A stretch of DNA of 64,000 nt from a bacterium (GCA_026709025.1 JAPOTT010000003.1:1-64000); one strand, 5' to 3'. Numbered from the stretch's first letter, positions 1 through 64,000 are shown. Translations and numbers: made by a program. The notes: generated by a model not told the origin, from the sequence alone.

Positions 1-2
1 TC

Positions 3-3000
3 ACGGTCACTTTGTCGGCGGTGAGTGGTAAGCCGGTGACTGTTACATACACGCTTGGTGGCACGGCTTCAGCTCCAGCCGATTACACAGCTCCGAACCC
101 GTTGACCGTGACGATTCTGGCGGGTGACACGACGGCTGAGATTACGGTGCCGGTTAAAGGCGATGTGGTTGATGAGCCTGCTGAGACGGTGATTGTGACG
201 TTGGCTAGCGCTACGAATGCGTTGGTGTCTGGTGTTGATGGCGAGGACACGGGTACTGGCACGATCACTGATGATGATGCGACCCCTTCGGTGAACTTAG
301 TGGTTGCGCCAACAGAGGTGGCTGAGGGTGTGTCGAAGGCGGAGTCGGTGAGTGTGACTGCTTCTTTGAGTGGTACCAGTGTGGTGTTCGCTGATGCTAC
401 GACGGTGACAGTGAGTGTTGGTCAAAACACTGATAGTGCTAGGTCGGGGGTTGATTACACTGCGGTCGCGGCATTTGATGTCACGATTCCTGCGGGTGAT
501 AGGTCGGCTTCAGCGTCGTTTAGTTTTGATCCTGTCGACGACTTGTTGGATGAGCCTGACGAGACTGTCACTGTCCAAGGCAGTTCGGGTTCGTTGACGG
601 TGAATGATGCGAGTGTGACGATTGCGGATGATGATGGTGAGCCTTCTGCGTCGGTTGGTGATGCTACGGCGGTTACTGAGGGCAACGACACTACCAAGAC
701 CACGGATATGACGTTCACGGTCACTTTGTCGGCGGTGAGTGGTAAGCCGGTGACTGTTAACTACACGCTTAGTGGCACGGCTGAGGCTCCAGCCGATTAC
801 ACGGTGCCGAACCCGTTGAGTGTGACTATCGCTGCGGGTGACACGACGACTGAGATCACGGTTCCGGTTAAAGGGGATGTGGTTGATGAGCCTGCTGAAA
901 CGATCATCGTTACTTTGTCGGGTGCTGCTAATGCGTCTGTGTCTGGTGTTGATGGTGAGGACATGGGTTCTGGCACTATCACGGATGATGATGTGACTCC
1001 TGAGGTGAATCTAGTGGTTGTGCCAACAGAGGTGGCGGAGGGTGTGTCGGAGGCGGAGTCGGTGAGTGTGACTGTTTCTTTGAGCGGTACTGATGTGGTG
1101 TTCGCTGATGCTAGGACGGTGCGGGTGAGTGTGGGTAAGCCTGCTGATAGTGCTAGGTCGGGGGTTGATTACGCAGTGGTCGCGGCGTTTGATATTACGC
1201 TTGCGGCTGGTATGCGGTCGGCTTCAGGGAGTTTTAGTTTCGATCCTGTTGATGATGATTTGGATGAGCCTGACGAGTCGGTAACGGTGCATGGTTCGTC
1301 GGCTGGGTTGACGGTGAACGATGCGAGTGTGACGATCACAGATGATGATGGTGAGCCTTCTGTGTCGGTTGGTGATGCGGCGGCGGTGACTGAGGGGAAC
1401 GATCCTGCAACAACAGTTGATATGACGTTCACGGTGTCGCTCAGCGCGGTGAGTGGTAAGCCGGTGACTGTTACATACACGCTTTCTGGTACGGCTTCGG
1501 AGCCTGCTGATTATACGGAGCCTGATCCGTTGAGTGTGATTATCGCTGCGGGTGACACGACGGCTGAGATTACGGTGCCGGTTAAAGGCGATGTGGTTGA
1601 TGAGCCTGCTGAGACGGTGATTGTTACTTTGGTTAGCGCTACGAATGCGTTGGTGTCTGGTGTTGATGGCGAGGACACGGGTTCTGGCACGATCACTGAT
1701 GATGACGCTACGCCGCAGGTGAATCTAATGGTTGCGCCAACGGAGGTGGCGGAGGGTGTGGATGCTGCGGAGTCGGTGGTGGTGACTGCTTCTTTGAGCG
1801 GTACCAGTGTGGTGTTCGCGGATGCTAGGACGGTGCGGGTGGGTGTTGGTAAGCCTGCTGATAGTGCTAAGTCGGGGACGGATTACACAGCGGTAGAGGA
1901 TATTGCGATCACGATTGCGGCTGGTATGCGGTCGGCTTCAGGGAGTTTTAGTTTCGACCCTGTCGATGATGATTTGGATGAGCCTGACGAGCAGGTAACT
2001 GTCCACGGCAGTTCGGGCACGCTAACGGTGAACGATGCAACAGTGACGATTACCGATGATGATGGGGTGGGGGTGACTATCACGCAGAGTGGTGGTGATA
2101 CTGAGGTGTCAGAAGATGGTGGGACTGATTCTTATACGGTGGTGTTGACTTCGGAGCCTGTGGGGGATGTGACTGTGACGGTGACATCTGAGACTCCGGC
2201 GGCGTTGGTGTTGGATGGCCCTGATTCGCCGAATCCGGATAATCCGACAGCGTCTGAAACGCTGACCTTTACTTCTGAGAATTGGGATACCGCGCAGACG
2301 ATTACGGTAACTGGCGTGGATGATGATTTGGATAACACCGGTGATGAGCGGTCGGTGACTGTTACCCACGGTATTGCTTCTATGAACGACAGCGCGTATA
2401 ACGCGTTAGCCGATAAGACAGTCACTGTCACCGTGACCGATGATGATGGTGAGCCGGTGGTGTCGGTTAGCGATGCTATAGCGGTGGCTGAGGGCAACGA
2501 TCCTGCGACCACTACGGATATGACATTTACGGTGTCGCTCAGCGCGGTGAGCGGTAAGCCTGTGACTGTTAACTATGCGTTGAGCGGTACGGCTGAAGCT
2601 CCAGCCGATTACACGGCTCCGAACCCGTTGAGCCTAACGATTGTGGCTGGCCAGTTGACCGGGACGATCACGATACCGGTGCGCGGTGATGTGGTTGACG
2701 AGCCAAATGAGACGGTGATTGTGACGTTGGTTAGCGCTACGAATGCGTCGGTGTCTGGTGTTGATGGCGAGGACACGGGTTCTGGGTCGATCACTGATGA
2801 TGATGCGACTCCGCAGGTGAACTTGGCGGTTGCGCCAGCAGAGGTGGGGGAGGGTGTGTCGGAGGCGGAGTCGGTGAGTGTGACTGCAAGTCTGAGTGGT
2901 ACCAGTGTGGTGTTCGCTGATGTTAGGACGGTGCGGGTGAGTGTGGGTAAGCCTGCTGATAGTGCTAAGTCGGGGGTTGATTACACGGCGGTAGAGGATA

Positions 3001-5447
3001 TTACGATCACAATTCCGGTTGGTGATAGGTTTGCTACAGGGTCATTCTCATTCAATCCGACCGATGATGATTTGGATGAACCTGATGAGACTGTAACGGT
3101 GCATGGTCTGTCGGCTGGGTTGACGGTGAATGATGCGAGTGTGACGATTACCGATGATGATGGGGTGGGGGTGACTATCACGCAGAGTGGTGGTGATACT
3201 GAGGTGTCAGAAGATGGTGGGACTGATTCTTATACGGTGGTGTTGACTTCGGAGCCTGTTGGGGATGTGACGGTTACGGTTACGTCGGTTACGCCTGCTG
3301 CGTTGTTTTTGGATGGTCCTGATACGCCAAATCCGGATAATCCGACAGCGTCTGAAACGCTGACGTTTACTTCTGAGAATTGGGATACGGCGCAGACGAT
3401 AACTGTGACTGGGGTGGATGATGATGTTGATAATCCGGGTGATGAGCGGTCGGTGACGATAACCCACGATATAGCTTCTAGCGATGATAGTGCGTATAAC
3501 GCGTTAGCCGATAAGACAGTCACTGTCACCGTGACCGATGATGACGGGCCACCTGTGGTGTCGATAGTCGATGCTACGGCAGTTACTGAGGGTAACGACA
3601 CGGCGGCTACGACGGATATGACATTTACGGTTACTTTGTCGGCTGTGTCGGGGAAGCCGGTTACCGCCACCTACACGCTGGCCGGCACGGCTGAGGCTCC
3701 AGCCGATTACACAGAGCCGAACCCGTTGAACGTAACCATCGACGCGGGCCAGACCACGGGCACGATCACGGTTCTGGTTAAAGGGGATGTGGTTGATGAG
3801 CCAAATGAGACGATTATTGTGACCCTGGCCAGCGCTACGAACGCTACGGTTAGTACGGTTGAGGGTGCCGATACAGGCACTGGCACGATCACAGACGACG
3901 ACGATCCAGTGGTATCCACAGCCCTGCCTGTTGTGTCGGTTGTTGATGCAACTTCGGTACTTGAGGGCGACGACCCCACTGCATTGGTGGACATGATGTT
4001 CACCGTCATCCTGTCAGAGGTGAGCGACGAGGAAGTGACCGTTACTTATACATTAAGCGGCACCGCGATTGCTCCTGCTGATTATACGGAGCCGAACCAG
4101 ATGATTGTGGCGATCCCAGCCGGGCAGTCATCGGCCACCATCGTGGTTGCGGTGCGCGGCGATGTGATTGACGAGGACAACGAAACGGTGATTGTCACTT
4201 TGTTGAGCGCTACGAACGCAACGATCATAGGAACGCAGGACGAGGATGAAACCGAAGATCCCCAGACCGAGTTGCTACAGCAGGGTGAGCAGCCTGTGTC
4301 GCCGCAGTTAGGTGAGCCGCAGCAGGGTGGGTTTGTGTATGTGGTGTCTGAGGGTTTGGTTGCTGATGTGCGTGGGTTTGCGGGTGAGGTTAGTAGTGGG
4401 GTTGAGCATGTTGGGCGGTGGAATCGTGTGTTGGTTGCGTTTGGTGAGGATGTGCTGGGGTTTGTTGGTGAGCCGATGGGTGTTGTGGAGGCGCAGGGTT
4501 ATGTTGATAGGGGTTGGGTGCGTTGGGAGCCTGTGGTTGTGGCTCTCAAAGAGTTGGAGGTTGCGCGTCAACATCAGTGGGTGAGGTGTGCTCAAAGCGG
4601 ATCGCAGCCAGGTGAGCCGCAGCAGGACGATCTACAAGTTAAGGTGGAGCCAGAGTCGACACAACAGGGTGCGGCTACAGGCACCGGCATCATTATTGAT
4701 GACGACACAGCACCCATTAGCGTGACCTTGAGCGTGTCTCCTGCATCGGTGGCTGAGAATGTTGGGGTTGCTACAAGCATTAGGGTGACAGCCGTGCTGG
4801 GTGGCACCACAACGTTTGTGGAAGACACAGAGGTAACCGTGAAGGTGGGTCGGGCTGGTGACACCGCCGTGTCGGGTACCGATTACGAAGTTGTGGGTGA
4901 TTTCACTGTGACGATCCCCGGCGGCTCAAGATCGGCCAGCGGCACTTTTAGCCTTCTGCCGGTTGACGACAATCGCTTAGAGCAGTCCGAAACGATAACT
5001 GTTCACGGCATCGCAACCGGACTCACTGTTTTTAGTGCCACCGTTACGATAACCGACAACGAGGAACCAGTGGAACCGGTGGCCCCAGTGGAACCGGCAC
5101 AGCCGGTAGCCCCAGTGCAACCGGTAGTGCCTAAGTCACCGCTAAAGGTGTTTGTGGGCGACGCTTCGGCAGTAGTAGAAGGTGACGACCCTGATGCCAC
5201 TGTTGATATGGTGTTCACCGTGGCCCTTTCACGGGTCAGCAGCAAGGACGTTACGGTTATCTATGCCCTAGGTGGTACCGCAACGGGTGGCGTAGATTAC
5301 ATAGCGCCGGCTCTTCTGAGGACGGTAATTCCTGCAGGTAATTTGTCAAGTGTAATTACAGTGCCTGTTAAAGGTGATACACTTATTGAATCCGATGAGA
5401 CGGTGGTGGTTACCTTGCTGCGAGCTTTCAATGCACAAATTGCTTAA
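3..5447 (+). CDS. Giant Calx-beta repeat surface protein (5' partial)
   Basis: The frame is open to the left edge, so the start and any signal peptide lie outside the window. About 1,814 residues are visible, almost all tandem Calx-beta-type beta-sandwich modules ending in GTITDDD or VTITDDD, the usual calcium-binding loops. Two types alternate: A (SAVSGKPVTV...PVKGDVVDEP) and B (VNLVVAPTEVAEG...DLDEPDE). Two copies of a third module (TQSGGDTEVSEDGGTDSY) are interspersed. Around residues 1415-1555 one A module carries a long insert with a VADVRGFAGEV...GYVDRGWVRW segment; from memory this resembles a module recurring in other bacterial Calx-beta proteins. A Pro/Val/Glu linker (about 5086-5130) precedes a last A module that stops at FNAQIA, without the terminal GTITDDD strand. 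No membrane anchor is present. Likely role: extracellular adhesin or matrix protein. Confidence 0.85.
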   Translation, partial: TVTLSAVSGKPVTVTYTLGGTASAPADYTAPNPLTVTILAGDTTAEITVPVKGDVVDEPAETVIVTLASATNALVSGVDGEDTGTGTITDDDATPSVNLVVAPTEVAEGVSKAESVSVTASLSGTSVVFADATTVTVSVGQNTDSARSGVDYTAVAAFDVTIPAGDRSASASFSFDPVDDLLDEPDETVTVQGSSGSLTVNDASVTIADDDGEPSASVGDATAVTEGNDTTKTTDMTFTVTLSAVSGKPVTVNYTLSGTAEAPADYTVPNPLSVTIAAGDTTTEITVPVKGDVVDEPAETIIVTLSGAANASVSGVDGEDMGSGTITDDDVTPEVNLVVVPTEVAEGVSEAESVSVTVSLSGTDVVFADARTVRVSVGKPADSARSGVDYAVVAAFDITLAAGMRSASGSFSFDPVDDDLDEPDESVTVHGSSAGLTVNDASVTITDDDGEPSVSVGDAAAVTEGNDPATTVDMTFTVSLSAVSGKPVTVTYTLSGTASEPADYTEPDPLSVIIAAGDTTAEITVPVKGDVVDEPAETVIVTLVSATNALVSGVDGEDTGSGTITDDDATPQVNLMVAPTEVAEGVDAAESVVVTASLSGTSVVFADARTVRVGVGKPADSAKSGTDYTAVEDIAITIAAGMRSASGSFSFDPVDDDLDEPDEQVTVHGSSGTLTVNDATVTITDDDGVGVTITQSGGDTEVSEDGGTDSYTVVLTSEPVGDVTVTVTSETPAALVLDGPDSPNPDNPTASETLTFTSENWDTAQTITVTGVDDDLDNTGDERSVTVTHGIASMNDSAYNALADKTVTVTVTDDDGEPVVSVSDAIAVAEGNDPATTTDMTFTVSLSAVSGKPVTVNYALSGTAEAPADYTAPNPLSLTIVAGQLTGTITIPVRGDVVDEPNETVIVTLVSATNASVSGVDGEDTGSGSITDDDATPQVNLAVAPAEVGEGVSEAESVSVTASLSGTSVVFADVRTVRVSVGKPADSAKSGVDYTAVEDITITIPVGDRFATGSFSFNPTDDDLDEPDETVTVHGLSAGLTVNDASVTITDDDGVGVTITQSGGDTEVSEDGGTDSYTVVLTSEPVGDVTVTVTSVTPAALFLDGPDTPNPDNPTASETLTFTSENWDTAQTITVTGVDDDVDNPGDERSVTITHDIASSDDSAYNALADKTVTVTVTDDDGPPVVSIVDATAVTEGNDTAATTDMTFTVTLSAVSGKPVTATYTLAGTAEAPADYTEPNPLNVTIDAGQTTGTITVLVKGDVVDEPNETIIVTLASATNATVSTVEGADTGTGTITDDDDPVVSTALPVVSVVDATSVLEGDDPTALVDMMFTVILSEVSDEEVTVTYTLSGTAIAPADYTEPNQMIVAIPAGQSSATIVVAVRGDVIDEDNETVIVTLLSATNATIIGTQDEDETEDPQTELLQQGEQPVSPQLGEPQQGGFVYVVSEGLVADVRGFAGEVSSGVEHVGRWNRVLVAFGEDVLGFVGEPMGVVEAQGYVDRGWVRWEPVVVALKELEVARQHQWVRCAQSGSQPGEPQQDDLQVKVEPESTQQGAATGTGIIIDDDTAPISVTLSVSPASVAENVGVATSIRVTAVLGGTTTFVEDTEVTVKVGRAGDTAVSGTDYEVVGDFTVTIPGGSRSASGTFSLLPVDDNRLEQSETITVHGIATGLTVFSATVTITDNEEPVEPVAPVEPAQPVAPVQPVVPKSPLKVFVGDASAVVEGDDPDATVDMVFTVALSRVSSKDVTVIYALGGTATGGVDYIAPALLRTVIPAGNLSSVITVPVKGDTLIESDETVVVTLLRAFNAQIA

Positions 5448-6177
5448 ATGTTGTTTTATCTGGAGCCCTATTTTTATAGCAGTGCTGTTGTTGGGACTAA
5501 CCACCACAACAGCTAGCGCTCAACAAGATACAGTTGCTCAACAAGATACTGGCACGGGTACTGGAACGATCACAGATGATGATACAGCACCGGCGGTGTT
5601 GTCGCTGCGGGTATCGCCCACTTCGGTGTCAGAGGATGTGGAGGTTCCTCCAAGTATTACGGTGGTTGCGATTTTGGGTGGCACCACAACGTTTGCAACA
5701 GATACACTAGTAGCGGTACAGGTGGGTAGAGAGGGCGACACCGCAGTTTCAGGCACAGATTACGCTGCAGTTAGTGATTTCTTATTAACAATCCCAGCCG
5801 ACACTAGTTCAGCATCGGGCAACTTTACTTTGGCTCTAGTTGATGACAATTTAGTGGAAGAAACCGAAACCCTTACCGTGCATGGTACGGCCACTGGGTT
5901 AGTTGTGAGAGAAGCCACCATCATGATCATCGACAATGATTCTGAAGAAATCACTCCAGTGCCCACTCCTGTAGAAGTGGTTGAAGTCATACCTCCTGCA
6001 ACGCAGGAAGTTCTCGAAGAAGAGCTGGCCTACACCGGTGTAGATACCCGATTGCTCCTAATAATCGTGGCTACGTTAATTGCAGTTGGACTTATGTTTG
6101 CTGGAGCTTTCCGTTTCCTTGCCCCAGCCCGTTCTCGCTCCCGCTCCCAACAAACAAGCCAACAAACAAGGCGGTAG
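5431..6177 (+). CDS. Sortase-anchored Calx-beta protein with LAYTG sorting signal
   Basis: The start is placed at ATG 5431 because it yields a classical signal peptide (MHKLLKCC, hydrophobic core, TASA before QQDT). It overlaps the end of the giant upstream gene by 17 nt in another frame, so translation is probably coupled. The mature protein begins QQDTVAQQDTGTGTGTITDDD-like, which is only the last strand of a type A Calx-beta module. One complete type B module follows (about residues 55-175), then a Pro/Glu/Val linker, LAYTG, a hydrophobic helix and a basic tail (RSRSRS). LAXTG signals are the known substrates of class E sortases in actinobacteria, so covalent wall attachment is likely. Frame-shifting from the upstream gene would put a hydrophobic segment inside the repeat protein, so a separate secreted protein is preferred. 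Confidence 0.8.
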   Translation: MHKLLKCCFIWSPIFIAVLLLGLTTTTASAQQDTVAQQDTGTGTGTITDDDTAPAVLSLRVSPTSVSEDVEVPPSITVVAILGGTTTFATDTLVAVQVGREGDTAVSGTDYAAVSDFLLTIPADTSSASGNFTLALVDDNLVEETETLTVHGTATGLVVREATIMIIDNDSEEITPVPTPVEVVEVIPPATQEVLEEELAYTGVDTRLLLIIVATLIAVGLMFAGAFRFLAPARSRSRSQQTSQQTRR

Positions 6178-6254
6178 CGAAAACAAACACGCCAGCAGCT
6201 GTCAGGTACGCCATTGTCAGCAGCCGCAGCACCTTTGCAGCCACCCCCTCGGGT

Positions 6255-7112
6255 TCACTGAGCCACGCGGCGCTTCCATGCGCCTGCGGCCATGTTGCCG
6301 CCATCCACAAATATGGTGGTGCCGTTTACGAACCGAGACATGTCTCCAGCTAAGTACACCACCGCAGCAGCACAGTCGTGAACCGAACCTGTTTCCAGCC
6401 ACGGGTGGGGGGCCATGTCAGATTTGGTGTCGGTGCTGATATGGCTGAGCGTGTCATGACCCTCAGATGGGATCATGTCGGGGGCAACGCAGTTCACCCG
6501 GATACCCTCAGGGGCCAATTCCATTGCCAAGCTCATGGCTAGGTTGGCTTGAGCTGCTTTCATCGCTGAGTAGATGGAGAAGCCAGGAGCGCCCCTGTGA
6601 GCCTCAATGGAAGTGACGTTGATGATCGACCCTCCAAAGTCCATAAGCGGGAGGCATTCTCGGATAAATCCAGTTACCTGAGTGAAGTTTTCGGCGATGA
6701 GTGCAGCCTCTCCTTTGGGGCTGATGTTGGTAAAAAAAGAATGGAATGTGCCACCCGCATTGTTCACCAGCACGTCTACCTTCCCAAAAGCCTCCTTTAC
6801 CTCGGCCAACCAAGCGGTGCGTGGTTCAAAATGGCGCACGTCAAACACGCCGGGGAGGCATCGGCGGCCCACAGCCTCCACCTCAGCGGCGGTGTGGGCT
6901 AGGTGGTCTGCTTCCCTGTCGCAGATTGCCACGTCGGCTCCAAAGCGGGCTAAAGCCACGGCTGTGGCGGCACCGATCCCCATTGCTCCGCCGGTAACAA
7001 CGGCCACCTTGTCGGTTAGCAGCGCGCTAGACGGATCAAGGATTTCAGCGTGGCTCCATATTGATTCCTCAGGGCTCTTTGAATTGCCAACCTTCCATTC
7101 CCAATTAGTCAT
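6255..7112 (-). CDS. SDR-family NAD(P)-dependent oxidoreductase
   Basis: A 285-residue classical short-chain dehydrogenase/reductase. The N-terminal Rossmann motif is TGGAMGIG, followed by NNAGG, the catalytic Ser region (NVTSIEA), and YSAMK holding the catalytic Tyr and Lys. The C-terminal FVNGTTIFVDGG is typical of the family. There is an extension of about 30 residues before the Rossmann fold. It is transcribed divergently from the sugar ABC transporter at 7318 and shares a 205-bp intergenic region with it, which suggests a related substrate, perhaps oxidation of a sugar or sugar acid. The substrate cannot be read from sequence. Confidence 0.85.
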   Translation of the reverse strand: MTNWEWKVGNSKSPEESIWSHAEILDPSSALLTDKVAVVTGGAMGIGAATAVALARFGADVAICDREADHLAHTAAEVEAVGRRCLPGVFDVRHFEPRTAWLAEVKEAFGKVDVLVNNAGGTFHSFFTNISPKGEAALIAENFTQVTGFIRECLPLMDFGGSIINVTSIEAHRGAPGFSIYSAMKAAQANLAMSLAMELAPEGIRVNCVAPDMIPSEGHDTLSHISTDTKSDMAPHPWLETGSVHDCAAAVVYLAGDMSRFVNGTTIFVDGGNMAAGAWKRRVAQ

Positions 7113-7249
7113 TTGCGTACTCCTCAGATTGCTGGTTGCTCATGTTACTTGCTGCTGTAAATGATTGCTTGGCCCAAGTTGAAGCGCACTTGTCCGCTTA
7201 CATTCTCAATCCTGACCTTGTATTCAAATGTTCCGATTGCTGAGTCTCC

Positions 7250-7277
7250 TTGCTGAGAATGGATTAGCTGCTATACT
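7250..7277 (+). promoter_or_regulatory. Putative promoter of the ABC transporter operon
   Basis: TTGCTG (7250-7255) and TATACT (7272-7277) are 16 bp apart. The -10 is good and the -35 matches the consensus at only three of six positions. About 26 nt downstream lies AAAGGAGG (7304-7311), a very strong ribosome binding site that fixes the start at ATG 7318. Prediction from sequence only. Confidence 0.4.
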
Positions 7278-7317
7278 GCTTACTGCTTTGCGAAAGCGAG
7301 TCTAAAGGAGGGCATAT

Positions 7318-8649
7318 ATGTATTCTAAGATGGCTAAAGTTTTGGCCTTGATTTTTGCGTTGGTTCTTGTAGCTGCCGCATGTGGCAATGACGACGATTC
7401 CTCGTCAACCTCAGCGGGTGGGCCGTGCGATGGTGAGATTGATGGTCCGGTCACGTTGACTCTTACATCTCACAGTTCCAACGAAGCCTACACAGGCGCT
7501 GTGGACAGTTTCAACGCTGGCCCCGGAGCCGAACTTGGTGTCACAGTAGAGCTAGTCGATCTAGGAGAGGCCTCATACGAAGCCTATATCACGTCAGCAG
7601 CTGCCTCAAACGACCTACCAGACATTATTGATATGGATGGCCCGTTCCTCTACAACTTTGCGTGGAACGGCTTTGTGCAGCCTCTGGGCAACTGCGTGCC
7701 AGATGGTGCCCTAGACGATTTCTTGCCGTCCATCATCACTCAGGGCACATACAACGGCGAGCTATACAGCTTGGGTTCGTTTGACTCTGGTATGGGCATC
7801 TGGGCTAAGCGGTCGGTGCTTGAATCGGTTAATGCACGCATTCCTGAGACATCTGCAGACGCTTGGACAGTCGAAGAGTTTGATGGGCTTCTGCGAGCCC
7901 TACAGGATTCAGGCATAGAAGCGCCTCTAGACATTAAGTGGTTTTACGGTGCTGGTGAGTGGCGGCCTTATGGCTTTGCTCCGATAGTGCAGTCTGCGGG
8001 TGGCGATGTTATAGATCGGTCGGATTTTCAAACCGCCGATGGATTCCTGAACAGCCCTGCTGCTGTAGAAGCTATGACCCACTTTCAGAATTGGGCTAAC
8101 GATGGCCTGATAGATATTGACGCTCTGGACGACACCAACTTCACCGAGGGCGATGTGCCGCTTTCTTGGGTTGGTCACTGGTTGTACACTGCCTACAAGG
8201 AGGCCGTTGGAGACGACTTAGTGCTTGTGCCGCTACCTGATTTCGGTACAGGCTCAAAGGCAGGTATGGGTTCTTGGAACTGGGCAATGTCGTCTAGTGC
8301 TACGGATCCAGATGCTGTTTGGGCGTTCATGGCACACGTCACAAGCCCTGAACAGGTAAAAGCCATTGCCGATGCCGAGGGTGCTGTACCTTCGCTTCAG
8401 TCGGTGCTGGATGCTGATCCAACTTTTGCTCCTGGCGGGGATCGCCATCTTTATGTATTGAACCTGCAAGGCGCACCCGATATCGCAGTGCCCCGGCCAG
8501 CTACACCGGCTTATGGTGCCATCCGTGATGCTTTTTCTGATGCCCTAGCAGACATAGTGGCCGGTGCTGATGTTCAATCCACACTGGATGAAGCGGTGCA
8601 GGAAATTGACGACGATATTGAGGCCAACGAAGGCTATCCAACCAGCTAA
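7318..8649 (+). CDS. ABC transporter substrate-binding lipoprotein (family 1)
   Basis: A 443-residue extracellular solute-binding protein of the carbohydrate type. The N-terminus is a lipoprotein signal with Cys22 (LVAAACGNDDD), followed by a Ser/Thr/Asp-rich tether, so the protein is expected to be lipid-anchored outside the membrane. Segments such as WNWAMSSSATDPDAVWAFM and the C-terminal coil match the maltose/multiple-sugar binding family. It heads an operon with two MalF/MalG-like permeases, a dehydrogenase and an MsmK/UgpC-like ATPase. The exact sugar cannot be deduced. A hairpin follows the stop codon, which could favour higher expression of this gene than of the permeases. Confidence 0.88.
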   Translation: MYSKMAKVLALIFALVLVAAACGNDDDSSSTSAGGPCDGEIDGPVTLTLTSHSSNEAYTGAVDSFNAGPGAELGVTVELVDLGEASYEAYITSAAASNDLPDIIDMDGPFLYNFAWNGFVQPLGNCVPDGALDDFLPSIITQGTYNGELYSLGSFDSGMGIWAKRSVLESVNARIPETSADAWTVEEFDGLLRALQDSGIEAPLDIKWFYGAGEWRPYGFAPIVQSAGGDVIDRSDFQTADGFLNSPAAVEAMTHFQNWANDGLIDIDALDDTNFTEGDVPLSWVGHWLYTAYKEAVGDDLVLVPLPDFGTGSKAGMGSWNWAMSSSATDPDAVWAFMAHVTSPEQVKAIADAEGAVPSLQSVLDADPTFAPGGDRHLYVLNLQGAPDIAVPRPATPAYGAIRDAFSDALADIVAGADVQSTLDEAVQEIDDDIEANEGYPTS

Positions 8650-8664
8650 GCCCAACCCTTTCCT

Positions 8665-8709
8665 CCCACATTTCTGGCTCGGTTTTGAGCATCGGGTCAG
8701 AGATGTGGG
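8665..8709 (+). promoter_or_regulatory. Intercistronic hairpin after the binding-protein gene
   Basis: CCCACATTTCTG (8665-8676) can pair with CAGAGATGTGGG (8698-8709), giving a 12-bp stem with one G-U pair and a 21-nt loop. No U-tract follows, so an mRNA-stabilising or attenuating element is more likely than a strong terminator. Such hairpins commonly sit between binding-protein and permease genes. Confidence 0.55.
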
Positions 8710-8755
8710 CTAGGATGCAGGCTTAACGTCTAGCAAACTGAACGGGGGGTTTGGA

Positions 8756-9676
8756 TTGCAGGCAACAACCGTAGAAAACACAGCCTCTAAAGAGGGTTCT
8801 CCAAGCGGTCGGTCTCGCGCCCGAGCTGGCATCGCATTTGCTTCTCCAGCGGTGCTGCTGCTCACGCTCTTTATGGTGGTGCCGTTTGGCTTAGCCGCTG
8901 TGTTGTCGTTTACAAACTGGAAACTGCTTAGCCCTCTGCCAAATCGGTGGGTTGGCTTTGAAAACTACACAGACATCCTCACAGACTCTGATTTTTGGGG
9001 GGCGCTTCAAAACAACCTGGTATTTTCGGCAATTGTTGTGCCGCTGCAAACTGGCCTAGCCCTGCTGCTAGCTGTTTTAGTAAACCAGAAGTTGCGGGGA
9101 TCGGTTTTGTTCCGAACCATTTACTTTGTGCCGATCACGTTTTCGTTGTCGGCGGCCTCCATCATCTGGTTAGTGCTGTTGAACCCGTCGGGTATGGTTA
9201 ACACGGTTATGGAGGTGGTCACCTTTGGGGCTTTTGCACCCGATTGGCTAAGAGACACCTCTTATGCGCTGGTGGCGGTGATCATCGTTTCGCTTTGGGC
9301 CAGCGTGGGGTTTCAGATGGTGATCTTGCTTGCAGCCCTCCAAGACGTGCCGAAATCTCTGTATGAGGCAGCCGCAGTGGATGGAGCTGGTGCATGGAAG
9401 CGCTTTCGGAACGTCACCGTGCCGGGTATTCGCCATCAACTGTTTTTTGTTGCCACGATCACGATGATCTTGTCGTTTAGGTTATTTGATCAGGTTTATA
9501 TTTTGCCAGATGACCCGGGCGGGCCGCTTGGTGCCACCAACACGATCATGGTGGAGTTGGTGGATACGGGGCTTAACGGAAACCAGATTGGCAAGGCCTC
9601 GGCTATTGCTGTTTTGTTCTTTTTGATCGTGCTTTTCCTCACGATCTTCCAACGCAAGTTTGAACCGGCGGATTGA
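8756..9676 (+). CDS. Carbohydrate ABC transporter permease (MalF/UgpA-like)
   Basis: A 306-residue inner-membrane permease of the binding-protein-dependent superfamily, with about six transmembrane helices beginning at GIAFASPAVLLLTLFMVVPF. The EAA loop that contacts the ATPase is visible as EAAAVDGAGAWKRFRNVTVP (about residues 204-223). The TTG start at 8756 lies behind a G-rich stretch (8743-8749) acting as ribosome binding site. It works with the next permease to form the translocation pore. Confidence 0.88.
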   Translation: MQATTVENTASKEGSPSGRSRARAGIAFASPAVLLLTLFMVVPFGLAAVLSFTNWKLLSPLPNRWVGFENYTDILTDSDFWGALQNNLVFSAIVVPLQTGLALLLAVLVNQKLRGSVLFRTIYFVPITFSLSAASIIWLVLLNPSGMVNTVMEVVTFGAFAPDWLRDTSYALVAVIIVSLWASVGFQMVILLAALQDVPKSLYEAAAVDGAGAWKRFRNVTVPGIRHQLFFVATITMILSFRLFDQVYILPDDPGGPLGATNTIMVELVDTGLNGNQIGKASAIAVLFFLIVLFLTIFQRKFEPAD

Positions 9677-9677
9677 C

Positions 9678-10526
9678 ATGACCACAGCATCTAAGGGGCT
9701 CAACAAAAACATGCTTCTGGCTTATGGTGTTATGGGCCTGTTGGGGCTGTTTTTCTTGTTCCCGATTGCCATAATGGTGATTGGGTCGTTCAAATCCGAC
9801 GCTGTGGTGATCAGCGACCAAACATCGCTTTCTGCTTTCGATCCACGTCCGTTTGAAGCTGGCGACAACTACCGGGCTGCCGCAGATACGGGCAACTACT
9901 TCAAATCTCTGCGGGTGTCGGTGATTGTTTCAGGAGTGGTTGTGGTGGGTGGGCTTATCGTGAACAGTCTTTGTGGGTATGCCCTTGCTAGGCTGCGATT
10001 CCGCGGGCAGAAGATACTGTTATCGGTGGTGGTAGCGCTGGTGATCATCCCCTTTGAGGCCATTGCGGTGCCGCTGTTGTTGATGGCGACGGAGATCGAG
10101 TGGACAAACACGATACGTGCCCAGTTCTTGCCCTTTATCGCCCAACCCCTCTACATTTTCCTGTTCTATTCCTTCTTTAAGGGCTTGCCAGCTGAACTAG
10201 AAGAGGCCGCCATGATTGATGGCGCTGGCCCCTATCGCACGTTTTGGAGTGTGCTGTTTCCCCTAGCTAAGCCAGCGTATGCAAGCGCCGCAATTTTGAG
10301 CTTTTTGTATTCGTGGGGACAGTTCCTGTGGCCCGTAATGATTGCCCGCACCGAGGACGTAAGACCTTTGCCAACCGGGATTACGTTTTTCCAGGGCCAG
10401 CCGCCAATCCAATGGGCCGACCTTATGGCCTTTGCCACCATGATGGTGCTGCCCGTGATCATTGTTTTTGTTATCTTCCAGCGTCAGTTTGTGCAGGGTG
10501 TGGCCACATCGGGCCTTAAGGGATGA
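9678..10526 (+). CDS. Carbohydrate ABC transporter permease (MalG/UgpE-like)
   Basis: A 282-residue permease with about six membrane helices and an EAA loop (LEEAAMIDGAGPYRTFW, around residue 174). The ATG at 9678 is one base after the stop of the first permease and is preferred over an in-frame TTG at 9660, which would overlap that gene. Its stop overlaps the next gene by ATGA. Second half of the membrane pore of the importer. Confidence 0.88.
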   Translation: MTTASKGLNKNMLLAYGVMGLLGLFFLFPIAIMVIGSFKSDAVVISDQTSLSAFDPRPFEAGDNYRAAADTGNYFKSLRVSVIVSGVVVVGGLIVNSLCGYALARLRFRGQKILLSVVVALVIIPFEAIAVPLLLMATEIEWTNTIRAQFLPFIAQPLYIFLFYSFFKGLPAELEEAAMIDGAGPYRTFWSVLFPLAKPAYASAAILSFLYSWGQFLWPVMIARTEDVRPLPTGITFFQGQPPIQWADLMAFATMMVLPVIIVFVIFQRQFVQGVATSGLKG

Positions 10527-11635
10527 CCTCCAAGCTCACCAACCTGGGTGATGTGATGCGGCCTCGGGTAATTATTGACCCTGAGTTTCGAACTATGGAT
10601 GAAGTTTTTCGCCCTGATGATCTAGGCCGGCTTGGCGATGTTGCAGAGATTGTTTGGGGTAAAGACGAGCCGATGCCCACAGATCTTTTTCGTTCTGAAA
10701 TAGCTCAGGCTTCTGCTGTTGTGTTTGGTCGCTGGCGTTATGGCCGCGATGCGCTAGATCATGCTGGGCCGAGGCTTCGTGCTGTGTTGGAAGTGGCGGG
10801 GGGTCACGAACACGAAGCCTTAGACGATCAAAGTGCTACCCGCCGAGGCATCCTTGTAGGGTCTTGTGCGCCAGCGTTTGGCGCTGTTGTGGCCGAATTG
10901 GGCCTCGGGCTTGCTTTGGGAATGCGCCGGGGCATAGTAGAAGCAGATCGCGCCATGCGAGCCCGAAGCGAGCGTTGGCTGCACGAAGGCAATCGCCACA
11001 ACGGATCGCTGTTTGGTGCCACGGTTGGCTTTGTGGGGTGCGGGCGTATTTCGGCGCACCTGCAGAAGTTGCTAGCGCCCTTTGGGGTGAAGTTGTGTGG
11101 CTACGATCCGCCGCTTGGTGCAAAGCAGCTACAGGCCAGAGGCATTGCCCCGGCCACCTTAGAGGAGATGTTCGCACAGGCCGACATCATCTTTGTTTTG
11201 GCGGCACCTTCAGCATCTGCGGCTGCCATGATCTCACGTCATCTCATCGGTCAGCTTGGGTCACATCAAGGGCTTGTTGTGCTTAGCAGAGCCTCGGTGG
11301 TGGATTTTGAGGCCCTTGTGGAGTTATCACAGGTCAACGGTTTTCGGTTTGCTACCGATGTGTATCCATCCGAGCCAATCGGCGCCAATGATCCGCTGCG
11401 CGATAATGAACAAGCTATCTTGGTGCCGCATTTGGCTGGAGCCATCCCAGAGGCACTTCAGCAGATTGGCACAATGGTGGTGGACGATTTGCTGGATATT
11501 TTTGCCGGTCGGCCGGTGGGCAAACTCCAGTATCTCACCGCAAAGAATCGGGCTGGTCTTGTTCAGATTACAAAAAATAGCTGTGGGAAAAAGGGCCGCG
11601 AGATGCCCCAGCACGCAGCACAACCTACCTATTAG
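10523..11635 (+). CDS. D-isomer-specific 2-hydroxyacid dehydrogenase
   Basis: A 370-residue NAD-dependent hydroxyacid dehydrogenase. The nucleotide-binding motif is [10 protein letters not shown]. The catalytic triad positions are recognisable: Arg in LSRASVVD, Glu in YPSEPIG and His in PHLAGA. It starts with an ATGA overlap with the upstream permease and lies between permease and ATPase genes, so it is cotranslated with the importer and probably processes the imported compound, for example a 2-keto or hydroxy sugar acid. The last 30 residues ([16 protein letters not shown]) are a non-conserved-looking extension. The specific substrate is unknown. Confidence 0.82.
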
Positions 11636-11646
11636 GAGAATCGATC

Positions 11647-12810
11647 ATGGCTACCATAACCCTAGACAAGATAAACAAGGTTTACGCCAATGGGTACCAC
11701 GCTATTCACGACCTAGAACTAAATATCTCCGACAAAGAGTTCTTGGTGTTGGTTGGCCCGTCTGGGTGCGGTAAGTCCACCGCTTTGCGCATGATTGCAG
11801 GATTAGAGGAGATTTCCGAGGGGGAAATGCGAATCGGCGATCGAGTGGTCAATGATGTTGAGCCCAAAGATCGAGACATTGCTATGGTCTTTCAGAACTA
11901 CGCGCTCTATCCCCACATGACGGTTTACGACAACATTGGTTTTGCCCTAAAGCTGGCCAAAACCCCAAAAGCCGAGGCGGATAGCCGGATAAGAGAGGCG
12001 GCCCGGATACTAGAGCTAGAAGAGCAGCTCAAGCGTAAGCCCGCGCAGCTTTCGGGCGGACAGCGTCAGCGGGTTGCCATGGGGCGCGCTATCGTGCGCC
12101 AGCCAGCGGCTTTTTTGATGGACGAACCGCTTTCTAACCTAGATGCCAAGTTGCGGGTGCAGATGCGAGCGGAGATTGCCAGCATCCAGCGCGACCTTGG
12201 TGTGACCACGGTATATGTCACCCACGATCAGGTGGAAGCAATGACCATGGGCGACCGCGTGGCGGTGCTAAAAGATGGGCATCTGCAGCAGGTTGATACT
12301 CCACAGGTGCTCTACGACAATCCTCGTAATGTTTTTGTAGCAGCGTTCATAGGTTCGCCCTCTATGAACCTTTTTGAGGGTGTGCTCACACAAAACGCTA
12401 ATACCCAAGATGGCAGCTTGTCGTTTGGTAGCCAAAGCATCGCCATTCCTCAAGATGAGCTAATCAAGCGCGAGGGTTTATCTGAATACTATGGCAAACC
12501 GCTCATTTTTGGTATCCGGCCTGAGGATCTAGAAGATGCCGCGTTGCCCTCTGCGCCTGCTGGTCCTACCATCAATGGCGAGGTAAGCCTGGTGGAGTCG
12601 CTGGGTTCGGAAATAATGGTTCACTTTGGCGTGGATGCTGCGCCGGTAGACTCTGGCGACCCAGATGCGGTGGCCGAACTTGGCGATACTGCGGTGGTTG
12701 TTGGCAGGTTCAGCCCAAAAAGCAGAATTGACGAAGGCGAAATGGCGGAGGTAACCGTGAACGTAGAGGGCCTTCACTTCTTTGATCCTGAAACGCGCCT
12801 TGCAATCTAG
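11647..12810 (+). CDS. Sugar ABC transporter ATPase (MsmK/UgpC/MalK-like)
   Basis: A 387-residue ATPase subunit with Walker [10 protein letters not shown] (about residues 37-45), Q-loop [11 protein letters not shown], signature LSGGQRQR (about 135-142), Walker B FLMDEP, D-loop SNLDAK and H-loop VTHDQ. A C-terminal TOBE-type regulatory domain (FGIRPEDLE) follows. AGGAG (11634-11638) precedes the ATG. It energises the importer encoded immediately upstream. Such ATPases can serve several sugar importers. Confidence 0.92.
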
Positions 12811-12865
12811 CTCTCGCCTACTAGCCCAACCATCTAGCCCTTAGCTATCTACCCCAGCCCAACCG

Positions 12866-13978
12866 ATGAGCCTTACCTTTGAGGTTTTAGCCCAACAAGG
12901 CGCGGCCCGGGTTGGGCGCATAACCACTCCTAGAGGCAGCTTTGCAACACCTTGTTTTATGCCGGTTGGTACTAGGGCGGCGGTGCGTACCTTAGACACC
13001 GCAGATCTAGAAGCCCTCGGTCCTGCGGTGGTGCTAGCTAACACCTATCACCTGTTTATGCGTCCGGGCGCGGAGCTGGTGCAAAAGATGGGCGGTATCC
13101 ATGGGTTTGTTGGCTGGTCGGGTCATGTGTTGACCGATTCTGGCGGCTATCAGGTGTTCTCCTTGAGCCCTCAGGTGGATGACGAAGGGGTTACCTTTCG
13201 TTCTACCTATGATGGCAGCACGCATCGTTTCAGCGCCGAGACGGTGGTGGATACGCAGCTGCAACTCGGCTCAGATATTCAGATGGTACTAGACGTGTGC
13301 CCGCCAGCAGATGCTCCTGATGCCACACAACGCTTAGCTGTTGAGCGCACAGCGGCGTGGGCCAAAAGAGCTCGCCACCGGTTTCTAGATGTAGATGGCC
13401 ATGGGAGCGGTGCCAACCAGTTTGGGATAGTGCAAGGTGGTCTCAGCGCGGCGCTACGAGCCGAGAGCGCAGAACGCACCATCGCCATCGGCTTTGATGG
13501 CTATGCGGTGGGAGGTTTATCTGTGGGTGAGGAGCAATCTCAGATGCTGGCTGCCCTAGAGGCCACCACCCCCAAGCTGCCCGTTCAGCAACCCCGCTAT
13601 TTCATGGGCTTAGGCGATCCAGTGGGGCTCATTGAGGCAATAGCAACAGGGGTAGACATGTTTGATTGCGTGTTGCCCACCCGTTTGGCTCGTCATGGTA
13701 CCGCTCTTACATGGCAGGGGCGCTTGAACTTGAGCAATGCAGCGCATGCACATGCCGACATGGCGGTTGACCCAGAGTTCCCTGCTAGCCCAATCGCCCG
13801 TTACTCCAGAGCGTATCTGCGTCATTTGTACAATGTGGACGAACCCTCCGCAGCTCGGTTACTTACCCTGCACAACCTGGCATGGTTGTTGGCACTGATG
13901 CAAGATGCTCAAGCCGCCATCGGTGCGGGAACTTTTGGGTTGTTGCGGGCCAAGGTGGCTGCGGCTTGGGGCGGCTAG
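12866..13978 (+). CDS. tgt: tRNA-guanine transglycosylase lacking the zinc cysteines
   Basis: A 370-residue Tgt exchanging the wobble guanine of GUN-anticodon tRNAs for a queuosine precursor. The substrate-binding DSGGYQ, FGIVQGG, YAVGGLSVGE and catalytic DMFDCVLPTR are all present. The family normally ends with a C-x-C-x2-C-y-His zinc site in a DPECDCYTC-like loop. Here the loop reads DPEFPASPIARYSRAYL, so the three Cys positions are Phe305, Ala307 and Ile310, while the His near LTLHNLAW is kept. The gene precedes yajC-secDF as in many bacteria. No other queuosine gene is in the window. A 15-bp unit containing the stop codon is duplicated (13966-13996). Confidence 0.9.
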   Translation: MSLTFEVLAQQGAARVGRITTPRGSFATPCFMPVGTRAAVRTLDTADLEALGPAVVLANTYHLFMRPGAELVQKMGGIHGFVGWSGHVLTDSGGYQVFSLSPQVDDEGVTFRSTYDGSTHRFSAETVVDTQLQLGSDIQMVLDVCPPADAPDATQRLAVERTAAWAKRARHRFLDVDGHGSGANQFGIVQGGLSAALRAESAERTIAIGFDGYAVGGLSVGEEQSQMLAALEATTPKLPVQQPRYFMGLGDPVGLIEAIATGVDMFDCVLPTRLARHGTALTWQGRLNLSNAAHAHADMAVDPEFPASPIARYSRAYLRHLYNVDEPSAARLLTLHNLAWLLALMQDAQAAIGAGTFGLLRAKVAAAWGG

Positions 13979-13996
13979 AGATTGGGGCGGCTAGAG
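13966..13996. repeat. Tandem duplication over the tgt stop codon
   Basis: The unit TTGGGGCGGCTAGAG occurs at 13966-13980 and 13982-13996, separated by one A. The first copy contains the TAG stop of tgt (13976-13978). It is one of several short tandem duplications at gene ends in this window. Confidence 0.9.
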
Positions 13997-14073
13997 CGTG
14001 GGACAAGATATGTGTTGAGGATAGCTAGCGGCGAATAGCCTAGTTTGCTGACGGTCGGGTAGTATTATCGGTC

Positions 14074-14376
14074 TTGGGAATCTTGCCTGTATTATTGTTG
14101 ATGTTTGTTGCCGTGTACTTTTTCATGCTGCGTCCGCAGCAGAAAAAGGCGCGCCAACATCGTGAGCTGTTGAACTCCTTAGATGTGGGCGATGAGGTGA
14201 TTACCATGTCTGGGCTGTACGGGATGGTCACAGAGTTTGACGGTGGAACCGTCTTTATTGAGATAGCCGATGGGGTAGAGATCAAAATCAGCCGTGACAC
14301 CATTGCCAACAAGGTTGTTTATGCTCCCGATACAGAAGGCGATGATGGCCAAGGCCCTCTGATGAGCGGTAACTAG
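14074..14376 (+). CDS. yajC: Preprotein translocase accessory subunit YajC
   Basis: A 100-residue protein with one N-terminal membrane helix (LPVLLLMFVAVYFFM), then LRPQQKKARQHRELLNSL and the GDEVITMSGLYGMVTEF segment diagnostic of YajC. YajC associates with SecDF at the Sec channel, and secD begins 18 nt downstream. The TTG at 14074 is the likely start since no ATG or GTG occurs nearby. TATTAT (14063-14068) lies 5 nt upstream, so a leaderless transcript is possible. The acidic C-terminus (TEGDDGQG) is variable. Confidence 0.9.
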   Translation: MGILPVLLLMFVAVYFFMLRPQQKKARQHRELLNSLDVGDEVITMSGLYGMVTEFDGGTVFIEIADGVEIKISRDTIANKVVYAPDTEGDDGQGPLMSGN

Positions 14377-14394
14377 GCGCATTTTTCAACAACA

Positions 14395-16131
14395 ATGAGT
14401 CGCCGTTCTCTGGTTTCGCTAATCCTGATAGTGGCTATAGCTGGAGGGCTTTTGGCAGCTTCTTTGGTTGCGGGCAATAGTCCGCTATTGGGTTTAGACC
14501 TCAAGGGCGGTGTTGAGGTGGTGTTGGTGCCGGTGGATGATCCCGAGCGCCCTGAAGAGATTACTTCGGGTGATTTGGATACTGCAGTGAACATAATTCG
14601 CGACCGTATAGATGGTCTGGGTGTGGCTGAACCAGATGTCACCCGCCAAGGCGGGCGTGTGGTTGTGCAGCTTCCGGGCATAAGCGATCAGCAGCGGGCT
14701 ATTGATATTGTCGGCCAAACCGCGGAACTGCGCTTTCGGCCTGTGTGTTCTGAGTTAGCTGCAGAACCCATCACGATTGCTCCTGAGGCAGTAGAGATTT
14801 TTGAAGATACCGAGGATGCAGACGATACACCTGATGAGGACACCTTTGTTGAAGATGAGGTTACTGAGCCCGAGGATGAGGCCACCGAAGAAGGGGTTAC
14901 CGAGGTCACAGAAGACACCGAGGTTACAGAAGAGCCTGTAGAGGTCACAGAGCCTGTAGATCCTGCTGCTGAGGTTGAGATTGTGTCCGAGGTTCCAGTT
15001 GTGCCCATTGCAGAGCTAGATGAGCGAGGTTTAGCACCATGTCCTACCGATATTGGCAATGAGTTTGGGCTGCCCACTAGCACCTCGGCAGAGGATCAGC
15101 TAGATAGTTTTGTTGTGTTGCCTGAGCGCAACGATGATGGACAGGTTACGCGCCGTTATCTGTTGGGCCCGTCTAACCTCACCGGTGCTGGTTTATCTGG
15201 AGCCGATAGCGCCTTTACCAACGAGTATGTGGTGATCGCCAACTTCAGGGGCGGAGATGAGGGTTCCAACAAGTTCGATGAGCTTGCTGCCGAGTGCTTT
15301 TCGGGCACTGCGGTTTGTCCTGCTAGCTTAGGAGGGCAAGGCCGGGTTGCCGTTGTGGTAGATGGCACCGTTGAGGTAGCCCCTAGCGTGAATGCAGCTA
15401 GCTTTGATGGTGAAGCTGTGATCAGCGGCAACTATTCGGGTGATGAGGCCGACGATCTAGCCCTTGTGCTGCGTTACGGCGCTTTGCCTGTGGAGTTCCA
15501 AGACCCAACCGATCCCCAAAGCGATAGCACCAGTCGTGGTGTGTCGGCCACCATAGGCAGCGACTCGTTGCGTGCTGGGGTGATTGCAGGAATCGTGGGG
15601 CTAGCGCTGGTGTTTTTGTACATGGTGGGGATGTATCGGTTGTTGGGCGTTATTGCAATGTTGAGCTTGGGCGTGTCGGCAACCTTGTTGTGGGTGATCG
15701 TGGCTTGGCTGGGTGAAACCCAGGATTTGGCCTTAACACTGGCGGGCGTAACCGGTTTGATTGTGGCCATTGGTGTCTCTTTGGATTCCAACGTGGTTTA
15801 TTTTGAGCACCTCAAAGAAGACGTAGCCACGGGGCGTTCGTTGCGTTCTTCGCTGGAACAATCGTTTAGAGCGGCTTTCATCACCATCTTTAGGGCCAAC
15901 TTTGCTTCGCTTATCGCCGCGGTGATCCTGTACTGGCTATCGGCTGGTTCGGTGCGCGGCTTCGCCCTCATGCTGGGCTTAGCTTCGGTGCTAGACCTTG
16001 TAGCCACGTACTTCTTCTTGCGACCCTGTGCTCAGCTTCTAGCCCGCTCATCTTCGCTGATGGCAAATCCGCATCGTTTGGGCCTGCCCACGCCAGAAGA
16101 AGCAATGGCCGAACAGGCCAGTCAATCATGA
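14395..16131 (+). CDS. secD: Protein translocase subunit SecD with acidic insertion
   Basis: A 578-residue SecD. It has an N-terminal helix, GLDLKGGVEV, the DRIDGLGVAEPDV segment of the P1 domain, a GNYSGDEADDLALVLRYGALP segment, and six C-terminal RND-type helices with GVSLDSNVVYFEHLKED. SecDF uses the proton gradient to complete export through SecYEG. An insertion rich in Glu, Thr, Val and Asp occupies about residues 132-205 of the periplasmic-type loop (TEEGVTEVTEDTEVTEE), built from short imperfect repeats. The stop overlaps the first copy of a duplicated secF start region. Confidence 0.93.
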   Translation: MSRRSLVSLILIVAIAGGLLAASLVAGNSPLLGLDLKGGVEVVLVPVDDPERPEEITSGDLDTAVNIIRDRIDGLGVAEPDVTRQGGRVVVQLPGISDQQRAIDIVGQTAELRFRPVCSELAAEPITIAPEAVEIFEDTEDADDTPDEDTFVEDEVTEPEDEATEEGVTEVTEDTEVTEEPVEVTEPVDPAAEVEIVSEVPVVPIAELDERGLAPCPTDIGNEFGLPTSTSAEDQLDSFVVLPERNDDGQVTRRYLLGPSNLTGAGLSGADSAFTNEYVVIANFRGGDEGSNKFDELAAECFSGTAVCPASLGGQGRVAVVVDGTVEVAPSVNAASFDGEAVISGNYSGDEADDLALVLRYGALPVEFQDPTDPQSDSTSRGVSATIGSDSLRAGVIAGIVGLALVFLYMVGMYRLLGVIAMLSLGVSATLLWVIVAWLGETQDLALTLAGVTGLIVAIGVSLDSNVVYFEHLKEDVATGRSLRSSLEQSFRAAFITIFRANFASLIAAVILYWLSAGSVRGFALMLGLASVLDLVATYFFLRPCAQLLARSSSLMANPHRLGLPTPEEAMAEQASQS

Positions 16132-16157
16132 ACTGGGCGCAATCATGAACTGGGCGC
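16124..16157. repeat. 17-bp tandem duplication of the secF start region
   Basis: AATCATGAACTGGGCGC is present at 16124-16140 and again at 16141-16157. The first ATG (16128) overlaps the secD stop as ATGA but now opens a six-codon frame (MNWAQS) whose TGA (16146-16148) overlaps the second ATG (16145). The result is two coupled ATGA junctions in series. Confidence 0.9.
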
Positions 16158-17293
16158 AGCGCCTTTGGCGGAATCAAACCAAGTTGCAGTTTCCAGAGCT
16201 TTGGAAAAAGGCCCTTGTGGTATCGGCAGCTTGTGTGCTTATAGGCATCGTGGCGTTGTTGGTGCGCGGTGTGAACTTGGGTATCGAGTTTGAAGGCGGT
16301 ACTGTTTGGGAAACCACAGCACCCAACATCTCCACTGCTGAGGTGCGTGATGTGTTGCGGGATGTGGGCCAAGCAGGTGCCAAGATTCAGTTTGTGGGTG
16401 GCGATGTGTTGCGGGTGCGTGCCGAGTTGGACTCCACAGATGCCAATAGCGTGGCAAGTGTGTCTGCTGCTTTAGCTGCGCTAACTGCTCAGAGCATAGA
16501 CGACATCAGCTTCAACTCCATCAGCGCTTCTTGGGGCGGTGAGATCACCAGCAAGGCTATTCGGGCCCTGATTGTGTTCTTCGTGGTGGTAGCCATTTAC
16601 ATCACCATTGGGTTGGAGTGGCGCATGGCGGTGGCGGCGCTTTTGGCGGTGGCTCACGACATCATCATCACCGTGGGCATTTATGCCTTGTTCCAGTTTG
16701 AGATAACCCCCGCCACAGTTATTGCCTTCCTAACCATCATGGGCTACTCCTTGTACGACACGTTGGTTGTGTTTGACAAGAACCGTGATTATCAGCGTCG
16801 TTCTGCACTGATCGGAAAAGCCACCTATACGCGGATTATGAACATGGCGCTCAACACCGTGTTGTTGCGGTCGGTGAACACCACCATCACCTCGGTTTTA
16901 CCCGTGCTGGCCATGTTGATTATCGGCTCTGCGGTGCTAGGTGCTGTTACTTTGGCGGAGTTTGCGGTGGCCTTGTTGATTGGCTTGCTGGTGGGTACCT
17001 ATTCCTCTTTGTTTGTGGCTTCTCCTGTGGCGGCGTATTTGAAAGAACGCCAACCAGAACAGTTGGAGTTGCGCGAAAAGCTTGAGGCTCGTGCTCAGTC
17101 GCGCGGTACTACGGTGCATGAGGTGGAAGAAGAGGCCACTGCAGGCAGCGCTGCTGGTGCAACAGCACCTGCGCCTCGGCTACAGAGGGCCGCGGGCACC
17201 AGATCACCGGTGAGTTCAACTAGAACTGCGCGACGGCCAGCATCGGGGGGTGGTGCCATACCGCCGCGACCGCGCAAACGCAAGCGTCGTTAA
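16145..17293 (+). CDS. secF: Protein translocase subunit SecF
   Basis: A 382-residue SecF with FPELWKKALV, a first membrane helix, the GIEFEGGTVWE motif, the periplasmic domain, and five further helices containing SLYDTLVVFDKNRD and MNMALNTVLLRSVNTT. A Pro/Arg/Lys-rich cytoplasmic tail (PPRPRKRKRR) ends the protein. It partners SecD in the Sec export motor. The start is the second copy of a 17-bp duplication (ATG 16145), because the first copy runs into a stop after six codons. relA follows after 2 nt. Confidence 0.93.
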   Translation: MNWAQRLWRNQTKLQFPELWKKALVVSAACVLIGIVALLVRGVNLGIEFEGGTVWETTAPNISTAEVRDVLRDVGQAGAKIQFVGGDVLRVRAELDSTDANSVASVSAALAALTAQSIDDISFNSISASWGGEITSKAIRALIVFFVVVAIYITIGLEWRMAVAALLAVAHDIIITVGIYALFQFEITPATVIAFLTIMGYSLYDTLVVFDKNRDYQRRSALIGKATYTRIMNMALNTVLLRSVNTTITSVLPVLAMLIIGSAVLGAVTLAEFAVALLIGLLVGTYSSLFVASPVAAYLKERQPEQLELREKLEARAQSRGTTVHEVEEEATAGSAAGATAPAPRLQRAAGTRSPVSSTRTARRPASGGGAIPPRPRKRKRR

Positions 17294-17295
17294 CC

Positions 17296-19512
17296 GTGAC
17301 GCTTGCAGCACAAGCACTGCCGTGGCTAGATGTAGCTGGCCTAGAGGTGGGCCCGCTGCTAGATGCTTACGGCCAGCGCCATCCTGCGGATTCTTTGGAA
17401 CGCATTCAAACTGCCTATCGATTAGCGCATGAGGCGCATGATGGGCAGCTTCGCAAATCTGGCGAACCCTACCTTTCGCACCCCTTGGCAGTGGCGCATA
17501 TCGTGGTGGAGTTGGGTCTAGACGATGTGTCGGTGGTGGCTGCGCTCTTGCATGATGCCATAGAAGACACCCCCATGAGCCTAGATGATGTGGAGCAGCA
17601 CTTCGGCAACGAAGTTGCTTTGATCGTGGACAGCGTTACCCGCCTAGACAAGCTCAACTTCAACACTCAAGAAGAAGAACAAGCCGCCTCCATGCGCAAG
17701 ATGCTGGTAGCCATCGCCAAGGACTTGCGGGTGTTGGTGGTGAAGCTGTCCGACCGACTCCACAACATGCGGACTGTGGCGGCGCTGCCTGTGGCCAAGC
17801 AGCAGCGCGTGGCCCGCGAAACCATGGACATCTACGCTCCGCTGGCCAATCGGTTAGGCATGCAAGACATCAAGCTTCAGCTAGAAGATTTAGCTTTTGC
17901 AGCCTTGCACCCCAAGCGCTACTCCGAGATAGACCGAATGGTGGCCATGCGTGCTCCCGAGCGGGATCTGTATCTCACCCAGGTGCTGTCTAGCGTGGAG
18001 GCTCGTTTAGCCGAGCTTGGCATTCCCGCCCATGTGACCGGTCGACCGAAGCATTTGTGGAGCATTTACGAAAAGATGATGACAAAGGATCGCAGTTTTG
18101 AAGAGATCCACGATTTGGTGGGCATCAGGGTGATAGTGGATTCGGTGCGAGATTGCTATGCCGCGTTGGGTTCCATTCACGCCACTTGGAAGCCGGTTCA
18201 GGGGCGTTTCAAAGATTACATAGCCATGCCCAAGTTCAACTTGTATCAGTCGCTTCACACCACGGTGGTGGGGCCGGGTGGCAAATCCTTGGAGGTGCAA
18301 CTTCGCACCAACGAGATGCATGCCCGGGCCGAACAGGGGGTAGCGGCACATCATGTCTATAAAGATGGAACTGCTGGAGATGATCTAGCTTGGTTGGGTC
18401 GCATCATAGATTGGCAACAAGAGACATCTGATGCTGCTGAGTTTTTGAGCAACCTCAAAACTGATCTTGATCATGATGAGGTGCAGGTGTTCACCCCCAA
18501 GGGCGATGTGGTGTCGCTGCCCTTAGGCGCTGTGCCCATCGACTTTGCCTATACCATTCACACCGAGGTGGGGCACTCCTGTATTGGTGCCAGAGTCAAC
18601 GGCCAGCTAGTGCCACTAGATAGAGAGCTGCGTCCGGGCGACATGGTGGAGATATTTACTTCAAAGGTGGCCGATAAGGGGCCCTCGCGCGATTGGCTGG
18701 GTTTGGTGGCATCGCACCGGGCGCGCAACAAGATTCGTCAGTGGTTTTCGCAAGCGCGGCGCGAAGATGCCATCAAAGCTGGGCGGGATGCGGTGACAGC
18801 AGCTTTACGGAGAGAGGGCTTGCCTGTTACCAAGATAATGTCGGGCGACGAGCTTACAAACGCTGCTATAGAGATGAAGTATCGCGATCTAGATGCGCTT
18901 TTGGCTGCGGTAGGAGAACGCCATGTGTCGGCCAAAGCGGTTGCCGAGCGCGTAGAGGGCATGAGGCTGGAGCCAAATGCAGAGCCCGAAGCACCAGAGA
19001 CGGAGATGTCCATAACTGCTGCGCCTTCTGCGCTGGCCCGCTATGGCAGCCAGACGGTGGAGGTGGATGGGCTAGACGATGTGCTGGTGAACTTGGCGCG
19101 TTGTTGTAAGCCGGTGCCGCCTGATGAGATCATCGGCTTCGTTACTCGCGGAAGGGGGGTGTCTGTGCATCGCACTGAGTGTGCGAATGCGGTTTCGTTG
19201 TCGTTTGAGCAGGGGGATCGCTTGATCGATGTGGATTGGAGCGGCGAGCGCAGCGGTACCTACTGCGTTACGATTGAGGTGAAGGCGTTTGACCGCACCA
19301 GCTTGTTACGAGATGTGGCTAATGCCTTGTCTACGGTTTCCATCAACATCTTGGCTTGCGAAACTCGTACTGGGGCCGATCAAATCTCGGTGATGCGTTT
19401 TGATTTTGAGCTGAGCGACGGCACCCACCTAGATGCCCTGCTCCGAACCGTTCGTGGTATCGACTCGGTGTACAGCGCCTACCGAGTAATCCCCTCCACC
19501 TCGGTCAACTAA
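17296..19512 (+). CDS. relA: Bifunctional (p)ppGpp synthetase/hydrolase RelA/SpoT
   Basis: A 738-residue long RSH protein. The HD hydrolase domain contains HDAIEDT (about residues 85-91). The synthetase domain carries GRPKHLWSIYEKM and RFKDYIAMPKFNLYQSLHTT (about 305-325). A TGS domain (VFTPKGDVVSLPLGAVPIDF, about 397-460), a Cys-containing regulatory segment (NLARCCKPVPPDEIIGFVTR) and a C-terminal ACT domain (about 655-735) follow. With HD residues intact it should both make and degrade the alarmone. The GTG start is 2 nt after secF. The neighbourhood secDF-relA-hisS resembles other actinobacteria. Confidence 0.94.
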   Translation: MTLAAQALPWLDVAGLEVGPLLDAYGQRHPADSLERIQTAYRLAHEAHDGQLRKSGEPYLSHPLAVAHIVVELGLDDVSVVAALLHDAIEDTPMSLDDVEQHFGNEVALIVDSVTRLDKLNFNTQEEEQAASMRKMLVAIAKDLRVLVVKLSDRLHNMRTVAALPVAKQQRVARETMDIYAPLANRLGMQDIKLQLEDLAFAALHPKRYSEIDRMVAMRAPERDLYLTQVLSSVEARLAELGIPAHVTGRPKHLWSIYEKMMTKDRSFEEIHDLVGIRVIVDSVRDCYAALGSIHATWKPVQGRFKDYIAMPKFNLYQSLHTTVVGPGGKSLEVQLRTNEMHARAEQGVAAHHVYKDGTAGDDLAWLGRIIDWQQETSDAAEFLSNLKTDLDHDEVQVFTPKGDVVSLPLGAVPIDFAYTIHTEVGHSCIGARVNGQLVPLDRELRPGDMVEIFTSKVADKGPSRDWLGLVASHRARNKIRQWFSQARREDAIKAGRDAVTAALRREGLPVTKIMSGDELTNAAIEMKYRDLDALLAAVGERHVSAKAVAERVEGMRLEPNAEPEAPETEMSITAAPSALARYGSQTVEVDGLDDVLVNLARCCKPVPPDEIIGFVTRGRGVSVHRTECANAVSLSFEQGDRLIDVDWSGERSGTYCVTIEVKAFDRTSLLRDVANALSTVSINILACETRTGADQISVMRFDFELSDGTHLDALLRTVRGIDSVYSAYRVIPSTSVN

Positions 19513-19554
19513 AGCCATCCAAAGCCACCTAACGAGCGGAATGCTTTAGAGTAG

Positions 19555-20823
19555 GTGCTTGTGGTTGAACAGTTTCAGGCACCTAAGGGCACTCACGATG
19601 TGCTCCCTGTCGAGTCGTATCGCTGGCAACAGTTGGTGGCATCTTTCGCACAGGTGATGGGTGGCGCTGGTTACGGGTTGGTGCAGAGTCCCATGTTTGA
19701 AGATATCGGGGTGTTTCAGCGCTTAGGTGAGGGCACCGAGGTGGTGCGTAAGGAGATGTACGACTTCTACGATAAGGGCGAGCGCCACCTAGCGTTGCGA
19801 CCCGAGGGCACTGCTTCGGTAGTGCGGGCCTTCAATCAGCATCGGCCAACCGTGCCATGGAAGGTGTGGTATGTGACCCCTTGTTTTCGTTACGAGGAGC
19901 CTCAAGCAGGGCGGTTTCGTCAGCATCACCAAGTGGGAGCAGAGGCATTAGGCTCCGCAGACCCCGACCTAGACGCAGAGCTGATCGCCACCCAGCATGA
20001 CTTTTATCAGCGTTTGGGGTTGAAGTCTGTGTCGCTGCGACTCAACTCTATGGGCAGTGCCAACGACCGGCGGGCCTACACAGAACACCTAGCGGCTTGG
20101 CTTGGCCAACGCTTAGACGACCTAGATCCCCAAGATCACCCCAATGCCAGCGAGCACCCGTTGCGGGTGTTGGACTCTAAGCGGGAGCGCAGCCGCCGTA
20201 TCATTGCGCAAGCACCTCACATTACCGACTTTTTGTCTGATGAGGCCAGAGCGCATTTTGAGCGGGTGCAAGCTGGCCTAGATGCGTTGGGGGTTGCCTA
20301 TGAGCTAGATACCCGCTTGGTACGGGGCTTGGATTATTACACCCACTCCACTTGGGAGTTTGCCTCTGCTGCGTTAAGCGGAGCCCAAAATGCTGTGGGT
20401 GGAGGAGGGCGCTACGACGGTTTGGCCGAGTCTTTGGGCGGCAAACCTGCTTCGGGCGTGGGTTTTGGTGCTGGCATTGAACGCATATTGTTGGCCGCAG
20501 ATGCTGAGCAGGCATTGGACACAGATGGCGGAGCTGTAGAGGTGTTCGTGGTGGATGTGTGTGGAGGCAGCGCCGGGCGGGATATCACCTTTGAGTTGCG
20601 GCGCAACGGCATCTCAGCCGACAGAGCATTTGATGGGCGCTCTATGAAGGCGCAGATGAAGGTGGCAGATCGCTCAGGTGCGCGTGTGGCGTTGCTTGTT
20701 GGCACAGATGAGCTTGCTGCGGATACCGTCACGCTGCGCTATCTGCGCTCTGGTGAGCCTCAGGTAACTTTGTTGCGCTCAGGGTTAGTTGAGCAGTTAG
20801 CTCCGCTGCTGGCGCGGGCCTAG
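19555..20823 (+). CDS. hisS: Histidine-tRNA ligase
   Basis: A class II aminoacyl-tRNA synthetase of 422 residues. FQAPKGTHDVLP is the histidyl-specific N-terminus. Motif 2 is CFRYEEPQAGRFRQHHQVG. The histidine-binding segment is LVRGLDYYTHSTWEF, motif 3 is SGVGFGAGIERI, and a C-terminal anticodon-binding domain is present. The start could be GTG 19555 or GTG 19561; both leave the conserved domain intact. Cytoplasmic, essential for charging tRNA-His. Confidence 0.94.
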   Translation: MLVVEQFQAPKGTHDVLPVESYRWQQLVASFAQVMGGAGYGLVQSPMFEDIGVFQRLGEGTEVVRKEMYDFYDKGERHLALRPEGTASVVRAFNQHRPTVPWKVWYVTPCFRYEEPQAGRFRQHHQVGAEALGSADPDLDAELIATQHDFYQRLGLKSVSLRLNSMGSANDRRAYTEHLAAWLGQRLDDLDPQDHPNASEHPLRVLDSKRERSRRIIAQAPHITDFLSDEARAHFERVQAGLDALGVAYELDTRLVRGLDYYTHSTWEFASAALSGAQNAVGGGGRYDGLAESLGGKPASGVGFGAGIERILLAADAEQALDTDGGAVEVFVVDVCGGSAGRDITFELRRNGISADRAFDGRSMKAQMKVADRSGARVALLVGTDELAADTVTLRYLRSGEPQVTLLRSGLVEQLAPLLARA

Positions 20824-20894
20824 CGGGACACGCGCGATTAAACCCAACACACTACTAGGTAGGATTAGGTTATGACCCACAGCCATGATGCCCC

Positions 20895-22313
20895 ATGAGC
20901 GATAGTTTTGATTTGGTTGTAATCGGCGGAGGGCCTGGCGGCTATGCCGCAGCGTTGTATGGTGCTGGCGCGGGTTTGGATGTTGCGGTGGTGGAAAAGC
21001 ACAAGCTGGGGGGAACCTGTTTGCACGTGGGCTGCATCCCTGCTAAGGAGTTGTTGGAAACCGCTGCGGTATGTCGCACAGTAGCTAGCGCAGGGGAGTT
21101 CGGCATCAACTCCAGTGCCCCTACAGTGGATATGAACAAAGCGCAAGCTCGCAAACAAAAGGTGGTGGAACAACTGCACCGTGGGGTGGGCAAGCTCCTA
21201 GAAAATCGCAAGGTTACGCTGGTTGATGGTTGGGGGTCGGTGCGTTCTAGCTCAGGCACAGACTTAACAGACTTAACGGTTGCCGTGGCTGGTGGTGCTT
21301 CGGGCGAGATGCAACTCAACGCCAGATATGTGATTGTGGCTACCGGTTCAGTGCCACGCACCTTAGCGGGCTTTGAGGTAGACGGCGAGCGCATTATGAG
21401 CAGCGATGAGCTCTTGAGCATAGATAAGGTGCCTGAGCGGGTGGCAATCATCGGTGGTGGAGCCATTGGCTTGGAGTTCGCCTCTATGTTGTGCGACCTG
21501 GGTTCGCAGGTGACGGTTGTGGAGGCTCTGCCGCAGATTCTGCCCGGTGTGGATGCTGATGTTTCCAAAGCGCTTGTGAGGGCATTTAAGAAGCGCAAAA
21601 TCCAGGTGCGAGCTGGGGTTTCGGTTGATGGTTGTAGCCAAACTAAAGATGGGGTGGAGTTGCAGGTGGCTGGGGGCGAATCCCTACTGGTAGATGCGGT
21701 GGTGGTGTGCGTGGGGCGGCGACCCTTCACCGAAGGACTGGATTTGGAGCCTGTAGGCGTGCAGGTAGACCAGGGTGGCTATGTGGTGGTGAACGACTTT
21801 TGCCAAACCACCAACGAGAGGATTTATGCGGTTGGCGATGTGGTTCGCACTCCGCAGCTAGCGCACGTGGCTTTTGGCGAGGCCATCATGGTGATAAAGC
21901 ACCTGCTGGGCGAGCCGGTGGCACCGGTGGATTACGATAGGGTGCCGTGGGCTATTTACTGTCATCCCGAGGTGGCTTATGTGGGATACAGCGAGGCTGC
22001 GGCCACAGACGCTGGCTTTGATGTGACCGTTTCTACGCACAGGTACATGGGTAACGGGCGGGCGATGATCTTGGGTGAAACCGATGGCTTGGTCAAGGTT
22101 ATTGCTGAACGTAGCGCCGACGGTTCTGGGGGTCAGATATTAGGGGTTCATATGATGGGCCCCTGGGTAACCGAACAACTTGGGCAAGGGCATTTGGCGG
22201 TAAACTGGGAAGCTACCGCAGCCGAGGTGGCCGAGTTTGTGCAGCCTCATCCCACGCTAAGTGAGATGTTTGGAGAGGCCGTGCTTTCTTTAACGGGGAG
22301 AGATCTGCACTGA
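20895..22313 (+). CDS. lpdA: Dihydrolipoamide dehydrogenase (E3)
   Basis: A 472-residue FAD/NAD disulfide oxidoreductase. The FAD motif is GGGPGGYAAAL, the redox disulfide is GGTCLHVGCIPAKELL, the second Rossmann motif is GGGAIGLEFAS, and the C-terminal HPTLSEMFGEA provides the His-Glu pair. It reoxidises the lipoyl arm of 2-oxoacid dehydrogenase complexes. An E2 gene and a lipoate-attachment enzyme follow directly, a functionally coherent block. ATG 20895 fits the family N-terminus. Confidence 0.93.
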   Translation: MSDSFDLVVIGGGPGGYAAALYGAGAGLDVAVVEKHKLGGTCLHVGCIPAKELLETAAVCRTVASAGEFGINSSAPTVDMNKAQARKQKVVEQLHRGVGKLLENRKVTLVDGWGSVRSSSGTDLTDLTVAVAGGASGEMQLNARYVIVATGSVPRTLAGFEVDGERIMSSDELLSIDKVPERVAIIGGGAIGLEFASMLCDLGSQVTVVEALPQILPGVDADVSKALVRAFKKRKIQVRAGVSVDGCSQTKDGVELQVAGGESLLVDAVVVCVGRRPFTEGLDLEPVGVQVDQGGYVVVNDFCQTTNERIYAVGDVVRTPQLAHVAFGEAIMVIKHLLGEPVAPVDYDRVPWAIYCHPEVAYVGYSEAAATDAGFDVTVSTHRYMGNGRAMILGETDGLVKVIAERSADGSGGQILGVHMMGPWVTEQLGQGHLAVNWEATAAEVAEFVQPHPTLSEMFGEAVLSLTGRDLH

Positions 22314-22338
22314 TGAGTGATATGCAAGGTAGGAAGCT

Positions 22339-23679
22339 GTGACAGAAGTAAAGATGCCCCGATTGGGTGAGACTGTGGTGGAAGGTACCATCACGCAATG
22401 GTTTAAGCAGGTGGGTGAGGCTGTAGCGCTAAATGAGCCTCTGTTTGAGGTATCCACCGACAAGGTGGATTCCGAGGTGCCTTCTCCTCTAGCGGGGGTG
22501 CTCACAAAAATCGTGGCCACCGAAGGTGCAACGGTGGAGGTTGGCACTGTCATTGCTCTGGTGGGCTCTAGCGATGCTCCACCGGTTGCAGATATCGCAA
22601 CAGACACCGCCACAGCAGATGCTGCGCCTGTAACAGCAGCGCCCGCGCCTGCACAGCCTACGCAGCCCGCAGCGCCGCTACAGGCCGAACAAGCAACAGA
22701 TGCCGCCGCAGATGGTTTGGTGTTGTCGCCGGTGGTGCGTCGCCTAATAAGCGAGAACCACATTGATGCCTCACAGATCACCGGTAGCGGCAAAGGCGGG
22801 CGCATCACCCGGGCCGATGTGGAGGCTTACATTGCTCAGAATCGCCCCGTTCGCCCTCCGCAGGCTACAGCGGCTGGCCCTCTTCCAAGCGTGCCTAGTA
22901 GCCCTACGCCAGCAGGCTCCACGCCAACAAGCCCCGCGCCAGCGTCTTCTGTTCGCAGCGGTAGGCGCGAAACGCTGGTGCCGCTCAACAACATTCGCCG
23001 CATTACCGGAGATCACATGGTGCGCTCTAAGGCGGTTTCGCCGCATGTGCTAACCGCTGTGGAGGTGGATTTTGAGGCTGTGGAGCAGGTGCGTCAACGC
23101 CATCGAAAATCCTTTAAGGCTGAACATGGCATCAGCCTCACTTACCTACCGTTCATAGTTCGTGCAGTGTGTGATGCTCTGGGTAACTACCCGCACATCA
23201 ACTCCTCAGTGGGAGAGGGGGAGTTGATTGTTCACAACTACGTGAATCTAGCCATTGCCGTAGATCTCAATTTTGAAGGTCTTTTGGCTCCCGTAGTTGC
23301 CGATGCTAACCGCAAGCGGCTGGTGCCGTTGGCAGAAGAGATAGCCGACCTTTCTCGAAGGGCCCGCTCAAAGCAACTAAACGCCGATGAGATGTCTGGC
23401 GGCACCTTCACCATCACCAATCCAGGGCAGTGGGGCACCATGATGCAGTTCCCCATCATCAACCAACCACAGGTGGCCATCTTGTCTACCGACGGTATCC
23501 GCCGCCGACCAGTAGTTGTGACCGCCTCAGACGGCAGTGAGGCAATCGCCATCCATTCGGTAGGGGTGCTGGCGCTGGCATGGGATCACAGAGCCTTTGA
23601 TGGTGCGTATGTGGCGGCTTTCTTGGACAACCTGCGCCACATCATTGAGACCCGCGATTGGCACGCAGAGATAGCCTGA
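22339..23679 (+). CDS. 2-oxoacid dehydrogenase E2 acyltransferase (single lipoyl domain)
   Basis: A 446-residue E2. One N-terminal lipoyl domain contains the lipoylation site STDKVDSEVPSP. An Ala/Pro/Thr linker is followed by a peripheral-subunit-binding domain (LSPVVRRLISENHIDASQI). A second Pro/Ser/Thr linker leads to the catalytic core ending in ALAWDHRAFDGAYVA with the active-site His and Asp. It is most like SucB/DlaT proteins. Whether it serves pyruvate, 2-oxoglutarate or branched-chain oxoacid dehydrogenase is not decidable here because no E1 gene is in the window. GTG start; the next gene begins 1 nt after the stop. Confidence 0.9.
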   Translation: MTEVKMPRLGETVVEGTITQWFKQVGEAVALNEPLFEVSTDKVDSEVPSPLAGVLTKIVATEGATVEVGTVIALVGSSDAPPVADIATDTATADAAPVTAAPAPAQPTQPAAPLQAEQATDAAADGLVLSPVVRRLISENHIDASQITGSGKGGRITRADVEAYIAQNRPVRPPQATAAGPLPSVPSSPTPAGSTPTSPAPASSVRSGRRETLVPLNNIRRITGDHMVRSKAVSPHVLTAVEVDFEAVEQVRQRHRKSFKAEHGISLTYLPFIVRAVCDALGNYPHINSSVGEGELIVHNYVNLAIAVDLNFEGLLAPVVADANRKRLVPLAEEIADLSRRARSKQLNADEMSGGTFTITNPGQWGTMMQFPIINQPQVAILSTDGIRRRPVVVTASDGSEAIAIHSVGVLALAWDHRAFDGAYVAAFLDNLRHIIETRDWHAEIA

Positions 23680-23680
23680 G

Positions 23681-25405
23681 TTGCAACCTCTGAGCGTCGC
23701 TGCATCGCAACCGAGCCCACTGCGGGTGCGCTGGTTGGGGCGTGTGGGGTACGCGGATGCTCACGCTTTTCAAACCGCACTTTATGGGCATCACTGCGAT
23801 TATCTGTTGTTGATGGAGCATCCTCATGTGTTCACGCTGGGCGTGCGTGGCGATGAGGCCAACATCTTGGTAGACCCGGCCAGCGTTGGCGCGCAGGTTG
23901 CCCATACCGACCGTGGTGGTGATGTTACCTATCACGGCCCTGGTCAGCTTGTGGGCTATCCCATCTTGACAGTGCCGGGAAAGCGAGGCGGGGGTATGGC
24001 CGACACGGTGGCTTATGTGCGCTCGGTGGAGCAGTTGTTGGTTGATGTGCTAGAGGATCTGGGCCTAGGTGGTTGCGGTGGCCTAGCGGATTATCCGGGT
24101 GTGTGGGTTGAGCCCCACGGGCCTAACCCGCGCAAGATTGCGGCCGTTGGGGTGAAGCTCAGCCGTAACCGTTCCATGCACGGTTTTGGTTTGAACGTGA
24201 ACTGCGACCTGAAGTGGTTCAACCGCATAGTGCCTTGTGGGATTGACGACAAGGCCGTTACCTCGCTGGCTAGTGAGGGTATTGAAGCAACCATGTCTGA
24301 GGTGGTCGATGCCGTTACGAGGCGCGCTGGCCAACGCTGGGGTGCAGGTGGTGTAGATTTGGCCGGAGTTGCTTTGGAGCGGGTGTTAGATCAGCCGGTG
24401 AGCATCACGCTCAAAGAACGTAAGCCGCAGTGGATGCGGGTGGGGCTGCACACCGGGCCCGATTTTCGGCGGGTGAGTTCGGTGCTTCGGAAAAAAGGGC
24501 TGGTGACGGTTTGTGAGGAGGCCGGTTGCCCTAACATTTACGAATGTTGGAATGAGGGAACAGCCACCTTCATGATCAACGGGGAGCGCTGCACCCGTGC
24601 TTGTGGATTTTGCCAAGTAGACACCCGCCAACCCGAGGCCCTTGATCTGGGTGAACCAGAGCGTCTGGCCGATGCTGTGCAGGCCATGGGGTTGGACTAT
24701 GTGGTGATTACCGCAGTAGCGCGCGACGATCTGGCAGATGGGGGTGCGTCTGGGTTTGCGGAGGCTATCGCGGCGCTCCGCAGACGACAGACAGCTACGG
24801 GCCAGGCGCAGGCACCTGTCGTACCCAACGGCGCGTCCACCGCATCTGCCCTATCGAACAGCGCATCAAAGCTGCGAGTTGAGGTGCTCATACCCGATTG
24901 CAAGGGCAACCCAGAAGCGTTGGATGTGATCTTTGCAGCCCGCCCAGATGTGTTGAACCACAACCTTGAAACCGTGGCTCGCTTGCAGCGCACGGTGAGA
25001 CCTTCGGCTAGCTATGCTCGGAGCCTAGCTGTGTTGGCTAGAGCCAAAGCCGAAGGGCTCATTACCAAGTCCTCGCTGATCGTGGGCCTCGGCGAAACCG
25101 ATGAGGAGGTTGTCCAAGCCATGGCAGATCTTGCCGCAGTGGGCACCGACATCGTCACCTTGGGGCAGTACTTGCGTCCCACCGCTCAACACTTGCCGGT
25201 GGCTCGTTGGGTGCCACCCAACACCTTTGCCCGGTACCGCTATGAGGGCCGTAAGTTGGGCATAACCCACGTGGAGGCCAGCCCGCTCACCCGTAGTTCG
25301 CATCATGCCCAAGATGCCTTCGCAGCTGCGACAGGTACACAAACTGATATACAAGCCGCTCCAGTGGCTATACCTGTGGTGCGAGATGTGGCGGTAGGCA
25401 GATGA
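23681..25405 (+). CDS. lipBA: Fused octanoyltransferase-lipoyl synthase (LipB-LipA)
   Basis: One uninterrupted frame of 574 residues joins two enzymes normally made separately. Residues 1-240 are LipB: RGGDVTYHGPGQLVGYPI, KIAAVGVK (catalytic Lys) and NRIVPCGI (catalytic Cys near 186), transferring octanoate from acyl carrier protein. Residues about 250-560 are LipA: the auxiliary-cluster motif CEEAGCPNIYEC (277-288), the radical SAM motif CTRACGFC (304-311) and a C-terminal RSSHHAQDAF, which inserts the two sulfurs. A non-conserved insert (QTATGQAQAPVVPNGAS..., about 367-400) interrupts the LipA barrel. The TTG start is 1 nt after the E2 stop, so the protein that needs lipoylation and its modifying enzyme are cotranslated. 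Confidence 0.9.
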   Translation: MQPLSVAASQPSPLRVRWLGRVGYADAHAFQTALYGHHCDYLLLMEHPHVFTLGVRGDEANILVDPASVGAQVAHTDRGGDVTYHGPGQLVGYPILTVPGKRGGGMADTVAYVRSVEQLLVDVLEDLGLGGCGGLADYPGVWVEPHGPNPRKIAAVGVKLSRNRSMHGFGLNVNCDLKWFNRIVPCGIDDKAVTSLASEGIEATMSEVVDAVTRRAGQRWGAGGVDLAGVALERVLDQPVSITLKERKPQWMRVGLHTGPDFRRVSSVLRKKGLVTVCEEAGCPNIYECWNEGTATFMINGERCTRACGFCQVDTRQPEALDLGEPERLADAVQAMGLDYVVITAVARDDLADGGASGFAEAIAALRRRQTATGQAQAPVVPNGASTASALSNSASKLRVEVLIPDCKGNPEALDVIFAARPDVLNHNLETVARLQRTVRPSASYARSLAVLARAKAEGLITKSSLIVGLGETDEEVVQAMADLAAVGTDIVTLGQYLRPTAQHLPVARWVPPNTFARYRYEGRKLGITHVEASPLTRSSHHAQDAFAAATGTQTDIQAAPVAIPVVRDVAVGR

Positions 25406-26514
25406 TGGTGTTTCAGCAGCGCTTAAACAAGGCCAGAGCCTGTATGCGCGAACAGCAGGTGGACGCGTTGTTGTTGTCGGTGGGTGCCGATTTGCCCTAC
25501 TTCTGTGGGTATGAGGCCATGGCGTTGGAGCGTCTCACCATGTTGGTAGTGCCCTTTGATGGTGCTGCAAAGCTCATTGTGCCGCGTCTTGAGGCAGACC
25601 GTGTGGTGGAGCGACCCGGCCTGTTTGATTTGCAGGTGTGGGACGAAACCGACGACCCCATTGCAATCGTTGGCAGCTTGGTTGGGGCGGCAAACAAGGT
25701 TGCCGTAGGCGATCACACTTGGGCAGGTTTTCTGGTGGACTTGCTAAAGGTGTTACCAAAAGCCCAATTTTGTCGTGCATCTGAGATCACCAGCCCGTTG
25801 CGCTCGATTAAAGATGCCGCAGAGGTGGAAGCTCTAGGAGCGGCGGCGGCTGCTGCAGACAAAGTGGCTGTGGATTTGCGGGCAGGCAACATCTCATTGG
25901 TGGGACGCAGCGAGGCTGAGGTGTCTGTAGAGTTAGCCAACCGCCTGTTGGCGGAAGGCCATCAACGGGTGAACTTCGCCATCGTGGCTGCAGGTGCAAA
26001 CGCGGCCAGCCCCCACCATGAACCAGGCCAGCGCATCATCGGAGCTAATGAGATAGTTCTGTGCGATTTTGGCGGCACCATGGAAGATGCTCATGGGGTG
26101 GGCTACTGCTCCGACATAACCCGCTGCGTGCATTTGGGAGAACCGCCCGCAGAGCTAGTTGAGGCTTATGAGGTGCTACATGAGGCGCAGGCCACTCAGG
26201 TGGGCGCAGCGGTGGTAGGCCAACGCTGCGAGGAGGTTGATCGCGTTGGCCGCCAGATGATTACCGATGCTGGTTACGGCGACTACTTCATCCACCGCAC
26301 CGGTCATGGCATAGGTACCGAAGCCCATGAACACCCCTACATAGTGGAGGGCAACTCTGAGGTACTGCAAAGCGGTCATGCCTTTTCCATAGAGCCGGGA
26401 ATCTACATGCCCGGTCGCTGGGGCATGCGCTTGGAAGACATCGTGGTTGCTGCAGAAGAGGGCCCAAGCAACCTCTCCACCACCGATCACCGTCTAGCAA
26501 TTTTGGGCACCTAA
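25402..26514 (+). CDS. M24-family aminopeptidase (Xaa-Pro dipeptidase-like)
   Basis: A 370-residue pita-bread metallopeptidase. A creatinase-like N-terminal domain (to about residue 130) precedes the M24 catalytic domain, with metal ligands in LCDFGGTMEDAHGVGYCSDIT, HRTGHGIGTEAHEHP, SIEPGIY and RLEDIVV. It is probably a cytoplasmic proline-specific peptidase. The ATG overlaps the lipBA stop as ATGA, indicating cotranslation, although no functional link to lipoate metabolism is evident. Confidence 0.88.
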   Translation: MMVFQQRLNKARACMREQQVDALLLSVGADLPYFCGYEAMALERLTMLVVPFDGAAKLIVPRLEADRVVERPGLFDLQVWDETDDPIAIVGSLVGAANKVAVGDHTWAGFLVDLLKVLPKAQFCRASEITSPLRSIKDAAEVEALGAAAAAADKVAVDLRAGNISLVGRSEAEVSVELANRLLAEGHQRVNFAIVAAGANAASPHHEPGQRIIGANEIVLCDFGGTMEDAHGVGYCSDITRCVHLGEPPAELVEAYEVLHEAQATQVGAAVVGQRCEEVDRVGRQMITDAGYGDYFIHRTGHGIGTEAHEHPYIVEGNSEVLQSGHAFSIEPGIYMPGRWGMRLEDIVVAAEEGPSNLSTTDHRLAILGT

Positions 26515-26561
26515 ATGGCCCGAAACCTAGTGCCATGACTATTGGGGAGTTGTAAGCACCT

Positions 26562-28844
26562 ATGTTGTGGCTACTGTTTGGAGCCCACCTTGTTGGCATT
26601 GCAGCAGCCGTTCTAGCTGGGCGGCGCTCGATGCAGGCTGGTTTGTGTGCCGCTGCATTGGCCCCAGCTGCCACTGCTATATGGGCTGCTACTCGCTTAG
26701 TTGAAGGGGGCGACGTTGTTAGCGCAGAGTTGGTTTGGGTAGATGGCCTAGACGTGGCCATCTCTTTTCGAGCTGATGCGGTGGCCTTGTTGATGACGTT
26801 GTTGGTGTCGGGAGTGGGTGCGTTGGTGATGGGTTATGCCTGTGGCTACTTCAGCTCAGATGCCAAAGGAGGCAGCCGTTTTGGTGCAACCATGCTGGGG
26901 TTTTCTGCTTCCATGCTCGGACTTGTTTGGGCCGATTCAATCTGGACACTGTTCATCTTCTGGGAGATGACATCGGTAACCTCTTTTTTGTTGGTAGGCC
27001 ATAAGCACACCGATGCCGCAGTTCGCTTGGCCGCTCGGCGTGCGTTGGTGATAACTGCTACAGGTGGCCTTGTGCTGTTGGCTGGGCTCATCTTGTTGGC
27101 ACAAAATACCGGTTCTCCCAACCTCACAAAACTAGCCCCAATTTCAGGTACCGAAGCGGCCGTAGCCGCCGCGCTAGTGCTGATTGGTGCCGCTACCAAG
27201 TCGGCTCAGGTGCCCTTTCATGTGTGGCTCCCCGGAGCCATGGCAGCCCCAACACCGGTAAGCGCTTACTTGCACTCTGCGGCCATGGTGAAGGCTGGCA
27301 TCTTGTTGATAGCGGTGGTGGGGCCTGCGTTTGGCGATGTGGCGGCATGGAAGTGGCTGGGCATTTGCTTTGGGTTTGCCTCGGTGATCTGGGGAGGGGT
27401 GGGGGCTTTGCGTCACCGCGATGCCAAGTTGATTTTGGCTTGGGGCACCGTATCGCAACTGGGTTTGATGTTTACGCTGTTTTCAGCAGGTGCGCCCAAA
27501 GCCATCTTTGCTGGCGTGGCGTTGCTGTTCAGCCATGCTCTGTTTAAAGCGGCCCTGTTCTTGGTGGTAGGCGAGGTAGATGTGCGTACTGGTACCCGAG
27601 ACATCACCCAGCTAGGTGGATTAGCCCGTTCCATGCCGCTGGCCTTTGTGGTGGCGTTGTTAGCTGGTGCTTCTATGGTGGGGTTGCCGCCGTTGTTAGG
27701 GTTTACGGCCAAAGAGGCTGCAATCGAAGCAGTGCTTAAGCTCTCTGGAGGCACCCAAGCGGTGGTTGGTGTGGCGATTATTGGCGGTTCGGTGTTGACC
27801 GTGGCCTACACCATTCGTTTGTTGTACGGCATCTTTGGGCCCGGTCCAGCTACCTCGGTAGCACCACAAGGCTATGTGAGGCGACGAAGCTGGTTGATGG
27901 CAGCACCAGCGGTTACCTTGAGTCTGGCCGGGGTGGTGGGTTACGCCGTTATTGGCGGGGTGAACGAGATAGTTGTGCCTGCGGCCACTGAGTTAAATGC
28001 AAAAGCTGGCGTGTACGAACTTATTGCCTGGCCCGGTGTTAAAACTGCTTTTGTTATCTCCGTGCTGATCGTGATCACGGGTGCTGTAGTGGGAGTGCTC
28101 TGGATTGCTCGGGGTTCTAATCGCATACCACTGTCGCTTGGAGCAGATGCCACGGATGGCATTGTGGATGGGGTAATCAGCAAATCTCCACGCCTCATTG
28201 CATGGATACAGCACGGTTCGCTGCCGGTGTATTTGGCTGTGATGGGAACTGTAGCAGTGTTAGCAGCAGCAGCGCTGGCCAGCGACTTTGCTGGCGGACA
28301 TCTGATTTGGTGGGATCACCCCCTTCAGGCAATGTTGGCCGCAGCGGTGGTGATTGCCGCGTTGGCCGCAGCATTTGTGGGTTCCCGACTAGGTGCAGCT
28401 TTAGCACTTGGGTCGGTGGGTTTTGGGGTGACCGGGCTTTTTTTGGTACACGGTGCCCCAGACTTAGCCTTAACCCAACTCTTGGTGGAAACCGTGGTGG
28501 TGGTGGGCTTTGTGTTGGGCTTGGGGCACCTAGCTAGACGCTTCCCGCCTGTTACAGGGTCTTGGCGGTCGGTGCGGATAATGGTTGCTGCGGCTGGAGG
28601 TTTGGCGGTTACCGCAGCGCTGGTGGCCGCTGGTACAAACCCAACTGGCCAACCCCCAACACCCGACCTTGTGGCTGAGGCTGTGGCCGAAGGCGGCGGC
28701 AAAAACGTGGTGAACGTGATCCTTACCGACCTCAGAGCGTTGGACACACTAGGAGAGGTGGTGGTGTTGGCAACCGTAGCTATCGGCATCTTGGCTTTAG
28801 CTAGAGTTCGTACCCGCCCCCAAGCCCAAACCCAAGAATCGTGA
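26562..28844 (+). CDS. mnhA: Mnh/Mrp cation-proton antiporter subunit A
   Basis: A 760-residue multi-pass protein homologous to complex I NuoL. Characteristic segments are WEMTSVTSFLLVGH, KSAQVPFHVWLPGAMAAPTPVSAYLHSAAMVKAGI and LFSHALFKAALFLVVGEVD. A C-terminal MnhB-like region ends VVNVILTDLRALDTLGEV. It is the first gene of a complete mnhABCDEFG operon whose product exchanges Na+ (or K+) for protons across the membrane. An 18-bp tandem duplication covers the stop codon (28831-28866). Confidence 0.93.
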   Translation: MLWLLFGAHLVGIAAAVLAGRRSMQAGLCAAALAPAATAIWAATRLVEGGDVVSAELVWVDGLDVAISFRADAVALLMTLLVSGVGALVMGYACGYFSSDAKGGSRFGATMLGFSASMLGLVWADSIWTLFIFWEMTSVTSFLLVGHKHTDAAVRLAARRALVITATGGLVLLAGLILLAQNTGSPNLTKLAPISGTEAAVAAALVLIGAATKSAQVPFHVWLPGAMAAPTPVSAYLHSAAMVKAGILLIAVVGPAFGDVAAWKWLGICFGFASVIWGGVGALRHRDAKLILAWGTVSQLGLMFTLFSAGAPKAIFAGVALLFSHALFKAALFLVVGEVDVRTGTRDITQLGGLARSMPLAFVVALLAGASMVGLPPLLGFTAKEAAIEAVLKLSGGTQAVVGVAIIGGSVLTVAYTIRLLYGIFGPGPATSVAPQGYVRRRSWLMAAPAVTLSLAGVVGYAVIGGVNEIVVPAATELNAKAGVYELIAWPGVKTAFVISVLIVITGAVVGVLWIARGSNRIPLSLGADATDGIVDGVISKSPRLIAWIQHGSLPVYLAVMGTVAVLAAAALASDFAGGHLIWWDHPLQAMLAAAVVIAALAAAFVGSRLGAALALGSVGFGVTGLFLVHGAPDLALTQLLVETVVVVGFVLGLGHLARRFPPVTGSWRSVRIMVAAAGGLAVTAALVAAGTNPTGQPPTPDLVAEAVAEGGGKNVVNVILTDLRALDTLGEVVVLATVAIGILALARVRTRPQAQTQES

Positions 28845-28866
28845 AGGGCCCAAGAATCATGAGGGG
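28831..28866. repeat. 18-bp tandem duplication over the mnhA stop codon
   Basis: CCCAAGAATCGTGAAGGG is followed at once by CCCAAGAATCATGAGGGG, two mismatches in 18 bp. The mnhA TGA (28842-28844) is in the first copy. Confidence 0.85.
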
Positions 28867-28892
28867 GCTGAGGATATGAGGGCGCTGCAACC

Positions 28893-29342
28893 ATGAAGCC
28901 CAATCAGGCACCTGCAATTCAACTAGGTATTCGTGTAGCTAGCCCCTTGGCCATTGTGGTTGGGGTGTACTTGTTGTTTGCCGGGCATAACTTTCCTGGC
29001 GGGGGTTTCGCTGCTGGGCTGGTATTTGGTGCGGTAGCCATATTGCGTACCATTGCGGGCTTGCAACGCCCCAGGGGCACCACCGCGCTCATCGCATGTG
29101 GAGTGCTCATGGTAACCGTGGTGAGCTTTTTGCCTATTTTGTGGGGCGACCCGCTTTTGGATCAAAGGGTTGTTACCTTTGATTTGCCACTTTTGGGTAC
29201 GATCAAAACTGGTACCGCTCTGGTGTTTGATATTGGGGTGAGCATTATTGTGGTGGGTTTGGTGGCGGCCATCATCAACGGCCTGTCTGCATCACAGCCA
29301 ACTCAGGGCGCTGGTCAGCCCACTCAAGGGGCCCCCCAATGA
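28893..29342 (+). CDS. mnhB: Mnh/Mrp antiporter subunit B
   Basis: A 149-residue protein with four membrane helices. HNFPGGGFAAGLVFGAVAIL is the family hallmark. The C-terminal tail has a short repeat (SQPTQGAGQPTQGAPQ). The stop overlaps mnhC by ATGA. Confidence 0.92.
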   Translation: MKPNQAPAIQLGIRVASPLAIVVGVYLLFAGHNFPGGGFAAGLVFGAVAILRTIAGLQRPRGTTALIACGVLMVTVVSFLPILWGDPLLDQRVVTFDLPLLGTIKTGTALVFDIGVSIIVVGLVAAIINGLSASQPTQGAGQPTQGAPQ

Positions 29343-29755
29343 GTGCAGCTTTGTTGTTTGCTGTAGGGGGTCTCACCTCGGTGGGCATCTACCTGATCAC
29401 GGCGCGCTCTTTGAGTCAGATCATTTTGGGTTTCTCCTTGCTCGGCCACGCTACGGTTTTGGGTTTGCTGGTAGCCGGAGGCGCAGCTGGAGACGCTCCT
29501 ATTGCGGGCACAGCAGCGGTGGCCGATATGTCTAACCCCTTGCCGCAAGCCCTAGCGCTTACTGCGATTGTGATTTCGTTTGGCCTCACAGTGTTCTTGC
29601 TGGCCCTAGCAGTTAGACAACAGCACCTCACCGGTGACGATCAGGTTGAAGACGATTTAGAAGATCAGCGCATCGCCCAAGGACAACCCGCAGAAAACTT
29701 GCCGGAAGAAACAACTGAGGAAATCACCCAAAGCATCGAGGGTGGCATTCCATGA
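29339..29755 (+). CDS. mnhC: Mnh/Mrp antiporter subunit C
   Basis: A 138-residue, three-helix NuoK-like subunit: ILGFSLLGHATVLGLLVAGG and DPLPQALALT-type sequence (SNPLPQALALTAIVISFGL). An acidic C-terminal tail of about 40 residues is present. It overlaps mnhB and mnhD by ATGA. Confidence 0.92.
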   Translation: MSAALLFAVGGLTSVGIYLITARSLSQIILGFSLLGHATVLGLLVAGGAAGDAPIAGTAAVADMSNPLPQALALTAIVISFGLTVFLLALAVRQQHLTGDDQVEDDLEDQRIAQGQPAENLPEETTEEITQSIEGGIP

Positions 29756-31233
29756 GCACGTTGGTGGTGCTCACCATTGCAGCTCCGTTGGTGGCCGCTG
29801 CGGGTGGGCTGTTTTGGAGAGGCAATACCGTAGCGCGCGATGCCATAACAATCTGCGGGCTAGCCGTGGCGATGATCTGCGCTTTTGTGGTGTTGGCCGA
29901 GGTCAACGACTCAGGCACCCACGTGGTTCATGTGGGAGGTTGGCAGCCCGAGCTGGGCATTGTTTTGGTGGCGGATCTGTTGGCTGCGCTCATCTTGCCA
30001 GTGGCGCTTGCGGTGATCTTCGTTGTGGAGATATTTGCCATCGGCCAAAGGCGTACCGTCTGGGGGGCAAACCCAGAGCTATCAGGCCCGCTTTTGTGCG
30101 TTTTGACCTCTGGGGTGTCTTTGGCGGTGTTAACAGGCGACCTGTTCACTTTGTTCGTGGCCTTCGAGCTCATCTTGGTATCAAGCTACGTGCTGCTCAC
30201 CAATCAAGGTCGCCCTAGCCAGATTCGCGCAGGCATGACCTATGTGGTGATGAACCTGTTTGCCTCGGCGCTGTTTTTGTTTGGGGTGGGATTCGTCTAC
30301 GCCGCCACCGGAACCGTTAATCTAGCTTTGCTTACCGAACGCATCCCCGAGCTGTCCGATGGGGTGCGTATAGGTTTAGGTGCCTGGTTCTTCGTGGTTT
30401 TCGGCACCAAAGCCGCAGTGTTCCCGTTGTTTTCTTGGCTGCCCGACTCTTACCCCACGGCTCCCACAACCATCACCGCCGTGTTTGCCGGGCTTTTGAC
30501 CAAGATTGGCATTTACGCCATGATCCGCTTTCACACCCTCACACAGATGGACGACTTGGGTTCGACAATGCTGATTATCGCCGGATTTACAATGGTTATT
30601 GGAGGGTTAGGAGCGTTGGCCCAGTCGGATGTGAAGCGCATCTTGTCGTTCCATATCATTAGCCAAATCGGCTACATGCTCATGGGCCTTGGGCTCTTCA
30701 CCGTTGCGGGCATTGCCGGGGCTATCGTGTTTTTGATTCACAACATGCCGGTAAAGACCGTTTTGTTTTTGGTAGGTGGTCTTATTGAAAACGACCAAGG
30801 CACCAGCACATTGGATCGCTCCGGGGGTGTGGCAAGCCGCAGGCCCGTATTGGCGGTGCTTTTTGCCATTCCAGCGCTCAGCTTGGCGGGCATACCCCCG
30901 TTCTCAGGGTTTGTGGCTAAGTTGGCTGTGATTGCTGCGGCCATTGCGGAAGCCTCCGTGCTCATCGTGGTGGCCGCGCTCGTAGCAGGGGCGCTCACCT
31001 TGTTGTCTATGGCCAAGATATGGCTGGGCGTGTTCTGGGGGCCGCCCGCATCTGAGATCACCCCGGTGTCCGTGCCCCGTCGCTATCAGAAAACCATGTT
31101 GGGTGCTACTGGATTGGCTGTGTGCGGCATCCTTGTGATCTCAGCTATGTCCGGACCACTGTTTGACTTGTGTGTACGAGCCGCTGAAGACTTAAAGCAC
31201 CCGGCAAGCTACGTGAGCGAAGTCCTGTCGTGA
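29752..31233 (+). CDS. mnhD: Mnh/Mrp antiporter subunit D
   Basis: A 493-residue, NuoN/NuoM-like antiporter subunit. FTLFVAFELILVSSYVLLT, FGTKAAVFPLFSWLPDSYPT, TITAVFAGLLTKIGIYAMIR and LSFHIISQIGYMLMGL are typical, including the conserved Lys of the proton channel. It overlaps its neighbours by ATGA or GTGA. Confidence 0.93.
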   Translation: MSTLVVLTIAAPLVAAAGGLFWRGNTVARDAITICGLAVAMICAFVVLAEVNDSGTHVVHVGGWQPELGIVLVADLLAALILPVALAVIFVVEIFAIGQRRTVWGANPELSGPLLCVLTSGVSLAVLTGDLFTLFVAFELILVSSYVLLTNQGRPSQIRAGMTYVVMNLFASALFLFGVGFVYAATGTVNLALLTERIPELSDGVRIGLGAWFFVVFGTKAAVFPLFSWLPDSYPTAPTTITAVFAGLLTKIGIYAMIRFHTLTQMDDLGSTMLIIAGFTMVIGGLGALAQSDVKRILSFHIISQIGYMLMGLGLFTVAGIAGAIVFLIHNMPVKTVLFLVGGLIENDQGTSTLDRSGGVASRRPVLAVLFAIPALSLAGIPPFSGFVAKLAVIAAAIAEASVLIVVAALVAGALTLLSMAKIWLGVFWGPPASEITPVSVPRRYQKTMLGATGLAVCGILVISAMSGPLFDLCVRAAEDLKHPASYVSEVLS

Positions 31234-31871
31234 CAGCTTCTGCCGTAAGGTCTCGTGCGCTGAAATCTGCCCTCAGAACAGCCCTAGTTCCGCGCTACGG
31301 TGTGGCCATTGTGGGTTTAGTGGCCGTTTGGTGTGGTTTGTGGGGGAGCGTGTCTGTGGCCAACGTAGCTTCGGGGGTGTTGGTAGCTGTGTTGGCTTTG
31401 GCCTTGGGGTTTGGTGTGCCTAGCAGCTTGGGGGTGCGGGTGGTACCTCTGGTGCGACTGGGCTGGCTGGTGGGGGTGGATTTGGTTAAGTCCACCTTCA
31501 CCGTGGCTGCGGAGGTGCTCACCTGGGCCGATAACACAGCCGAATCCATAGTAGCGGTGCCGGTATCTGTGGGTGGAAGGATGCATTTTTTGTTGCTGGT
31601 GGTGGCCATTACGCTCACCCCGGGTACCGCAGTGGTAGATACCGATAGCACCGAGGGCATTATCTACCTGCACCTTTTGCATCACGAACGACGTGCTGAG
31701 ACCATCGCCCACGTGCAAGAACTAGTGGAGTTAGCTGCGTTGGCCCTTTCGCCTGGCATCGAGCGGGCTGGTGGCTCCAACCTCAGGCAGGCTGAATCTG
31801 AGCAGGCTGAGTCTTTGTCGGCAGAATCCACAGAATCAGCGCAGGCCGAACCTAAGCAGGCAGGCAGATGA
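31230..31871 (+). CDS. mnhE: Mnh/Mrp antiporter subunit E
   Basis: A 213-residue subunit with N-terminal membrane helices and the conserved ITLTPGTAVVDTD and YLHLLHHERR motifs. The GTG start overlaps mnhD. The C-terminal 35 residues are a low-complexity Gln/Ala/Glu/Ser tail (QAESEQAESLSAES) encoded by an imperfect 15-bp repeat, not expected in the family. Confidence 0.9.
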   Translation: MTASAVRSRALKSALRTALVPRYGVAIVGLVAVWCGLWGSVSVANVASGVLVAVLALALGFGVPSSLGVRVVPLVRLGWLVGVDLVKSTFTVAAEVLTWADNTAESIVAVPVSVGGRMHFLLLVVAITLTPGTAVVDTDSTEGIIYLHLLHHERRAETIAHVQELVELAALALSPGIERAGGSNLRQAESEQAESLSAESTESAQAEPKQAGR

Positions 31872-32161
31872 TCACAGCGATTGCTTTTGGTTGCTTTGGT
31901 GTAGCGAGCCTTTGTGGGGCTTGTCGGCTTTTTGTTGGGCCCGATCTAGCGGACAGGGTTGTGGGCCTAGACGTGATCTTGGTGTCGCTTATGGGTGCCA
32001 TAACCATACAAGCGGCTCGCAGCAATAACACCACCTATCTGGTGTTGCTGGTGGTGCTGGCCATCGTAGGCTTTACAGCTACGGTAGCAGCTAGTCGGTT
32101 TGTGGAAGATGAAACCGAAATGCACACTGAAATATGCACCGAACAGGAACCCACGCCATGA
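31868..32161 (+). CDS. mnhF: Mnh/Mrp antiporter subunit F
   Basis: A 97-residue, three-helix subunit containing GPDLADRVVGLDVILVSLMG, the family signature. It overlaps mnhE and mnhG by ATGA. Confidence 0.92.
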   Translation: MITAIAFGCFGVASLCGACRLFVGPDLADRVVGLDVILVSLMGAITIQAARSNNTTYLVLLVVLAIVGFTATVAASRFVEDETEMHTEICTEQEPTP

Positions 32162-32484
32162 GTTTGGTGGCGGCTATTTTGATGCTTCTAGGCGGTTTCA
32201 TAGCGCTGTTAGCAGGTGCTGGCCTGTTGCGTTTCAGTACGCCCTATGCTCGCTTTCACTCGGCAGGCAAGGCCAGCCCCATGGCCTTTTTGGTGGCCGC
32301 AGCAGGTGCCGCGCTGGAGTTGGGCTGGGATGGCCGTGTGTATCTTACGATTGCTGCGGTAGCTATGACGCTCACCTTGCCCTTAGGGGTTCATATGATG
32401 TTCCGTGCCGTACATCGCACCACCAACAACAACCACCTAATAACAGACGAACACGCCCAAGCCCACCAAACTCCCCAAAATTAA
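32158..32484 (+). CDS. mnhG: Mnh/Mrp antiporter subunit G
   Basis: A 108-residue subunit: GLLRFSTPYARFHSAGKASP is diagnostic. The start is set at ATG 32158, which overlaps the mnhF stop as ATGA, rather than an in-frame ATG at 32134 inside mnhF. The Asn/His/Gln-rich tail (TTNNNHLITDEHAQAH) is variable. It is the last gene of the antiporter operon; a toxin-antitoxin cassette begins 10 bp later. Confidence 0.92.
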   Translation: MSLVAAILMLLGGFIALLAGAGLLRFSTPYARFHSAGKASPMAFLVAAAGAALELGWDGRVYLTIAAVAMTLTLPLGVHMMFRAVHRTTNNNHLITDEHAQAHQTPQN

Positions 32485-32520
32485 GGAGACAGCCCCTCCA
32501 CAATTAGGGGGAAACCTCAA

Positions 32521-32916
32521 TCAGACGGGAACGACCCGTGCTGTGGAGTCCATGGCAGCCAGAAGTGTGCTGATGTCTTCAGGATCTGACGTAAGTATCG
32601 ATACTTCGTCTTCTCTTAAAGCATCGTGCGCAACGAGCGCTACGACTGCATCTATCACATCGGTGGTGCCAGTGCGTCCGCATAGTGTTCCAGCTCTGCG
32701 TGCTGTCTGGTCGTCTAGCGGGATTGACTGACACTGCTTAAGCGCTTGGTTAAGCCGTGCCTGTTGGGGAGTGTTGCGCCAGACTTGCCCAATCACTCCA
32801 GTGGGGATAATGAGTGGATGGGAACCCCTACGGGCCACTTCAAGTCTAGCCCAAGCAGCTCGACTGTTGGCCTCGAGCCCGATCAACTCACCAGCATCTA
32901 ATACGATAATGGTCAT
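32521..32916 (-). CDS. PIN-domain toxin (VapC-like)
   Basis: A 131-residue PIN-fold putative ribonuclease. The acidic metal-binding positions are seen in IVLDAGELIGLE, TTDVIDAVV and LTSDPEDIS. It starts with an ATGA overlap on its antitoxin gene, the normal order for vapBC pairs. It is clearly related to the toxin at 41666 (shared QVWR, IPLDD, DAIDA-like and TSDPxDI segments). VapC toxins cleave tRNA or rRNA, but the target here is unknown. The stop codon touches the left inverted repeat. Confidence 0.75.
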   Translation of the reverse strand: MTIIVLDAGELIGLEANSRAAWARLEVARRGSHPLIIPTGVIGQVWRNTPQQARLNQALKQCQSIPLDDQTARRAGTLCGRTGTTDVIDAVVALVAHDALREDEVSILTSDPEDISTLLAAMDSTARVVPV

Positions 32917-33089
32917 CCAAAGAGTTGCGTTCGCGCTGTTGCTAGCTCGTCGGCAGTGAGCTTGCCGTGCTCAGTTTCCCAGTCGGAGATCGTCTCGCCC
33001 AGTTTCTTCGTGGCTCGCTTTCTGCTTTCGACCTTTTTAGCCTTCAAAGCCAAGCTCCTTCTTTGCGATGCTGAGTGTTTTATGCTCAT
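32913..33089 (-). CDS. Small antitoxin for the PIN toxin
   Basis: A 58-residue frame read from the reverse strand: MSIKHSASQRR..., a Lys/Arg-rich middle (KAKKVESRKRATKKLG) and a C-terminus DWETEHGKLTADELATAR. The EHGKLTADELA-like end is common in antitoxins of PIN toxins and parallels YGPFTEEELAEQ in the second antitoxin of this window. The stop overlaps the toxin start as ATGA. The basic middle is suited to DNA or toxin binding. No strong ribosome binding site is seen before ATG 33087-33089. Confidence 0.65.
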   Translation of the reverse strand: MSIKHSASQRRSLALKAKKVESRKRATKKLGETISDWETEHGKLTADELATARTQLFG

Positions 33090-33290
33090 TGTTGGTTATC
33101 CCTTTGCTGTCAACTTGCCAATTATAGCTTTGCAACAATTGAGTTTCCCCCTTTTTGTGGAGGCACACTCTAGCTGGTTAGCAATTTGTGTCTTGAAGGG
33201 GAGTTGTTGGGAGAGACGCTCTGGACCGAGGGTGCAGATGCGCTACCTATCCACGGCGATGGATGTTCACTAGGGTTTTTCTTCTATTGT

Positions 33291-33455
33291 TTAGCGTATC
33301 GAGGTGAGTGCGGCATGCTCTTCTGATGTGGTCGGTAGGGGGGGGGGGGGGGTTGTGTAGCCCCCGATTACTTGTTGGTCGATTAGGCGCTGTCGTTCTT
33401 GGTCTAGGATCGCATGGATACTAGCTCGGATGGTTTGCTCGGTATGAGCTGGCGT
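33291..33455 (-). pseudogene. Truncated antitoxin fragment in frame after the MazF-like gene
   Basis: Directly after the TAA of the MazF-like gene the same frame stays open for about 55 codons: TEQTIRASIHAILDQERQ, then IDQQVIGGY, a run of prolines, and LPTTSEEHAALTSIR. The helical, Arg/Glu-rich part and the P-T-x-E-E ending resemble C-termini of MazE/CopG-type antitoxins. No ATG, GTG or TTG is available, so it is read as an N-terminally truncated remnant. The proline run is encoded by the G15/C15 tract. Confidence 0.45.
33338..33352. repeat. G15 homopolymer tract
   Basis: Fifteen consecutive G on the + strand, C on the - strand, in the antitoxin remnant. With 15 bases the remnant frame continues into LPTTSEEHAALTSIR; 14 or 16 would break it. 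Tracts of this length are prone to slippage and also to sequencing and assembly error. Confidence 0.85.
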
Positions 33456-33821
33456 TTACAGGCTAAGCACGTTGCGCATTATCTCGTCAACTGCGTATCT
33501 GCTAACTGCATCTAGGTAGCCCAATCGTTGCTGCAAGCGACCAATTGAAACTGCTCTAAGTTGTTCAACTTGAAATACTGTTGGCTGATCCAATCCATTG
33601 TCCGCATCAGGTGCAACTACCACATGCAATGACACGCCTCGTACTGTGGTGGTACCAGGCACCACGATCACCATTTTCAGATTTGGATGATGCAGGCGAT
33701 CATCGGAAACAATCACCGCAGGACGTATGAGCGACTGTTCAGGATCCTTTGGGTTAGAGCCAAAATCCACTACCCATATATCTCCTCTAGCCAACTGCAC
33801 GTTAAGCGGCATCCAATCCAT
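33456..33821 (-). CDS. MazF/PemK-type endoribonuclease toxin
   Basis: A 121-residue toxin. RGDIWVVDFG, SLIRPAVIVSDD and MVIVVPGTTTVRG match the MazF/PemK fold and its RNA-binding groove. It starts inside the last codons of the antitoxin gene (ATG 33821 or in-frame ATG 33812). MazF enzymes cut mRNA at short motifs; specificity is not predictable here. Confidence 0.8.
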   Translation of the reverse strand: MDWMPLNVQLARGDIWVVDFGSNPKDPEQSLIRPAVIVSDDRLHHPNLKMVIVVPGTTTVRGVSLHVVVAPDADNGLDQPTVFQVEQLRAVSIGRLQQRLGYLDAVSRYAVDEIMRNVLSL

Positions 33822-34053
33822 CTAAAGTGGTGCCCTCTAGGTTCTGCGCGTCGGTGGCATATCCGCTTACTGTTGGCTCGTCCCACTCGTTAAGAGCATC
33901 ATAAACAGAGGCCCACCACTCTTCGCGTTCAAACCTTCGCACTGCTTCAGCCACAACTTCTTGCATTGTCGTATCCTTCAATTCAGCTAGCCGGGCGATC
34001 TCGTCTCGCAATTTTGTGGGAACTCGCAGTGTTGTAGATTTTTTTGTAGACAT
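33802..34053 (-). CDS. Antitoxin of the MazF-type toxin
   Basis: An 83-residue protein starting STTLRVPTKLRDEIARLAEL, a ribbon-helix-helix-like DNA-binding N-terminus, followed by EVVAEAVRRFEREEWWASVYDAL and an acidic C-terminus that would wrap the toxin. It overlaps the toxin gene by 20 nt. A -10-like TAGGCT sits 6 nt before the ATG, so the transcript may be leaderless and the protein probably represses its own promoter. Confidence 0.78.
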   Translation of the reverse strand: MSTKKSTTLRVPTKLRDEIARLAELKDTTMQEVVAEAVRRFEREEWWASVYDALNEWDEPTVSGYATDAQNLEGTTLDGLDAA

Positions 34054-34059
34054 ACAAGT

Positions 34060-34065
34060 AGCCTA
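34060..34065 (-). promoter_or_regulatory. -10 element of a possible leaderless antitoxin promoter
   Basis: On the reverse strand TAGGCT is followed by six bases (ACTTGT) and then the ATG of the antitoxin gene (34053-34051). This spacing places the transcription start at or next to the start codon. No convincing -35 is visible. Confidence 0.45.
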
Positions 34066-34096
34066 ACAGGGTTCAACACCCTTGACATGGTAGCCG

Positions 34097-34320
34097 TTAT
34101 ATTGATTGTTCAGGAGCTGTAGCCCAGAGTTTATCGATGGGGGCGGCGATGATTTTGTCTTCGAGGTTGAATGAGGATTTGCCGGTGTGGAGGATAAAGC
34201 CTGCGTTGAAGGGGAGTTGTTGGGTGAGTGTGCTTGGCCAGATGAGTTAGTGCCATTCATCGCGTAGTTCGCCATGACCACCGCTGGAGCTGGCGTAGTC
34301 CTCAATGTTGTTGTGGGGAT
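34097..34320 (-). pseudogene. Decayed C-terminus of a DUF4143-like ATPase
   Basis: The reverse strand encodes SSSGGHGELRDEWH, a TAA stop (34247-34249), then in the same frame LIWPSTLTQQLPFNAGF, ILHTGKSSFNLEDKIIAAPI and DKLWA before a final stop. The LHTG...AAPIDKLW pattern is typical of the last strands of ATP-binding proteins of the DUF4143 type. The in-frame stop and the absence of the N-terminal ATPase domain mark it as a remnant. Confidence 0.45.
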
Positions 34321-34361
34321 GCGGTTATTAGTGTATTTATCCCGTTAAATGAAATTGCTAG

Positions 34362-34517
34362 CTTCAATTTGCCGGGTTGCGTCGCATCAAGAGCACCGTC
34401 CCTAACATCAACTCAGCAGCAATCGTATACGGTGGTGATCAGACTCAGGCACGCAGTGATGCGACAGCAGTACCTCTTTTTGATTTTGCCTTGTTTCTCA
34501 GAGATTTAGATGTCTAG
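34362..34517 (+). pseudogene. Second DUF4143-like ATPase tail, opposite strand
   Basis: Following a TAG at 34359-34361, 51 codons read LQFAGLRRIKSTVPN, INSAAIVYGGDQTQARSDAT and AVPLFDFALFLRDLDV before TAG 34515-34517. The VYGGDxxxxRSD pattern is common at the C-terminus of DUF4143-type ATPases. No start codon or ATPase domain remains. It faces the other remnant, suggesting two decayed copies in opposite orientation. 34054-34558 holds nothing else recognisable apart from the leader of the next gene. Confidence 0.45.
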
Positions 34518-34558
34518 CATTGTGAGTAGGTGTCGCAAACGCTTAGGAGCCTAACAGC

Positions 34559-35398
34559 ATGACCAGCTCCAAAGACCTAGATATAGTGCTAGACAAAGCC
34601 AGAGCTGCCAAAAGGGCTATAGCCGTAGCCGAAGGCTTGAAACGAGACGCATCAGAAGCCAGAAACAAAGCCAGAACCGTAGCCGCAAGCGCCAACGCCA
34701 CCGCTGTCAACGAAGAAACCGCGAAAGCAGTCGCAGCAAGAGCTGAAGACAAAGCTAAAGAAGCAGATGAAGTCGCAGCTAAAGCTAGAGATGAAGCCAG
34801 AACTGTGGTCAGGGCTAACGATGTAGCTCTAGACCTAACCGAACGCATAATCTCAGTTGTCGTTCATGCTGAAGAATTGGTCACAGCTTTAACTGCCTCC
34901 CTAACTACAGTTTTTACTGGAGCAGAAGCTATAGCTAAAGCTAGTACTGAAGTTGGTATTGTGGCAACAGTTGATGCTCTAGCTGATTCTTTAGAAGAAG
35001 ATATAAACAGAGCCCGCTCTCTAGCTAAAAATCCGGCTAATGATTTAGTTTATATCAAGCAAATAGCTGAAGAAGTATCTGCATATTTACCTGAGGATGA
35101 GGTTGATTACCTAGATATCATTGGAGATGCAGTTGAGTGCTTGACTAATACAAAAAATATGATTGGAAATATAAAAATAAAAGATGTAGTTAAGAAACTG
35201 CATCTTGCTGAAGAAATAGACGTATATATAGCTAAGTACCTAGTGACTGCCAGAGCGGTATCCAGAGCAAGAGCTAAAGCAAAAGATCTAGCTGAAGCCT
35301 GTACCGTAGCTGAGGCTAAAGAAGATTTAGTCGAGATATTTTCTGAGCCGAAACCTGTTAGTTATCAACAACAGGGTTTGCCTGGCTTTGATGTATAG
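34559..35398 (+). CDS. Orphan coiled-coil protein, function unknown
   Basis: I do not recognise this 279-residue protein. Its first 85 residues are almost entirely Ala, Lys, Glu, Arg and Asp in heptad-like order (KARAAKRAIAVAEGLKRDAS, AVAARAEDKAKEADEVAAKA), predicting a long coiled coil. A more hydrophobic helical middle and a second helical segment (RAVSRARAKAKDLAEACTVA) follow, ending QQQGLPGFDV. There is no signal peptide or membrane segment, so it should be cytoplasmic. A good ribosome binding site (TTAGGAG, 34543-34549) precedes the ATG. Codons are notably richer in A and T than in neighbours, especially after 34880, and the gene sits beside decayed accessory genes, so acquisition by transfer is likely. 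Confidence 0.7.
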   Translation: MTSSKDLDIVLDKARAAKRAIAVAEGLKRDASEARNKARTVAASANATAVNEETAKAVAARAEDKAKEADEVAAKARDEARTVVRANDVALDLTERIISVVVHAEELVTALTASLTTVFTGAEAIAKASTEVGIVATVDALADSLEEDINRARSLAKNPANDLVYIKQIAEEVSAYLPEDEVDYLDIIGDAVECLTNTKNMIGNIKIKDVVKKLHLAEEIDVYIAKYLVTARAVSRARAKAKDLAEACTVAEAKEDLVEIFSEPKPVSYQQQGLPGFDV

Positions 35399-35428
35399 AC
35401 CAATATAACTACACCTCATGGTGCATTG

Positions 35429-36286
35429 TTAGGTGGTGTCTAGTAGTACTCTGGCTACTAGATCCATGCCGAATCCTGTGAGGATACCGAGGTACAACAA
35501 GCCTGTGGCGGCCATTACGGCTGAGTAGAACCGTTCTTTGAGCGCGGCTCTAGCTAGGGCCACTAATCCCGCAGTGGTTATTACGCAAGCCACCCAAAAC
35601 CAGCCCAGAAGTCCGTTGTAGCCGTCGTCTATTGTTCCGCTAAGCACTGAGGCCATACCTGTTGGCCACAGCATCACTACCAGCTCGGGCAACCACAGCA
35701 AACCCGTCCAGCGCACCAACTCCAACAGAGGCCCCCGGGCCAGTCCTGGCTGCACCAAGTACCAGTGGCCTAACAACATAGCATCAGTGATCGCTCCCAA
35801 AAAGAGCGCCCCAATCACCGTGCGGGCAACGGCTAGAGTGGCGGGATCACCTGCGGCAAGGCCACCAGCCATCAGCCCAATTAATCCCACTGCTGGTGCA
35901 ATCAGATCTAGCACCGGGGGGAACTCTGGCTGTGTTTGGTCAAAGCGTTGTTCTGCACGCTCTATGCCGGTTATCTCGGCTATTGCGGCGCTGCGTCGCT
36001 CCACCCGTTCTCGTTGGCCACTTACGCCAGCTTTGCGTCGCAGCACCGACACGCCCAATGCTGCTAGAGCGGCTAGAGCCGTAGCTGTAGCTGCGATATC
36101 TCTAACCGCTACTGGGTTGGTGGCGAAGCCCACCCAAGCGCTAGCTGCAGCCAAAGGCCCGAAGATCCCGCGTAGCAACCAGCCATATCCCAGTCCGGCC
36201 TCTCGCCGCCTAGTGGTGATCCACATAAACCCCAGCCCGCCTACGGCCACCTGTAACAAAAGCGTGGCGGGTTGAAGTTGGATCAC
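35429..36286 (-). CDS. Conserved-looking integral membrane protein, unknown function
   Basis: A 285-residue protein with about eight hydrophobic helices (the first is TLLLQVAVGGLGFMWIT, the last LLYLGILTGFGMDLVARVLL). Between helices 3 and 4 lies a charged cytoplasmic loop (RRKAGVSGQRERVERRSAAI). Polar residues inside helix 5 (GAITDAMLLGHWYLVQPGL) could be functional. It begins 39 nt after the metH stop on the same strand, so it may share the metH transcript. No family could be named. Confidence 0.75.
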   Translation of the reverse strand: MIQLQPATLLLQVAVGGLGFMWITTRRREAGLGYGWLLRGIFGPLAAASAWVGFATNPVAVRDIAATATALAALAALGVSVLRRKAGVSGQRERVERRSAAIAEITGIERAEQRFDQTQPEFPPVLDLIAPAVGLIGLMAGGLAAGDPATLAVARTVIGALFLGAITDAMLLGHWYLVQPGLARGPLLELVRWTGLLWLPELVVMLWPTGMASVLSGTIDDGYNGLLGWFWVACVITTAGLVALARAALKERFYSAVMAATGLLYLGILTGFGMDLVARVLLDTT

Positions 36287-36325
36287 CTGAAAGATCTCTG
36301 TTTGGTGTTCTGGTGCAAACCCACG

Positions 36326-39300
36326 TCAGCGGGCTACGAAGTATTTCGCCTGCGGATGGTGACAGATCAGCGCCGAGGTGGTTTGTTCGGGTTGGAATTG
36401 GAAGCTGGTTTCGGCCCCCACTTCTATGCCTAGACGATCTGCATCTAGGAGCTGCGCTACGGTGAGATTGTCTTCTAGGTCGGGGCACGCAGGATACCCC
36501 CACGAGTAGCGCCCGCCCCGGTATTTCTGGCGGAACAGGCCCGCCAAGCTGGGCCCATCTTCGTCCACAAAACCCCACTCGGTACGAATGCGGTGGTGCC
36601 AGTATTCGGCTAGGGCCTCGGCCATCTCCACGCCTAGCCCGTGCAGCAGCAAATACTCTTGATACTGGTTGTTGGCAAACAGCTTGGCTGTGGCCTTAGA
36701 TACCTCTTCGCCCATCGTCACTATGTGAAAGGCTGCGTAGTCCACCTGATCGCTGTGGGCAGGGCGAAAGAAGTCGGCAATACACAAGTAGGGGTCGCGG
36801 CTTTGGCGGGGAAACCGAAAACGACAGCGCTCGGCTGTGCGTTGGGGGTTTTGCCAAATTACGAGGTCGTTGCCTGATGCGTTTGCCGGAAAATAGCCGT
36901 AAACCACCTGAGGGGTAAGCAGGTCTTGAGCTACTGCGGCGGCAAGCTGTTGGCGCAGCGTGGGGCGGATGCGTTCTTTGAATGCCGGGTCGTTTTCGCC
37001 TGAGGCGGGTCGGAACTGCCACTGGTTGCGGAACAGAGCTGTTTCGTTTAGGTACTGTGCAATATCTTTTACAGCAATGCCTTTAACCACCCTTGAGCCC
37101 ACAAAAGGGGGTTGAAACACGGGGTTATCTGCATCTACCGAGGGGGCTCGCACCGGTAACTCGGAGCTGGCAGAACCAGCGTCATCCCTGGAACTAGCGC
37201 CAGACTCCTTAGCGTCAGAGCCAGAACCAGCGCCGCTAGCGCCAGACTTTTGAGTGTCAGCCCCAGAGTCTTCAGATTGGGGTTTGGTGCGGCTAGGCAG
37301 CTTGCGGCCTGTTGGCTTGCGACCAAAATCCGGGTCGTCAACCCCGCTGCGCCGCATCTCACCTAGCTTGTCCATAACAGCTAGCCCTTCAAAGGCATCC
37401 TTGCCGTAGAACACGCGGCCCGAGTAGGTTTCACGCATATCTTTTTCCACGTAGGTGCGGGTGAGTGCAGCACCGCCTAGCAGCACCGGCAGGTGGTGCA
37501 GGTTGCGGTTGTTCAACTCTTCTAAGTTGTCGCGCATAATCAAGGTACTTTTCACCAAGAGCCCGCTCATTCCGATAGCGTGGGCATTGGCATCTAGGGC
37601 CTTTTGGATCATCTCACTGATGGGCACCTTGATACCTAAGTTGTAAACATCGTAGCCGTTGTTGGTCAAAATAATGTCCACCAGGTTCTTGCCTATGTCG
37701 TGAACGTCGCCTTTGACAGTGGCCAAAACGATGCGGCCCTTAGTTTGGTCTTCCTCGGTCTTTTCCATGTGGGGCTCTAGGTAGGACACGGCTGCTTTCA
37801 TGGTTTCGGCAGATTGCAGCACAAAGGGAAGCTGCATCTCTCCAGAGGCAAATAGGTCGCCCACCTCCTTCATGCCTGCCAACAAGGTGTTGTTGACGAT
37901 ATCTAGGGGCGCGGAGTTTTGTAGGGCTTCGCTGAGATCGTCTTCTAGCCCGTCGCGGTCGCCGTGGAGGATGCGACGCTCTAGGCGCTGCGATACTGGC
38001 CAGCCGGTGCGATCTTCTTTGGCTGCCGATGTGACGGTTACGTTCTCAAAGGCAGCTAGCAGTGCGCTCAAGGGGTCGTAATCGCTGCGGCCGTCGGATG
38101 CCAGCCCGGTCGCGCCGCGACGGTCGTAGATTAGATCTAAGCAGATGTTGTGATGGTCTGGTTCTATGCGGTTGAGGGGGAGGATGCGCCCGGCATGCAC
38201 GATGGCCGAGTCCAGCCCGGCTTGGGTGCATTCGTGCAAGAACACCGAGTTCAGAACGTGACGGGCAGCAGGCTTCAAACCAAAAGATACGTTTGAAACC
38301 CCCAGCGTGGTGTACGTGCCAGCCAGTTCGGTTTTGATGCGGCGTATGGCCTCGATGGTGGCTAGAGCATCTGCGCGCAGATCGTCATCGCCAGTTGAGA
38401 GCGGGAAGGTGAGCGCGTCGAAGATCAAGTCGCAAGGAGCGAGGTTGTAGCGCTTCGTGGCGATGTTGTAGAGACGATGAGCAACCCGCATCTTCCATTC
38501 CAGATCTCGGGCTTGGCCTTCTTCGTCTATCAACAGGCACACAACGGCCGTCCCGAACTCTTTTGCCAAGCTCAGCACCCGATCTAGACGAGAGCCAGCT
38601 TTGTCGCCATCTTCTAGGTTGGCCGAGTTCAGCACAGCCCGGCCCCCAATCCACTCCAAGCCAGCCTGCATCACATCTGGTTCTGTGGAATCCAGCACCA
38701 GAGGGGCAGCCACTCCGGTAGCAAAACGACTAGCTAACTCACACATGTCGGTGGTGCCGTTACGCCCCACGTAATCTACACATACATCTAACAGGTGTGC
38801 TCCTTCGCCTAACTGCTCGCGGGCGATCTGCAAACAGCCATCCCAGTCGGCCTCTAGCATGGAATCGCGAAACTGTCGAGAACCGTTGGCGTTGGTGCGT
38901 TCGCCGATGATTAAAAACGAGGTGTCTTGATCGAACGGAACCGGGCTATAAATGGAGGTAGCAGCAGGGATTGGCATCGCCGGGCGCACAGGAAGTTCTA
39001 GGTTTGCACAGCGCTCTATTACGGCCTTGATGTGTTCTTGGGTGGTGCCACAGCAGCCACCCACCACGCTGACACCTAGTTCGGTTATGTAGCGGGCGAG
39101 GGTGTCGGCAAACTCTGTGGGGCCTATGTCGTATTGCATTTGCCCGTTCACCACCTGAGGCAAACCGGCGTTGGGCATGCAAGACACCGGCACGGAGCAC
39201 TGTTCGGATAGCACCCGTAGGTGTTCGCCCATCTCAGCAGGCCCGGTGGCGCAGTTTAAGCCGAACACGGCAACATCTAGTGGGGCTAGCGCCGCTAGCG

Positions 39301-39922
39301 CAGCACCGATTTCGGTGCCCGGCAGCATTCGGCCAGTGGTCTCAATGGTTACTTGTACTTGAAGGGGCACTTGTTTACCCAGAGCCGACATTGCTTGCCG
39401 ACAACCGTTGATGGCGGCTTTGGCTCCTAGCAGGTCGTATTGGGTTTCGATCAAGAACAGGTCTACGCCACCGGCTAACAGCCCTCTGGCTTGCACTTCA
39501 TAGGCATCGCGCAGCTTGGCGTAGGGGATTTGCCCGAGCGAGGCCATTTTGGTGCCGGGGCCGATTGATCCCGCCACCCATCGGGGTGTTTGGTTGCTGG
39601 AGTGCCCGTGAGCAACCTCTTTAGCGATTTGGGCTGCGGTGAGGTTGATCTCATAGGTTTTCTCGGCCATGTCGTATTCGCCTAAGGGCACCGCAAAGGC
39701 CCCAAAGGTGGCGGTTTCTATTGCGTCCACACCAACGCTTAGGTAGTGGTCGTGCATTGCAGCGATCACATCAGGTCGGCGCAGGCACAGCAGCTCATTG
39801 CAGCCTTCTAGGTCGGTGCCGCCAAAGTCGTCGGCGCTCAGGGCTTGTTCTTGGAGGTGGGTTCCAAACGCCCCGTCAAAGATGAGCACACGCTGGCGCG
39901 CCGCCTCTAAATACGTGCCCAT
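36326..39922 (-). CDS. metH: Cobalamin-dependent methionine synthase MetH
   Basis: A 1,198-residue four-module enzyme that methylates homocysteine from methyltetrahydrofolate through cobalamin. Homocysteine module: FDGAFGTHLQEQ, with zinc cysteines in GLNCATGP and VVGGCCGTT. Folate module: FLIIGERTNANGSRQF onward. Cobalamin module: cap helices, DVHDIGKN with the cobalt-ligating His, and GMSGLLVKST. Reactivation (AdoMet) module: RGGRYSWGYPACPD near the end. A Ser/Gly/Ala/Asp linker (about residues 867-927, ADTQKSGASGAGSGSDAKES) with imperfect 24-27 bp DNA repeats separates the last two modules and is longer than usual. All key residues are present, so the enzyme should be active and B12-requiring. 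Divergent from pepA. Confidence 0.95.
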   Translation of the reverse strand: MGTYLEAARQRVLIFDGAFGTHLQEQALSADDFGGTDLEGCNELLCLRRPDVIAAMHDHYLSVGVDAIETATFGAFAVPLGEYDMAEKTYEINLTAAQIAKEVAHGHSSNQTPRWVAGSIGPGTKMASLGQIPYAKLRDAYEVQARGLLAGGVDLFLIETQYDLLGAKAAINGCRQAMSALGKQVPLQVQVTIETTGRMLPGTEIGAALAALAPLDVAVFGLNCATGPAEMGEHLRVLSEQCSVPVSCMPNAGLPQVVNGQMQYDIGPTEFADTLARYITELGVSVVGGCCGTTQEHIKAVIERCANLELPVRPAMPIPAATSIYSPVPFDQDTSFLIIGERTNANGSRQFRDSMLEADWDGCLQIAREQLGEGAHLLDVCVDYVGRNGTTDMCELASRFATGVAAPLVLDSTEPDVMQAGLEWIGGRAVLNSANLEDGDKAGSRLDRVLSLAKEFGTAVVCLLIDEEGQARDLEWKMRVAHRLYNIATKRYNLAPCDLIFDALTFPLSTGDDDLRADALATIEAIRRIKTELAGTYTTLGVSNVSFGLKPAARHVLNSVFLHECTQAGLDSAIVHAGRILPLNRIEPDHHNICLDLIYDRRGATGLASDGRSDYDPLSALLAAFENVTVTSAAKEDRTGWPVSQRLERRILHGDRDGLEDDLSEALQNSAPLDIVNNTLLAGMKEVGDLFASGEMQLPFVLQSAETMKAAVSYLEPHMEKTEEDQTKGRIVLATVKGDVHDIGKNLVDIILTNNGYDVYNLGIKVPISEMIQKALDANAHAIGMSGLLVKSTLIMRDNLEELNNRNLHHLPVLLGGAALTRTYVEKDMRETYSGRVFYGKDAFEGLAVMDKLGEMRRSGVDDPDFGRKPTGRKLPSRTKPQSEDSGADTQKSGASGAGSGSDAKESGASSRDDAGSASSELPVRAPSVDADNPVFQPPFVGSRVVKGIAVKDIAQYLNETALFRNQWQFRPASGENDPAFKERIRPTLRQQLAAAVAQDLLTPQVVYGYFPANASGNDLVIWQNPQRTAERCRFRFPRQSRDPYLCIADFFRPAHSDQVDYAAFHIVTMGEEVSKATAKLFANNQYQEYLLLHGLGVEMAEALAEYWHHRIRTEWGFVDEDGPSLAGLFRQKYRGGRYSWGYPACPDLEDNLTVAQLLDADRLGIEVGAETSFQFQPEQTTSALICHHPQAKYFVAR

Positions 39923-39938
39923 AGCTCAAAAGGTTATC

Positions 39939-39991
39939 GGGGCTCAGGTTGCGAACGGTTGTTCATATAAAATCCAAAACATCTGAGCCCC
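39939..39991 (-). promoter_or_regulatory. Inverted repeat in the metH leader
   Basis: GGGGCTCAG (39939-39947) and CTGAGCCCC (39983-39991) form a perfect 9-bp stem with a 35-nt loop, 16 nt upstream of the metH start. It could be an RNA hairpin controlling metH or a repressor site. It lacks the length and conserved boxes of a cobalamin riboswitch and I cannot assign it to a SAM or SAH riboswitch. Confidence 0.45.
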
Positions 39992-40098
39992 AAGAATCAC
40001 AAGATCAACAGGTATAACAACAACAACACAGCACAAGATCATCAGGCAAAAGATAAACGGTCACAATTAAACAACAGCCATAACCTCAAGGAGTTGCA

Positions 40099-41625
40099 TT
40101 GCTATCTTTTCTAACCGCAACCAAGGTACCCGCTCGTTCGCAGCTACATGCGATGGGTGTGTGTGCCTCTGAAGCTCAATCTGAAGCTAAAAGCAAGGCC
40201 ACCAATGGCAGTTGGCCCGACGGGGTGGACTTGTCGGGTCTGGATTTGTCGGAGGCAGATTTGGCGGTACTACAGGGCAGGGGGTTTGAAGCCACCGTAG
40301 GACAAGTAGAGATCATCTCTGGCACCGAGCGGCCTCGTGCAGTGGTGGGCTTGGGGCCAGCCAACAAGATCAGCCTCGGCGATGTTCGCAAGGCAGGAGC
40401 AGCGTTAGCAAGGGCTGCTAAGCGCATGCAGAAAGTTTCGGTTGCGATTACCGATGCGGTGCCTGAACACATTGGTCGCAACGAGGCGCTAGCGGCGTTA
40501 GTTGAGGGCATCGTGCTTGGTGCCTACAGCTATGGTGACTTTAAATCCACACCCAAACCCAACGAGCTTGCCAGCGTGTGCGTGGTGGGTGCGGGAGGTA
40601 AAGCGGTAAAACATGCCCTAGATACCGGTAGGCGTGTGGCCGAAGCGGTTTGTTTTGCACGCGACTTGGTAAATGAGCCCGGTGGATCGCTCACGCCCGC
40701 TAAGTTTGCTCAGGTTGCTGTGCAGGTGGCCGAACGAGAGGGCCTTGAGGCAACGGTGTTGGATCTAAAGGCCATTCGCAAGGCCAAGATGGGTGGTTTG
40801 TTAGGGGTGAACCGAGGGTCCGAGCAGCCTGCACGTTTTGTGGAGCTTACCTACAGTCCCGAATCGGGGGCCGATTGCCGTGGCTCGGTAGCGCTGGTGG
40901 GCAAGGGTCTCACCTTTGATTCCGGCGGGTTGTCTATTAAAACAGGTACCGGCATGATGACCATGAAGTGCGACATGAGCGGTGGTGCGGCGGTGTTGGG
41001 GGTGATGTCGGCAGTTGCGGCTGTGGCACCGCCGGTGAAGGTAACCGGTTACATTCCGATGACAGACAACATGTTGGGCGGTGATGCTACCCGCCCCGGC
41101 GATGTGTTGACCATGGCCAGCGGCAAAACCGTGGAGGTGCTGAACACCGATGCTGAAGGCAGGCTGGTGCTAGCCGATGCGTTGGAGCGAGCTTGTTTGG
41201 CCGAACCTGATGCCATTGTGGATTTAGCCACCCTTACCGGAGCCTGCATGGTGGCTTTGGGGCCTAAGGTGGCTGGGCTTATGGGCAACAACGAGGCTTG
41301 GATAACCCAGTTAGCCGATGCTGCGGAGCGCACCGGAGAGCGGGTGTGGCACCTGCCTTTGCCTGAGGACTATAAGGCTCAGTTGGATTCGCCTGTGGCC
41401 GACATGAAAAACATCGGTGGGCCCCACGGCGGGGCGATCACGGCAGGTTTGTTCTTGTCCAACTTTGTGGATGAGCAGATTCCCTGGGCACATCTAGACA
41501 TAGCAGGCCCAGCCTTTACCGACACAGAAGATGGCGAGATTCCCAAAGGCGGCACCGGCTTTGGGGTGCGAATGCTGCTAGACGCACTAATCAACTTCCA
41601 CCCCCCAACTGCCCAAGTTGGTTGA
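40099..41625 (+). CDS. pepA: Leucyl aminopeptidase (M17 family)
   Basis: A 508-residue cytosolic zinc/manganese aminopeptidase. The catalytic domain has GKGLTFDSGGLSIKTGTGM, MKCDMSGGAAVLG and NTDAEGRLVLADAL, the M17 signature containing metal ligands, plus GTGFGVRMLLDAL at the end. The start is TTG 40099, supported by AAGGAG (40088-40093) five bases upstream. It is divergent from metH, with 176 bp between them, and convergent with the PIN toxin gene downstream. Confidence 0.93.
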   Translation: MLSFLTATKVPARSQLHAMGVCASEAQSEAKSKATNGSWPDGVDLSGLDLSEADLAVLQGRGFEATVGQVEIISGTERPRAVVGLGPANKISLGDVRKAGAALARAAKRMQKVSVAITDAVPEHIGRNEALAALVEGIVLGAYSYGDFKSTPKPNELASVCVVGAGGKAVKHALDTGRRVAEAVCFARDLVNEPGGSLTPAKFAQVAVQVAEREGLEATVLDLKAIRKAKMGGLLGVNRGSEQPARFVELTYSPESGADCRGSVALVGKGLTFDSGGLSIKTGTGMMTMKCDMSGGAAVLGVMSAVAAVAPPVKVTGYIPMTDNMLGGDATRPGDVLTMASGKTVEVLNTDAEGRLVLADALERACLAEPDAIVDLATLTGACMVALGPKVAGLMGNNEAWITQLADAAERTGERVWHLPLPEDYKAQLDSPVADMKNIGGPHGGAITAGLFLSNFVDEQIPWAHLDIAGPAFTDTEDGEIPKGGTGFGVRMLLDALINFHPPTAQVG

Positions 41626-41665
41626 GCCCGCCCACTCTTCGTGCGAATGGTGCCGTCTCTAAGGT

Positions 41666-42046
41666 TCAAACTGGGATTATTTCGAGATTTCGCTTAGAAG
41701 AGGCTACGAGTATCTGTATATCTTGGGGGTCGGAGGTGATTATCTCGTCTCCATGATTGGCCATGGCCACTAGTGCGGCATCGATGGCATCGGATAGTCC
41801 GCAATGGGCTAGCAGCATTCCTGCTTGTCGACCCAAAACATCATCTAGCGGAACTATTTTCACCATTCGCAAGGCCCTGGTTAGTTGGACTTGGCCTCGG
41901 GTGCCTCCGCGCCACACTTGAGCAATGATACCACCGTGGGTTGTGATCAGGATTCCCGCTCTTCGTGCAATCTCAATCTTACGCCAAACTGATCGGTTGC
42001 CGCGTTCTAGGGCGATGAACGCTCCCGAGTCAAGTATGAGGCTCAT
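41666..42046 (-). CDS. PIN-domain toxin, second copy (VapC-like)
   Basis: A 126-residue PIN protein starting MSLILDSGAFIALERG. Acidic positions appear in LILDSGAF, LSDAIDAALV and ITSDPQDI. The ATG overlaps the antitoxin stop as TAATG, so this start is chosen over an in-frame ATG 33 nt upstream. It is paralogous to the toxin at 32521, sharing the QVWR and VPLDD segments, but has no flanking inverted repeats. Confidence 0.78.
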   Translation of the reverse strand: MSLILDSGAFIALERGNRSVWRKIEIARRAGILITTHGGIIAQVWRGGTRGQVQLTRALRMVKIVPLDDVLGRQAGMLLAHCGLSDAIDAALVAMANHGDEIITSDPQDIQILVASSKRNLEIIPV

Positions 42047-42360
42047 TAGGAGGCTTGTCGAGCTTGGAGTTGCTGCCACTCGGCTAGCAGTCTCTCACCT
42101 TCTGCTTTTAGGATCGCTGATGCTTGCAGATCGCGCTTTTTTTGTTCGGCAAGTTCTTCTTCGGTGAAGGGGCCATATTTGGCCTCATATTCTGCGAGTA
42201 TTTCATCTAATGCTGCTAGGCGGTCATCTTGGGTCAGTTGTTCTCTCATGGCGTTACCAATCCACTCACTGACAGATCTACAGACTCCCGATTGAACTGC
42301 TGACTGGGCATGGTTGAGCAGGTCTACTTCAACCGTGATGGTGACTCGTTTTTTAGGCAT
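42046..42360 (-). CDS. Antitoxin of the second PIN toxin
   Basis: A 104-residue protein. The N-terminus KRVTITVEVDLLNHAQSAVQ and SVSEWIGNAMREQL is a ribbon-helix-helix DNA-binding fold. The acidic helical C-terminus (EYEAKYGPFTEEELAEQKKR) is the probable toxin-binding part. It precedes and overlaps the toxin gene. A -10-like TATGAT lies 6 nt before the start codon. Confidence 0.75.
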   Translation of the reverse strand: MPKKRVTITVEVDLLNHAQSAVQSGVCRSVSEWIGNAMREQLTQDDRLAALDEILAEYEAKYGPFTEEELAEQKKRDLQASAILKAEGERLLAEWQQLQARQAS

Positions 42361-42366
42361 ATAATC

Positions 42367-42372
42367 ATCATA
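42367..42372 (-). promoter_or_regulatory. -10 element of a possible leaderless antitoxin promoter
   Basis: On the reverse strand TATGAT is followed by GATTAT and the ATG (42360-42358). The spacing is the same as before the MazE-like gene at 34053, consistent with transcripts starting at the initiation codon. Confidence 0.5.
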
Positions 42373-42499
42373 CCTTAGTATGCACAGTTACATTACTAGA
42401 TAAAGTTGCATCACCACAGCAGCTATGCAGCTGTTGATTATGCATCTGTCGGCCTTGAAACTGCTGGCTATTAGCATGTTGCGAGATTGATGCTGAGGC

Positions 42500-43012
42500 T
42501 TAAGGTTGGTTGTTGGGTTCTGCAGGGGGGAGGGTGAGCCATAAAAAGGCCCCACACGCGCCTGCGGTAACCGCTATCCCAAGTGGTGCATAGAGCCATC
42601 GGTCGGCCACAAAAAGCTTGTCCACTGGCTCTGTTCTGGTAATCGCAGCGGTTACACCTGTGGCTAGCGCTAGCAGATTAAGCACAACATGGCGGTAGCT
42701 GACGGGCATTGGCACCGGCCCAAAGCAACCACACTCAGCTCCCGGGTCTGCACGCAGCATCGCTAGCGCCACCAGCGTTAGGCCACCGTACAGTACAGCC
42801 AGAGCGCTTGCGGGCAAGATTCCACCCACAACAAATGCGCTCACAGCTACGGTTAGCTCCACCAAACCCAACAGCCGCACAACCCATAGCGGGCACCCGG
42901 CACCTAGCTTCAAGAGAGCCGTCGCAGCCGGTATTGGGGTGATGACTTTGGTTGCGCCTGCTGTTGCTAACAACACGGCTGCCACTAAGTATGGCGCTGT
43001 GAGGATTTCCAT
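42500..43012 (-). CDS. MauE/DoxX-like membrane protein
   Basis: A 170-residue protein with four to five membrane helices (YLVAAVLLATAGATKVI first) and the motif ECGCFGP after the third helix. A CGCFG motif in a small four-helix protein is typical of the MauE family, thought to help thiol/disulfide chemistry in the cell envelope (established for methylamine dehydrogenase maturation; here an inference). No mau or thioredoxin gene is adjacent. Confidence 0.75.
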   Translation of the reverse strand: MEILTAPYLVAAVLLATAGATKVITPIPAATALLKLGAGCPLWVVRLLGLVELTVAVSAFVVGGILPASALAVLYGGLTLVALAMLRADPGAECGCFGPVPMPVSYRHVVLNLLALATGVTAAITRTEPVDKLFVADRWLYAPLGIAVTAGACGAFLWLTLPPAEPNNQP

Positions 43013-43070
43013 ACAGGTGTTTTACACGCCATAGGTAGCTTTAGCAGAACTGTGCTGAGAGGGTTAATGC

Positions 43071-43523
43071 TCACGCAGCGGTTTGGGACTTCTGCTGGTA
43101 TTCGTGCTCTACATGCGAACGCTTGAGGTGCTGCGGTAGCCGCCGTATTTGGGCGCTGTTGAGCGTAGGTAAGCTGCGGCGCACCGCAAAGCCCGCGTGG
43201 GCTTGGGCTGCTAGGCGAAACAGCACAAGGCGTTCAAAACTACGCAGCAGACCGCTGCGGTTGCCAGCCTTAGGGCTAACCCCTAGCTGCATGGCAATCT
43301 CGGCTACCGACAGCTCAAACCCGTCGGGATATCGGTCAAACTGATGGGCCACATAGCGCATTAGCCACGCAGCGGTTGGCCCAATCACGCTGAGCCAGTA
43401 TTGCTCTACGTAGCGTGAGCGGGGGTCGTGACCCGATTGCTCGGTGATGGAATCTTGCCACGGCTCAATCCACAAACTGGGCACGATACGAGGGGTTTGC
43501 AGTTGCAGGGTACTAGAAGTCAT
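43071..43523 (-). CDS. Small helix-turn-helix-like protein, unknown role
   Basis: A 150-residue protein. ELSVAEIAMQLGVSPKAGNR followed by GLLRSFERLVLFRLA looks like a winged-helix DNA-binding region (about residues 70-105). The N-terminal part (VPSLWIEPWQDSITEQSGHD, YWLSVIGPTAAWLMR) and the basic C-terminus (RRLPQHLKRSHVEHEY) are of unknown function. The 278 bp upstream, shared with the divergent rhodanese-E1 gene, are AT-rich and hold no gene I can support. Confidence 0.65.
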   Translation of the reverse strand: MTSSTLQLQTPRIVPSLWIEPWQDSITEQSGHDPRSRYVEQYWLSVIGPTAAWLMRYVAHQFDRYPDGFELSVAEIAMQLGVSPKAGNRSGLLRSFERLVLFRLAAQAHAGFAVRRSLPTLNSAQIRRLPQHLKRSHVEHEYQQKSQTAA

Positions 43524-43801
43524 AAACTTGTATTTCTGTAAGGCTTAGCCAAATATGGTAAGCAAATTAATATTACAGATGATGTTATGTTTTTCTAGTA
43601 TTTCTTGTCAATAGGCAATTTTGGGGTTTATTTTGCTTGCAGGAATGGCAAATCCAGCCTTGTCGATCTAACTGCTCACACCAACAAGCTACCGGCAGAG
43701 CTGTTTAGAGTGTTCAGGGTAAGTGCTTAGGTTATCGGGAGCGTTTGTTTTGTGGAGACGCTTGTTGTTATTTCGGACTAACTGGGTAGGATTTCCAAGT
43801 A

Positions 43802-44965
43802 ATGTCCACGTTTAGAGATCTCCTACGGCAAGCCAAAGCAGAAATTCGTGAGACCGATCCCGCTGGGGCGGCGGCGATGTTGGATCTGGGTGCTGTTTTG
43901 TTGGATGTACGCGAGCCCGATGAGTTTGAGCAGGGAGCGGTGCCCGGGTCGATACACATCCCGCGGGGCAATTTGGAGCCAAATGTAGAGAATCGGTTAC
44001 CCGATAAGCAGGCCCCGGTGGTGGTGATGTGTGCTGGTGGGGTGCGCTCAGCCTTTGCAGCTCAAACCCTTCAGCACATCGGCTACCAAGATGTTGTCTC
44101 TATGGATGGTGGTTTTAACCGCTGGAAGGATGAGGGACGAGATTGGGCTCTGCCAGCTGCTTTGAACCCCGAACAGCGTAATCGGTATCACCGCCACCTT
44201 TTGTTGCCAGAGGTAGGAGAGCAGGGGCAGCTCAAGTTGTTGGATGCCAAGGTGCTGTGCTTGGGCGCTGGCGGGCTGGGTTCGCCTGCAGCCCTCTATA
44301 TGGCAGCCGCTGGGGTGGGCACCATAGGGATTGTGGATATGGATGTGGTGGATGAGTCCAACCTGCAGCGTCAGATCCTCCACAACGTGGATCGAGTGGG
44401 TCATCGCAAGGTGGATTCAGCCAAGAAGACCCTCAACGATCTGAATCCCGATGTGAACGTGGTGACCTACGATGTGCGGTTAGGTGCAGACAATATCTTG
44501 GACATTATCAGCGAGTACCACGTAATTGTGGATGGTGCCGATAACTTCCCGGTGCGCTACATGCTCAACGATGCTTCAGTGAAGTTGGGCATTCCCGTTG
44601 TACACGGATCGATCTTCCGGTTTGAAGGACAGGTGACGGTTTTTGACCCTCGTAATGGTCCCACTTACCGAGATATGATCCCCGAACCGCCTCCCGCAGA
44701 TATGGCTCCAAGTTGTGCTGAGGCGGGTGTGTTGGGCGTGTTGCCCGGAATTGTGGGGTCGATTCAGGCTTTGGAGGCCATCAAGCTGATCTTAGGTCAC
44801 GGCGACACCCTAGTGGGGCGGCTGTTGGCGTTTGATGCCAGCGAGATGACCTTTCGGGAGTACAAGCTACGGCCCGACCCAGATCAGCCCATCGTGTGGC
44901 AAAACCGCGACAGCATTCAGATAGTGGAGCTAGATGGTCTTTGTGCTCCTGCCCCGCTTAGTTAG
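43802..44965 (+). CDS. Rhodanese-E1 fusion (MoeB/MoeZ-like sulfur-carrier adenylyltransferase)
   Basis: A 387-residue protein. Residues 10-115 are a rhodanese domain (LLDVREPDEFEQGAVPG; active-site loop MCAGGVRS, with Cys). Residues about 125-387 are an E1-like ThiF/MoeB domain: nucleotide loop GAGGLGSPAALY, RQILHNVDRVG, DGADNFPVRYMLND and the candidate catalytic Cys in APSCAEAGVLGVLPG. Such proteins adenylate the C-terminus of a small sulfur carrier and load it with sulfur. In actinobacterial MoeZ the rhodanese domain is normally C-terminal, so the order here is reversed. The paired zinc CxxC of MoeB is absent (YRDMIPEPP, DPDQPIVW), as in MoeZ. Confidence 0.85.
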   Translation: MSTFRDLLRQAKAEIRETDPAGAAAMLDLGAVLLDVREPDEFEQGAVPGSIHIPRGNLEPNVENRLPDKQAPVVVMCAGGVRSAFAAQTLQHIGYQDVVSMDGGFNRWKDEGRDWALPAALNPEQRNRYHRHLLLPEVGEQGQLKLLDAKVLCLGAGGLGSPAALYMAAAGVGTIGIVDMDVVDESNLQRQILHNVDRVGHRKVDSAKKTLNDLNPDVNVVTYDVRLGADNILDIISEYHVIVDGADNFPVRYMLNDASVKLGIPVVHGSIFRFEGQVTVFDPRNGPTYRDMIPEPPPADMAPSCAEAGVLGVLPGIVGSIQALEAIKLILGHGDTLVGRLLAFDASEMTFREYKLRPDPDQPIVWQNRDSIQIVELDGLCAPAPLS

Positions 44966-45000
44966 CTGATTGGGCGATATTGCTCGCACATCGTGTCGTA

Positions 45001-45012
45001 GGCTAATTAGCC
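45001..45012. promoter_or_regulatory. Perfect palindrome at the rmlA start
   Basis: GGCTAATTAGCC is a perfect 12-bp palindrome ending one base before the rmlA ATG (45014). A -10-like TAGGCT (44999-45004) overlaps it, so a repressor bound here would block initiation. An RNA hairpin masking the start is an alternative. No Shine-Dalgarno sequence is visible. Confidence 0.45.
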
Positions 45013-45013
45013 C

Positions 45014-46120
45014 ATGAAGGGGTTGATTTTGTCGGGCGGTGCGGGCACTCGGCTGCGCCCGCTCACACACACTCGCGCCAAGCAACTCGTGCCCATCGCC
45101 AACAAGCCAGTGCTGTTCTACGGCATTGAGGATATGGCCGCAGCTGGTATTACAGAGATAGCAATCGTGGTGGGCGACACTCACCAAGAGATTCGCGAGG
45201 CGGTGGGTGATGGGTCTCGTTTTGGTGTGAGCGTGAGCTACATTCGCCAATCCGCACCGCTGGGGTTGGCTCATTGCGTCCATATCGCACGCGACTTTTT
45301 GAGCGAGGATCGCTTTGTGATGTATCTGGGCGACAACATGCTAGAACAGGGCTTAGCGCAATTCGTGGAAAGCTTTGAGCAGGCAAACCGCCTGAACAAC
45401 AAAGAGCCAGACAGCTCTGGTAATGAGCCCTGTAGGGCGCAGATATTGCTTACACCGGTAGAGAATCCCTCGGCGTTTGGGGTAGCTGAGCTAGATGCTA
45501 GAGGTTGTGTGACAAAGCTTACAGAGAAGCCCAAGAACCCTGGATCTAACTTGGCTCTGGTGGGGGTGTACATCTTTGATCACACGATTCATGATGCGGT
45601 TGGGGCTATTGAGCCTTCAGATCGCGGTGAGTTGGAGATTACCGATGCCATAGGCTGGCTGATTCAAAACGGTCACAGGGTGAGCCATCAGATGCTAGAC
45701 GGCTGGTGGATTGACACTGGTAAAAAAGACCCTTTGTTAGAGTGCAATCGTCTGGTGTTGGATACCTTGGCCCGGAAGGTGGATGGTGCGGTAGATGCTG
45801 CTTCTAAAGTAGAGGGTCGAGTGGTGTTGGCCGAGGGAGCCAAGTTGATCAACTCTACGGTGCGAGGGCCTGTGGCGATTGGCGCAGATGCTTGTATTCG
45901 AGACTCCTTTGTGGGCCCGTACACCTCTATCGGAGAGCGCTGCGTTATCTCAGATACCGAACTGGATCATTCTGTGGTGCTAGAAGGTTGTCGAATCGAG
46001 GGCATTAGCCGTATAACTGACTCGCTCATCGGCCAACACGTACATGTGGAACGCTCCGCAGGGCAGCGCGGCGCATCAAGGCTCATGCTGGGGGATCACT
46101 CTCATCTGGAGTTGGGCTAG
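45014..46120 (+). CDS. rmlA: Glucose-1-phosphate thymidylyltransferase, long form
   Basis: A 368-residue nucleotidyltransferase making dTDP-glucose. GLILSGGAGTRLRPLTHTRAKQL is the nucleotide-binding signature. VMYLGDNM, TEKPKNPGSNLALVGVYIF and WWIDTGKKDPLLECN are typical of the long RmlA subfamily. A left-handed beta-helix region (AKLINSTVRGPVAIGADACI, from about residue 275) forms the C-terminal third. It is the first gene of rmlACBD, which supplies dTDP-rhamnose to the glycosyltransferases downstream. Confidence 0.92.
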   Translation: MKGLILSGGAGTRLRPLTHTRAKQLVPIANKPVLFYGIEDMAAAGITEIAIVVGDTHQEIREAVGDGSRFGVSVSYIRQSAPLGLAHCVHIARDFLSEDRFVMYLGDNMLEQGLAQFVESFEQANRLNNKEPDSSGNEPCRAQILLTPVENPSAFGVAELDARGCVTKLTEKPKNPGSNLALVGVYIFDHTIHDAVGAIEPSDRGELEITDAIGWLIQNGHRVSHQMLDGWWIDTGKKDPLLECNRLVLDTLARKVDGAVDAASKVEGRVVLAEGAKLINSTVRGPVAIGADACIRDSFVGPYTSIGERCVISDTELDHSVVLEGCRIEGISRITDSLIGQHVHVERSAGQRGASRLMLGDHSHLELG

Positions 46121-46124
46121 GGCC

Positions 46125-46805
46125 GTGGCAGCAGTTGCCTATAGCGATGTCATAGCTGGGGTAGCGGTGGTTACACCTGTGGTGCATAGCGATGAGCGTG
46201 GCTTGTTTGTGGAGATCTATCGCAGAGAGTGGATTAACGGAGCACGGGAGATGGTGCAGGCCAACCGCGGTGATAGGCAAGCTGGCAGTCTTGTGGGCTT
46301 GCATTACCATCTGCATCAGGCCGATTATTGGTATGTGCCCTTTGGTGGTGCCAGAGTTGTGCTTCACGACCTGCGGAGGGGATCGCCTACCGAAGGGGCC
46401 ACGCTGATGTTGGATCTGGGGAGGGTAGATACGGCAGATACAGAGCCCATAGATGCCCGCAGCGACTCTGTCCGTAGCGGCTCTGCCCGTAGCGCTGCCG
46501 AGGCAAGCAACCCGCATCGTGGGGTTTACATTCCATGTGGGGTGGCTCATGGTTTTGCAGCCCTGTCGGACATGACCATCACCTATTTGGTGGACGGCTA
46601 CTACAACCCTACAGATGAACTGGGCGTGGCTTGGGACGACCCCACGATTGGTGCCGACTGGGGGGTGGCACAGCCCATCTTGTCGGAGCGCGATCAAGCC
46701 AATCCCCAAAGAGCCGACATACCGGCACACTTGATGCCTGTATTTGAGATGCCTCAGTTAGATGTGGCCGGGTTGGGTGTGGCCGGGCTTGAGAGGCCGG
46801 GTTAG
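46125..46805 (+). CDS. rmlC: dTDP-4-dehydrorhamnose 3,5-epimerase-like protein
   Basis: About 226 residues, cupin fold. HSDERGLFVEIYRREW, GLHYHLHQADYWYVPFGGAR (catalytic His region), GVYIPCGVAHGFAAL and GYYNPTDELGVAWDDPTIG follow the RmlC pattern. The start is placed at GTG 46125, 5 nt after rmlA; an upstream in-frame ATG would overlap rmlA by 77 nt. The usual RGLHYQ reads VGLHYH. An insert RSDSVRSGSARSAAEAS is encoded by a 15-bp repeat (46458-46499), and the C-terminus is a short VAGLGVAGL repeat. Confidence 0.83.
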   Translation: MAAVAYSDVIAGVAVVTPVVHSDERGLFVEIYRREWINGAREMVQANRGDRQAGSLVGLHYHLHQADYWYVPFGGARVVLHDLRRGSPTEGATLMLDLGRVDTADTEPIDARSDSVRSGSARSAAEASNPHRGVYIPCGVAHGFAALSDMTITYLVDGYYNPTDELGVAWDDPTIGADWGVAQPILSERDQANPQRADIPAHLMPVFEMPQLDVAGLGVAGLERPG

Positions 46806-46823
46806 AGAGGTTGGGTTAGAGCG

Positions 46824-47792
46824 ATGAAGCTGCTGGTTACCGGAGGAGCCGGGTTTATTGGCTCCAACTTTGTGCGCTGGGCGTTGGCAAACGCTGCCGA
46901 TTCAGTGGTGGTGTTGGATGCGCTTACCTACGCAGGCAGCAAGGCCAACTTGCAAGATTTTCAAAGCGATCCCCGCATGAGCTTTGTGCAGGGGGATGTG
47001 TGCGACCGAGTGGCGGTGCAACAGGCCATGTCGGGCTGTGATGTGGTGGTTCACTTTGCAGCTGAAAGCCACGTGGATCGCTCCATAGTTGGCCCCGATG
47101 CCTTCGTGCTGACCAATTGTTACGGTACCAACGTGGTGTGCGATGTGGCTCGCCAACTAGAGGTGAAAAAGCTGCTGCACATCTCCACAGATGAGGTATA
47201 CGGGTCTGTTGATGAGGGGGCGTTTGCCGAAGGTGATCGGTTGGTACCTAGTTCGCCGTATGCGGCCTCCAAAGCCGCTTCAGACATGATTGCCATGTCT
47301 TATTGGCACACCTTTGGCCTACCGGTAACCATAACAAGATCAACCAACAACTTTGGCCCCTATCAGCATCCTGAAAAGCTCATTTCTTTGTTCGCAACCA
47401 ACCTGTTGGATGGCCAACAACTGCCCTTGTACGGCGATGGGCTCAACGTGCGGGATTGGTGTTACGTAACCGATAACTGTGAGGCAATTGGTGTTGTGCT
47501 GGAACACGGCATGAGCGGGGAGGTGTACAACATTGCCGGGGGCAACGAGGTAACCAACCTTGAGCTGACCAAGAAGTTGCTAGCGATGTTTTCCCAAGAC
47601 GAGTCCGCTATTAGCTATGTGACAGATCGCCTCGGCCACGACCGACGCTATTGTGTGAATGTCAGCAAAATAGCAAAATTGGGTTGGAAGCCCACCTGGG
47701 AGCTGGACGATGCCCTAGCTAGAACAGTCGATTGGTATCGCTGTAACCGCTGGTGGTGGGAACCTCTCAAGCAAGCAGTGCCACAAGGTTGA
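46824..47792 (+). CDS. rmlB: dTDP-glucose 4,6-dehydratase
   Basis: A 322-residue extended SDR. It has the NAD motif GGAGFIGSNF, HFAAESHVDRSI, ISTDEVYGS, SPYAASKAASD with catalytic Tyr and Lys, and RSTNNFGPYQHPEKLI. It converts dTDP-glucose to the 4-keto-6-deoxy sugar. Part of the rmlACBD cluster. Confidence 0.94.
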   Translation: MKLLVTGGAGFIGSNFVRWALANAADSVVVLDALTYAGSKANLQDFQSDPRMSFVQGDVCDRVAVQQAMSGCDVVVHFAAESHVDRSIVGPDAFVLTNCYGTNVVCDVARQLEVKKLLHISTDEVYGSVDEGAFAEGDRLVPSSPYAASKAASDMIAMSYWHTFGLPVTITRSTNNFGPYQHPEKLISLFATNLLDGQQLPLYGDGLNVRDWCYVTDNCEAIGVVLEHGMSGEVYNIAGGNEVTNLELTKKLLAMFSQDESAISYVTDRLGHDRRYCVNVSKIAKLGWKPTWELDDALARTVDWYRCNRWWWEPLKQAVPQG

Positions 47793-47796
47793 TGCT

Positions 47797-48642
47797 GTGC
47801 GGGTGTTGGTAACCGGTGCTGCTGGACAGCTTGGCACCGAGGTGGCTAGGTGTTTTGTGGCTGGAGATCACGAGGTGGTGGCTGCAGCGCGCGCCGAGTT
47901 GGACATCGTGAGCCGAGATCAAGTGTTGGGTGTGGTGGGGGCGTTGCGCCCTGCGGTGATCGTTAACTGTGCGGCCTTTACCGCTGTGGATAACGCTGAA
48001 ACAAGCCCTGAGTGGGCTTATGCCACCAATGCCTTGGCGGTGCGACATTTGGTTGAAGCGTCGCGGCGATTTGGGGTTCATTTGTGTCATATCTCAAGTG
48101 ACTATGTGTTTTCTGGGGAAACCGCTGAGCCCTACCATGAGTGGGATAGACCCGCGCCTTTGTCGGTTTATGGCCTTAGCAAGTTGGCTGGAGAACAAGA
48201 AGCGGGGAGCGCAGCAACCGTGGTGCGAACCTCGTGGTTGTGCGGTTTGGGGGGCAACAACGTGGTTCAAACGGTTCTTGGTTTGGCCAGCCGAGGTGAG
48301 GCCATGCGGTTTGTGGACGACCAGCGGGGGTCGCCGTCTTTTGCCACAGATGTGGCCGAGGTGGTGTATCGCTTGTGTGGTGAGCGACGGGCGGGGCTTT
48401 ATCATGTGGCCAATCAGGGATCGGCAACCTGGTATGAGTTGGCCCGTGCTGTGTTGGCGGCTGCAGGCTATAACCCAAACTTGGTAACTCCCATAACCAC
48501 AGCGGAGCTATCCCCCCCGCGCTTAGCTAAGCGCCCGGCCTACTCGGTGTTGGAGAACCGTGCTTGCAAGTTGGCCGGTATTGGCGAGCCACCCCCGTAT
48601 GGTGAGTCTTTGGTGCGCTTGGTGCATGCTCTTGTGCGATGA
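47797..48642 (+). CDS. rmlD: dTDP-4-dehydrorhamnose reductase
   Basis: A 281-residue SDR: VTGAAGQLGTEVA, INCAAFTAVDNAE, ISSDYVFSGE, LSVYGLSKLAGEQEA and VRTSWLCG are diagnostic for RmlD. The GTG start is 4 nt after rmlB. It completes dTDP-L-rhamnose synthesis. Convergent with the SpoIID-like gene, with a 21-bp gap and no visible terminator. Confidence 0.93.
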   Translation: MRVLVTGAAGQLGTEVARCFVAGDHEVVAAARAELDIVSRDQVLGVVGALRPAVIVNCAAFTAVDNAETSPEWAYATNALAVRHLVEASRRFGVHLCHISSDYVFSGETAEPYHEWDRPAPLSVYGLSKLAGEQEAGSAATVVRTSWLCGLGGNNVVQTVLGLASRGEAMRFVDDQRGSPSFATDVAEVVYRLCGERRAGLYHVANQGSATWYELARAVLAAAGYNPNLVTPITTAELSPPRLAKRPAYSVLENRACKLAGIGEPPPYGESLVRLVHALVR

Positions 48643-48663
48643 GATGCGGGTGATTTATTGAGC

Positions 48664-51600
48664 TTAGGTTGCTGGCCGGGCTCCAATGTGGGGGGCGCAG
48701 GCATCTGCGGCTTCTTTTGTGACATCTTCAATGCCCGAAACAACATGGCGACAGCTTTCCGCAAAGAGGGTTTGGATTAATGTAGACCAGGCTTGTGTTG
48801 CGTCGGGCGAGGTCAGCTCTGCTAGCACTCGCTGTCGGGCTACTGCTACTCGCCGTGTGGACTTGAGCGAGCAGATGTCTGCTATGGCATCTCCGTCGCT
48901 GTCATGTGGGTACAAGATGGTTCCGCCGAGGCTGAAGTTTGCGCAGAACTCAGGGCTGGTTACCACCGGGCCCGAAAAGAACAGCGTTGGGTTGCTGCTG
49001 GCATGTGTGGTGCTAGAGGGTGCAGGCGGGGTGATATTTGGATCGTGAGCTTGGGCACATTCGTCTTGCGGTTCTTTATCTGGTTCTCCGAAAGATTCTG
49101 CAAGCAAGCTCCAGCACGCCTCGGCTAGTAGGAGTTCAAACAGTTCTGGAGCGGCTTGTTCAAACCTATCTAGTGCTCTTTGGCGGGCGGCTTCTTCTCG
49201 CCGGGTGGACTTGAGCGAGCAGATGTCTGCTACGCCGTCGTTGTCGCTGTCATGAGGGTAGGTGATGGGTCCTCCAATGCTGAGTGTGATACAAAAGTCG
49301 GGCCCACTAATGACCCCGGTGTAGAAGGTTTCGGGTACTGCCGGTTCTGTGTCTTTTGGTTCTGTATCTTTTTGTTCTGGGTTTTCTTGTTCTGGGGGCG
49401 AGGTTGGGTTTGTTTCTTCTTGTGTGGTTGTGGTGTCTGTGTTTGTGATGTCTGTGGTTGTGATGTTCGTGAGCGGCACGCTAGCTATAGGCAGAGCAAA
49501 GGTAACTTTGGTGGACAAAGGACGGGGTTGGCCCACCTTTCCAGCTGCGGTATAGAGCCGGTTGTTGAGCCGTGTACCGCTGATGATTATCTCTTGTTGT
49601 GTGCCGGTGATCTTGATCTCGGCTTTGTCCAATCTGCCCGAGCTGCCCACACCGCCCAAAATCTGCATACCGATGAGTTGTCCAACCGCAGTATCGGGAT
49701 GGTCGTTTAGCCATTGGTTGAAATCGCTAACCCTGTATTGGTGTGTCCAAGAATGGTTGGGGTTGTCTGCATGGTTGTCAAACAAATCAGGCGTGGCTAC
49801 CAAGTAGGGCATATCTGTAGTAAATACATAGCCGCTAGTTTCGGTGTGTCCTCCGTTTGAGGAGGAGTAAAATGCCCTCACGGGGCTGCCGTCAAAAATG
49901 AGTGTCTGCTTGGCGGTGCGCTCCACAGCGTCCAACCAGGGGGCAGCCGAAGCGGCCTGCTCGCGGGTGTCGCCTACGAAGGCTTGATCTTGGACGGTGG
50001 CGTACAGATCATACGGTCGGTTCCATCCCGGCGATGCTCGGCGCTGGCGTATGGATGCAACCGCATAGCTGCGAGCAGCGATTGCTTGGGTGTCTTGGGC
50101 TACCGCAGGCCAGCTGGTGGGAATCTCGGCAATGCCGCGCAGGTACTCTTCAATATTTAGCCAGTCCAACACCACATCAAACTGTTCAGCGCTATTGCTG
50201 ATGGGTACCAGGTTGATTCGGCCATGAGAGTAGGAGCGTCCTGTGTTGGATACAACCACAGAGGTGTCGGTGGCAAAGTGCAACTGTGCGCTATGCCCAG
50301 AACAGCCAGTACCGCAAACGTCAACTCCGTTATAGGTGATGTGCCAGTGCCCAGCGTGGCGCATAAAGGTAACTTGGGTGTTGGGCGCCACGCGGATGTC
50401 TTGTTGGTTGTCTATGGTAATGCGGTTGGTGCCCCGGGGGGTCAGGGTTGTTTGGGTGGTTGTAGCCAAGTGAACCCCTATGGATTCTTCAGGGTGTTGC
50501 GCTGCCGGGGGGGTGATGGCAATGTTGTCTGTAGGTGACACCGGTAGGTTGCCAACAGAGGCGGATGTTGTGCCATGGGGATCGTTAAAGAACTTGGTGA
50601 TGGTCAGGGAGTCGAGGGTGATCTGGAAGCGGGTGGGGTCTTCTGGGAGGGCGACGAGGTTGATGCGGCCGTGGGAGTAGGAGCGTCCGGTGGTAGACAC
50701 GTTGACTGCGGTGTTGGTGGCGAAGTGGAGTTGGGCGGTCTGTCCGGCACAGCCGTTGGGGCAGATGTCGGTTCCGTTGTAGCTGATGCGCCACAGGCCG
50801 CCGGTTCGGGCAATCGTGATGGGTGTGCTAGATGGTGCTCTGGCTGCCTCTAGGGCACCGACGGAGATGTTCTGGTTGTCTACGGTGATCCGGTTGAGCC
50901 CTTCGGGGGTTAGCGTGGTGGCCTCCGCGGTGGCCACCACTATTTGAATTGGACTATTTGGTTGAATTGCACTCGCCGGGCGAGCGCCTTGAGGATCGTT
51001 TAGGAACTTATCTACCGACAGAGAATCTAGCGTGATGTGAAAACGGTTAGGGTCGCCTGCGGTTGCCACTAGGTTGATGCGGCCGTGGGAGTAGGAGCGT
51101 CCGGTGGTAGATACGTTGACTGCGGTGTTGGTGGCGAAGTGGAGTTGTGCTGTTTCGCCTACGCAGCCGCCAGAGCAGACTTCGGTGCCGTTATAGGATA
51201 TGCGCCAAACCCCGGCCTCGCGTGTCACAGTTATGGGTGTGCCAGCAGGGACACGGGTGGGTTGGCTATCTGAGGGCAGGTTTTGGTTGTTGATGCTTAT
51301 GCGGTTGAAGCCTTCTGGGGTCAATACAGTTGAGTTTGTGGTTGCAAGGAGAATCTGGGCTGGATCTTGCAGGTTTGTGGTGCTCGGTGGGCTAGATGGG
51401 GTGCTTGGGGGCGCTGGGGTAGGAGTAGGTTCAGGGGGTGCAGGTTCTGTTTCGGGGTAGCCGTAGTTGGCAACTAGCTCAGAGCCGGGATAGTAAAACT
51501 GTAGTATCTCTTGTGTGCTGTGGCCTGCTTCGGCGCGGCCGCGGGCACCCCACTGGCTCATGCCCACTCCATGACCCCAGCCGTTGCCGTTGAAGGTGAT

Positions 51601-51792
51601 GGTGGCTGATGGGTCTACGATGAGCACGGGCGTGTTAGCGGGATCGCCAGTGTTGTTGGCGTTGCCAGCGTCGCTGGGATTTGCAGTATCGCCAGTGTTG
51701 TTTTGAGCGGTGGCGGGCACTGTCAGCAGAACGGTTGCTGTTGCAAGCAGCGACAACATGGCGATGGAGACGCGAGAGCGTGGCAAATTCAA
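48664..51792 (-). CDS. Secreted SpoIID/LytB-domain protein with duplicated modules
   Basis: A 1,042-residue exported protein with a signal peptide (TTG start, MNLPRSRVSIAMLSLLATA, cleavage near ATAQ). The glycan-binding-type motif GWGHGVGMSQWGARGRAEAG occurs early (about 70-90), followed by a Pro/Thr linker. Three modules of about 135 residues (LTPEG.NRI...NTGRSYSHGRINLV) come next. The third leads into the SpoIID core (EEYLRGIAEIPTSWPAVAQ, AIAARSYA, RAFYSSSNGGHTE, about 543-680). Two C-terminal modules carry YPHDSDNDGVADICSLKSTR with a calcium-loop-like DSDxD and paired cysteines. SpoIID proteins are peptidoglycan lytic transglycosylases, so a wall-remodelling enzyme is likely. Two module copies are 76 bp near-identical in DNA (50658-50733 and 51072-51147), showing recent duplication. 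Confidence 0.85.
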   Translation of the reverse strand: MNLPRSRVSIAMLSLLATATVLLTVPATAQNNTGDTANPSDAGNANNTGDPANTPVLIVDPSATITFNGNGWGHGVGMSQWGARGRAEAGHSTQEILQFYYPGSELVANYGYPETEPAPPEPTPTPAPPSTPSSPPSTTNLQDPAQILLATTNSTVLTPEGFNRISINNQNLPSDSQPTRVPAGTPITVTREAGVWRISYNGTEVCSGGCVGETAQLHFATNTAVNVSTTGRSYSHGRINLVATAGDPNRFHITLDSLSVDKFLNDPQGARPASAIQPNSPIQIVVATAEATTLTPEGLNRITVDNQNISVGALEAARAPSSTPITIARTGGLWRISYNGTDICPNGCAGQTAQLHFATNTAVNVSTTGRSYSHGRINLVALPEDPTRFQITLDSLTITKFFNDPHGTTSASVGNLPVSPTDNIAITPPAAQHPEESIGVHLATTTQTTLTPRGTNRITIDNQQDIRVAPNTQVTFMRHAGHWHITYNGVDVCGTGCSGHSAQLHFATDTSVVVSNTGRSYSHGRINLVPISNSAEQFDVVLDWLNIEEYLRGIAEIPTSWPAVAQDTQAIAARSYAVASIRQRRASPGWNRPYDLYATVQDQAFVGDTREQAASAAPWLDAVERTAKQTLIFDGSPVRAFYSSSNGGHTETSGYVFTTDMPYLVATPDLFDNHADNPNHSWTHQYRVSDFNQWLNDHPDTAVGQLIGMQILGGVGSSGRLDKAEIKITGTQQEIIISGTRLNNRLYTAAGKVGQPRPLSTKVTFALPIASVPLTNITTTDITNTDTTTTQEETNPTSPPEQENPEQKDTEPKDTEPAVPETFYTGVISGPDFCITLSIGGPITYPHDSDNDGVADICSLKSTRREEAARQRALDRFEQAAPELFELLLAEACWSLLAESFGEPDKEPQDECAQAHDPNITPPAPSSTTHASSNPTLFFSGPVVTSPEFCANFSLGGTILYPHDSDGDAIADICSLKSTRRVAVARQRVLAELTSPDATQAWSTLIQTLFAESCRHVVSGIEDVTKEAADACAPHIGARPAT

Positions 51793-51953
51793 AGTTATTC
51801 CAACCTATTCCAACCGCCCGTCTATCATTTTTTCAGCTTGCGCTTAGGGCGGCAAGTATTTGATCAAGCAAGGTTTTAGATTAATTGAGATCAACTCAGG
51901 TTTATAGCCTAACGAGGTTTGAGCGCAGGCTGCTACGGGCGTGCCGGTAGGCT

Positions 51954-54900
51954 GTGGCAGTGGCCCATCGCCTTGTTGAGCTTATTTTTCCAGTTGGTAG
52001 CAGCCGCAGACAGATAGCAGCACACCTTAAGCAGCGTGTCAAGCAGCGTGTTGCACGCATGTTTGCAACGGTTCTAGCCAGACGCTCACAATCTCGGCCA
52101 ATACCTGATGCTGTTTCGCAGTCGCAGCAAGCGCCGCAGTCGCAGCAAGGTTCCCAGTCGCAGCAAGTGCCGCAGCCGCAGCAAGCGCCCGCCGGGGTGA
52201 CCTATCAGCAGTGGTGGTGTCGGCTGCCGCCAGATAGCAGCGTGTTGGATATACAAAAGGGCTGGTATAGCCAATGGGTGCGTCCAACCACGGTATGGGT
52301 GTTGGTGGTTGCTGATGGAGGTGATGTGGACACAACACAACGCTGGCTACATCAGCAATCGTGGGGCGCAACCGAGATGTTGGTAGTTACCCCTCAGGAC
52401 ATGGGAAGAGAACTAAGCCGGTTGCACCTTGAACACTCACAAGACATGGTTGTGGTGTTGCGGGCTGGGGATGTTTTGCGCCCTGATGCTGCGTTTCGGA
52501 TTGCTCAGGCAGTATGGCGAGACCCCTGGCTGGAGTTGGTGTACTGGGATCACGACCTAACCCCGCTAGCCGACGTGTGGGCGTGGCACCTAGATGGTAT
52601 GCCCGAGGGGGTTTATTTTGGGGACGATCTAGAGGGCATAAGCCAACCCCGCCTCAAGCCAGAATGGTCGCCCGATTTGCTGGTTTGTGCCAACTACATC
52701 GGGCGGGCTTTTGCTGTACGGGCACGCCAACTCTCCGCTGAGGTGGTACAGGGATTTGAGGGCATAGCTAGCGATGACGATCTAGCCTGGTGGGCTTTGC
52801 TGTTGAGCTTGGATGTAGGCCCACAACAGGTAAGCCGTCTGGCGGCGGTGCTCCAAGCTCAGCGGGTGGCAGATGTACATTACGGTGAGCGTCACGAGGC
52901 TTTGGTAGACGGCTGGCTCAACAAACATGGTTGGGCAGCAAAGGCTGAGGCCACCGATTGCGGCATCAAGCTCAACTGGGCAACTCAACAGGCAACAACA
53001 GTGAGCATCATTGTCCCTACTTGTCATAACCGGGAGATGCTGCAAGGGTGCTTTGAGCTGATTCGCTCTGCTTCGTATTCTGGCAGTCAGCCCACTGGCA
53101 GTAAGCCCACCAGAAGTAAGCCCACTGGCAGTAAGCCCACTGGTATTGAGCTGATCATCGTGGACAACGGCGGCCGCAACGCTGCCAACGAGACATGGTA
53201 CCGGGATCAGGCCGCCGACCTAAACCCTCAGATCATCTGGTGGGACGAGCCGTTCAACTACTCCGCGGTGAACAATCGGGCTGCGAGCCGCGCCAATGGA
53301 GATGTGCTGGTGTTCTTGAACGACGACACCTTTGTTGGTCACCCCGACTGGCTCCAAAATCTTGTCGGCTGGGCGCAGCGCCCTGAGATCGGCGTGGTCG
53401 GGCTTCAGCTTCTGGGCACCGATGGCATGATTCAGCACGGCGGGGTGGTTATCGGGATGACCGGTTTGGCGGGCCATCTGTTCTGTGGCATGGCTCCGCA
53501 TTCCGAGAGCCTCATGGGGCCCACCGATTGGACTCGTAACACGGTGGCAGTGACCGGAGCCTGCTTAGCCGTGCGCCGCTCGGTGTTTAGAGAGGTGGGT
53601 GGGTTTGACGAGCGTATGGAGCTGTGCGGCAGCGATGTGGTGCTCGGATTGCGGGCATATGGGGCCGGTTACCGCAACGTGGTTAGCGCGGTTACCCCCA
53701 TCGGCCATCGTGAGTCGGCAACTAGGGGTTCAGACATTCCCGAGGGCGATGTGTTCGCTAGCTATTGGAGCTATCAGCGCTGGCTGATGGGGGGTGATCC
53801 CTACTTTTCCCCCAACCTCAGCGCTGGGCATCCCGAGCCGAGGATTTGTTGCGAGTCCAAGCCTGGCGTGCTGACGAGGCTCACCGAAATGTTAGGTCGG
53901 CCCATGGAGATTTTCTATCAGCGCAACGAGACAGGGGAGGCCCACGTCCTGTCGGTGGTTGCTGAGGCCGACCGGGAGCTTGCCGAATCGGTGCGCCGCG
54001 GGCATCGGGCGGTGCGGGGCCGTCACCAGGTGAAAACGGTTAACTGGTTCGTGCCTGAGTTTCAAAACCCGTTCTACGGTGGCATCCACACCGTGTTCCG
54101 ACTGGCCGACCATCTCGCTGCTAACCACGGGGTGCAGAACCGGTTCATGGTTATGGCCGGTCCCACAGGCCACGACGAGCGGTGGTATCGGTCGGGGATC
54201 ACCGCTGCTTTCAGTTCTCTGGCCGACAGCCCCATCAGCTACCACGACTCCGTTGCCTTTGATCCCTGCAGCGTCCCACCCGCTGATGCTGCCATCGCCA
54301 CCATGTGGAACACCGCCTATTTCGCGGCCCGTACCCCCGCTCAGACCCGTCGCTTCTACCTGATCCAAGACTTTGAGCCCATGTTCTACCCGGCGGGCAC
54401 GCTCTATGCCTTGGCCGAGCACAGTTACCGGCTAGGGCTCTACGGGCTGTGCAACACCGGCCATCTGGCCGACTTGTACAGGGATCGGTACGGGGGAACG
54501 GCTCGTCATTTCTGGCCTGCAGTGGACACCTCCATCTTCCACGCCCGCAACCGCATTGCGCCCGATACCGACCGACAAGCAAGTTCTGATCGACCGGCAA
54601 CCGTGTTCATCTACGCCCGCCCCGGCCACCTACGCAACTGCTGGGAGCTTGCTGCTCGGGCAGTGCGCCTCTTGAAGGAAGAGTTGGCCGAAGGTGTTCG
54701 CATCGTTACTGCGGGGTCGTGGGCCTTCCCCGAACACATGGACTCCCTCATAACCCATTTAGGCCAGTTGGACTACGCCGAAACCGGGCCGCTGTATCGC
54801 ACCTGCGACATCGGCGTGGCGCTCACCACCTCCGAACATCCTTCCTATCTGCCGTTGGAGCTGATGGCTTGTGGCACCGCGGTGGTGGCATTCGAGAACC

Positions 54901-55121
54901 CAGCAGGGGAGTGGCTGCTGCGCCATAACCACAACTGCATGCAGTCGCCCCAGACTGCCGATGCGCTGGCAGCCGAGATCGCGGCACTGGTGCGCGATCC
55001 TGTTCGCCGCCAGCGCCTAGCCGCACAGGGCGTGGCTGACATCACCGCTCGCCACGCCAGCTGGCAGCAGAATCTGGCTGGCGTGTACGAGCATCTGTGC
55101 GATCCCGAGCCGCAAACATGA
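51954..55121 (+). CDS. Large multidomain glycosyltransferase (GT2 plus WsaF-like GT)
   Basis: A 1,055-residue protein (GTG start). Residues about 90-330 resemble a degenerate GT-A domain. Residues about 345-620 are a GT2 domain (VSIIVPTCHNREML, ELIIVDNGG, NDDTFVGHPDW, VTGACLAVRRSVFREVGGFDE). Residues about 690-1050 are a GT-B domain like the WsaF rhamnosyltransferase (FYGGIHTVFRLADHL, YLIQDFEPMFYPAGT, TSEHPSYLPLELMACGTAVV). Two in-frame minisatellites lie in linkers (52119-52190 and 53082-53141). The rml genes upstream suggest rhamnose donors. The stop overlaps the exporter permease as ATGA. C-ending codons become more common from about 53150, hinting at a mosaic gene. Confidence 0.85.
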   Translation: MAVAHRLVELIFPVGSSRRQIAAHLKQRVKQRVARMFATVLARRSQSRPIPDAVSQSQQAPQSQQGSQSQQVPQPQQAPAGVTYQQWWCRLPPDSSVLDIQKGWYSQWVRPTTVWVLVVADGGDVDTTQRWLHQQSWGATEMLVVTPQDMGRELSRLHLEHSQDMVVVLRAGDVLRPDAAFRIAQAVWRDPWLELVYWDHDLTPLADVWAWHLDGMPEGVYFGDDLEGISQPRLKPEWSPDLLVCANYIGRAFAVRARQLSAEVVQGFEGIASDDDLAWWALLLSLDVGPQQVSRLAAVLQAQRVADVHYGERHEALVDGWLNKHGWAAKAEATDCGIKLNWATQQATTVSIIVPTCHNREMLQGCFELIRSASYSGSQPTGSKPTRSKPTGSKPTGIELIIVDNGGRNAANETWYRDQAADLNPQIIWWDEPFNYSAVNNRAASRANGDVLVFLNDDTFVGHPDWLQNLVGWAQRPEIGVVGLQLLGTDGMIQHGGVVIGMTGLAGHLFCGMAPHSESLMGPTDWTRNTVAVTGACLAVRRSVFREVGGFDERMELCGSDVVLGLRAYGAGYRNVVSAVTPIGHRESATRGSDIPEGDVFASYWSYQRWLMGGDPYFSPNLSAGHPEPRICCESKPGVLTRLTEMLGRPMEIFYQRNETGEAHVLSVVAEADRELAESVRRGHRAVRGRHQVKTVNWFVPEFQNPFYGGIHTVFRLADHLAANHGVQNRFMVMAGPTGHDERWYRSGITAAFSSLADSPISYHDSVAFDPCSVPPADAAIATMWNTAYFAARTPAQTRRFYLIQDFEPMFYPAGTLYALAEHSYRLGLYGLCNTGHLADLYRDRYGGTARHFWPAVDTSIFHARNRIAPDTDRQASSDRPATVFIYARPGHLRNCWELAARAVRLLKEELAEGVRIVTAGSWAFPEHMDSLITHLGQLDYAETGPLYRTCDIGVALTTSEHPSYLPLELMACGTAVVAFENPAGEWLLRHNHNCMQSPQTADALAAEIAALVRDPVRRQRLAAQGVADITARHASWQQNLAGVYEHLCDPEPQT
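52119..52190 (+). repeat. 18-bp x 4 in-frame minisatellite (QSQQ linker)
   Basis: Four units of the type CAGTCGCAGCAAGCGCCG at 52119, 52137, 52155 and 52173 encode a Gln/Ser/Pro linker near the N-terminus of the large glycosyltransferase. Units differ at one to four positions. Confidence 0.9.
53082..53141 (+). repeat. 15-bp x 4 in-frame minisatellite (GSKPT linker)
   Basis: Four units of the type GGCAGTAAGCCCACT encode GSQPT, GSKPT, RSKPT and GSKPT, inserted between SASYS and IELIIVDNGG at the start of the GT2 domain. Confidence 0.9.
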
Positions 55122-55954
55122 AACAGATGGGCACTGTGGTGGGCCGAGGTGGCGCGCTGGAGATATGGGGCTACCGGGAGCTGATCGGCCGCTTGGTGCA
55201 GCGGGAGCTAGGGGCGCGCTACAAGCGCTCGGTGCTGGGCTGGCTGTGGTCGATGCTCAACCCCGCGGCCACCCTGGGCATTTACGCTCTGGTCTTCGGC
55301 GTGTTGTTAAAGTTTGAGCCCCCTCGTGCTGGCAACGGCCGCTTCGACAACTTCGCCCTCTACCTCTTTTGCGCTTTGGTTATGTGGAACGCCTTCTACG
55401 GGGTGATAACCGGAGCCATGAACGCACTGTTAGATCTGGGGTCGCTTTTGGGCAAGGTGTACTTTCCGCCTGAGGCACCGGCTGTGGCAGCCCTGTTCAC
55501 AGTTTTGTTTCAGGCGGTGGTGGAAGCCTCCATCTTGATGCTGATATTCGTCTGTCTCGTCAATGTGAGCTGGACTTTCCTGTTGTGGCCGGTGCTTTTG
55601 CTGTTGCTCTCGGTGTTCGCTTTGGGGATTGGGCTCGTGCTAAGCGTGTGGAATGTGCGCTATCGCGACGTGGGCTACCTTTCTACCATTGCTTTGCAGT
55701 TCCTCTTTTATGTGACCCCCATCGTCTACCCGCTGTCGCTGATTCCCGAGCGGGCCATGGGGCTGCCGATGCGAGACATCATCAGGCTGAACCCATTATC
55801 GCAGTTCACCGAGGCTTCCCGAGAGCTCCTGTATGGGCTGGACTGGCCCGGTCTGCTCCGGTTGGCGCTAATGGCTTTGATCTCACTGGCAGTGGGTGCG
55901 ACAGGATGGCTGATGTTTAAGGCTCACACTCGAGACATTGCTGAGGAGCTATAG
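55118..55954 (+). CDS. Polysaccharide ABC exporter permease (Wzm/TagG-like)
   Basis: A 278-residue ABC-2 permease with six helices. RELGARYKRSVLGWLWSMLNP at the N-terminus and LNPLSQFTEASRELLYG before the last helix are hallmarks of O-antigen and teichoic acid exporters. ATG 55118 overlaps the glycosyltransferase stop (ATGA), so the extended in-frame start at 55097 is rejected. It exports a lipid-linked glycan with the ATPase that follows. Confidence 0.9.
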   Translation: MKQMGTVVGRGGALEIWGYRELIGRLVQRELGARYKRSVLGWLWSMLNPAATLGIYALVFGVLLKFEPPRAGNGRFDNFALYLFCALVMWNAFYGVITGAMNALLDLGSLLGKVYFPPEAPAVAALFTVLFQAVVEASILMLIFVCLVNVSWTFLLWPVLLLLLSVFALGIGLVLSVWNVRYRDVGYLSTIALQFLFYVTPIVYPLSLIPERAMGLPMRDIIRLNPLSQFTEASRELLYGLDWPGLLRLALMALISLAVGATGWLMFKAHTRDIAEEL

Positions 55955-55957
55955 CTG

Positions 55958-57196
55958 ATGGGTGGCAGCGTAGGTGAGCATGCAGTGGTTGTGGAAGGGG
56001 TGTCTAAGCGCTTCCGGCTTACTCCAGACCGGCCCCTCAGCTTGAAGGAGGCATGGATGGGGTTGCGCGCTGGATCGCCCCGAGGTACCCGCCGAGCGCG
56101 CCACGAGCCTTTCTGGGCCCTCCGTGACGTAACCTTAGCGGTGCCCCGAGGCTCGATGTATGGGCTGGTTGGGCGCAACGGGTCGGGCAAGTCCACCCTG
56201 TTGCGGGTGATGGCCGGGATATATCGGCCCACTGAGGGTTGCGTGGAGGCTAGCGGCCGCACGTCTGCCTTGTTGGAGCTAGGAGCCGGATTCCACCCAG
56301 CCTTGAGCGGGCGGGAGAACATCTACCTCAACGCCTCGGTGCTAGGGGTGCCGAAAGCGGAGATTGATCAGCGGGTGGAGCAGATCGTAGAGTTCGCTGG
56401 CCTTGAGGATTTCATCGACCACCCAGTGAAGATCTACTCCAGCGGCATGTATGTGCGGCTGGGCTTCGCGGTGGCCGTTCACGTGGATCCTGAGATCTTA
56501 ATCGTAGACGAGGTGGTGGCCGTGGGTGACGAGGAGTTCCAGCACCGCTGCTTCAGCCACTTGAAGTCGCTGCGATCTCAGGGGGTGACCATCGTGCTGG
56601 TAAGCCACGATCTGGGGATGCTGCGGGCCAACTGTGATCAGATGGCATGGCTCAACCGCGGGCAGTTAGCCGCAGTGGGCGATCCTGCGGAGGTGGTCAA
56701 CGCTTACCTTGATACCATCGACACCGAGGGGGCTGCTTCGGTGGGCCACCGCTCCCGCCCCGACGGTGAGCTAGAAACCCCAATGCGTATTGCGAACCTG
56801 GAGTTCTTAGACGAGGCCGGGCATCGGCCCCAGTCGTTTGCCTCGGGTGCCCCGCTGGTAGTGCGCATCCACTACACCGCATCTGAGCCCATCGAGGATC
56901 CAGTGTTCTCCTTAGGGTTTTACGACCGAAACAACCTTCATCTGGCTGGCCCTCGCTCTCATATTGGTGGGTTCCGCCCCGGTCGGCTCCACGGCGAGGG
57001 GTGGGTGGAGTATCACCTACCCCGCATTCCGTTTCGTTCTGGCGCACTGCATGTGAATGCCGCAGTGCAGGATTCGGATGCCTCGTTCCTCTATGACCGG
57101 CGGGCCCGGGAGTTCTGGCTACAGATCTCCGGTGAGCCCGACCCGGCGGCTAACGGGTTGTTGAACTTGGAGGGCGACTGGCGGTCGGGAGCCTGA
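55958..57196 (+). CDS. Polysaccharide ABC exporter ATPase with C-terminal glycan-binding domain (Wzt-like)
   Basis: A 412-residue protein. The nucleotide-binding domain has Walker A GRNGSGKST (about 72-80), ELGAGFHPALSGRENIY, signature YSSGMYVRLGFA (about 160), Walker B ILIVDEVVAVGD (about 179) and H-loop LVSHD. Residues 265-412 form a Wzt-C-like beta-sandwich (VVRIHYTASEPIEDPVFSLG...FRSGALHVNAAVQD). In E. coli O8/O9a this domain recognises the capped end of the finished glycan, so a terminating cap is expected here too; the next gene is a candidate enzyme for it. Confidence 0.9.
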   Translation: MGGSVGEHAVVVEGVSKRFRLTPDRPLSLKEAWMGLRAGSPRGTRRARHEPFWALRDVTLAVPRGSMYGLVGRNGSGKSTLLRVMAGIYRPTEGCVEASGRTSALLELGAGFHPALSGRENIYLNASVLGVPKAEIDQRVEQIVEFAGLEDFIDHPVKIYSSGMYVRLGFAVAVHVDPEILIVDEVVAVGDEEFQHRCFSHLKSLRSQGVTIVLVSHDLGMLRANCDQMAWLNRGQLAAVGDPAEVVNAYLDTIDTEGAASVGHRSRPDGELETPMRIANLEFLDEAGHRPQSFASGAPLVVRIHYTASEPIEDPVFSLGFYDRNNLHLAGPRSHIGGFRPGRLHGEGWVEYHLPRIPFRSGALHVNAAVQDSDASFLYDRRAREFWLQISGEPDPAANGLLNLEGDWRSGA

Positions 57197-57207
57197 GGTG
57201 CGCGGCA

Positions 57208-59184
57208 ATGTCTGCTGAATCTCTGTCTGCTGAGCCTCTGTCTGCTGAGTCTCTGGCGGTTGACATGATCGGCGGTTCGTTGCAGTATGCGGACGGGGCC
57301 GAGGCTGAGCTGCTGGCGCTGCTTTGTGCCGCAGAGGATCGCCGGGTGGGGTCAGACGAGCTGGCCTCGGCGGTGCGTGACTGGCCCACCGCTTACCACC
57401 TAGCGCCAGAGCGGGCTGTGCTTTTGGCCCCGATTGTTATTAGCTCGGGAGATCAGGTGCTCGACATCGGGGCGGGCTCGGGGGTTAACACCCGAATTTG
57501 TGCCGATCAAGGGGCGACGGTGACCGCAGTGGAGGGCAGCGCGGCGCGAGCCGAGCTGATTGCCCATCGCTGTGCCGGGCTCGACACAGTACGAGTGCTG
57601 TGCGGGCCGTTTGATGGGCTAGGAGACAAAGAGCGTGGCATCTACAACGTGGTTTTGATGGTGGGGGTGCTGGAATACGCTGGCACCCCTTCAGGTGGGG
57701 GCGCTGGGCCCATGGCACTGCTCAGCCGAGCGGTTGATGCCCTAGCCCCCGGTGGTGTGCTGGTGCTAGCCATTGAGAACCGTCTCGGACTCAAGTACTT
57801 GCTGGGCTTTCCCGAAGATCATCTGGGGTTGCCGTGGGCCGGTTTTGAGGGTTACAGCGCAGGGCAGCCCACCACCTGGTCGCGGCGGGAACTGGCTCAA
57901 ATGTTGGCTTCTGTTGGGCTGTCGGCGCAGAAGTGGCTGTTCCCGTTTCCAGATTACAAGCTGCCCACTTCGGTGTTGGCCGAGGAGGTGTACGAGCATC
58001 CCGAGTGTGTGGACATGGTGGATCAGATTGTGGGCCACCCCACAGCTAGCGAGCATTTCCAGCCGGTTCTAGTGGCAGATGACCGGGCTGCACACCGGGC
58101 TTTTTTGGCTGCCGGACTGGGACCAGAGATGGCTAACTCCTTTTTGGTAGTGGCAGGTCGGAGCCCACAAGCGGTGCAAAAGCGGGTAGATCCTGCGGCG
58201 TTGGCCTGGCGAGTGGCTCCTGATCGGCGCTGGCGCTGGAGGCAGCAGGCGGTTTTCGCTGAATCGGAACGAGGGCTGGTGGTGCAGCGCCGTTTGGCAG
58301 ACCAGAACAGGGCATCTGATTTTGAAGGCTGGTTGGGGCAGGTTGAGGTGGCCGAGGAAGCCTATGTGAGCGGAAAGAACCTAGAGCAATGTCTGCTGGA
58401 GTGTGCCCGCAACGGCGATGCCACAGGCATAGCTGAGCTGTTGTTCAGCTGGCGGGCGGTGTTGGCCACTCATGAAACACCGGTAGCTACAGTTGCCGCG
58501 CCCCATCCCTATCTGCCCGCCGATACCAGCAGGGCGCTGCCCCCTGAGTGGTTGGATGCTGGGCCCGACAACTTTGTTGTAACAGCCGATGGAGATCTGG
58601 AGTTTGTGGACAGGGAATGGCAGGCTGCTGGCGGTGTGGATGTCCGGTTGGCCGTGGTTCGGGGGCTGTGGAAGATGGTCTCGGCCATGCTGAGCGCCCG
58701 CTGTCATCTGCCCTGGCCACCTACGTGGAGCAACGATTACCTAGTAGCCCATCTCGGTGGGTTGATCGGTGAGGACATAGATGCTGAGCTGCTAAATCAG
58801 TGGCGGCAGGCTGAGGATGATTTAATACGCCGCGTGTACTGTCGGCCTACAGTCAGGCTGGCTGAGCTACATGATGCAGGCAGCCGCTCGCGGCTGGATC
58901 TCTTCGGGTCATCCCTAGCCCCCTACCGGCACCTAGAAAACTTGGTTCACCGCCAACAGGAGTTGATTGCCCAACTGACCAGCCTGAATGAGATGTCAGA
59001 GCATGAGGCGGCGGAGAACTTGGATGCGGCCAAAGCCCGTTTGTCTCGTGTCGAGGCTCAAGCGGGCGAGCTTCGCGCTGAGCTGGCTGAGGCCCGAGCC
59101 CGCTTGGCTCGGTTAGCCTGGCGGGAGCGCATTCATAACCGGGTCGCTGTGTTGTGTAGATGGTTCCGTGCTCGCGCCAGGTGA
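57208..59184 (+). CDS. Methyltransferase/kinase-like/coiled-coil protein (WbdD-like candidate)
   Basis: A 658-residue protein. An N-terminal SAM methyltransferase domain has QVLDIGAGSGVNTRICADQG (about 84-103), GVLEYAGT and APGGVLVLAIENRLGLKYLLG. The middle (about 330-530) has kinase-fold traces: LDAGPDNFVVTADGDLEFVD gives a D-x4-N catalytic-loop pattern and a metal-binding Asp before REW. The C-terminus (about 575-650) is a coiled coil (AKARLSRVEAQAGELRAELA). Methyltransferase, kinase and coil in this order, next to Wzm/Wzt with a glycan-binding domain, match WbdD, which caps O9a antigen and measures its length. The assignment is inference; catalytic residues need alignment. The N-terminus is a 15-bp x 3 repeat. 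Confidence 0.68.
   Translation: MSAESLSAEPLSAESLAVDMIGGSLQYADGAEAELLALLCAAEDRRVGSDELASAVRDWPTAYHLAPERAVLLAPIVISSGDQVLDIGAGSGVNTRICADQGATVTAVEGSAARAELIAHRCAGLDTVRVLCGPFDGLGDKERGIYNVVLMVGVLEYAGTPSGGGAGPMALLSRAVDALAPGGVLVLAIENRLGLKYLLGFPEDHLGLPWAGFEGYSAGQPTTWSRRELAQMLASVGLSAQKWLFPFPDYKLPTSVLAEEVYEHPECVDMVDQIVGHPTASEHFQPVLVADDRAAHRAFLAAGLGPEMANSFLVVAGRSPQAVQKRVDPAALAWRVAPDRRWRWRQQAVFAESERGLVVQRRLADQNRASDFEGWLGQVEVAEEAYVSGKNLEQCLLECARNGDATGIAELLFSWRAVLATHETPVATVAAPHPYLPADTSRALPPEWLDAGPDNFVVTADGDLEFVDREWQAAGGVDVRLAVVRGLWKMVSAMLSARCHLPWPPTWSNDYLVAHLGGLIGEDIDAELLNQWRQAEDDLIRRVYCRPTVRLAELHDAGSRSRLDLFGSSLAPYRHLENLVHRQQELIAQLTSLNEMSEHEAAENLDAAKARLSRVEAQAGELRAELAEARARLARLAWRERIHNRVAVLCRWFRARAR
57211..57255 (+). 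repeat. 15-bp x 3 in-frame repeat at the start of the WbdD-like gene
   Basis: Three units of the type TCTGCTGAGTCTCTG follow the ATG directly and encode SAESL, SAEPL and SAESL. Confidence 0.9.
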
Positions 59185-59230
59185 GGGTGCCTACAGGGTT
59201 GGTTTGGCGGGTTCTAGCCTTCGGGGTTCA

Positions 59231-59258
59231 GCTCTGGGGTTCTAGCTCTGGGGTTCTA
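59231..59258. repeat. 14-bp tandem duplication over the GT4 stop codon
   Basis: GCTCTGGGGTTCTA occurs at 59231-59244 and 59245-59258. The stop of the reverse-strand glycosyltransferase (59242-59244) is in the first copy, so the duplication repeats its last codons in the trailer. Confidence 0.9.
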
Positions 59259-60306
59259 GCAAGTCCCTCAGCGCGTCCCACATCTGCTGGCGCGTGAGCG
59301 AGATGTCGAATCGCTGGGCTGCTTTGATGCCTCGGTGGCGAAGCGTGCTTTGAAGTTTGCGATCTTTGAGCACACGGTTAATAGCGGTGGCCACCGTCAC
59401 CGGTCGCTTGTCGCTGAGCACGATGCCTGCACCGTGTAGCGTCTCGGCCACCGCAGCGGCATCGTAGGCCACAACAGGCAAGCCTTTGGCCATGGCCTCC
59501 ACTAAGGGCACGCCAAACCCCTCGTGCTCCGAAGCGCAGGCCAGCACGTCTGCCACCTGATACCAACCGAGCAGGTCTTGGTCGGACACTTTGCCAGCAA
59601 AGACAACCCGATCATTTACCCCCAGCCGCCGAGCAAGGCCCTTCAACGAGAGTAGATATTCGGGTGGAGAGGCATCGCCAACAAGCACCAGCCGCGACTT
59701 GGGCCGCAAACGAGACAGCACCGCAAACGCCGCTATGAGATCGTGCTGGCACTTGTTGGGGGCCAATCGCCCTACGAACAGCATCGTGCCGCCGTCTTCG
59801 CTAATCTTGTTGGTTGTCTCTGCATCGCCGTGGCTGAGTTGGCCATCCAACTGCCAAAGCACAGGAGATACTACTACATCATTTATGCCCAATTCCTGTA
59901 GTTCTCGGGCATTGAAAGCAGAGTCGGCAATCCCTCGACGGGTAAGTGGGGCTAGTTGGTGGAGTTGCTGCCGCCCCCGCTCAACGCTTCGGGCTAGTTC
60001 AGGCTGCCAGGCCCGAAAATATTCTGCAGGGGTGATGTTGTGGTAGTTCAGCACGATTGGAGATCTTTTGCGGATCACACACTGGGCCACTTCTGAGCCG
60101 ATTGAGTGCTGGAGAATCGAGACTTGGGCATCACACTTCCACTTCTCGATTGGGATGGTACCGCGGGTGGCGCGGGTTCTCCGCTCCACCACGATGCGAA
60201 CCTCAAACTGCTTCTCCTCTAGCAGTTCTTGAATAAGCCGAGTGTGATTGCTCGTAGCATCTGCCGATGCCATTTGGGGAATCAGTATGTCTACGGCGGG
60301 GCTCAC
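59242..60306 (-). CDS. GT4-family glycosyltransferase
   Basis: About 354 residues from GTG 60306 (VSPAVDILIPQMASADATS), which lies 8 nt after the upstream gene's stop. A longer frame to ATG 60405 would overlap that gene by 92 nt and adds an Arg/Pro-rich stretch unlike the family. NYHNITPAEYF, MLFVGRLAPNKCQHDLIAAF, VFAGKVSDQDLLGWYQVADV and ASEHEGFGVPLVEAMAKGLP show a GT-B, family 4 retaining transferase with the E-x7-E motif. Its sugar is unknown. A 14-bp tandem duplication covers its stop. Confidence 0.85.
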   Translation of the reverse strand: MSPAVDILIPQMASADATSNHTRLIQELLEEKQFEVRIVVERRTRATRGTIPIEKWKCDAQVSILQHSIGSEVAQCVIRKRSPIVLNYHNITPAEYFRAWQPELARSVERGRQQLHQLAPLTRRGIADSAFNARELQELGINDVVVSPVLWQLDGQLSHGDAETTNKISEDGGTMLFVGRLAPNKCQHDLIAAFAVLSRLRPKSRLVLVGDASPPEYLLSLKGLARRLGVNDRVVFAGKVSDQDLLGWYQVADVLACASEHEGFGVPLVEAMAKGLPVVAYDAAAVAETLHGAGIVLSDKRPVTVATAINRVLKDRKLQSTLRHRGIKAAQRFDISLTRQQMWDALRDLLEPQS

Positions 60307-60313
60307 GGTGTCG

Positions 60314-61381
60314 CTAATTTTGGATGGTTGGGGCTTGCGCTGTGCGGCAGGCCACCACGATCTCCGTGATGCGGGCATCGGTGCAGGGCTCAAGCCAAGC
60401 CTCAAAGCCAGCGTGTTGCAGCAGATGGCACCAAGTAGCTGGTGAGATTCCCAAACCCGCTCCCAACTCCAACTCCACTTGGCTCCGGGCTGCTGGGTTA
60501 GCTACGGCAACGATGATTTGCCCGCTGTTCTTAAGCTTCAAGCTGGCTTGATTAACAATGCCGATCAGATCCTGTAGGGGAAGGGTTTCCACCACGCCCG
60601 TAAGCACGATTGCTCCGAACTCTGCGTCCTTTGATCCAACTAGATGGGCCAACACGTTCTCAGAGCGGATATCAATCTGTTGGCGGAGCCCTGCCAGCAC
60701 CCGGTCGGGATGCTGTTCTACGCCATAGGCCCTCAGACCTTGGTTGCCGATGGCCTGAACCAGGGCACCTTCTCCGCCAGACAGCACCAGGCAAGGGCCC
60801 GCGTTTACCGCGCTAGCCACCTTTGTCACCACAGGTATGGCCAACTCAGGAGGGTCTGGGAGTACTCCCAATCCAGCGGGTACAGGCTGTTCGTCAACAA
60901 CACCAGCGGCTTGTTCCAAGCGGCTCAGTCGGGCCTCAAGGTTGCGTAGATGCTGAACAAGCAAACTGGCAAAAACATTGAACTGATCTGTCAAGAACCG
61001 GATGTACCAGTAGGTGAGCTTACGAACTGCCCACTTGATGCTCCGCAGGCCACGGCGCGACCCGATGGGCACCTGAGGGTTAAGCGCTGCTGCTCTTGCG
61101 GCTCTGTCTAACAGATGGCCCTCTGCGCCAAATGAGTTTTGTAAACCAAATGAGTTGTCGGAACCCACGGAACTGTCCGAACCTACTGCGTTGTCCGAAG
61201 GAGAAAGATCGGCCCAGATTTGCTCTGTCTCTAGTTCGATCAGCGCTATCTCTTGGTTTTGTTGGCGCAGATTATCGGCCTCAGCTTCAATTTCAGCACT
61301 CAGATGCCTCATGTCGGGTCGCCCTGCGTTGGGTTCTTCTACGCTGGATTGTTTTGTGTCGAGGGATTCGGGGCTACTCAT
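60314..61381 (-). CDS. Methyltransferase-like protein with N-terminal coil
   Basis: About 355 residues from ATG 61381, which overlaps the end of the upstream GT2 gene. An N-terminal helical, acidic region (AEIEAEADNLRQQNQEIALI) is followed by a hexapeptide repeat (SDNAVG SDSSVG SDNSFG) and a basic amphipathic stretch (RSIKWAVRKLTYWYIRFLTD) that could lie on the membrane. The C-terminal half has the order of a class I methyltransferase (PCLVLSGGEGALVQAIGNQG, AYGVEQHPDRVL, EFGAIVLTGVVETLPLQDLI), but the first motif is GGEGA rather than GxGxG, so activity is uncertain. Its position between two glycosyltransferases points to surface-glycan modification. Confidence 0.62.
   Translation of the reverse strand: MSSPESLDTKQSSVEEPNAGRPDMRHLSAEIEAEADNLRQQNQEIALIELETEQIWADLSPSDNAVGSDSSVGSDNSFGLQNSFGAEGHLLDRAARAAALNPQVPIGSRRGLRSIKWAVRKLTYWYIRFLTDQFNVFASLLVQHLRNLEARLSRLEQAAGVVDEQPVPAGLGVLPDPPELAIPVVTKVASAVNAGPCLVLSGGEGALVQAIGNQGLRAYGVEQHPDRVLAGLRQQIDIRSENVLAHLVGSKDAEFGAIVLTGVVETLPLQDLIGIVNQASLKLKNSGQIIVAVANPAARSQVELELGAGLGISPATWCHLLQHAGFEAWLEPCTDARITEIVVACRTAQAPTIQN
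61128..61199 (-). repeat. 18-bp x 4 in-frame repeat (hexapeptide)
   Basis: Four units at 61128, 61146, 61164 and 61182 (for example CCAAATGAGTTGTCGGAA) encode SDNAVG, SDSSVG, SDNSFG and LQNSFG in the methyltransferase-like protein. Units are diverged. Confidence 0.85.
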
Positions 61382-62666
61382 CGCGGCGCGGCCTTCGAAT
61401 TGGTCCCCTAAACAGCCTCCGCGCCAGTCGAATGATGGCGGGTCGAGCCAGTTCTTCATGCAGGTGAAGGTTCTTGGCTTCTAATTCGGCGATGCGGGTA
61501 TCACGTTCAGCAATGCGTGTATCCCGCTCGGCTATTTGTTGGTCTCGCTCAGCGATGCGGGCGTCGCGTTCAGCAATGCGTGTATTTCGCTCGGCTATTT
61601 GTTGGTCTCGCTCGGCGATGCGGGCGTCGTGTTCAGCAATATAGGCATCGCGTTCGCTAACTCGATTTTTCCACTCCCGTAGAGTCTCCTCGCGATCTGC
61701 GAGGGCTCTGGCTAGATTCTTTTTTTGCAACCTAAGTTGCTCTAGCTGAACCGCTTGGGCCATGTATCTTTCTGTGAGATGAAGAGCCTGCGTGCTAGAG
61801 GGTGTCAAGCTGGCTTGTGTATCCGCATCAGCGCCGGGTTGATGCATGGCAGGCGCAGCGGTGGAATCTGGATTGGGGTGAGCGGTGTGGGCTTGTACAA
61901 GCACATGGGGATCTGGCCCCCAGCGTTGGATGAAACGCTCTTGTTCCCACCTTTGGATAACCTTTGGGCGGCTGCTGCTCTCATGGTGGGTCAGCCTCAC
62001 CGTAGGGTCTAAAAGAACTCGATACCCGCAGCGTTGCAGTCGTAAACAGAGATCAACATCGCCGTATGAAATCGGAAAGGTGTGCGACATGCCACCAACG
62101 GCCAGAAAGCTGCTTCGTCTGATCAACAAACAAGCACCGGTTACTGCATGCACAGCGTGTGGTACGCCTGATTTGTCGGGCGGAACATCGGCAAGGTTTT
62201 GGCCGCGAAATGAGTGAATTGGTTCGCCTTTATCAAACTCAATTCCAATGTGCTGTATGGTTGCATCTGGGTACAACAATGTGGCACCCACAGCGGCCAC
62301 CGTAGGGTCTTGCAGATGGCTCGCTAGGTGCCCAAGCCAATCTGTTTCAGCTGTTTCTGTGTCGTCGTTTAGCACAAGCGACTGTTCCCCTGAGCTTCGC
62401 AACACCCCAGCGTTTACGGCTTGGGAAAAATCAAAAGGCCCAGGCCCCCGATGCAATACCTCCACAGCCATGTTGCTGAGGGTTTCAACAGGTGGGCCTT
62501 CATACTCATCGCCGATAACCACAAGCACCTCTAGAGGAGCCGGTTGTAAACAGCTGAGCGAATCTAAACAGCGTTTTAGCATAGGCTGTTGATCTACAGA
62601 GCGGCCCCGGCCTGCGCTCGGGATGATTACCGAGGTAAGGGCTTGTTGGGTATTGAGTGTCACCAT
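61374..62666 (-). CDS. GT2-family glycosyltransferase with heptad-repeat coiled coil
   Basis: A 430-residue protein. Residues 1-260 are a GT2 domain: TSVIIPSAGRGRSV, SLVLNDDTE (nucleotide-sugar Asp residues), VTGACLLIRRSSFLAVGG and SYGDVDLCLRLQRCGYRV. After a variable linker, residues about 305-405 form a long coil containing eight heptads of the type DARIAER or DQQIAER encoded by 21-bp repeats. The C-terminal tail is strongly basic (RLARRLFRGPIRRPRR) and may touch the membrane. The coil probably scaffolds or spaces partners in the glycan-assembly complex. Confidence 0.85.
   Translation of the reverse strand: MVTLNTQQALTSVIIPSAGRGRSVDQQPMLKRCLDSLSCLQPAPLEVLVVIGDEYEGPPVETLSNMAVEVLHRGPGPFDFSQAVNAGVLRSSGEQSLVLNDDTETAETDWLGHLASHLQDPTVAAVGATLLYPDATIQHIGIEFDKGEPIHSFRGQNLADVPPDKSGVPHAVHAVTGACLLIRRSSFLAVGGMSHTFPISYGDVDLCLRLQRCGYRVLLDPTVRLTHHESSSRPKVIQRWEQERFIQRWGPDPHVLVQAHTAHPNPDSTAAPAMHQPGADADTQASLTPSSTQALHLTERYMAQAVQLEQLRLQKKNLARALADREETLREWKNRVSERDAYIAEHDARIAERDQQIAERNTRIAERDARIAERDQQIAERDTRIAERDTRIAELEAKNLHLHEELARPAIIRLARRLFRGPIRRPRRDE
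61482..61649 (-). repeat. 21-bp x 8 in-frame minisatellite encoding coiled-coil heptads
   Basis: Eight 21-bp units encode DAYIAEH, DARIAER, DQQIAER, NTRIAER, DARIAER, DQQIAER, DTRIAER and DTRIAEL. A 63-bp higher-order unit (three heptads) is partly repeated, indicating unequal exchange or slippage. The repeat is in frame, so copy-number change would lengthen or shorten the coil by whole heptads. Confidence 0.92.
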
Positions 62667-62777
62667 GACTGTTGTTTATGCTAACTGTTGCCTGTGATAA
62701 CTGTTGTTTATGATAGCTAACGCGTATTTTGAGCTTTGTCTGCCATTGTTAGCGGTTTGAGAATTAGCCTTAGCAAC

Positions 62778-64000
62778 GTGGTTACGCGCATAGTGATAAT
62801 TGGGGGTGGGCCTGCGGGCAATACTTGTGCCACCTACGCGGCGCGCCTTGGAGCTGAGGTGGTATTGGTTGAGCGGGATGTAATTGGCGGTGCGGCTCAT
62901 CTTTGGGATTGCATCCCCTCCAAAGCAATGATCGGTACCGGCGGGGCCGTGTCGTTTTTGAATCGTATTTCGGGCATGGGCCTAGATGATGTAGAGCCGC
63001 AAGTAGAAAATGAGAGCCTAAAAAGCAGGGTGGACTATATTGAGAATCGCTTAGGCAGTTCTACAACCGATTTGTTGATGAGCCAACGGGTGCGTTTGCT
63101 AACAGGAGAGGCTCGGATGGTAGGGCCACATCAGGTGGAGGTTGTCACCGGCAGCACCAGTGAGGTGCTTGAGGCAGATTTTGTGGTATTGGCTACTGGA
63201 AGTCGCCCACGCATTCCCGATTGGGCAGAGCCCGATGGCACTAGGGTGCTCACCACTCGTCACGCCTATCCGCCGCCCGAGATGCCTGAGCAGTTGGTGG
63301 TTATAGGTTCGGGGGTAACAGGTGTGGAGTTCGTTCACATGTTCAACTCTTTTGGTGCGCAGGTAACGCTCATCGTGAGCCGCCAACAGGTGTTGCCAGG
63401 TAAAGACCCTGAGGTGGCCGCAGTACTAGAAGAGACCTTCATCAGCCGAGGAGTAAAGCTGTTTATAGGGGCTCGAGCAAACAATGTTGAGGTAATTGGC
63501 GATCATGTGCAAGTGTTCTGCGACGACGGTCGCACAGCCATTGGTTCCCACGCCCTGTTGGCTATTGGATCGGTGCCCAATTCTGATGGCCTCGGGCTAG
63601 AGCAGGTTGGCATAAAGACAGAAAACGGTTATGTGGTGGTGGATCATAACCTCAGATCTAACCTGCCTCATGTGTATGCTGCAGGGGATTTGTCGGGCAA
63701 GCTGCCCTTGTCTTCAGTGGCGGCTATGCAAGGTCGCAAGATAGCTGAGCACGCTATGGGTTTACACAAAGGCCCCCACAGGCATGTGGACTATGATAAG
63801 GCAGCATCTGCCATTTTTACTGAGCCTGAGATTGCCGATGTTGGTTTAGCCGAGGCCGATGCCTTTGCCGAGGGACGCAAGGTGCGTGTGACAAAGGTGC
63901 CGTTTTCGGTGTCTGCCAAGGCCCTTATCAACAATGACACCCGTGGCTTCGTAAAAATCATCTCAGACCCTGCCACCGGCGTGGTGTTGGGCGGTTCGAT
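62778..64000 (+). CDS. lpdA: LpdA-like NAD(P)H:quinone/disulfide oxidoreductase family flavoprotein (3' partial)
   Basis: The frame runs off the right edge after 407 codons. VTRIVIIGGGPAGNTCATYA binds FAD; VVIGSGVTGVEFVHMF binds NAD(P)H; GSVPNSDGLGLEQVG and VYAAGDLSGKLPLSSVAAMQ are typical of the family. The redox-disulfide site reads VIGGAAHLWDCIPSKAM, so the first Cys is replaced and no CxxxxC disulfide can form. This matches mycobacterial LpdA (Rv3303c), a quinone reductase rather than a lipoamide dehydrogenase. GTG 62778 aligns with that start; an in-frame TTG at 62757 is possible. It is divergent from the GT2 gene. Confidence 0.85.
   Translation, partial: MVTRIVIIGGGPAGNTCATYAARLGAEVVLVERDVIGGAAHLWDCIPSKAMIGTGGAVSFLNRISGMGLDDVEPQVENESLKSRVDYIENRLGSSTTDLLMSQRVRLLTGEARMVGPHQVEVVTGSTSEVLEADFVVLATGSRPRIPDWAEPDGTRVLTTRHAYPPPEMPEQLVVIGSGVTGVEFVHMFNSFGAQVTLIVSRQQVLPGKDPEVAAVLEETFISRGVKLFIGARANNVEVIGDHVQVFCDDGRTAIGSHALLAIGSVPNSDGLGLEQVGIKTENGYVVVDHNLRSNLPHVYAAGDLSGKLPLSSVAAMQGRKIAEHAMGLHKGPHRHVDYDKAASAIFTEPEIADVGLAEADAFAEGRKVRVTKVPFSVSAKALINNDTRGFVKIISDPATGVVLGGS

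Follow-up and report, generated by a model that had tools for sequence, protein, structure and literature searches.

How is a giant secreted protein held at the cell surface when its C-terminus carries no anchor, and what is to be made of a last domain that stops one strand short, with the missing strand at the head of the next protein? The locus that raises these questions lies in a genome of the actinobacterial class Acidimicrobiia. The window referred to below is the whole stretch of DNA that was analysed, 64,000 nucleotides (GCA_026709025.1 JAPOTT010000003.1:1-64000), and its 5′ end is the edge of contig C3. The source organism is probably a sponge symbiont; several homologous loci belong to sponge-associated MAG series.

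The window opens within a very long ORF:

3..5447, + strand: C-terminal part of a giant, putatively secreted Calx-beta repeat protein, 1814 aa, its 5′ end off the contig

This ORF consists of alternating type A and type B modules, has no anchor at its C-terminus, and ends in ...DETVVVTLLRAFNAQIA before the stop codon, or, in an alternative quotation of the same end, ...GDTLIESDETVVVTLLRAFNAQIA. Since the window begins at the contig edge, only the C-terminal part of the ORF is contained in it. Contig C49 breaks off within an ORF of 4356 aa made of the same A/B repeats, the N-terminus of which has signal-peptide features. C49 ends in a B module and C3 begins in an A module, and because the repeat phase agrees, the two are probably parts of a single gene that exceeds 6000 codons and is interrupted by an unassembled gap. 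The ORF on C49 is thus likely to be the N-terminal part of the giant protein. Calx-beta domains are present in its first 1764 residues, and no anchor domain was found there.

A run of about 14 G lies immediately 5′ of the GTG start of the giant ORF (C49 ~82148-82162, equivalent to L009 ~5149-5163). A G run right before a start is the typical layout for slipped-strand phase variation. Runs of at least 11 G gave 154 forward and 117 reverse matches in this genome, overlapping matches counted (33338-33352, + strand, is an example in the window), and given this frequency homopolymer phase variation may be common there. The same genome has Calx-beta-type ORFs of 3824 aa (L011, contig C14) and 5267 aa (L012, contig C31, running to the end of the contig), which together with the giant ORF make at least three giant surface proteins in 2.2 Mb.

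The end of the giant ORF and its junction with the next gene are as follows:

5142..5444, + strand: last type A module of the giant protein, LKVFVGDAS...FNAQIA, truncated after strand F
5431..5447, + strand: 17-nt overlap of the giant and small genes, which are in different frames (ATG 5431-5433, TAA 5445-5447)

The preliminary description had this module stopping at FNAQIA, one strand short, and both the ORF and the profile coverage agree. Its placing of the split between the penultimate and last strands can be refined to the F-G loop: strand F is whole and strand G is absent from the giant protein. The 17-nt overlap was given correctly to the base, and the description held in all its other checkable details. 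The Pfam Calx-beta model matches the truncated module at positions 23-94 of 119 with 21 bits against a cut-off of 27, which is not a full-length family match; an intact type A module is matched at positions 22-118. A profile was made from the 12 intact type A modules of the giant protein (117 positions), and it matched the truncated module at positions 3-100 with 112.5 bits. By profile coverage, therefore, the module is a domain short of one edge strand. The conserved acidic positions of the family are retained (GVDY, GDTLIESDE), and there is no decay as far as the stop codon. The split is very probably real.

Downstream, the small gene is laid out as follows:

5431..6177, + strand: gene of the small, predicted wall-anchored protein, 248 aa, ATG at 5431, stop codon ending at 6177
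5431..5520, + strand: predicted signal peptide MHKLLKCCFIWSPIFIAVLLLGLTTTTASA, GC 41%, unrelated to Calx-beta sequence
5521..5550, + strand: Q-rich N-terminal extension of the mature protein, QQDTVAQQDT
5551..5583, + strand: strand G with its DDD motif, GTGTGTITDDD, an orphan here and lacking from the last module of the giant protein; modelled unpaired
5584..5940, + strand: complete type B Calx-beta module, pLDDT about 96
5941..6024, + strand: Pro-rich acidic spacer
6025..6174, + strand: cell-wall sorting signal, consisting of LAYTG, a membrane helix and an Arg-rich tail

The product thus begins with MHKLLKCCFIWSPIFIAVLLLGLTTTTASA, followed by QQDTVAQQDTGTGTGTITDDD, a remnant of the F-G loop together with strand G and its DDD, and then by the type B module. 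It had been claimed that the mature protein starts with QQDT...GTGTITDDD, the missing strand, and continues with a full module and an LAYTG anchor. Translation bears this out, and the parts of a sorting signal are present. The Pfam Calx-beta model covers the module from 1 to 119 of 119, a full-length match at 25.4 bits, slightly below the curated cut-off of 27, and the module is modelled as a complete sandwich. When the mature N-terminus was appended to the truncated module of the giant protein, the match to the type A profile extended to positions 3-117 and rose to 121.9 bits. With this N-terminus shuffled (n=200), the mean was 113.9 bits and the best 122.2, so that the complementarity is roughly a 1-in-100 event or rarer.

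The signal peptide is assigned by its features. A crude signal-peptide test is passed with cleavage between MHKLLKCCFIWSPIFIAVLLLGLTTTTASA and QQD; the pass rates of this test are 1.3% for random open frames matched in composition and 2.9% for the ATG frames of the window, true secreted proteins among them. An in-frame signal peptide would thus arise by accident in about 1-3% of cases, which suggests that export of the anchor piece was probably favoured. Of 48 unique 5′-closed ORFs that contain such modules at the fetched loci, one has a signal peptide directly before an orphan strand G, the small gene itself. No Shine-Dalgarno sequence is evident before this gene, and taken with the overlap this suggests that the translation of the two genes is coupled, an arrangement that fits the overlap.

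An overlap of 17 nt between different frames might alternatively be a site of programmed frameshifting, by which some molecules would become a fused, sortase-anchored form with the core of the signal peptide as an internal membrane segment. No slippery site or stimulatory element is evident, however, a membrane segment within a loop of a soluble beta-sandwich is implausible, and we consider this explanation highly improbable. A sequencing or assembly error, either a false indel or a chimeric join, could also have broken one continuous gene, and the assembly does consist of 56 contigs, a fragmented state in which even the giant gene is interrupted at a contig edge among repeats. Yet Calx-beta sequence is found in no frame of 5448-5535, the joined frames would put a hydrophobic signal peptide inside the domain, and the junction DNA is not repeated elsewhere among the sequences compared. 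Since the DNA in between reads, in its open frame, as a signal peptide and not as Calx-beta sequence, a simple indel artefact is unlikely, and error of either kind is improbable. The junction DNA was not found in viral contigs.

The LAYTG motif and tail of the small protein resemble the sortase tails of other proteins in this genome (LADTGVNTSLL...) and in the genus. There is one sortase gene in the genome. Its best match is the class E model, at 156.5 bits against a cut-off of 160, and the enzyme is accordingly described here as class-E-like. Class E sortases use LAXTG signals (PMC5148588). The small protein has the layout of their substrates, namely a signal peptide, an LAXTG motif, a hydrophobic helix and a basic C-terminal tail, as do other proteins of this genome, and its LAYTG is a predicted substrate of the single sortase. 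On these sequence features, export and wall anchoring of the small protein are well-supported predictions. Two other loci (L122, C31:53500-57000; L123, C14:30500-33500) encode three small secreted proteins that carry LADTG sorting signals; one is fasciclin-domain-like by eye, and all are probable substrates of the same sortase.

The origin of the split can be approached through the preceding A-B unit of the giant protein:

3921..4229, + strand: strands A-F of the penultimate type A module, pLDDT >90
4230..4676, + strand: F-G loop insertion of about 150 residues in this module, modelled disordered
4677..4706, + strand: strand G and DDD of this module, TGTGIIIDDD, modelled docked
4707..5063, + strand: penultimate type B module, of all paralogues the closest (58%) to the module of the small protein
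5064..5141, + strand: Pro/Val-rich linker EPVEPVAPVEPAQPVAPVQPVVPKSP

The last A-B unit is a copy of this one that has diverged, with 58% identity between the B modules. Alignment of the DNA of the two units is continuous through strand F, is interrupted where the insertion and the signal peptide begin, and is regained at the Q-rich segment that precedes strand G. The signal-peptide segment therefore occupies the place of a loop insertion. Its GC content compares with 55% in the rest of the giant ORF. No source of this DNA was found, either at the giant gene's own start or in any of the fetched loci. The F-G loop insertion of the penultimate module contains an unnamed domain, VVSEGLVADVRGFAGEVSSGVEHVGRWNRVLVAFGE...AQGYVDRGWVRWEPVVVALKELE, with a core at 4341-4571 that has no match in Pfam or NCBIfam. 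Relatives of this domain are found at L012, in the same genome (60%), and at L028.

An AlphaFold2 model of window positions 3921-5060, made with an alignment of modules from the window and related loci, covered the penultimate A module, insertion included, and the B module. Strands A-F were predicted with pLDDT >90, and residues 120-234 of the insertion were disordered, with values <50. Strand G, at residues 253-259, was docked with pLDDT of about 96. It lies some 150 residues from strand F, and docking was thus modelled despite a long loop. The best fold matches of this model were the tandem CBDs of NCX1 and CALX. The best PDB sequence matches were likewise NCX/CALX CBDs, and in the alignment the strand-G segment lies opposite the DDD of CBD1. 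In the model of the small protein, residues 31-53, which include the orphan strand, had no secondary structure and a pLDDT of 52-68, and a helix followed LAYTG.

In other Acidimicrobiia, most of the giant Calx-beta ORFs with readable C-termini end, by eye, in SLH-like sequence of the same polypeptide (...CPDQPVTRAQMASFFVRA...; L128, L129, L135, L138, L141, L142, L144 and L145). The same kind of Calx-beta array thus uses different wall anchors, and the presence of anchor-type ends, mostly within one polypeptide, indicates that anchoring of these proteins matters. None of these ORFs with readable C-termini has a sortase tail or is followed by a separate sortase-tail gene. Two candidates for further split cases, L143 (the same as L055) and L091, which end in DND, were rejected, as the last module is complete and no sortase-tail gene lies in the stretch read. 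Neither an orthologue of the small protein nor a split form was found in 198 relatives and 395 class genomes (597 genomes searched) or in GTDB contigs.

That the split is seen in one genome only, without sign of conservation or selection, is in keeping with another, equally simple history. The split could be recent, the small protein a short wall protein on its own, the giant protein released or held by other parts, and the complementary ends functionless. Any fission in this loop would leave complementary ends, so that the strand could be a leftover, and in two giant Calx-beta proteins of other Acidimicrobiia (L143, L151) the chain likewise stops without an evident anchor, there behind a complete module. 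Against this, chance would seldom put a working signal peptide in frame with the anchor, strand G is at exact consensus, and the truncated module has not decayed. Such a relic is a possibility to be taken seriously, short of a probable one.

The preliminary description had proposed that the small protein completes the domain of the giant one by donor-strand complementation. Part of this stands: the acceptor lacks strand G, and a secreted, sortase-type neighbor starts with that strand, a free N-terminal strand that matches the missing one in sequence and is modelled unpaired with low confidence. Binding between the two would be an extrapolation from these features. Fission followed by strand donation is suggested by a break exactly in the loop that left two complementary pieces, and by an orphan strand that copies the final strand of the family exactly (GTGTITDDD) after residues that are not conserved. 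It is also suggested by the modelled docking of the preceding module's strand G across 150 residues, by the retained acidic positions, by the LAYTG tail and the class-E-like sortase, and by duplication of the penultimate unit. The single-chain models agree with donor-strand complementation without proving it, and leave it plausible.

The best reading of the locus is a real gene fission at a permissive loop, both products being secreted. An ancestral giant Calx-beta surface protein would have borne its own sortase anchor, and the split would have arisen in its last type A module, within the F-G loop, where a signal-peptide-encoding sequence may have replaced a loop insertion like that of the preceding module. 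Both products would be exported separately. The class-E-like sortase would fix the small one to the wall through LAYTG, leaving GTGTITDDD at its mature N-terminus. Strand G could then dock at the edge left open in the truncated module of the giant protein and contribute the Ca2+-binding DDD, restoring the A-B tandem without a covalent bond. By analogy with the CBDs of NCX, the DDD on the donor strand would make the joint Ca2+-dependent. In this way a Ca2+-dependent clamp made by one strand would link a protein of >6000 residues to the wall anchor, and the tether could be released when Ca2+ falls. Fission, separate export and a strand-G clamp to the anchored partner form the best explanation of the whole, which we put forward tentatively. 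That a natural split Calx-beta domain serves as such a non-covalent clamp, with the small protein as donor, is itself quite possible rather than probable, and strand donation and a functionless relic appear about equally likely.

Several known systems resemble this one in part. The CBD1-CBD2 tandem of NCX1/CALX (PF03160; PDB 3us9, 2dpk) has the same fold by sequence and structure, with DDD at the end of strand G. The F-G loop of CBD2 hosts the variable splicing segment and tolerates long insertions (PMC9820601). In known CBDs the fold is completed in one chain, whereas here the last module is without strand G and a neighboring protein carries it. Donor-strand complementation occurs in chaperone-usher pili, in type V pili and in archaeal threads (PMC9715654); in the model proposed here, too, one secreted protein could lend its N-terminal strand to an Ig-like beta-sandwich that is incomplete in another. 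Unlike in pili, no polymer, chaperone or usher enters the model, the donor would be a wall anchor for one giant protein, and the domain is Calx-beta, with putative Ca2+ ligands on the strand. Class E LAXTG substrates share the signal peptide, the motif (here LAYTG), the helix, the basic tail and a sortase of this class or like it (PMC5148588), but here the anchored protein is small and starts with an orphan strand from its neighbor's domain. The same long tandem arrays, thousands of residues in length, are seen in the giant Calx-beta proteins of sponge-associated bacteria and of other Acidimicrobiia. Where their C-termini are readable, these are mostly SLH-like (Acidimicrobiia) or barrel-like (Gram-negative) and in-chain, and none has a separate sortase-tail gene.

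We found no report in the literature that links Calx-beta with donor-strand complementation, nor any of split Ig-like anchors. SpyTag/SpyCatcher are engineered from split CnaB domains, the parts of which recombine with formation of an isopeptide bond. There the domain is likewise cut before one strand; here the arrangement would be natural and non-covalent. Even as a relic, the locus is a gene fission inside a domain that left both halves intact and, as predicted, secreted. If strand donation is correct, it would be a natural two-part surface anchor outside pili, with a beta-sandwich split between adjacent genes, and a Ca2+-switchable protein tag might be derived from it. The case would also illustrate how a giant surface protein can part from its anchor through gene fission at an insertion-tolerant loop.
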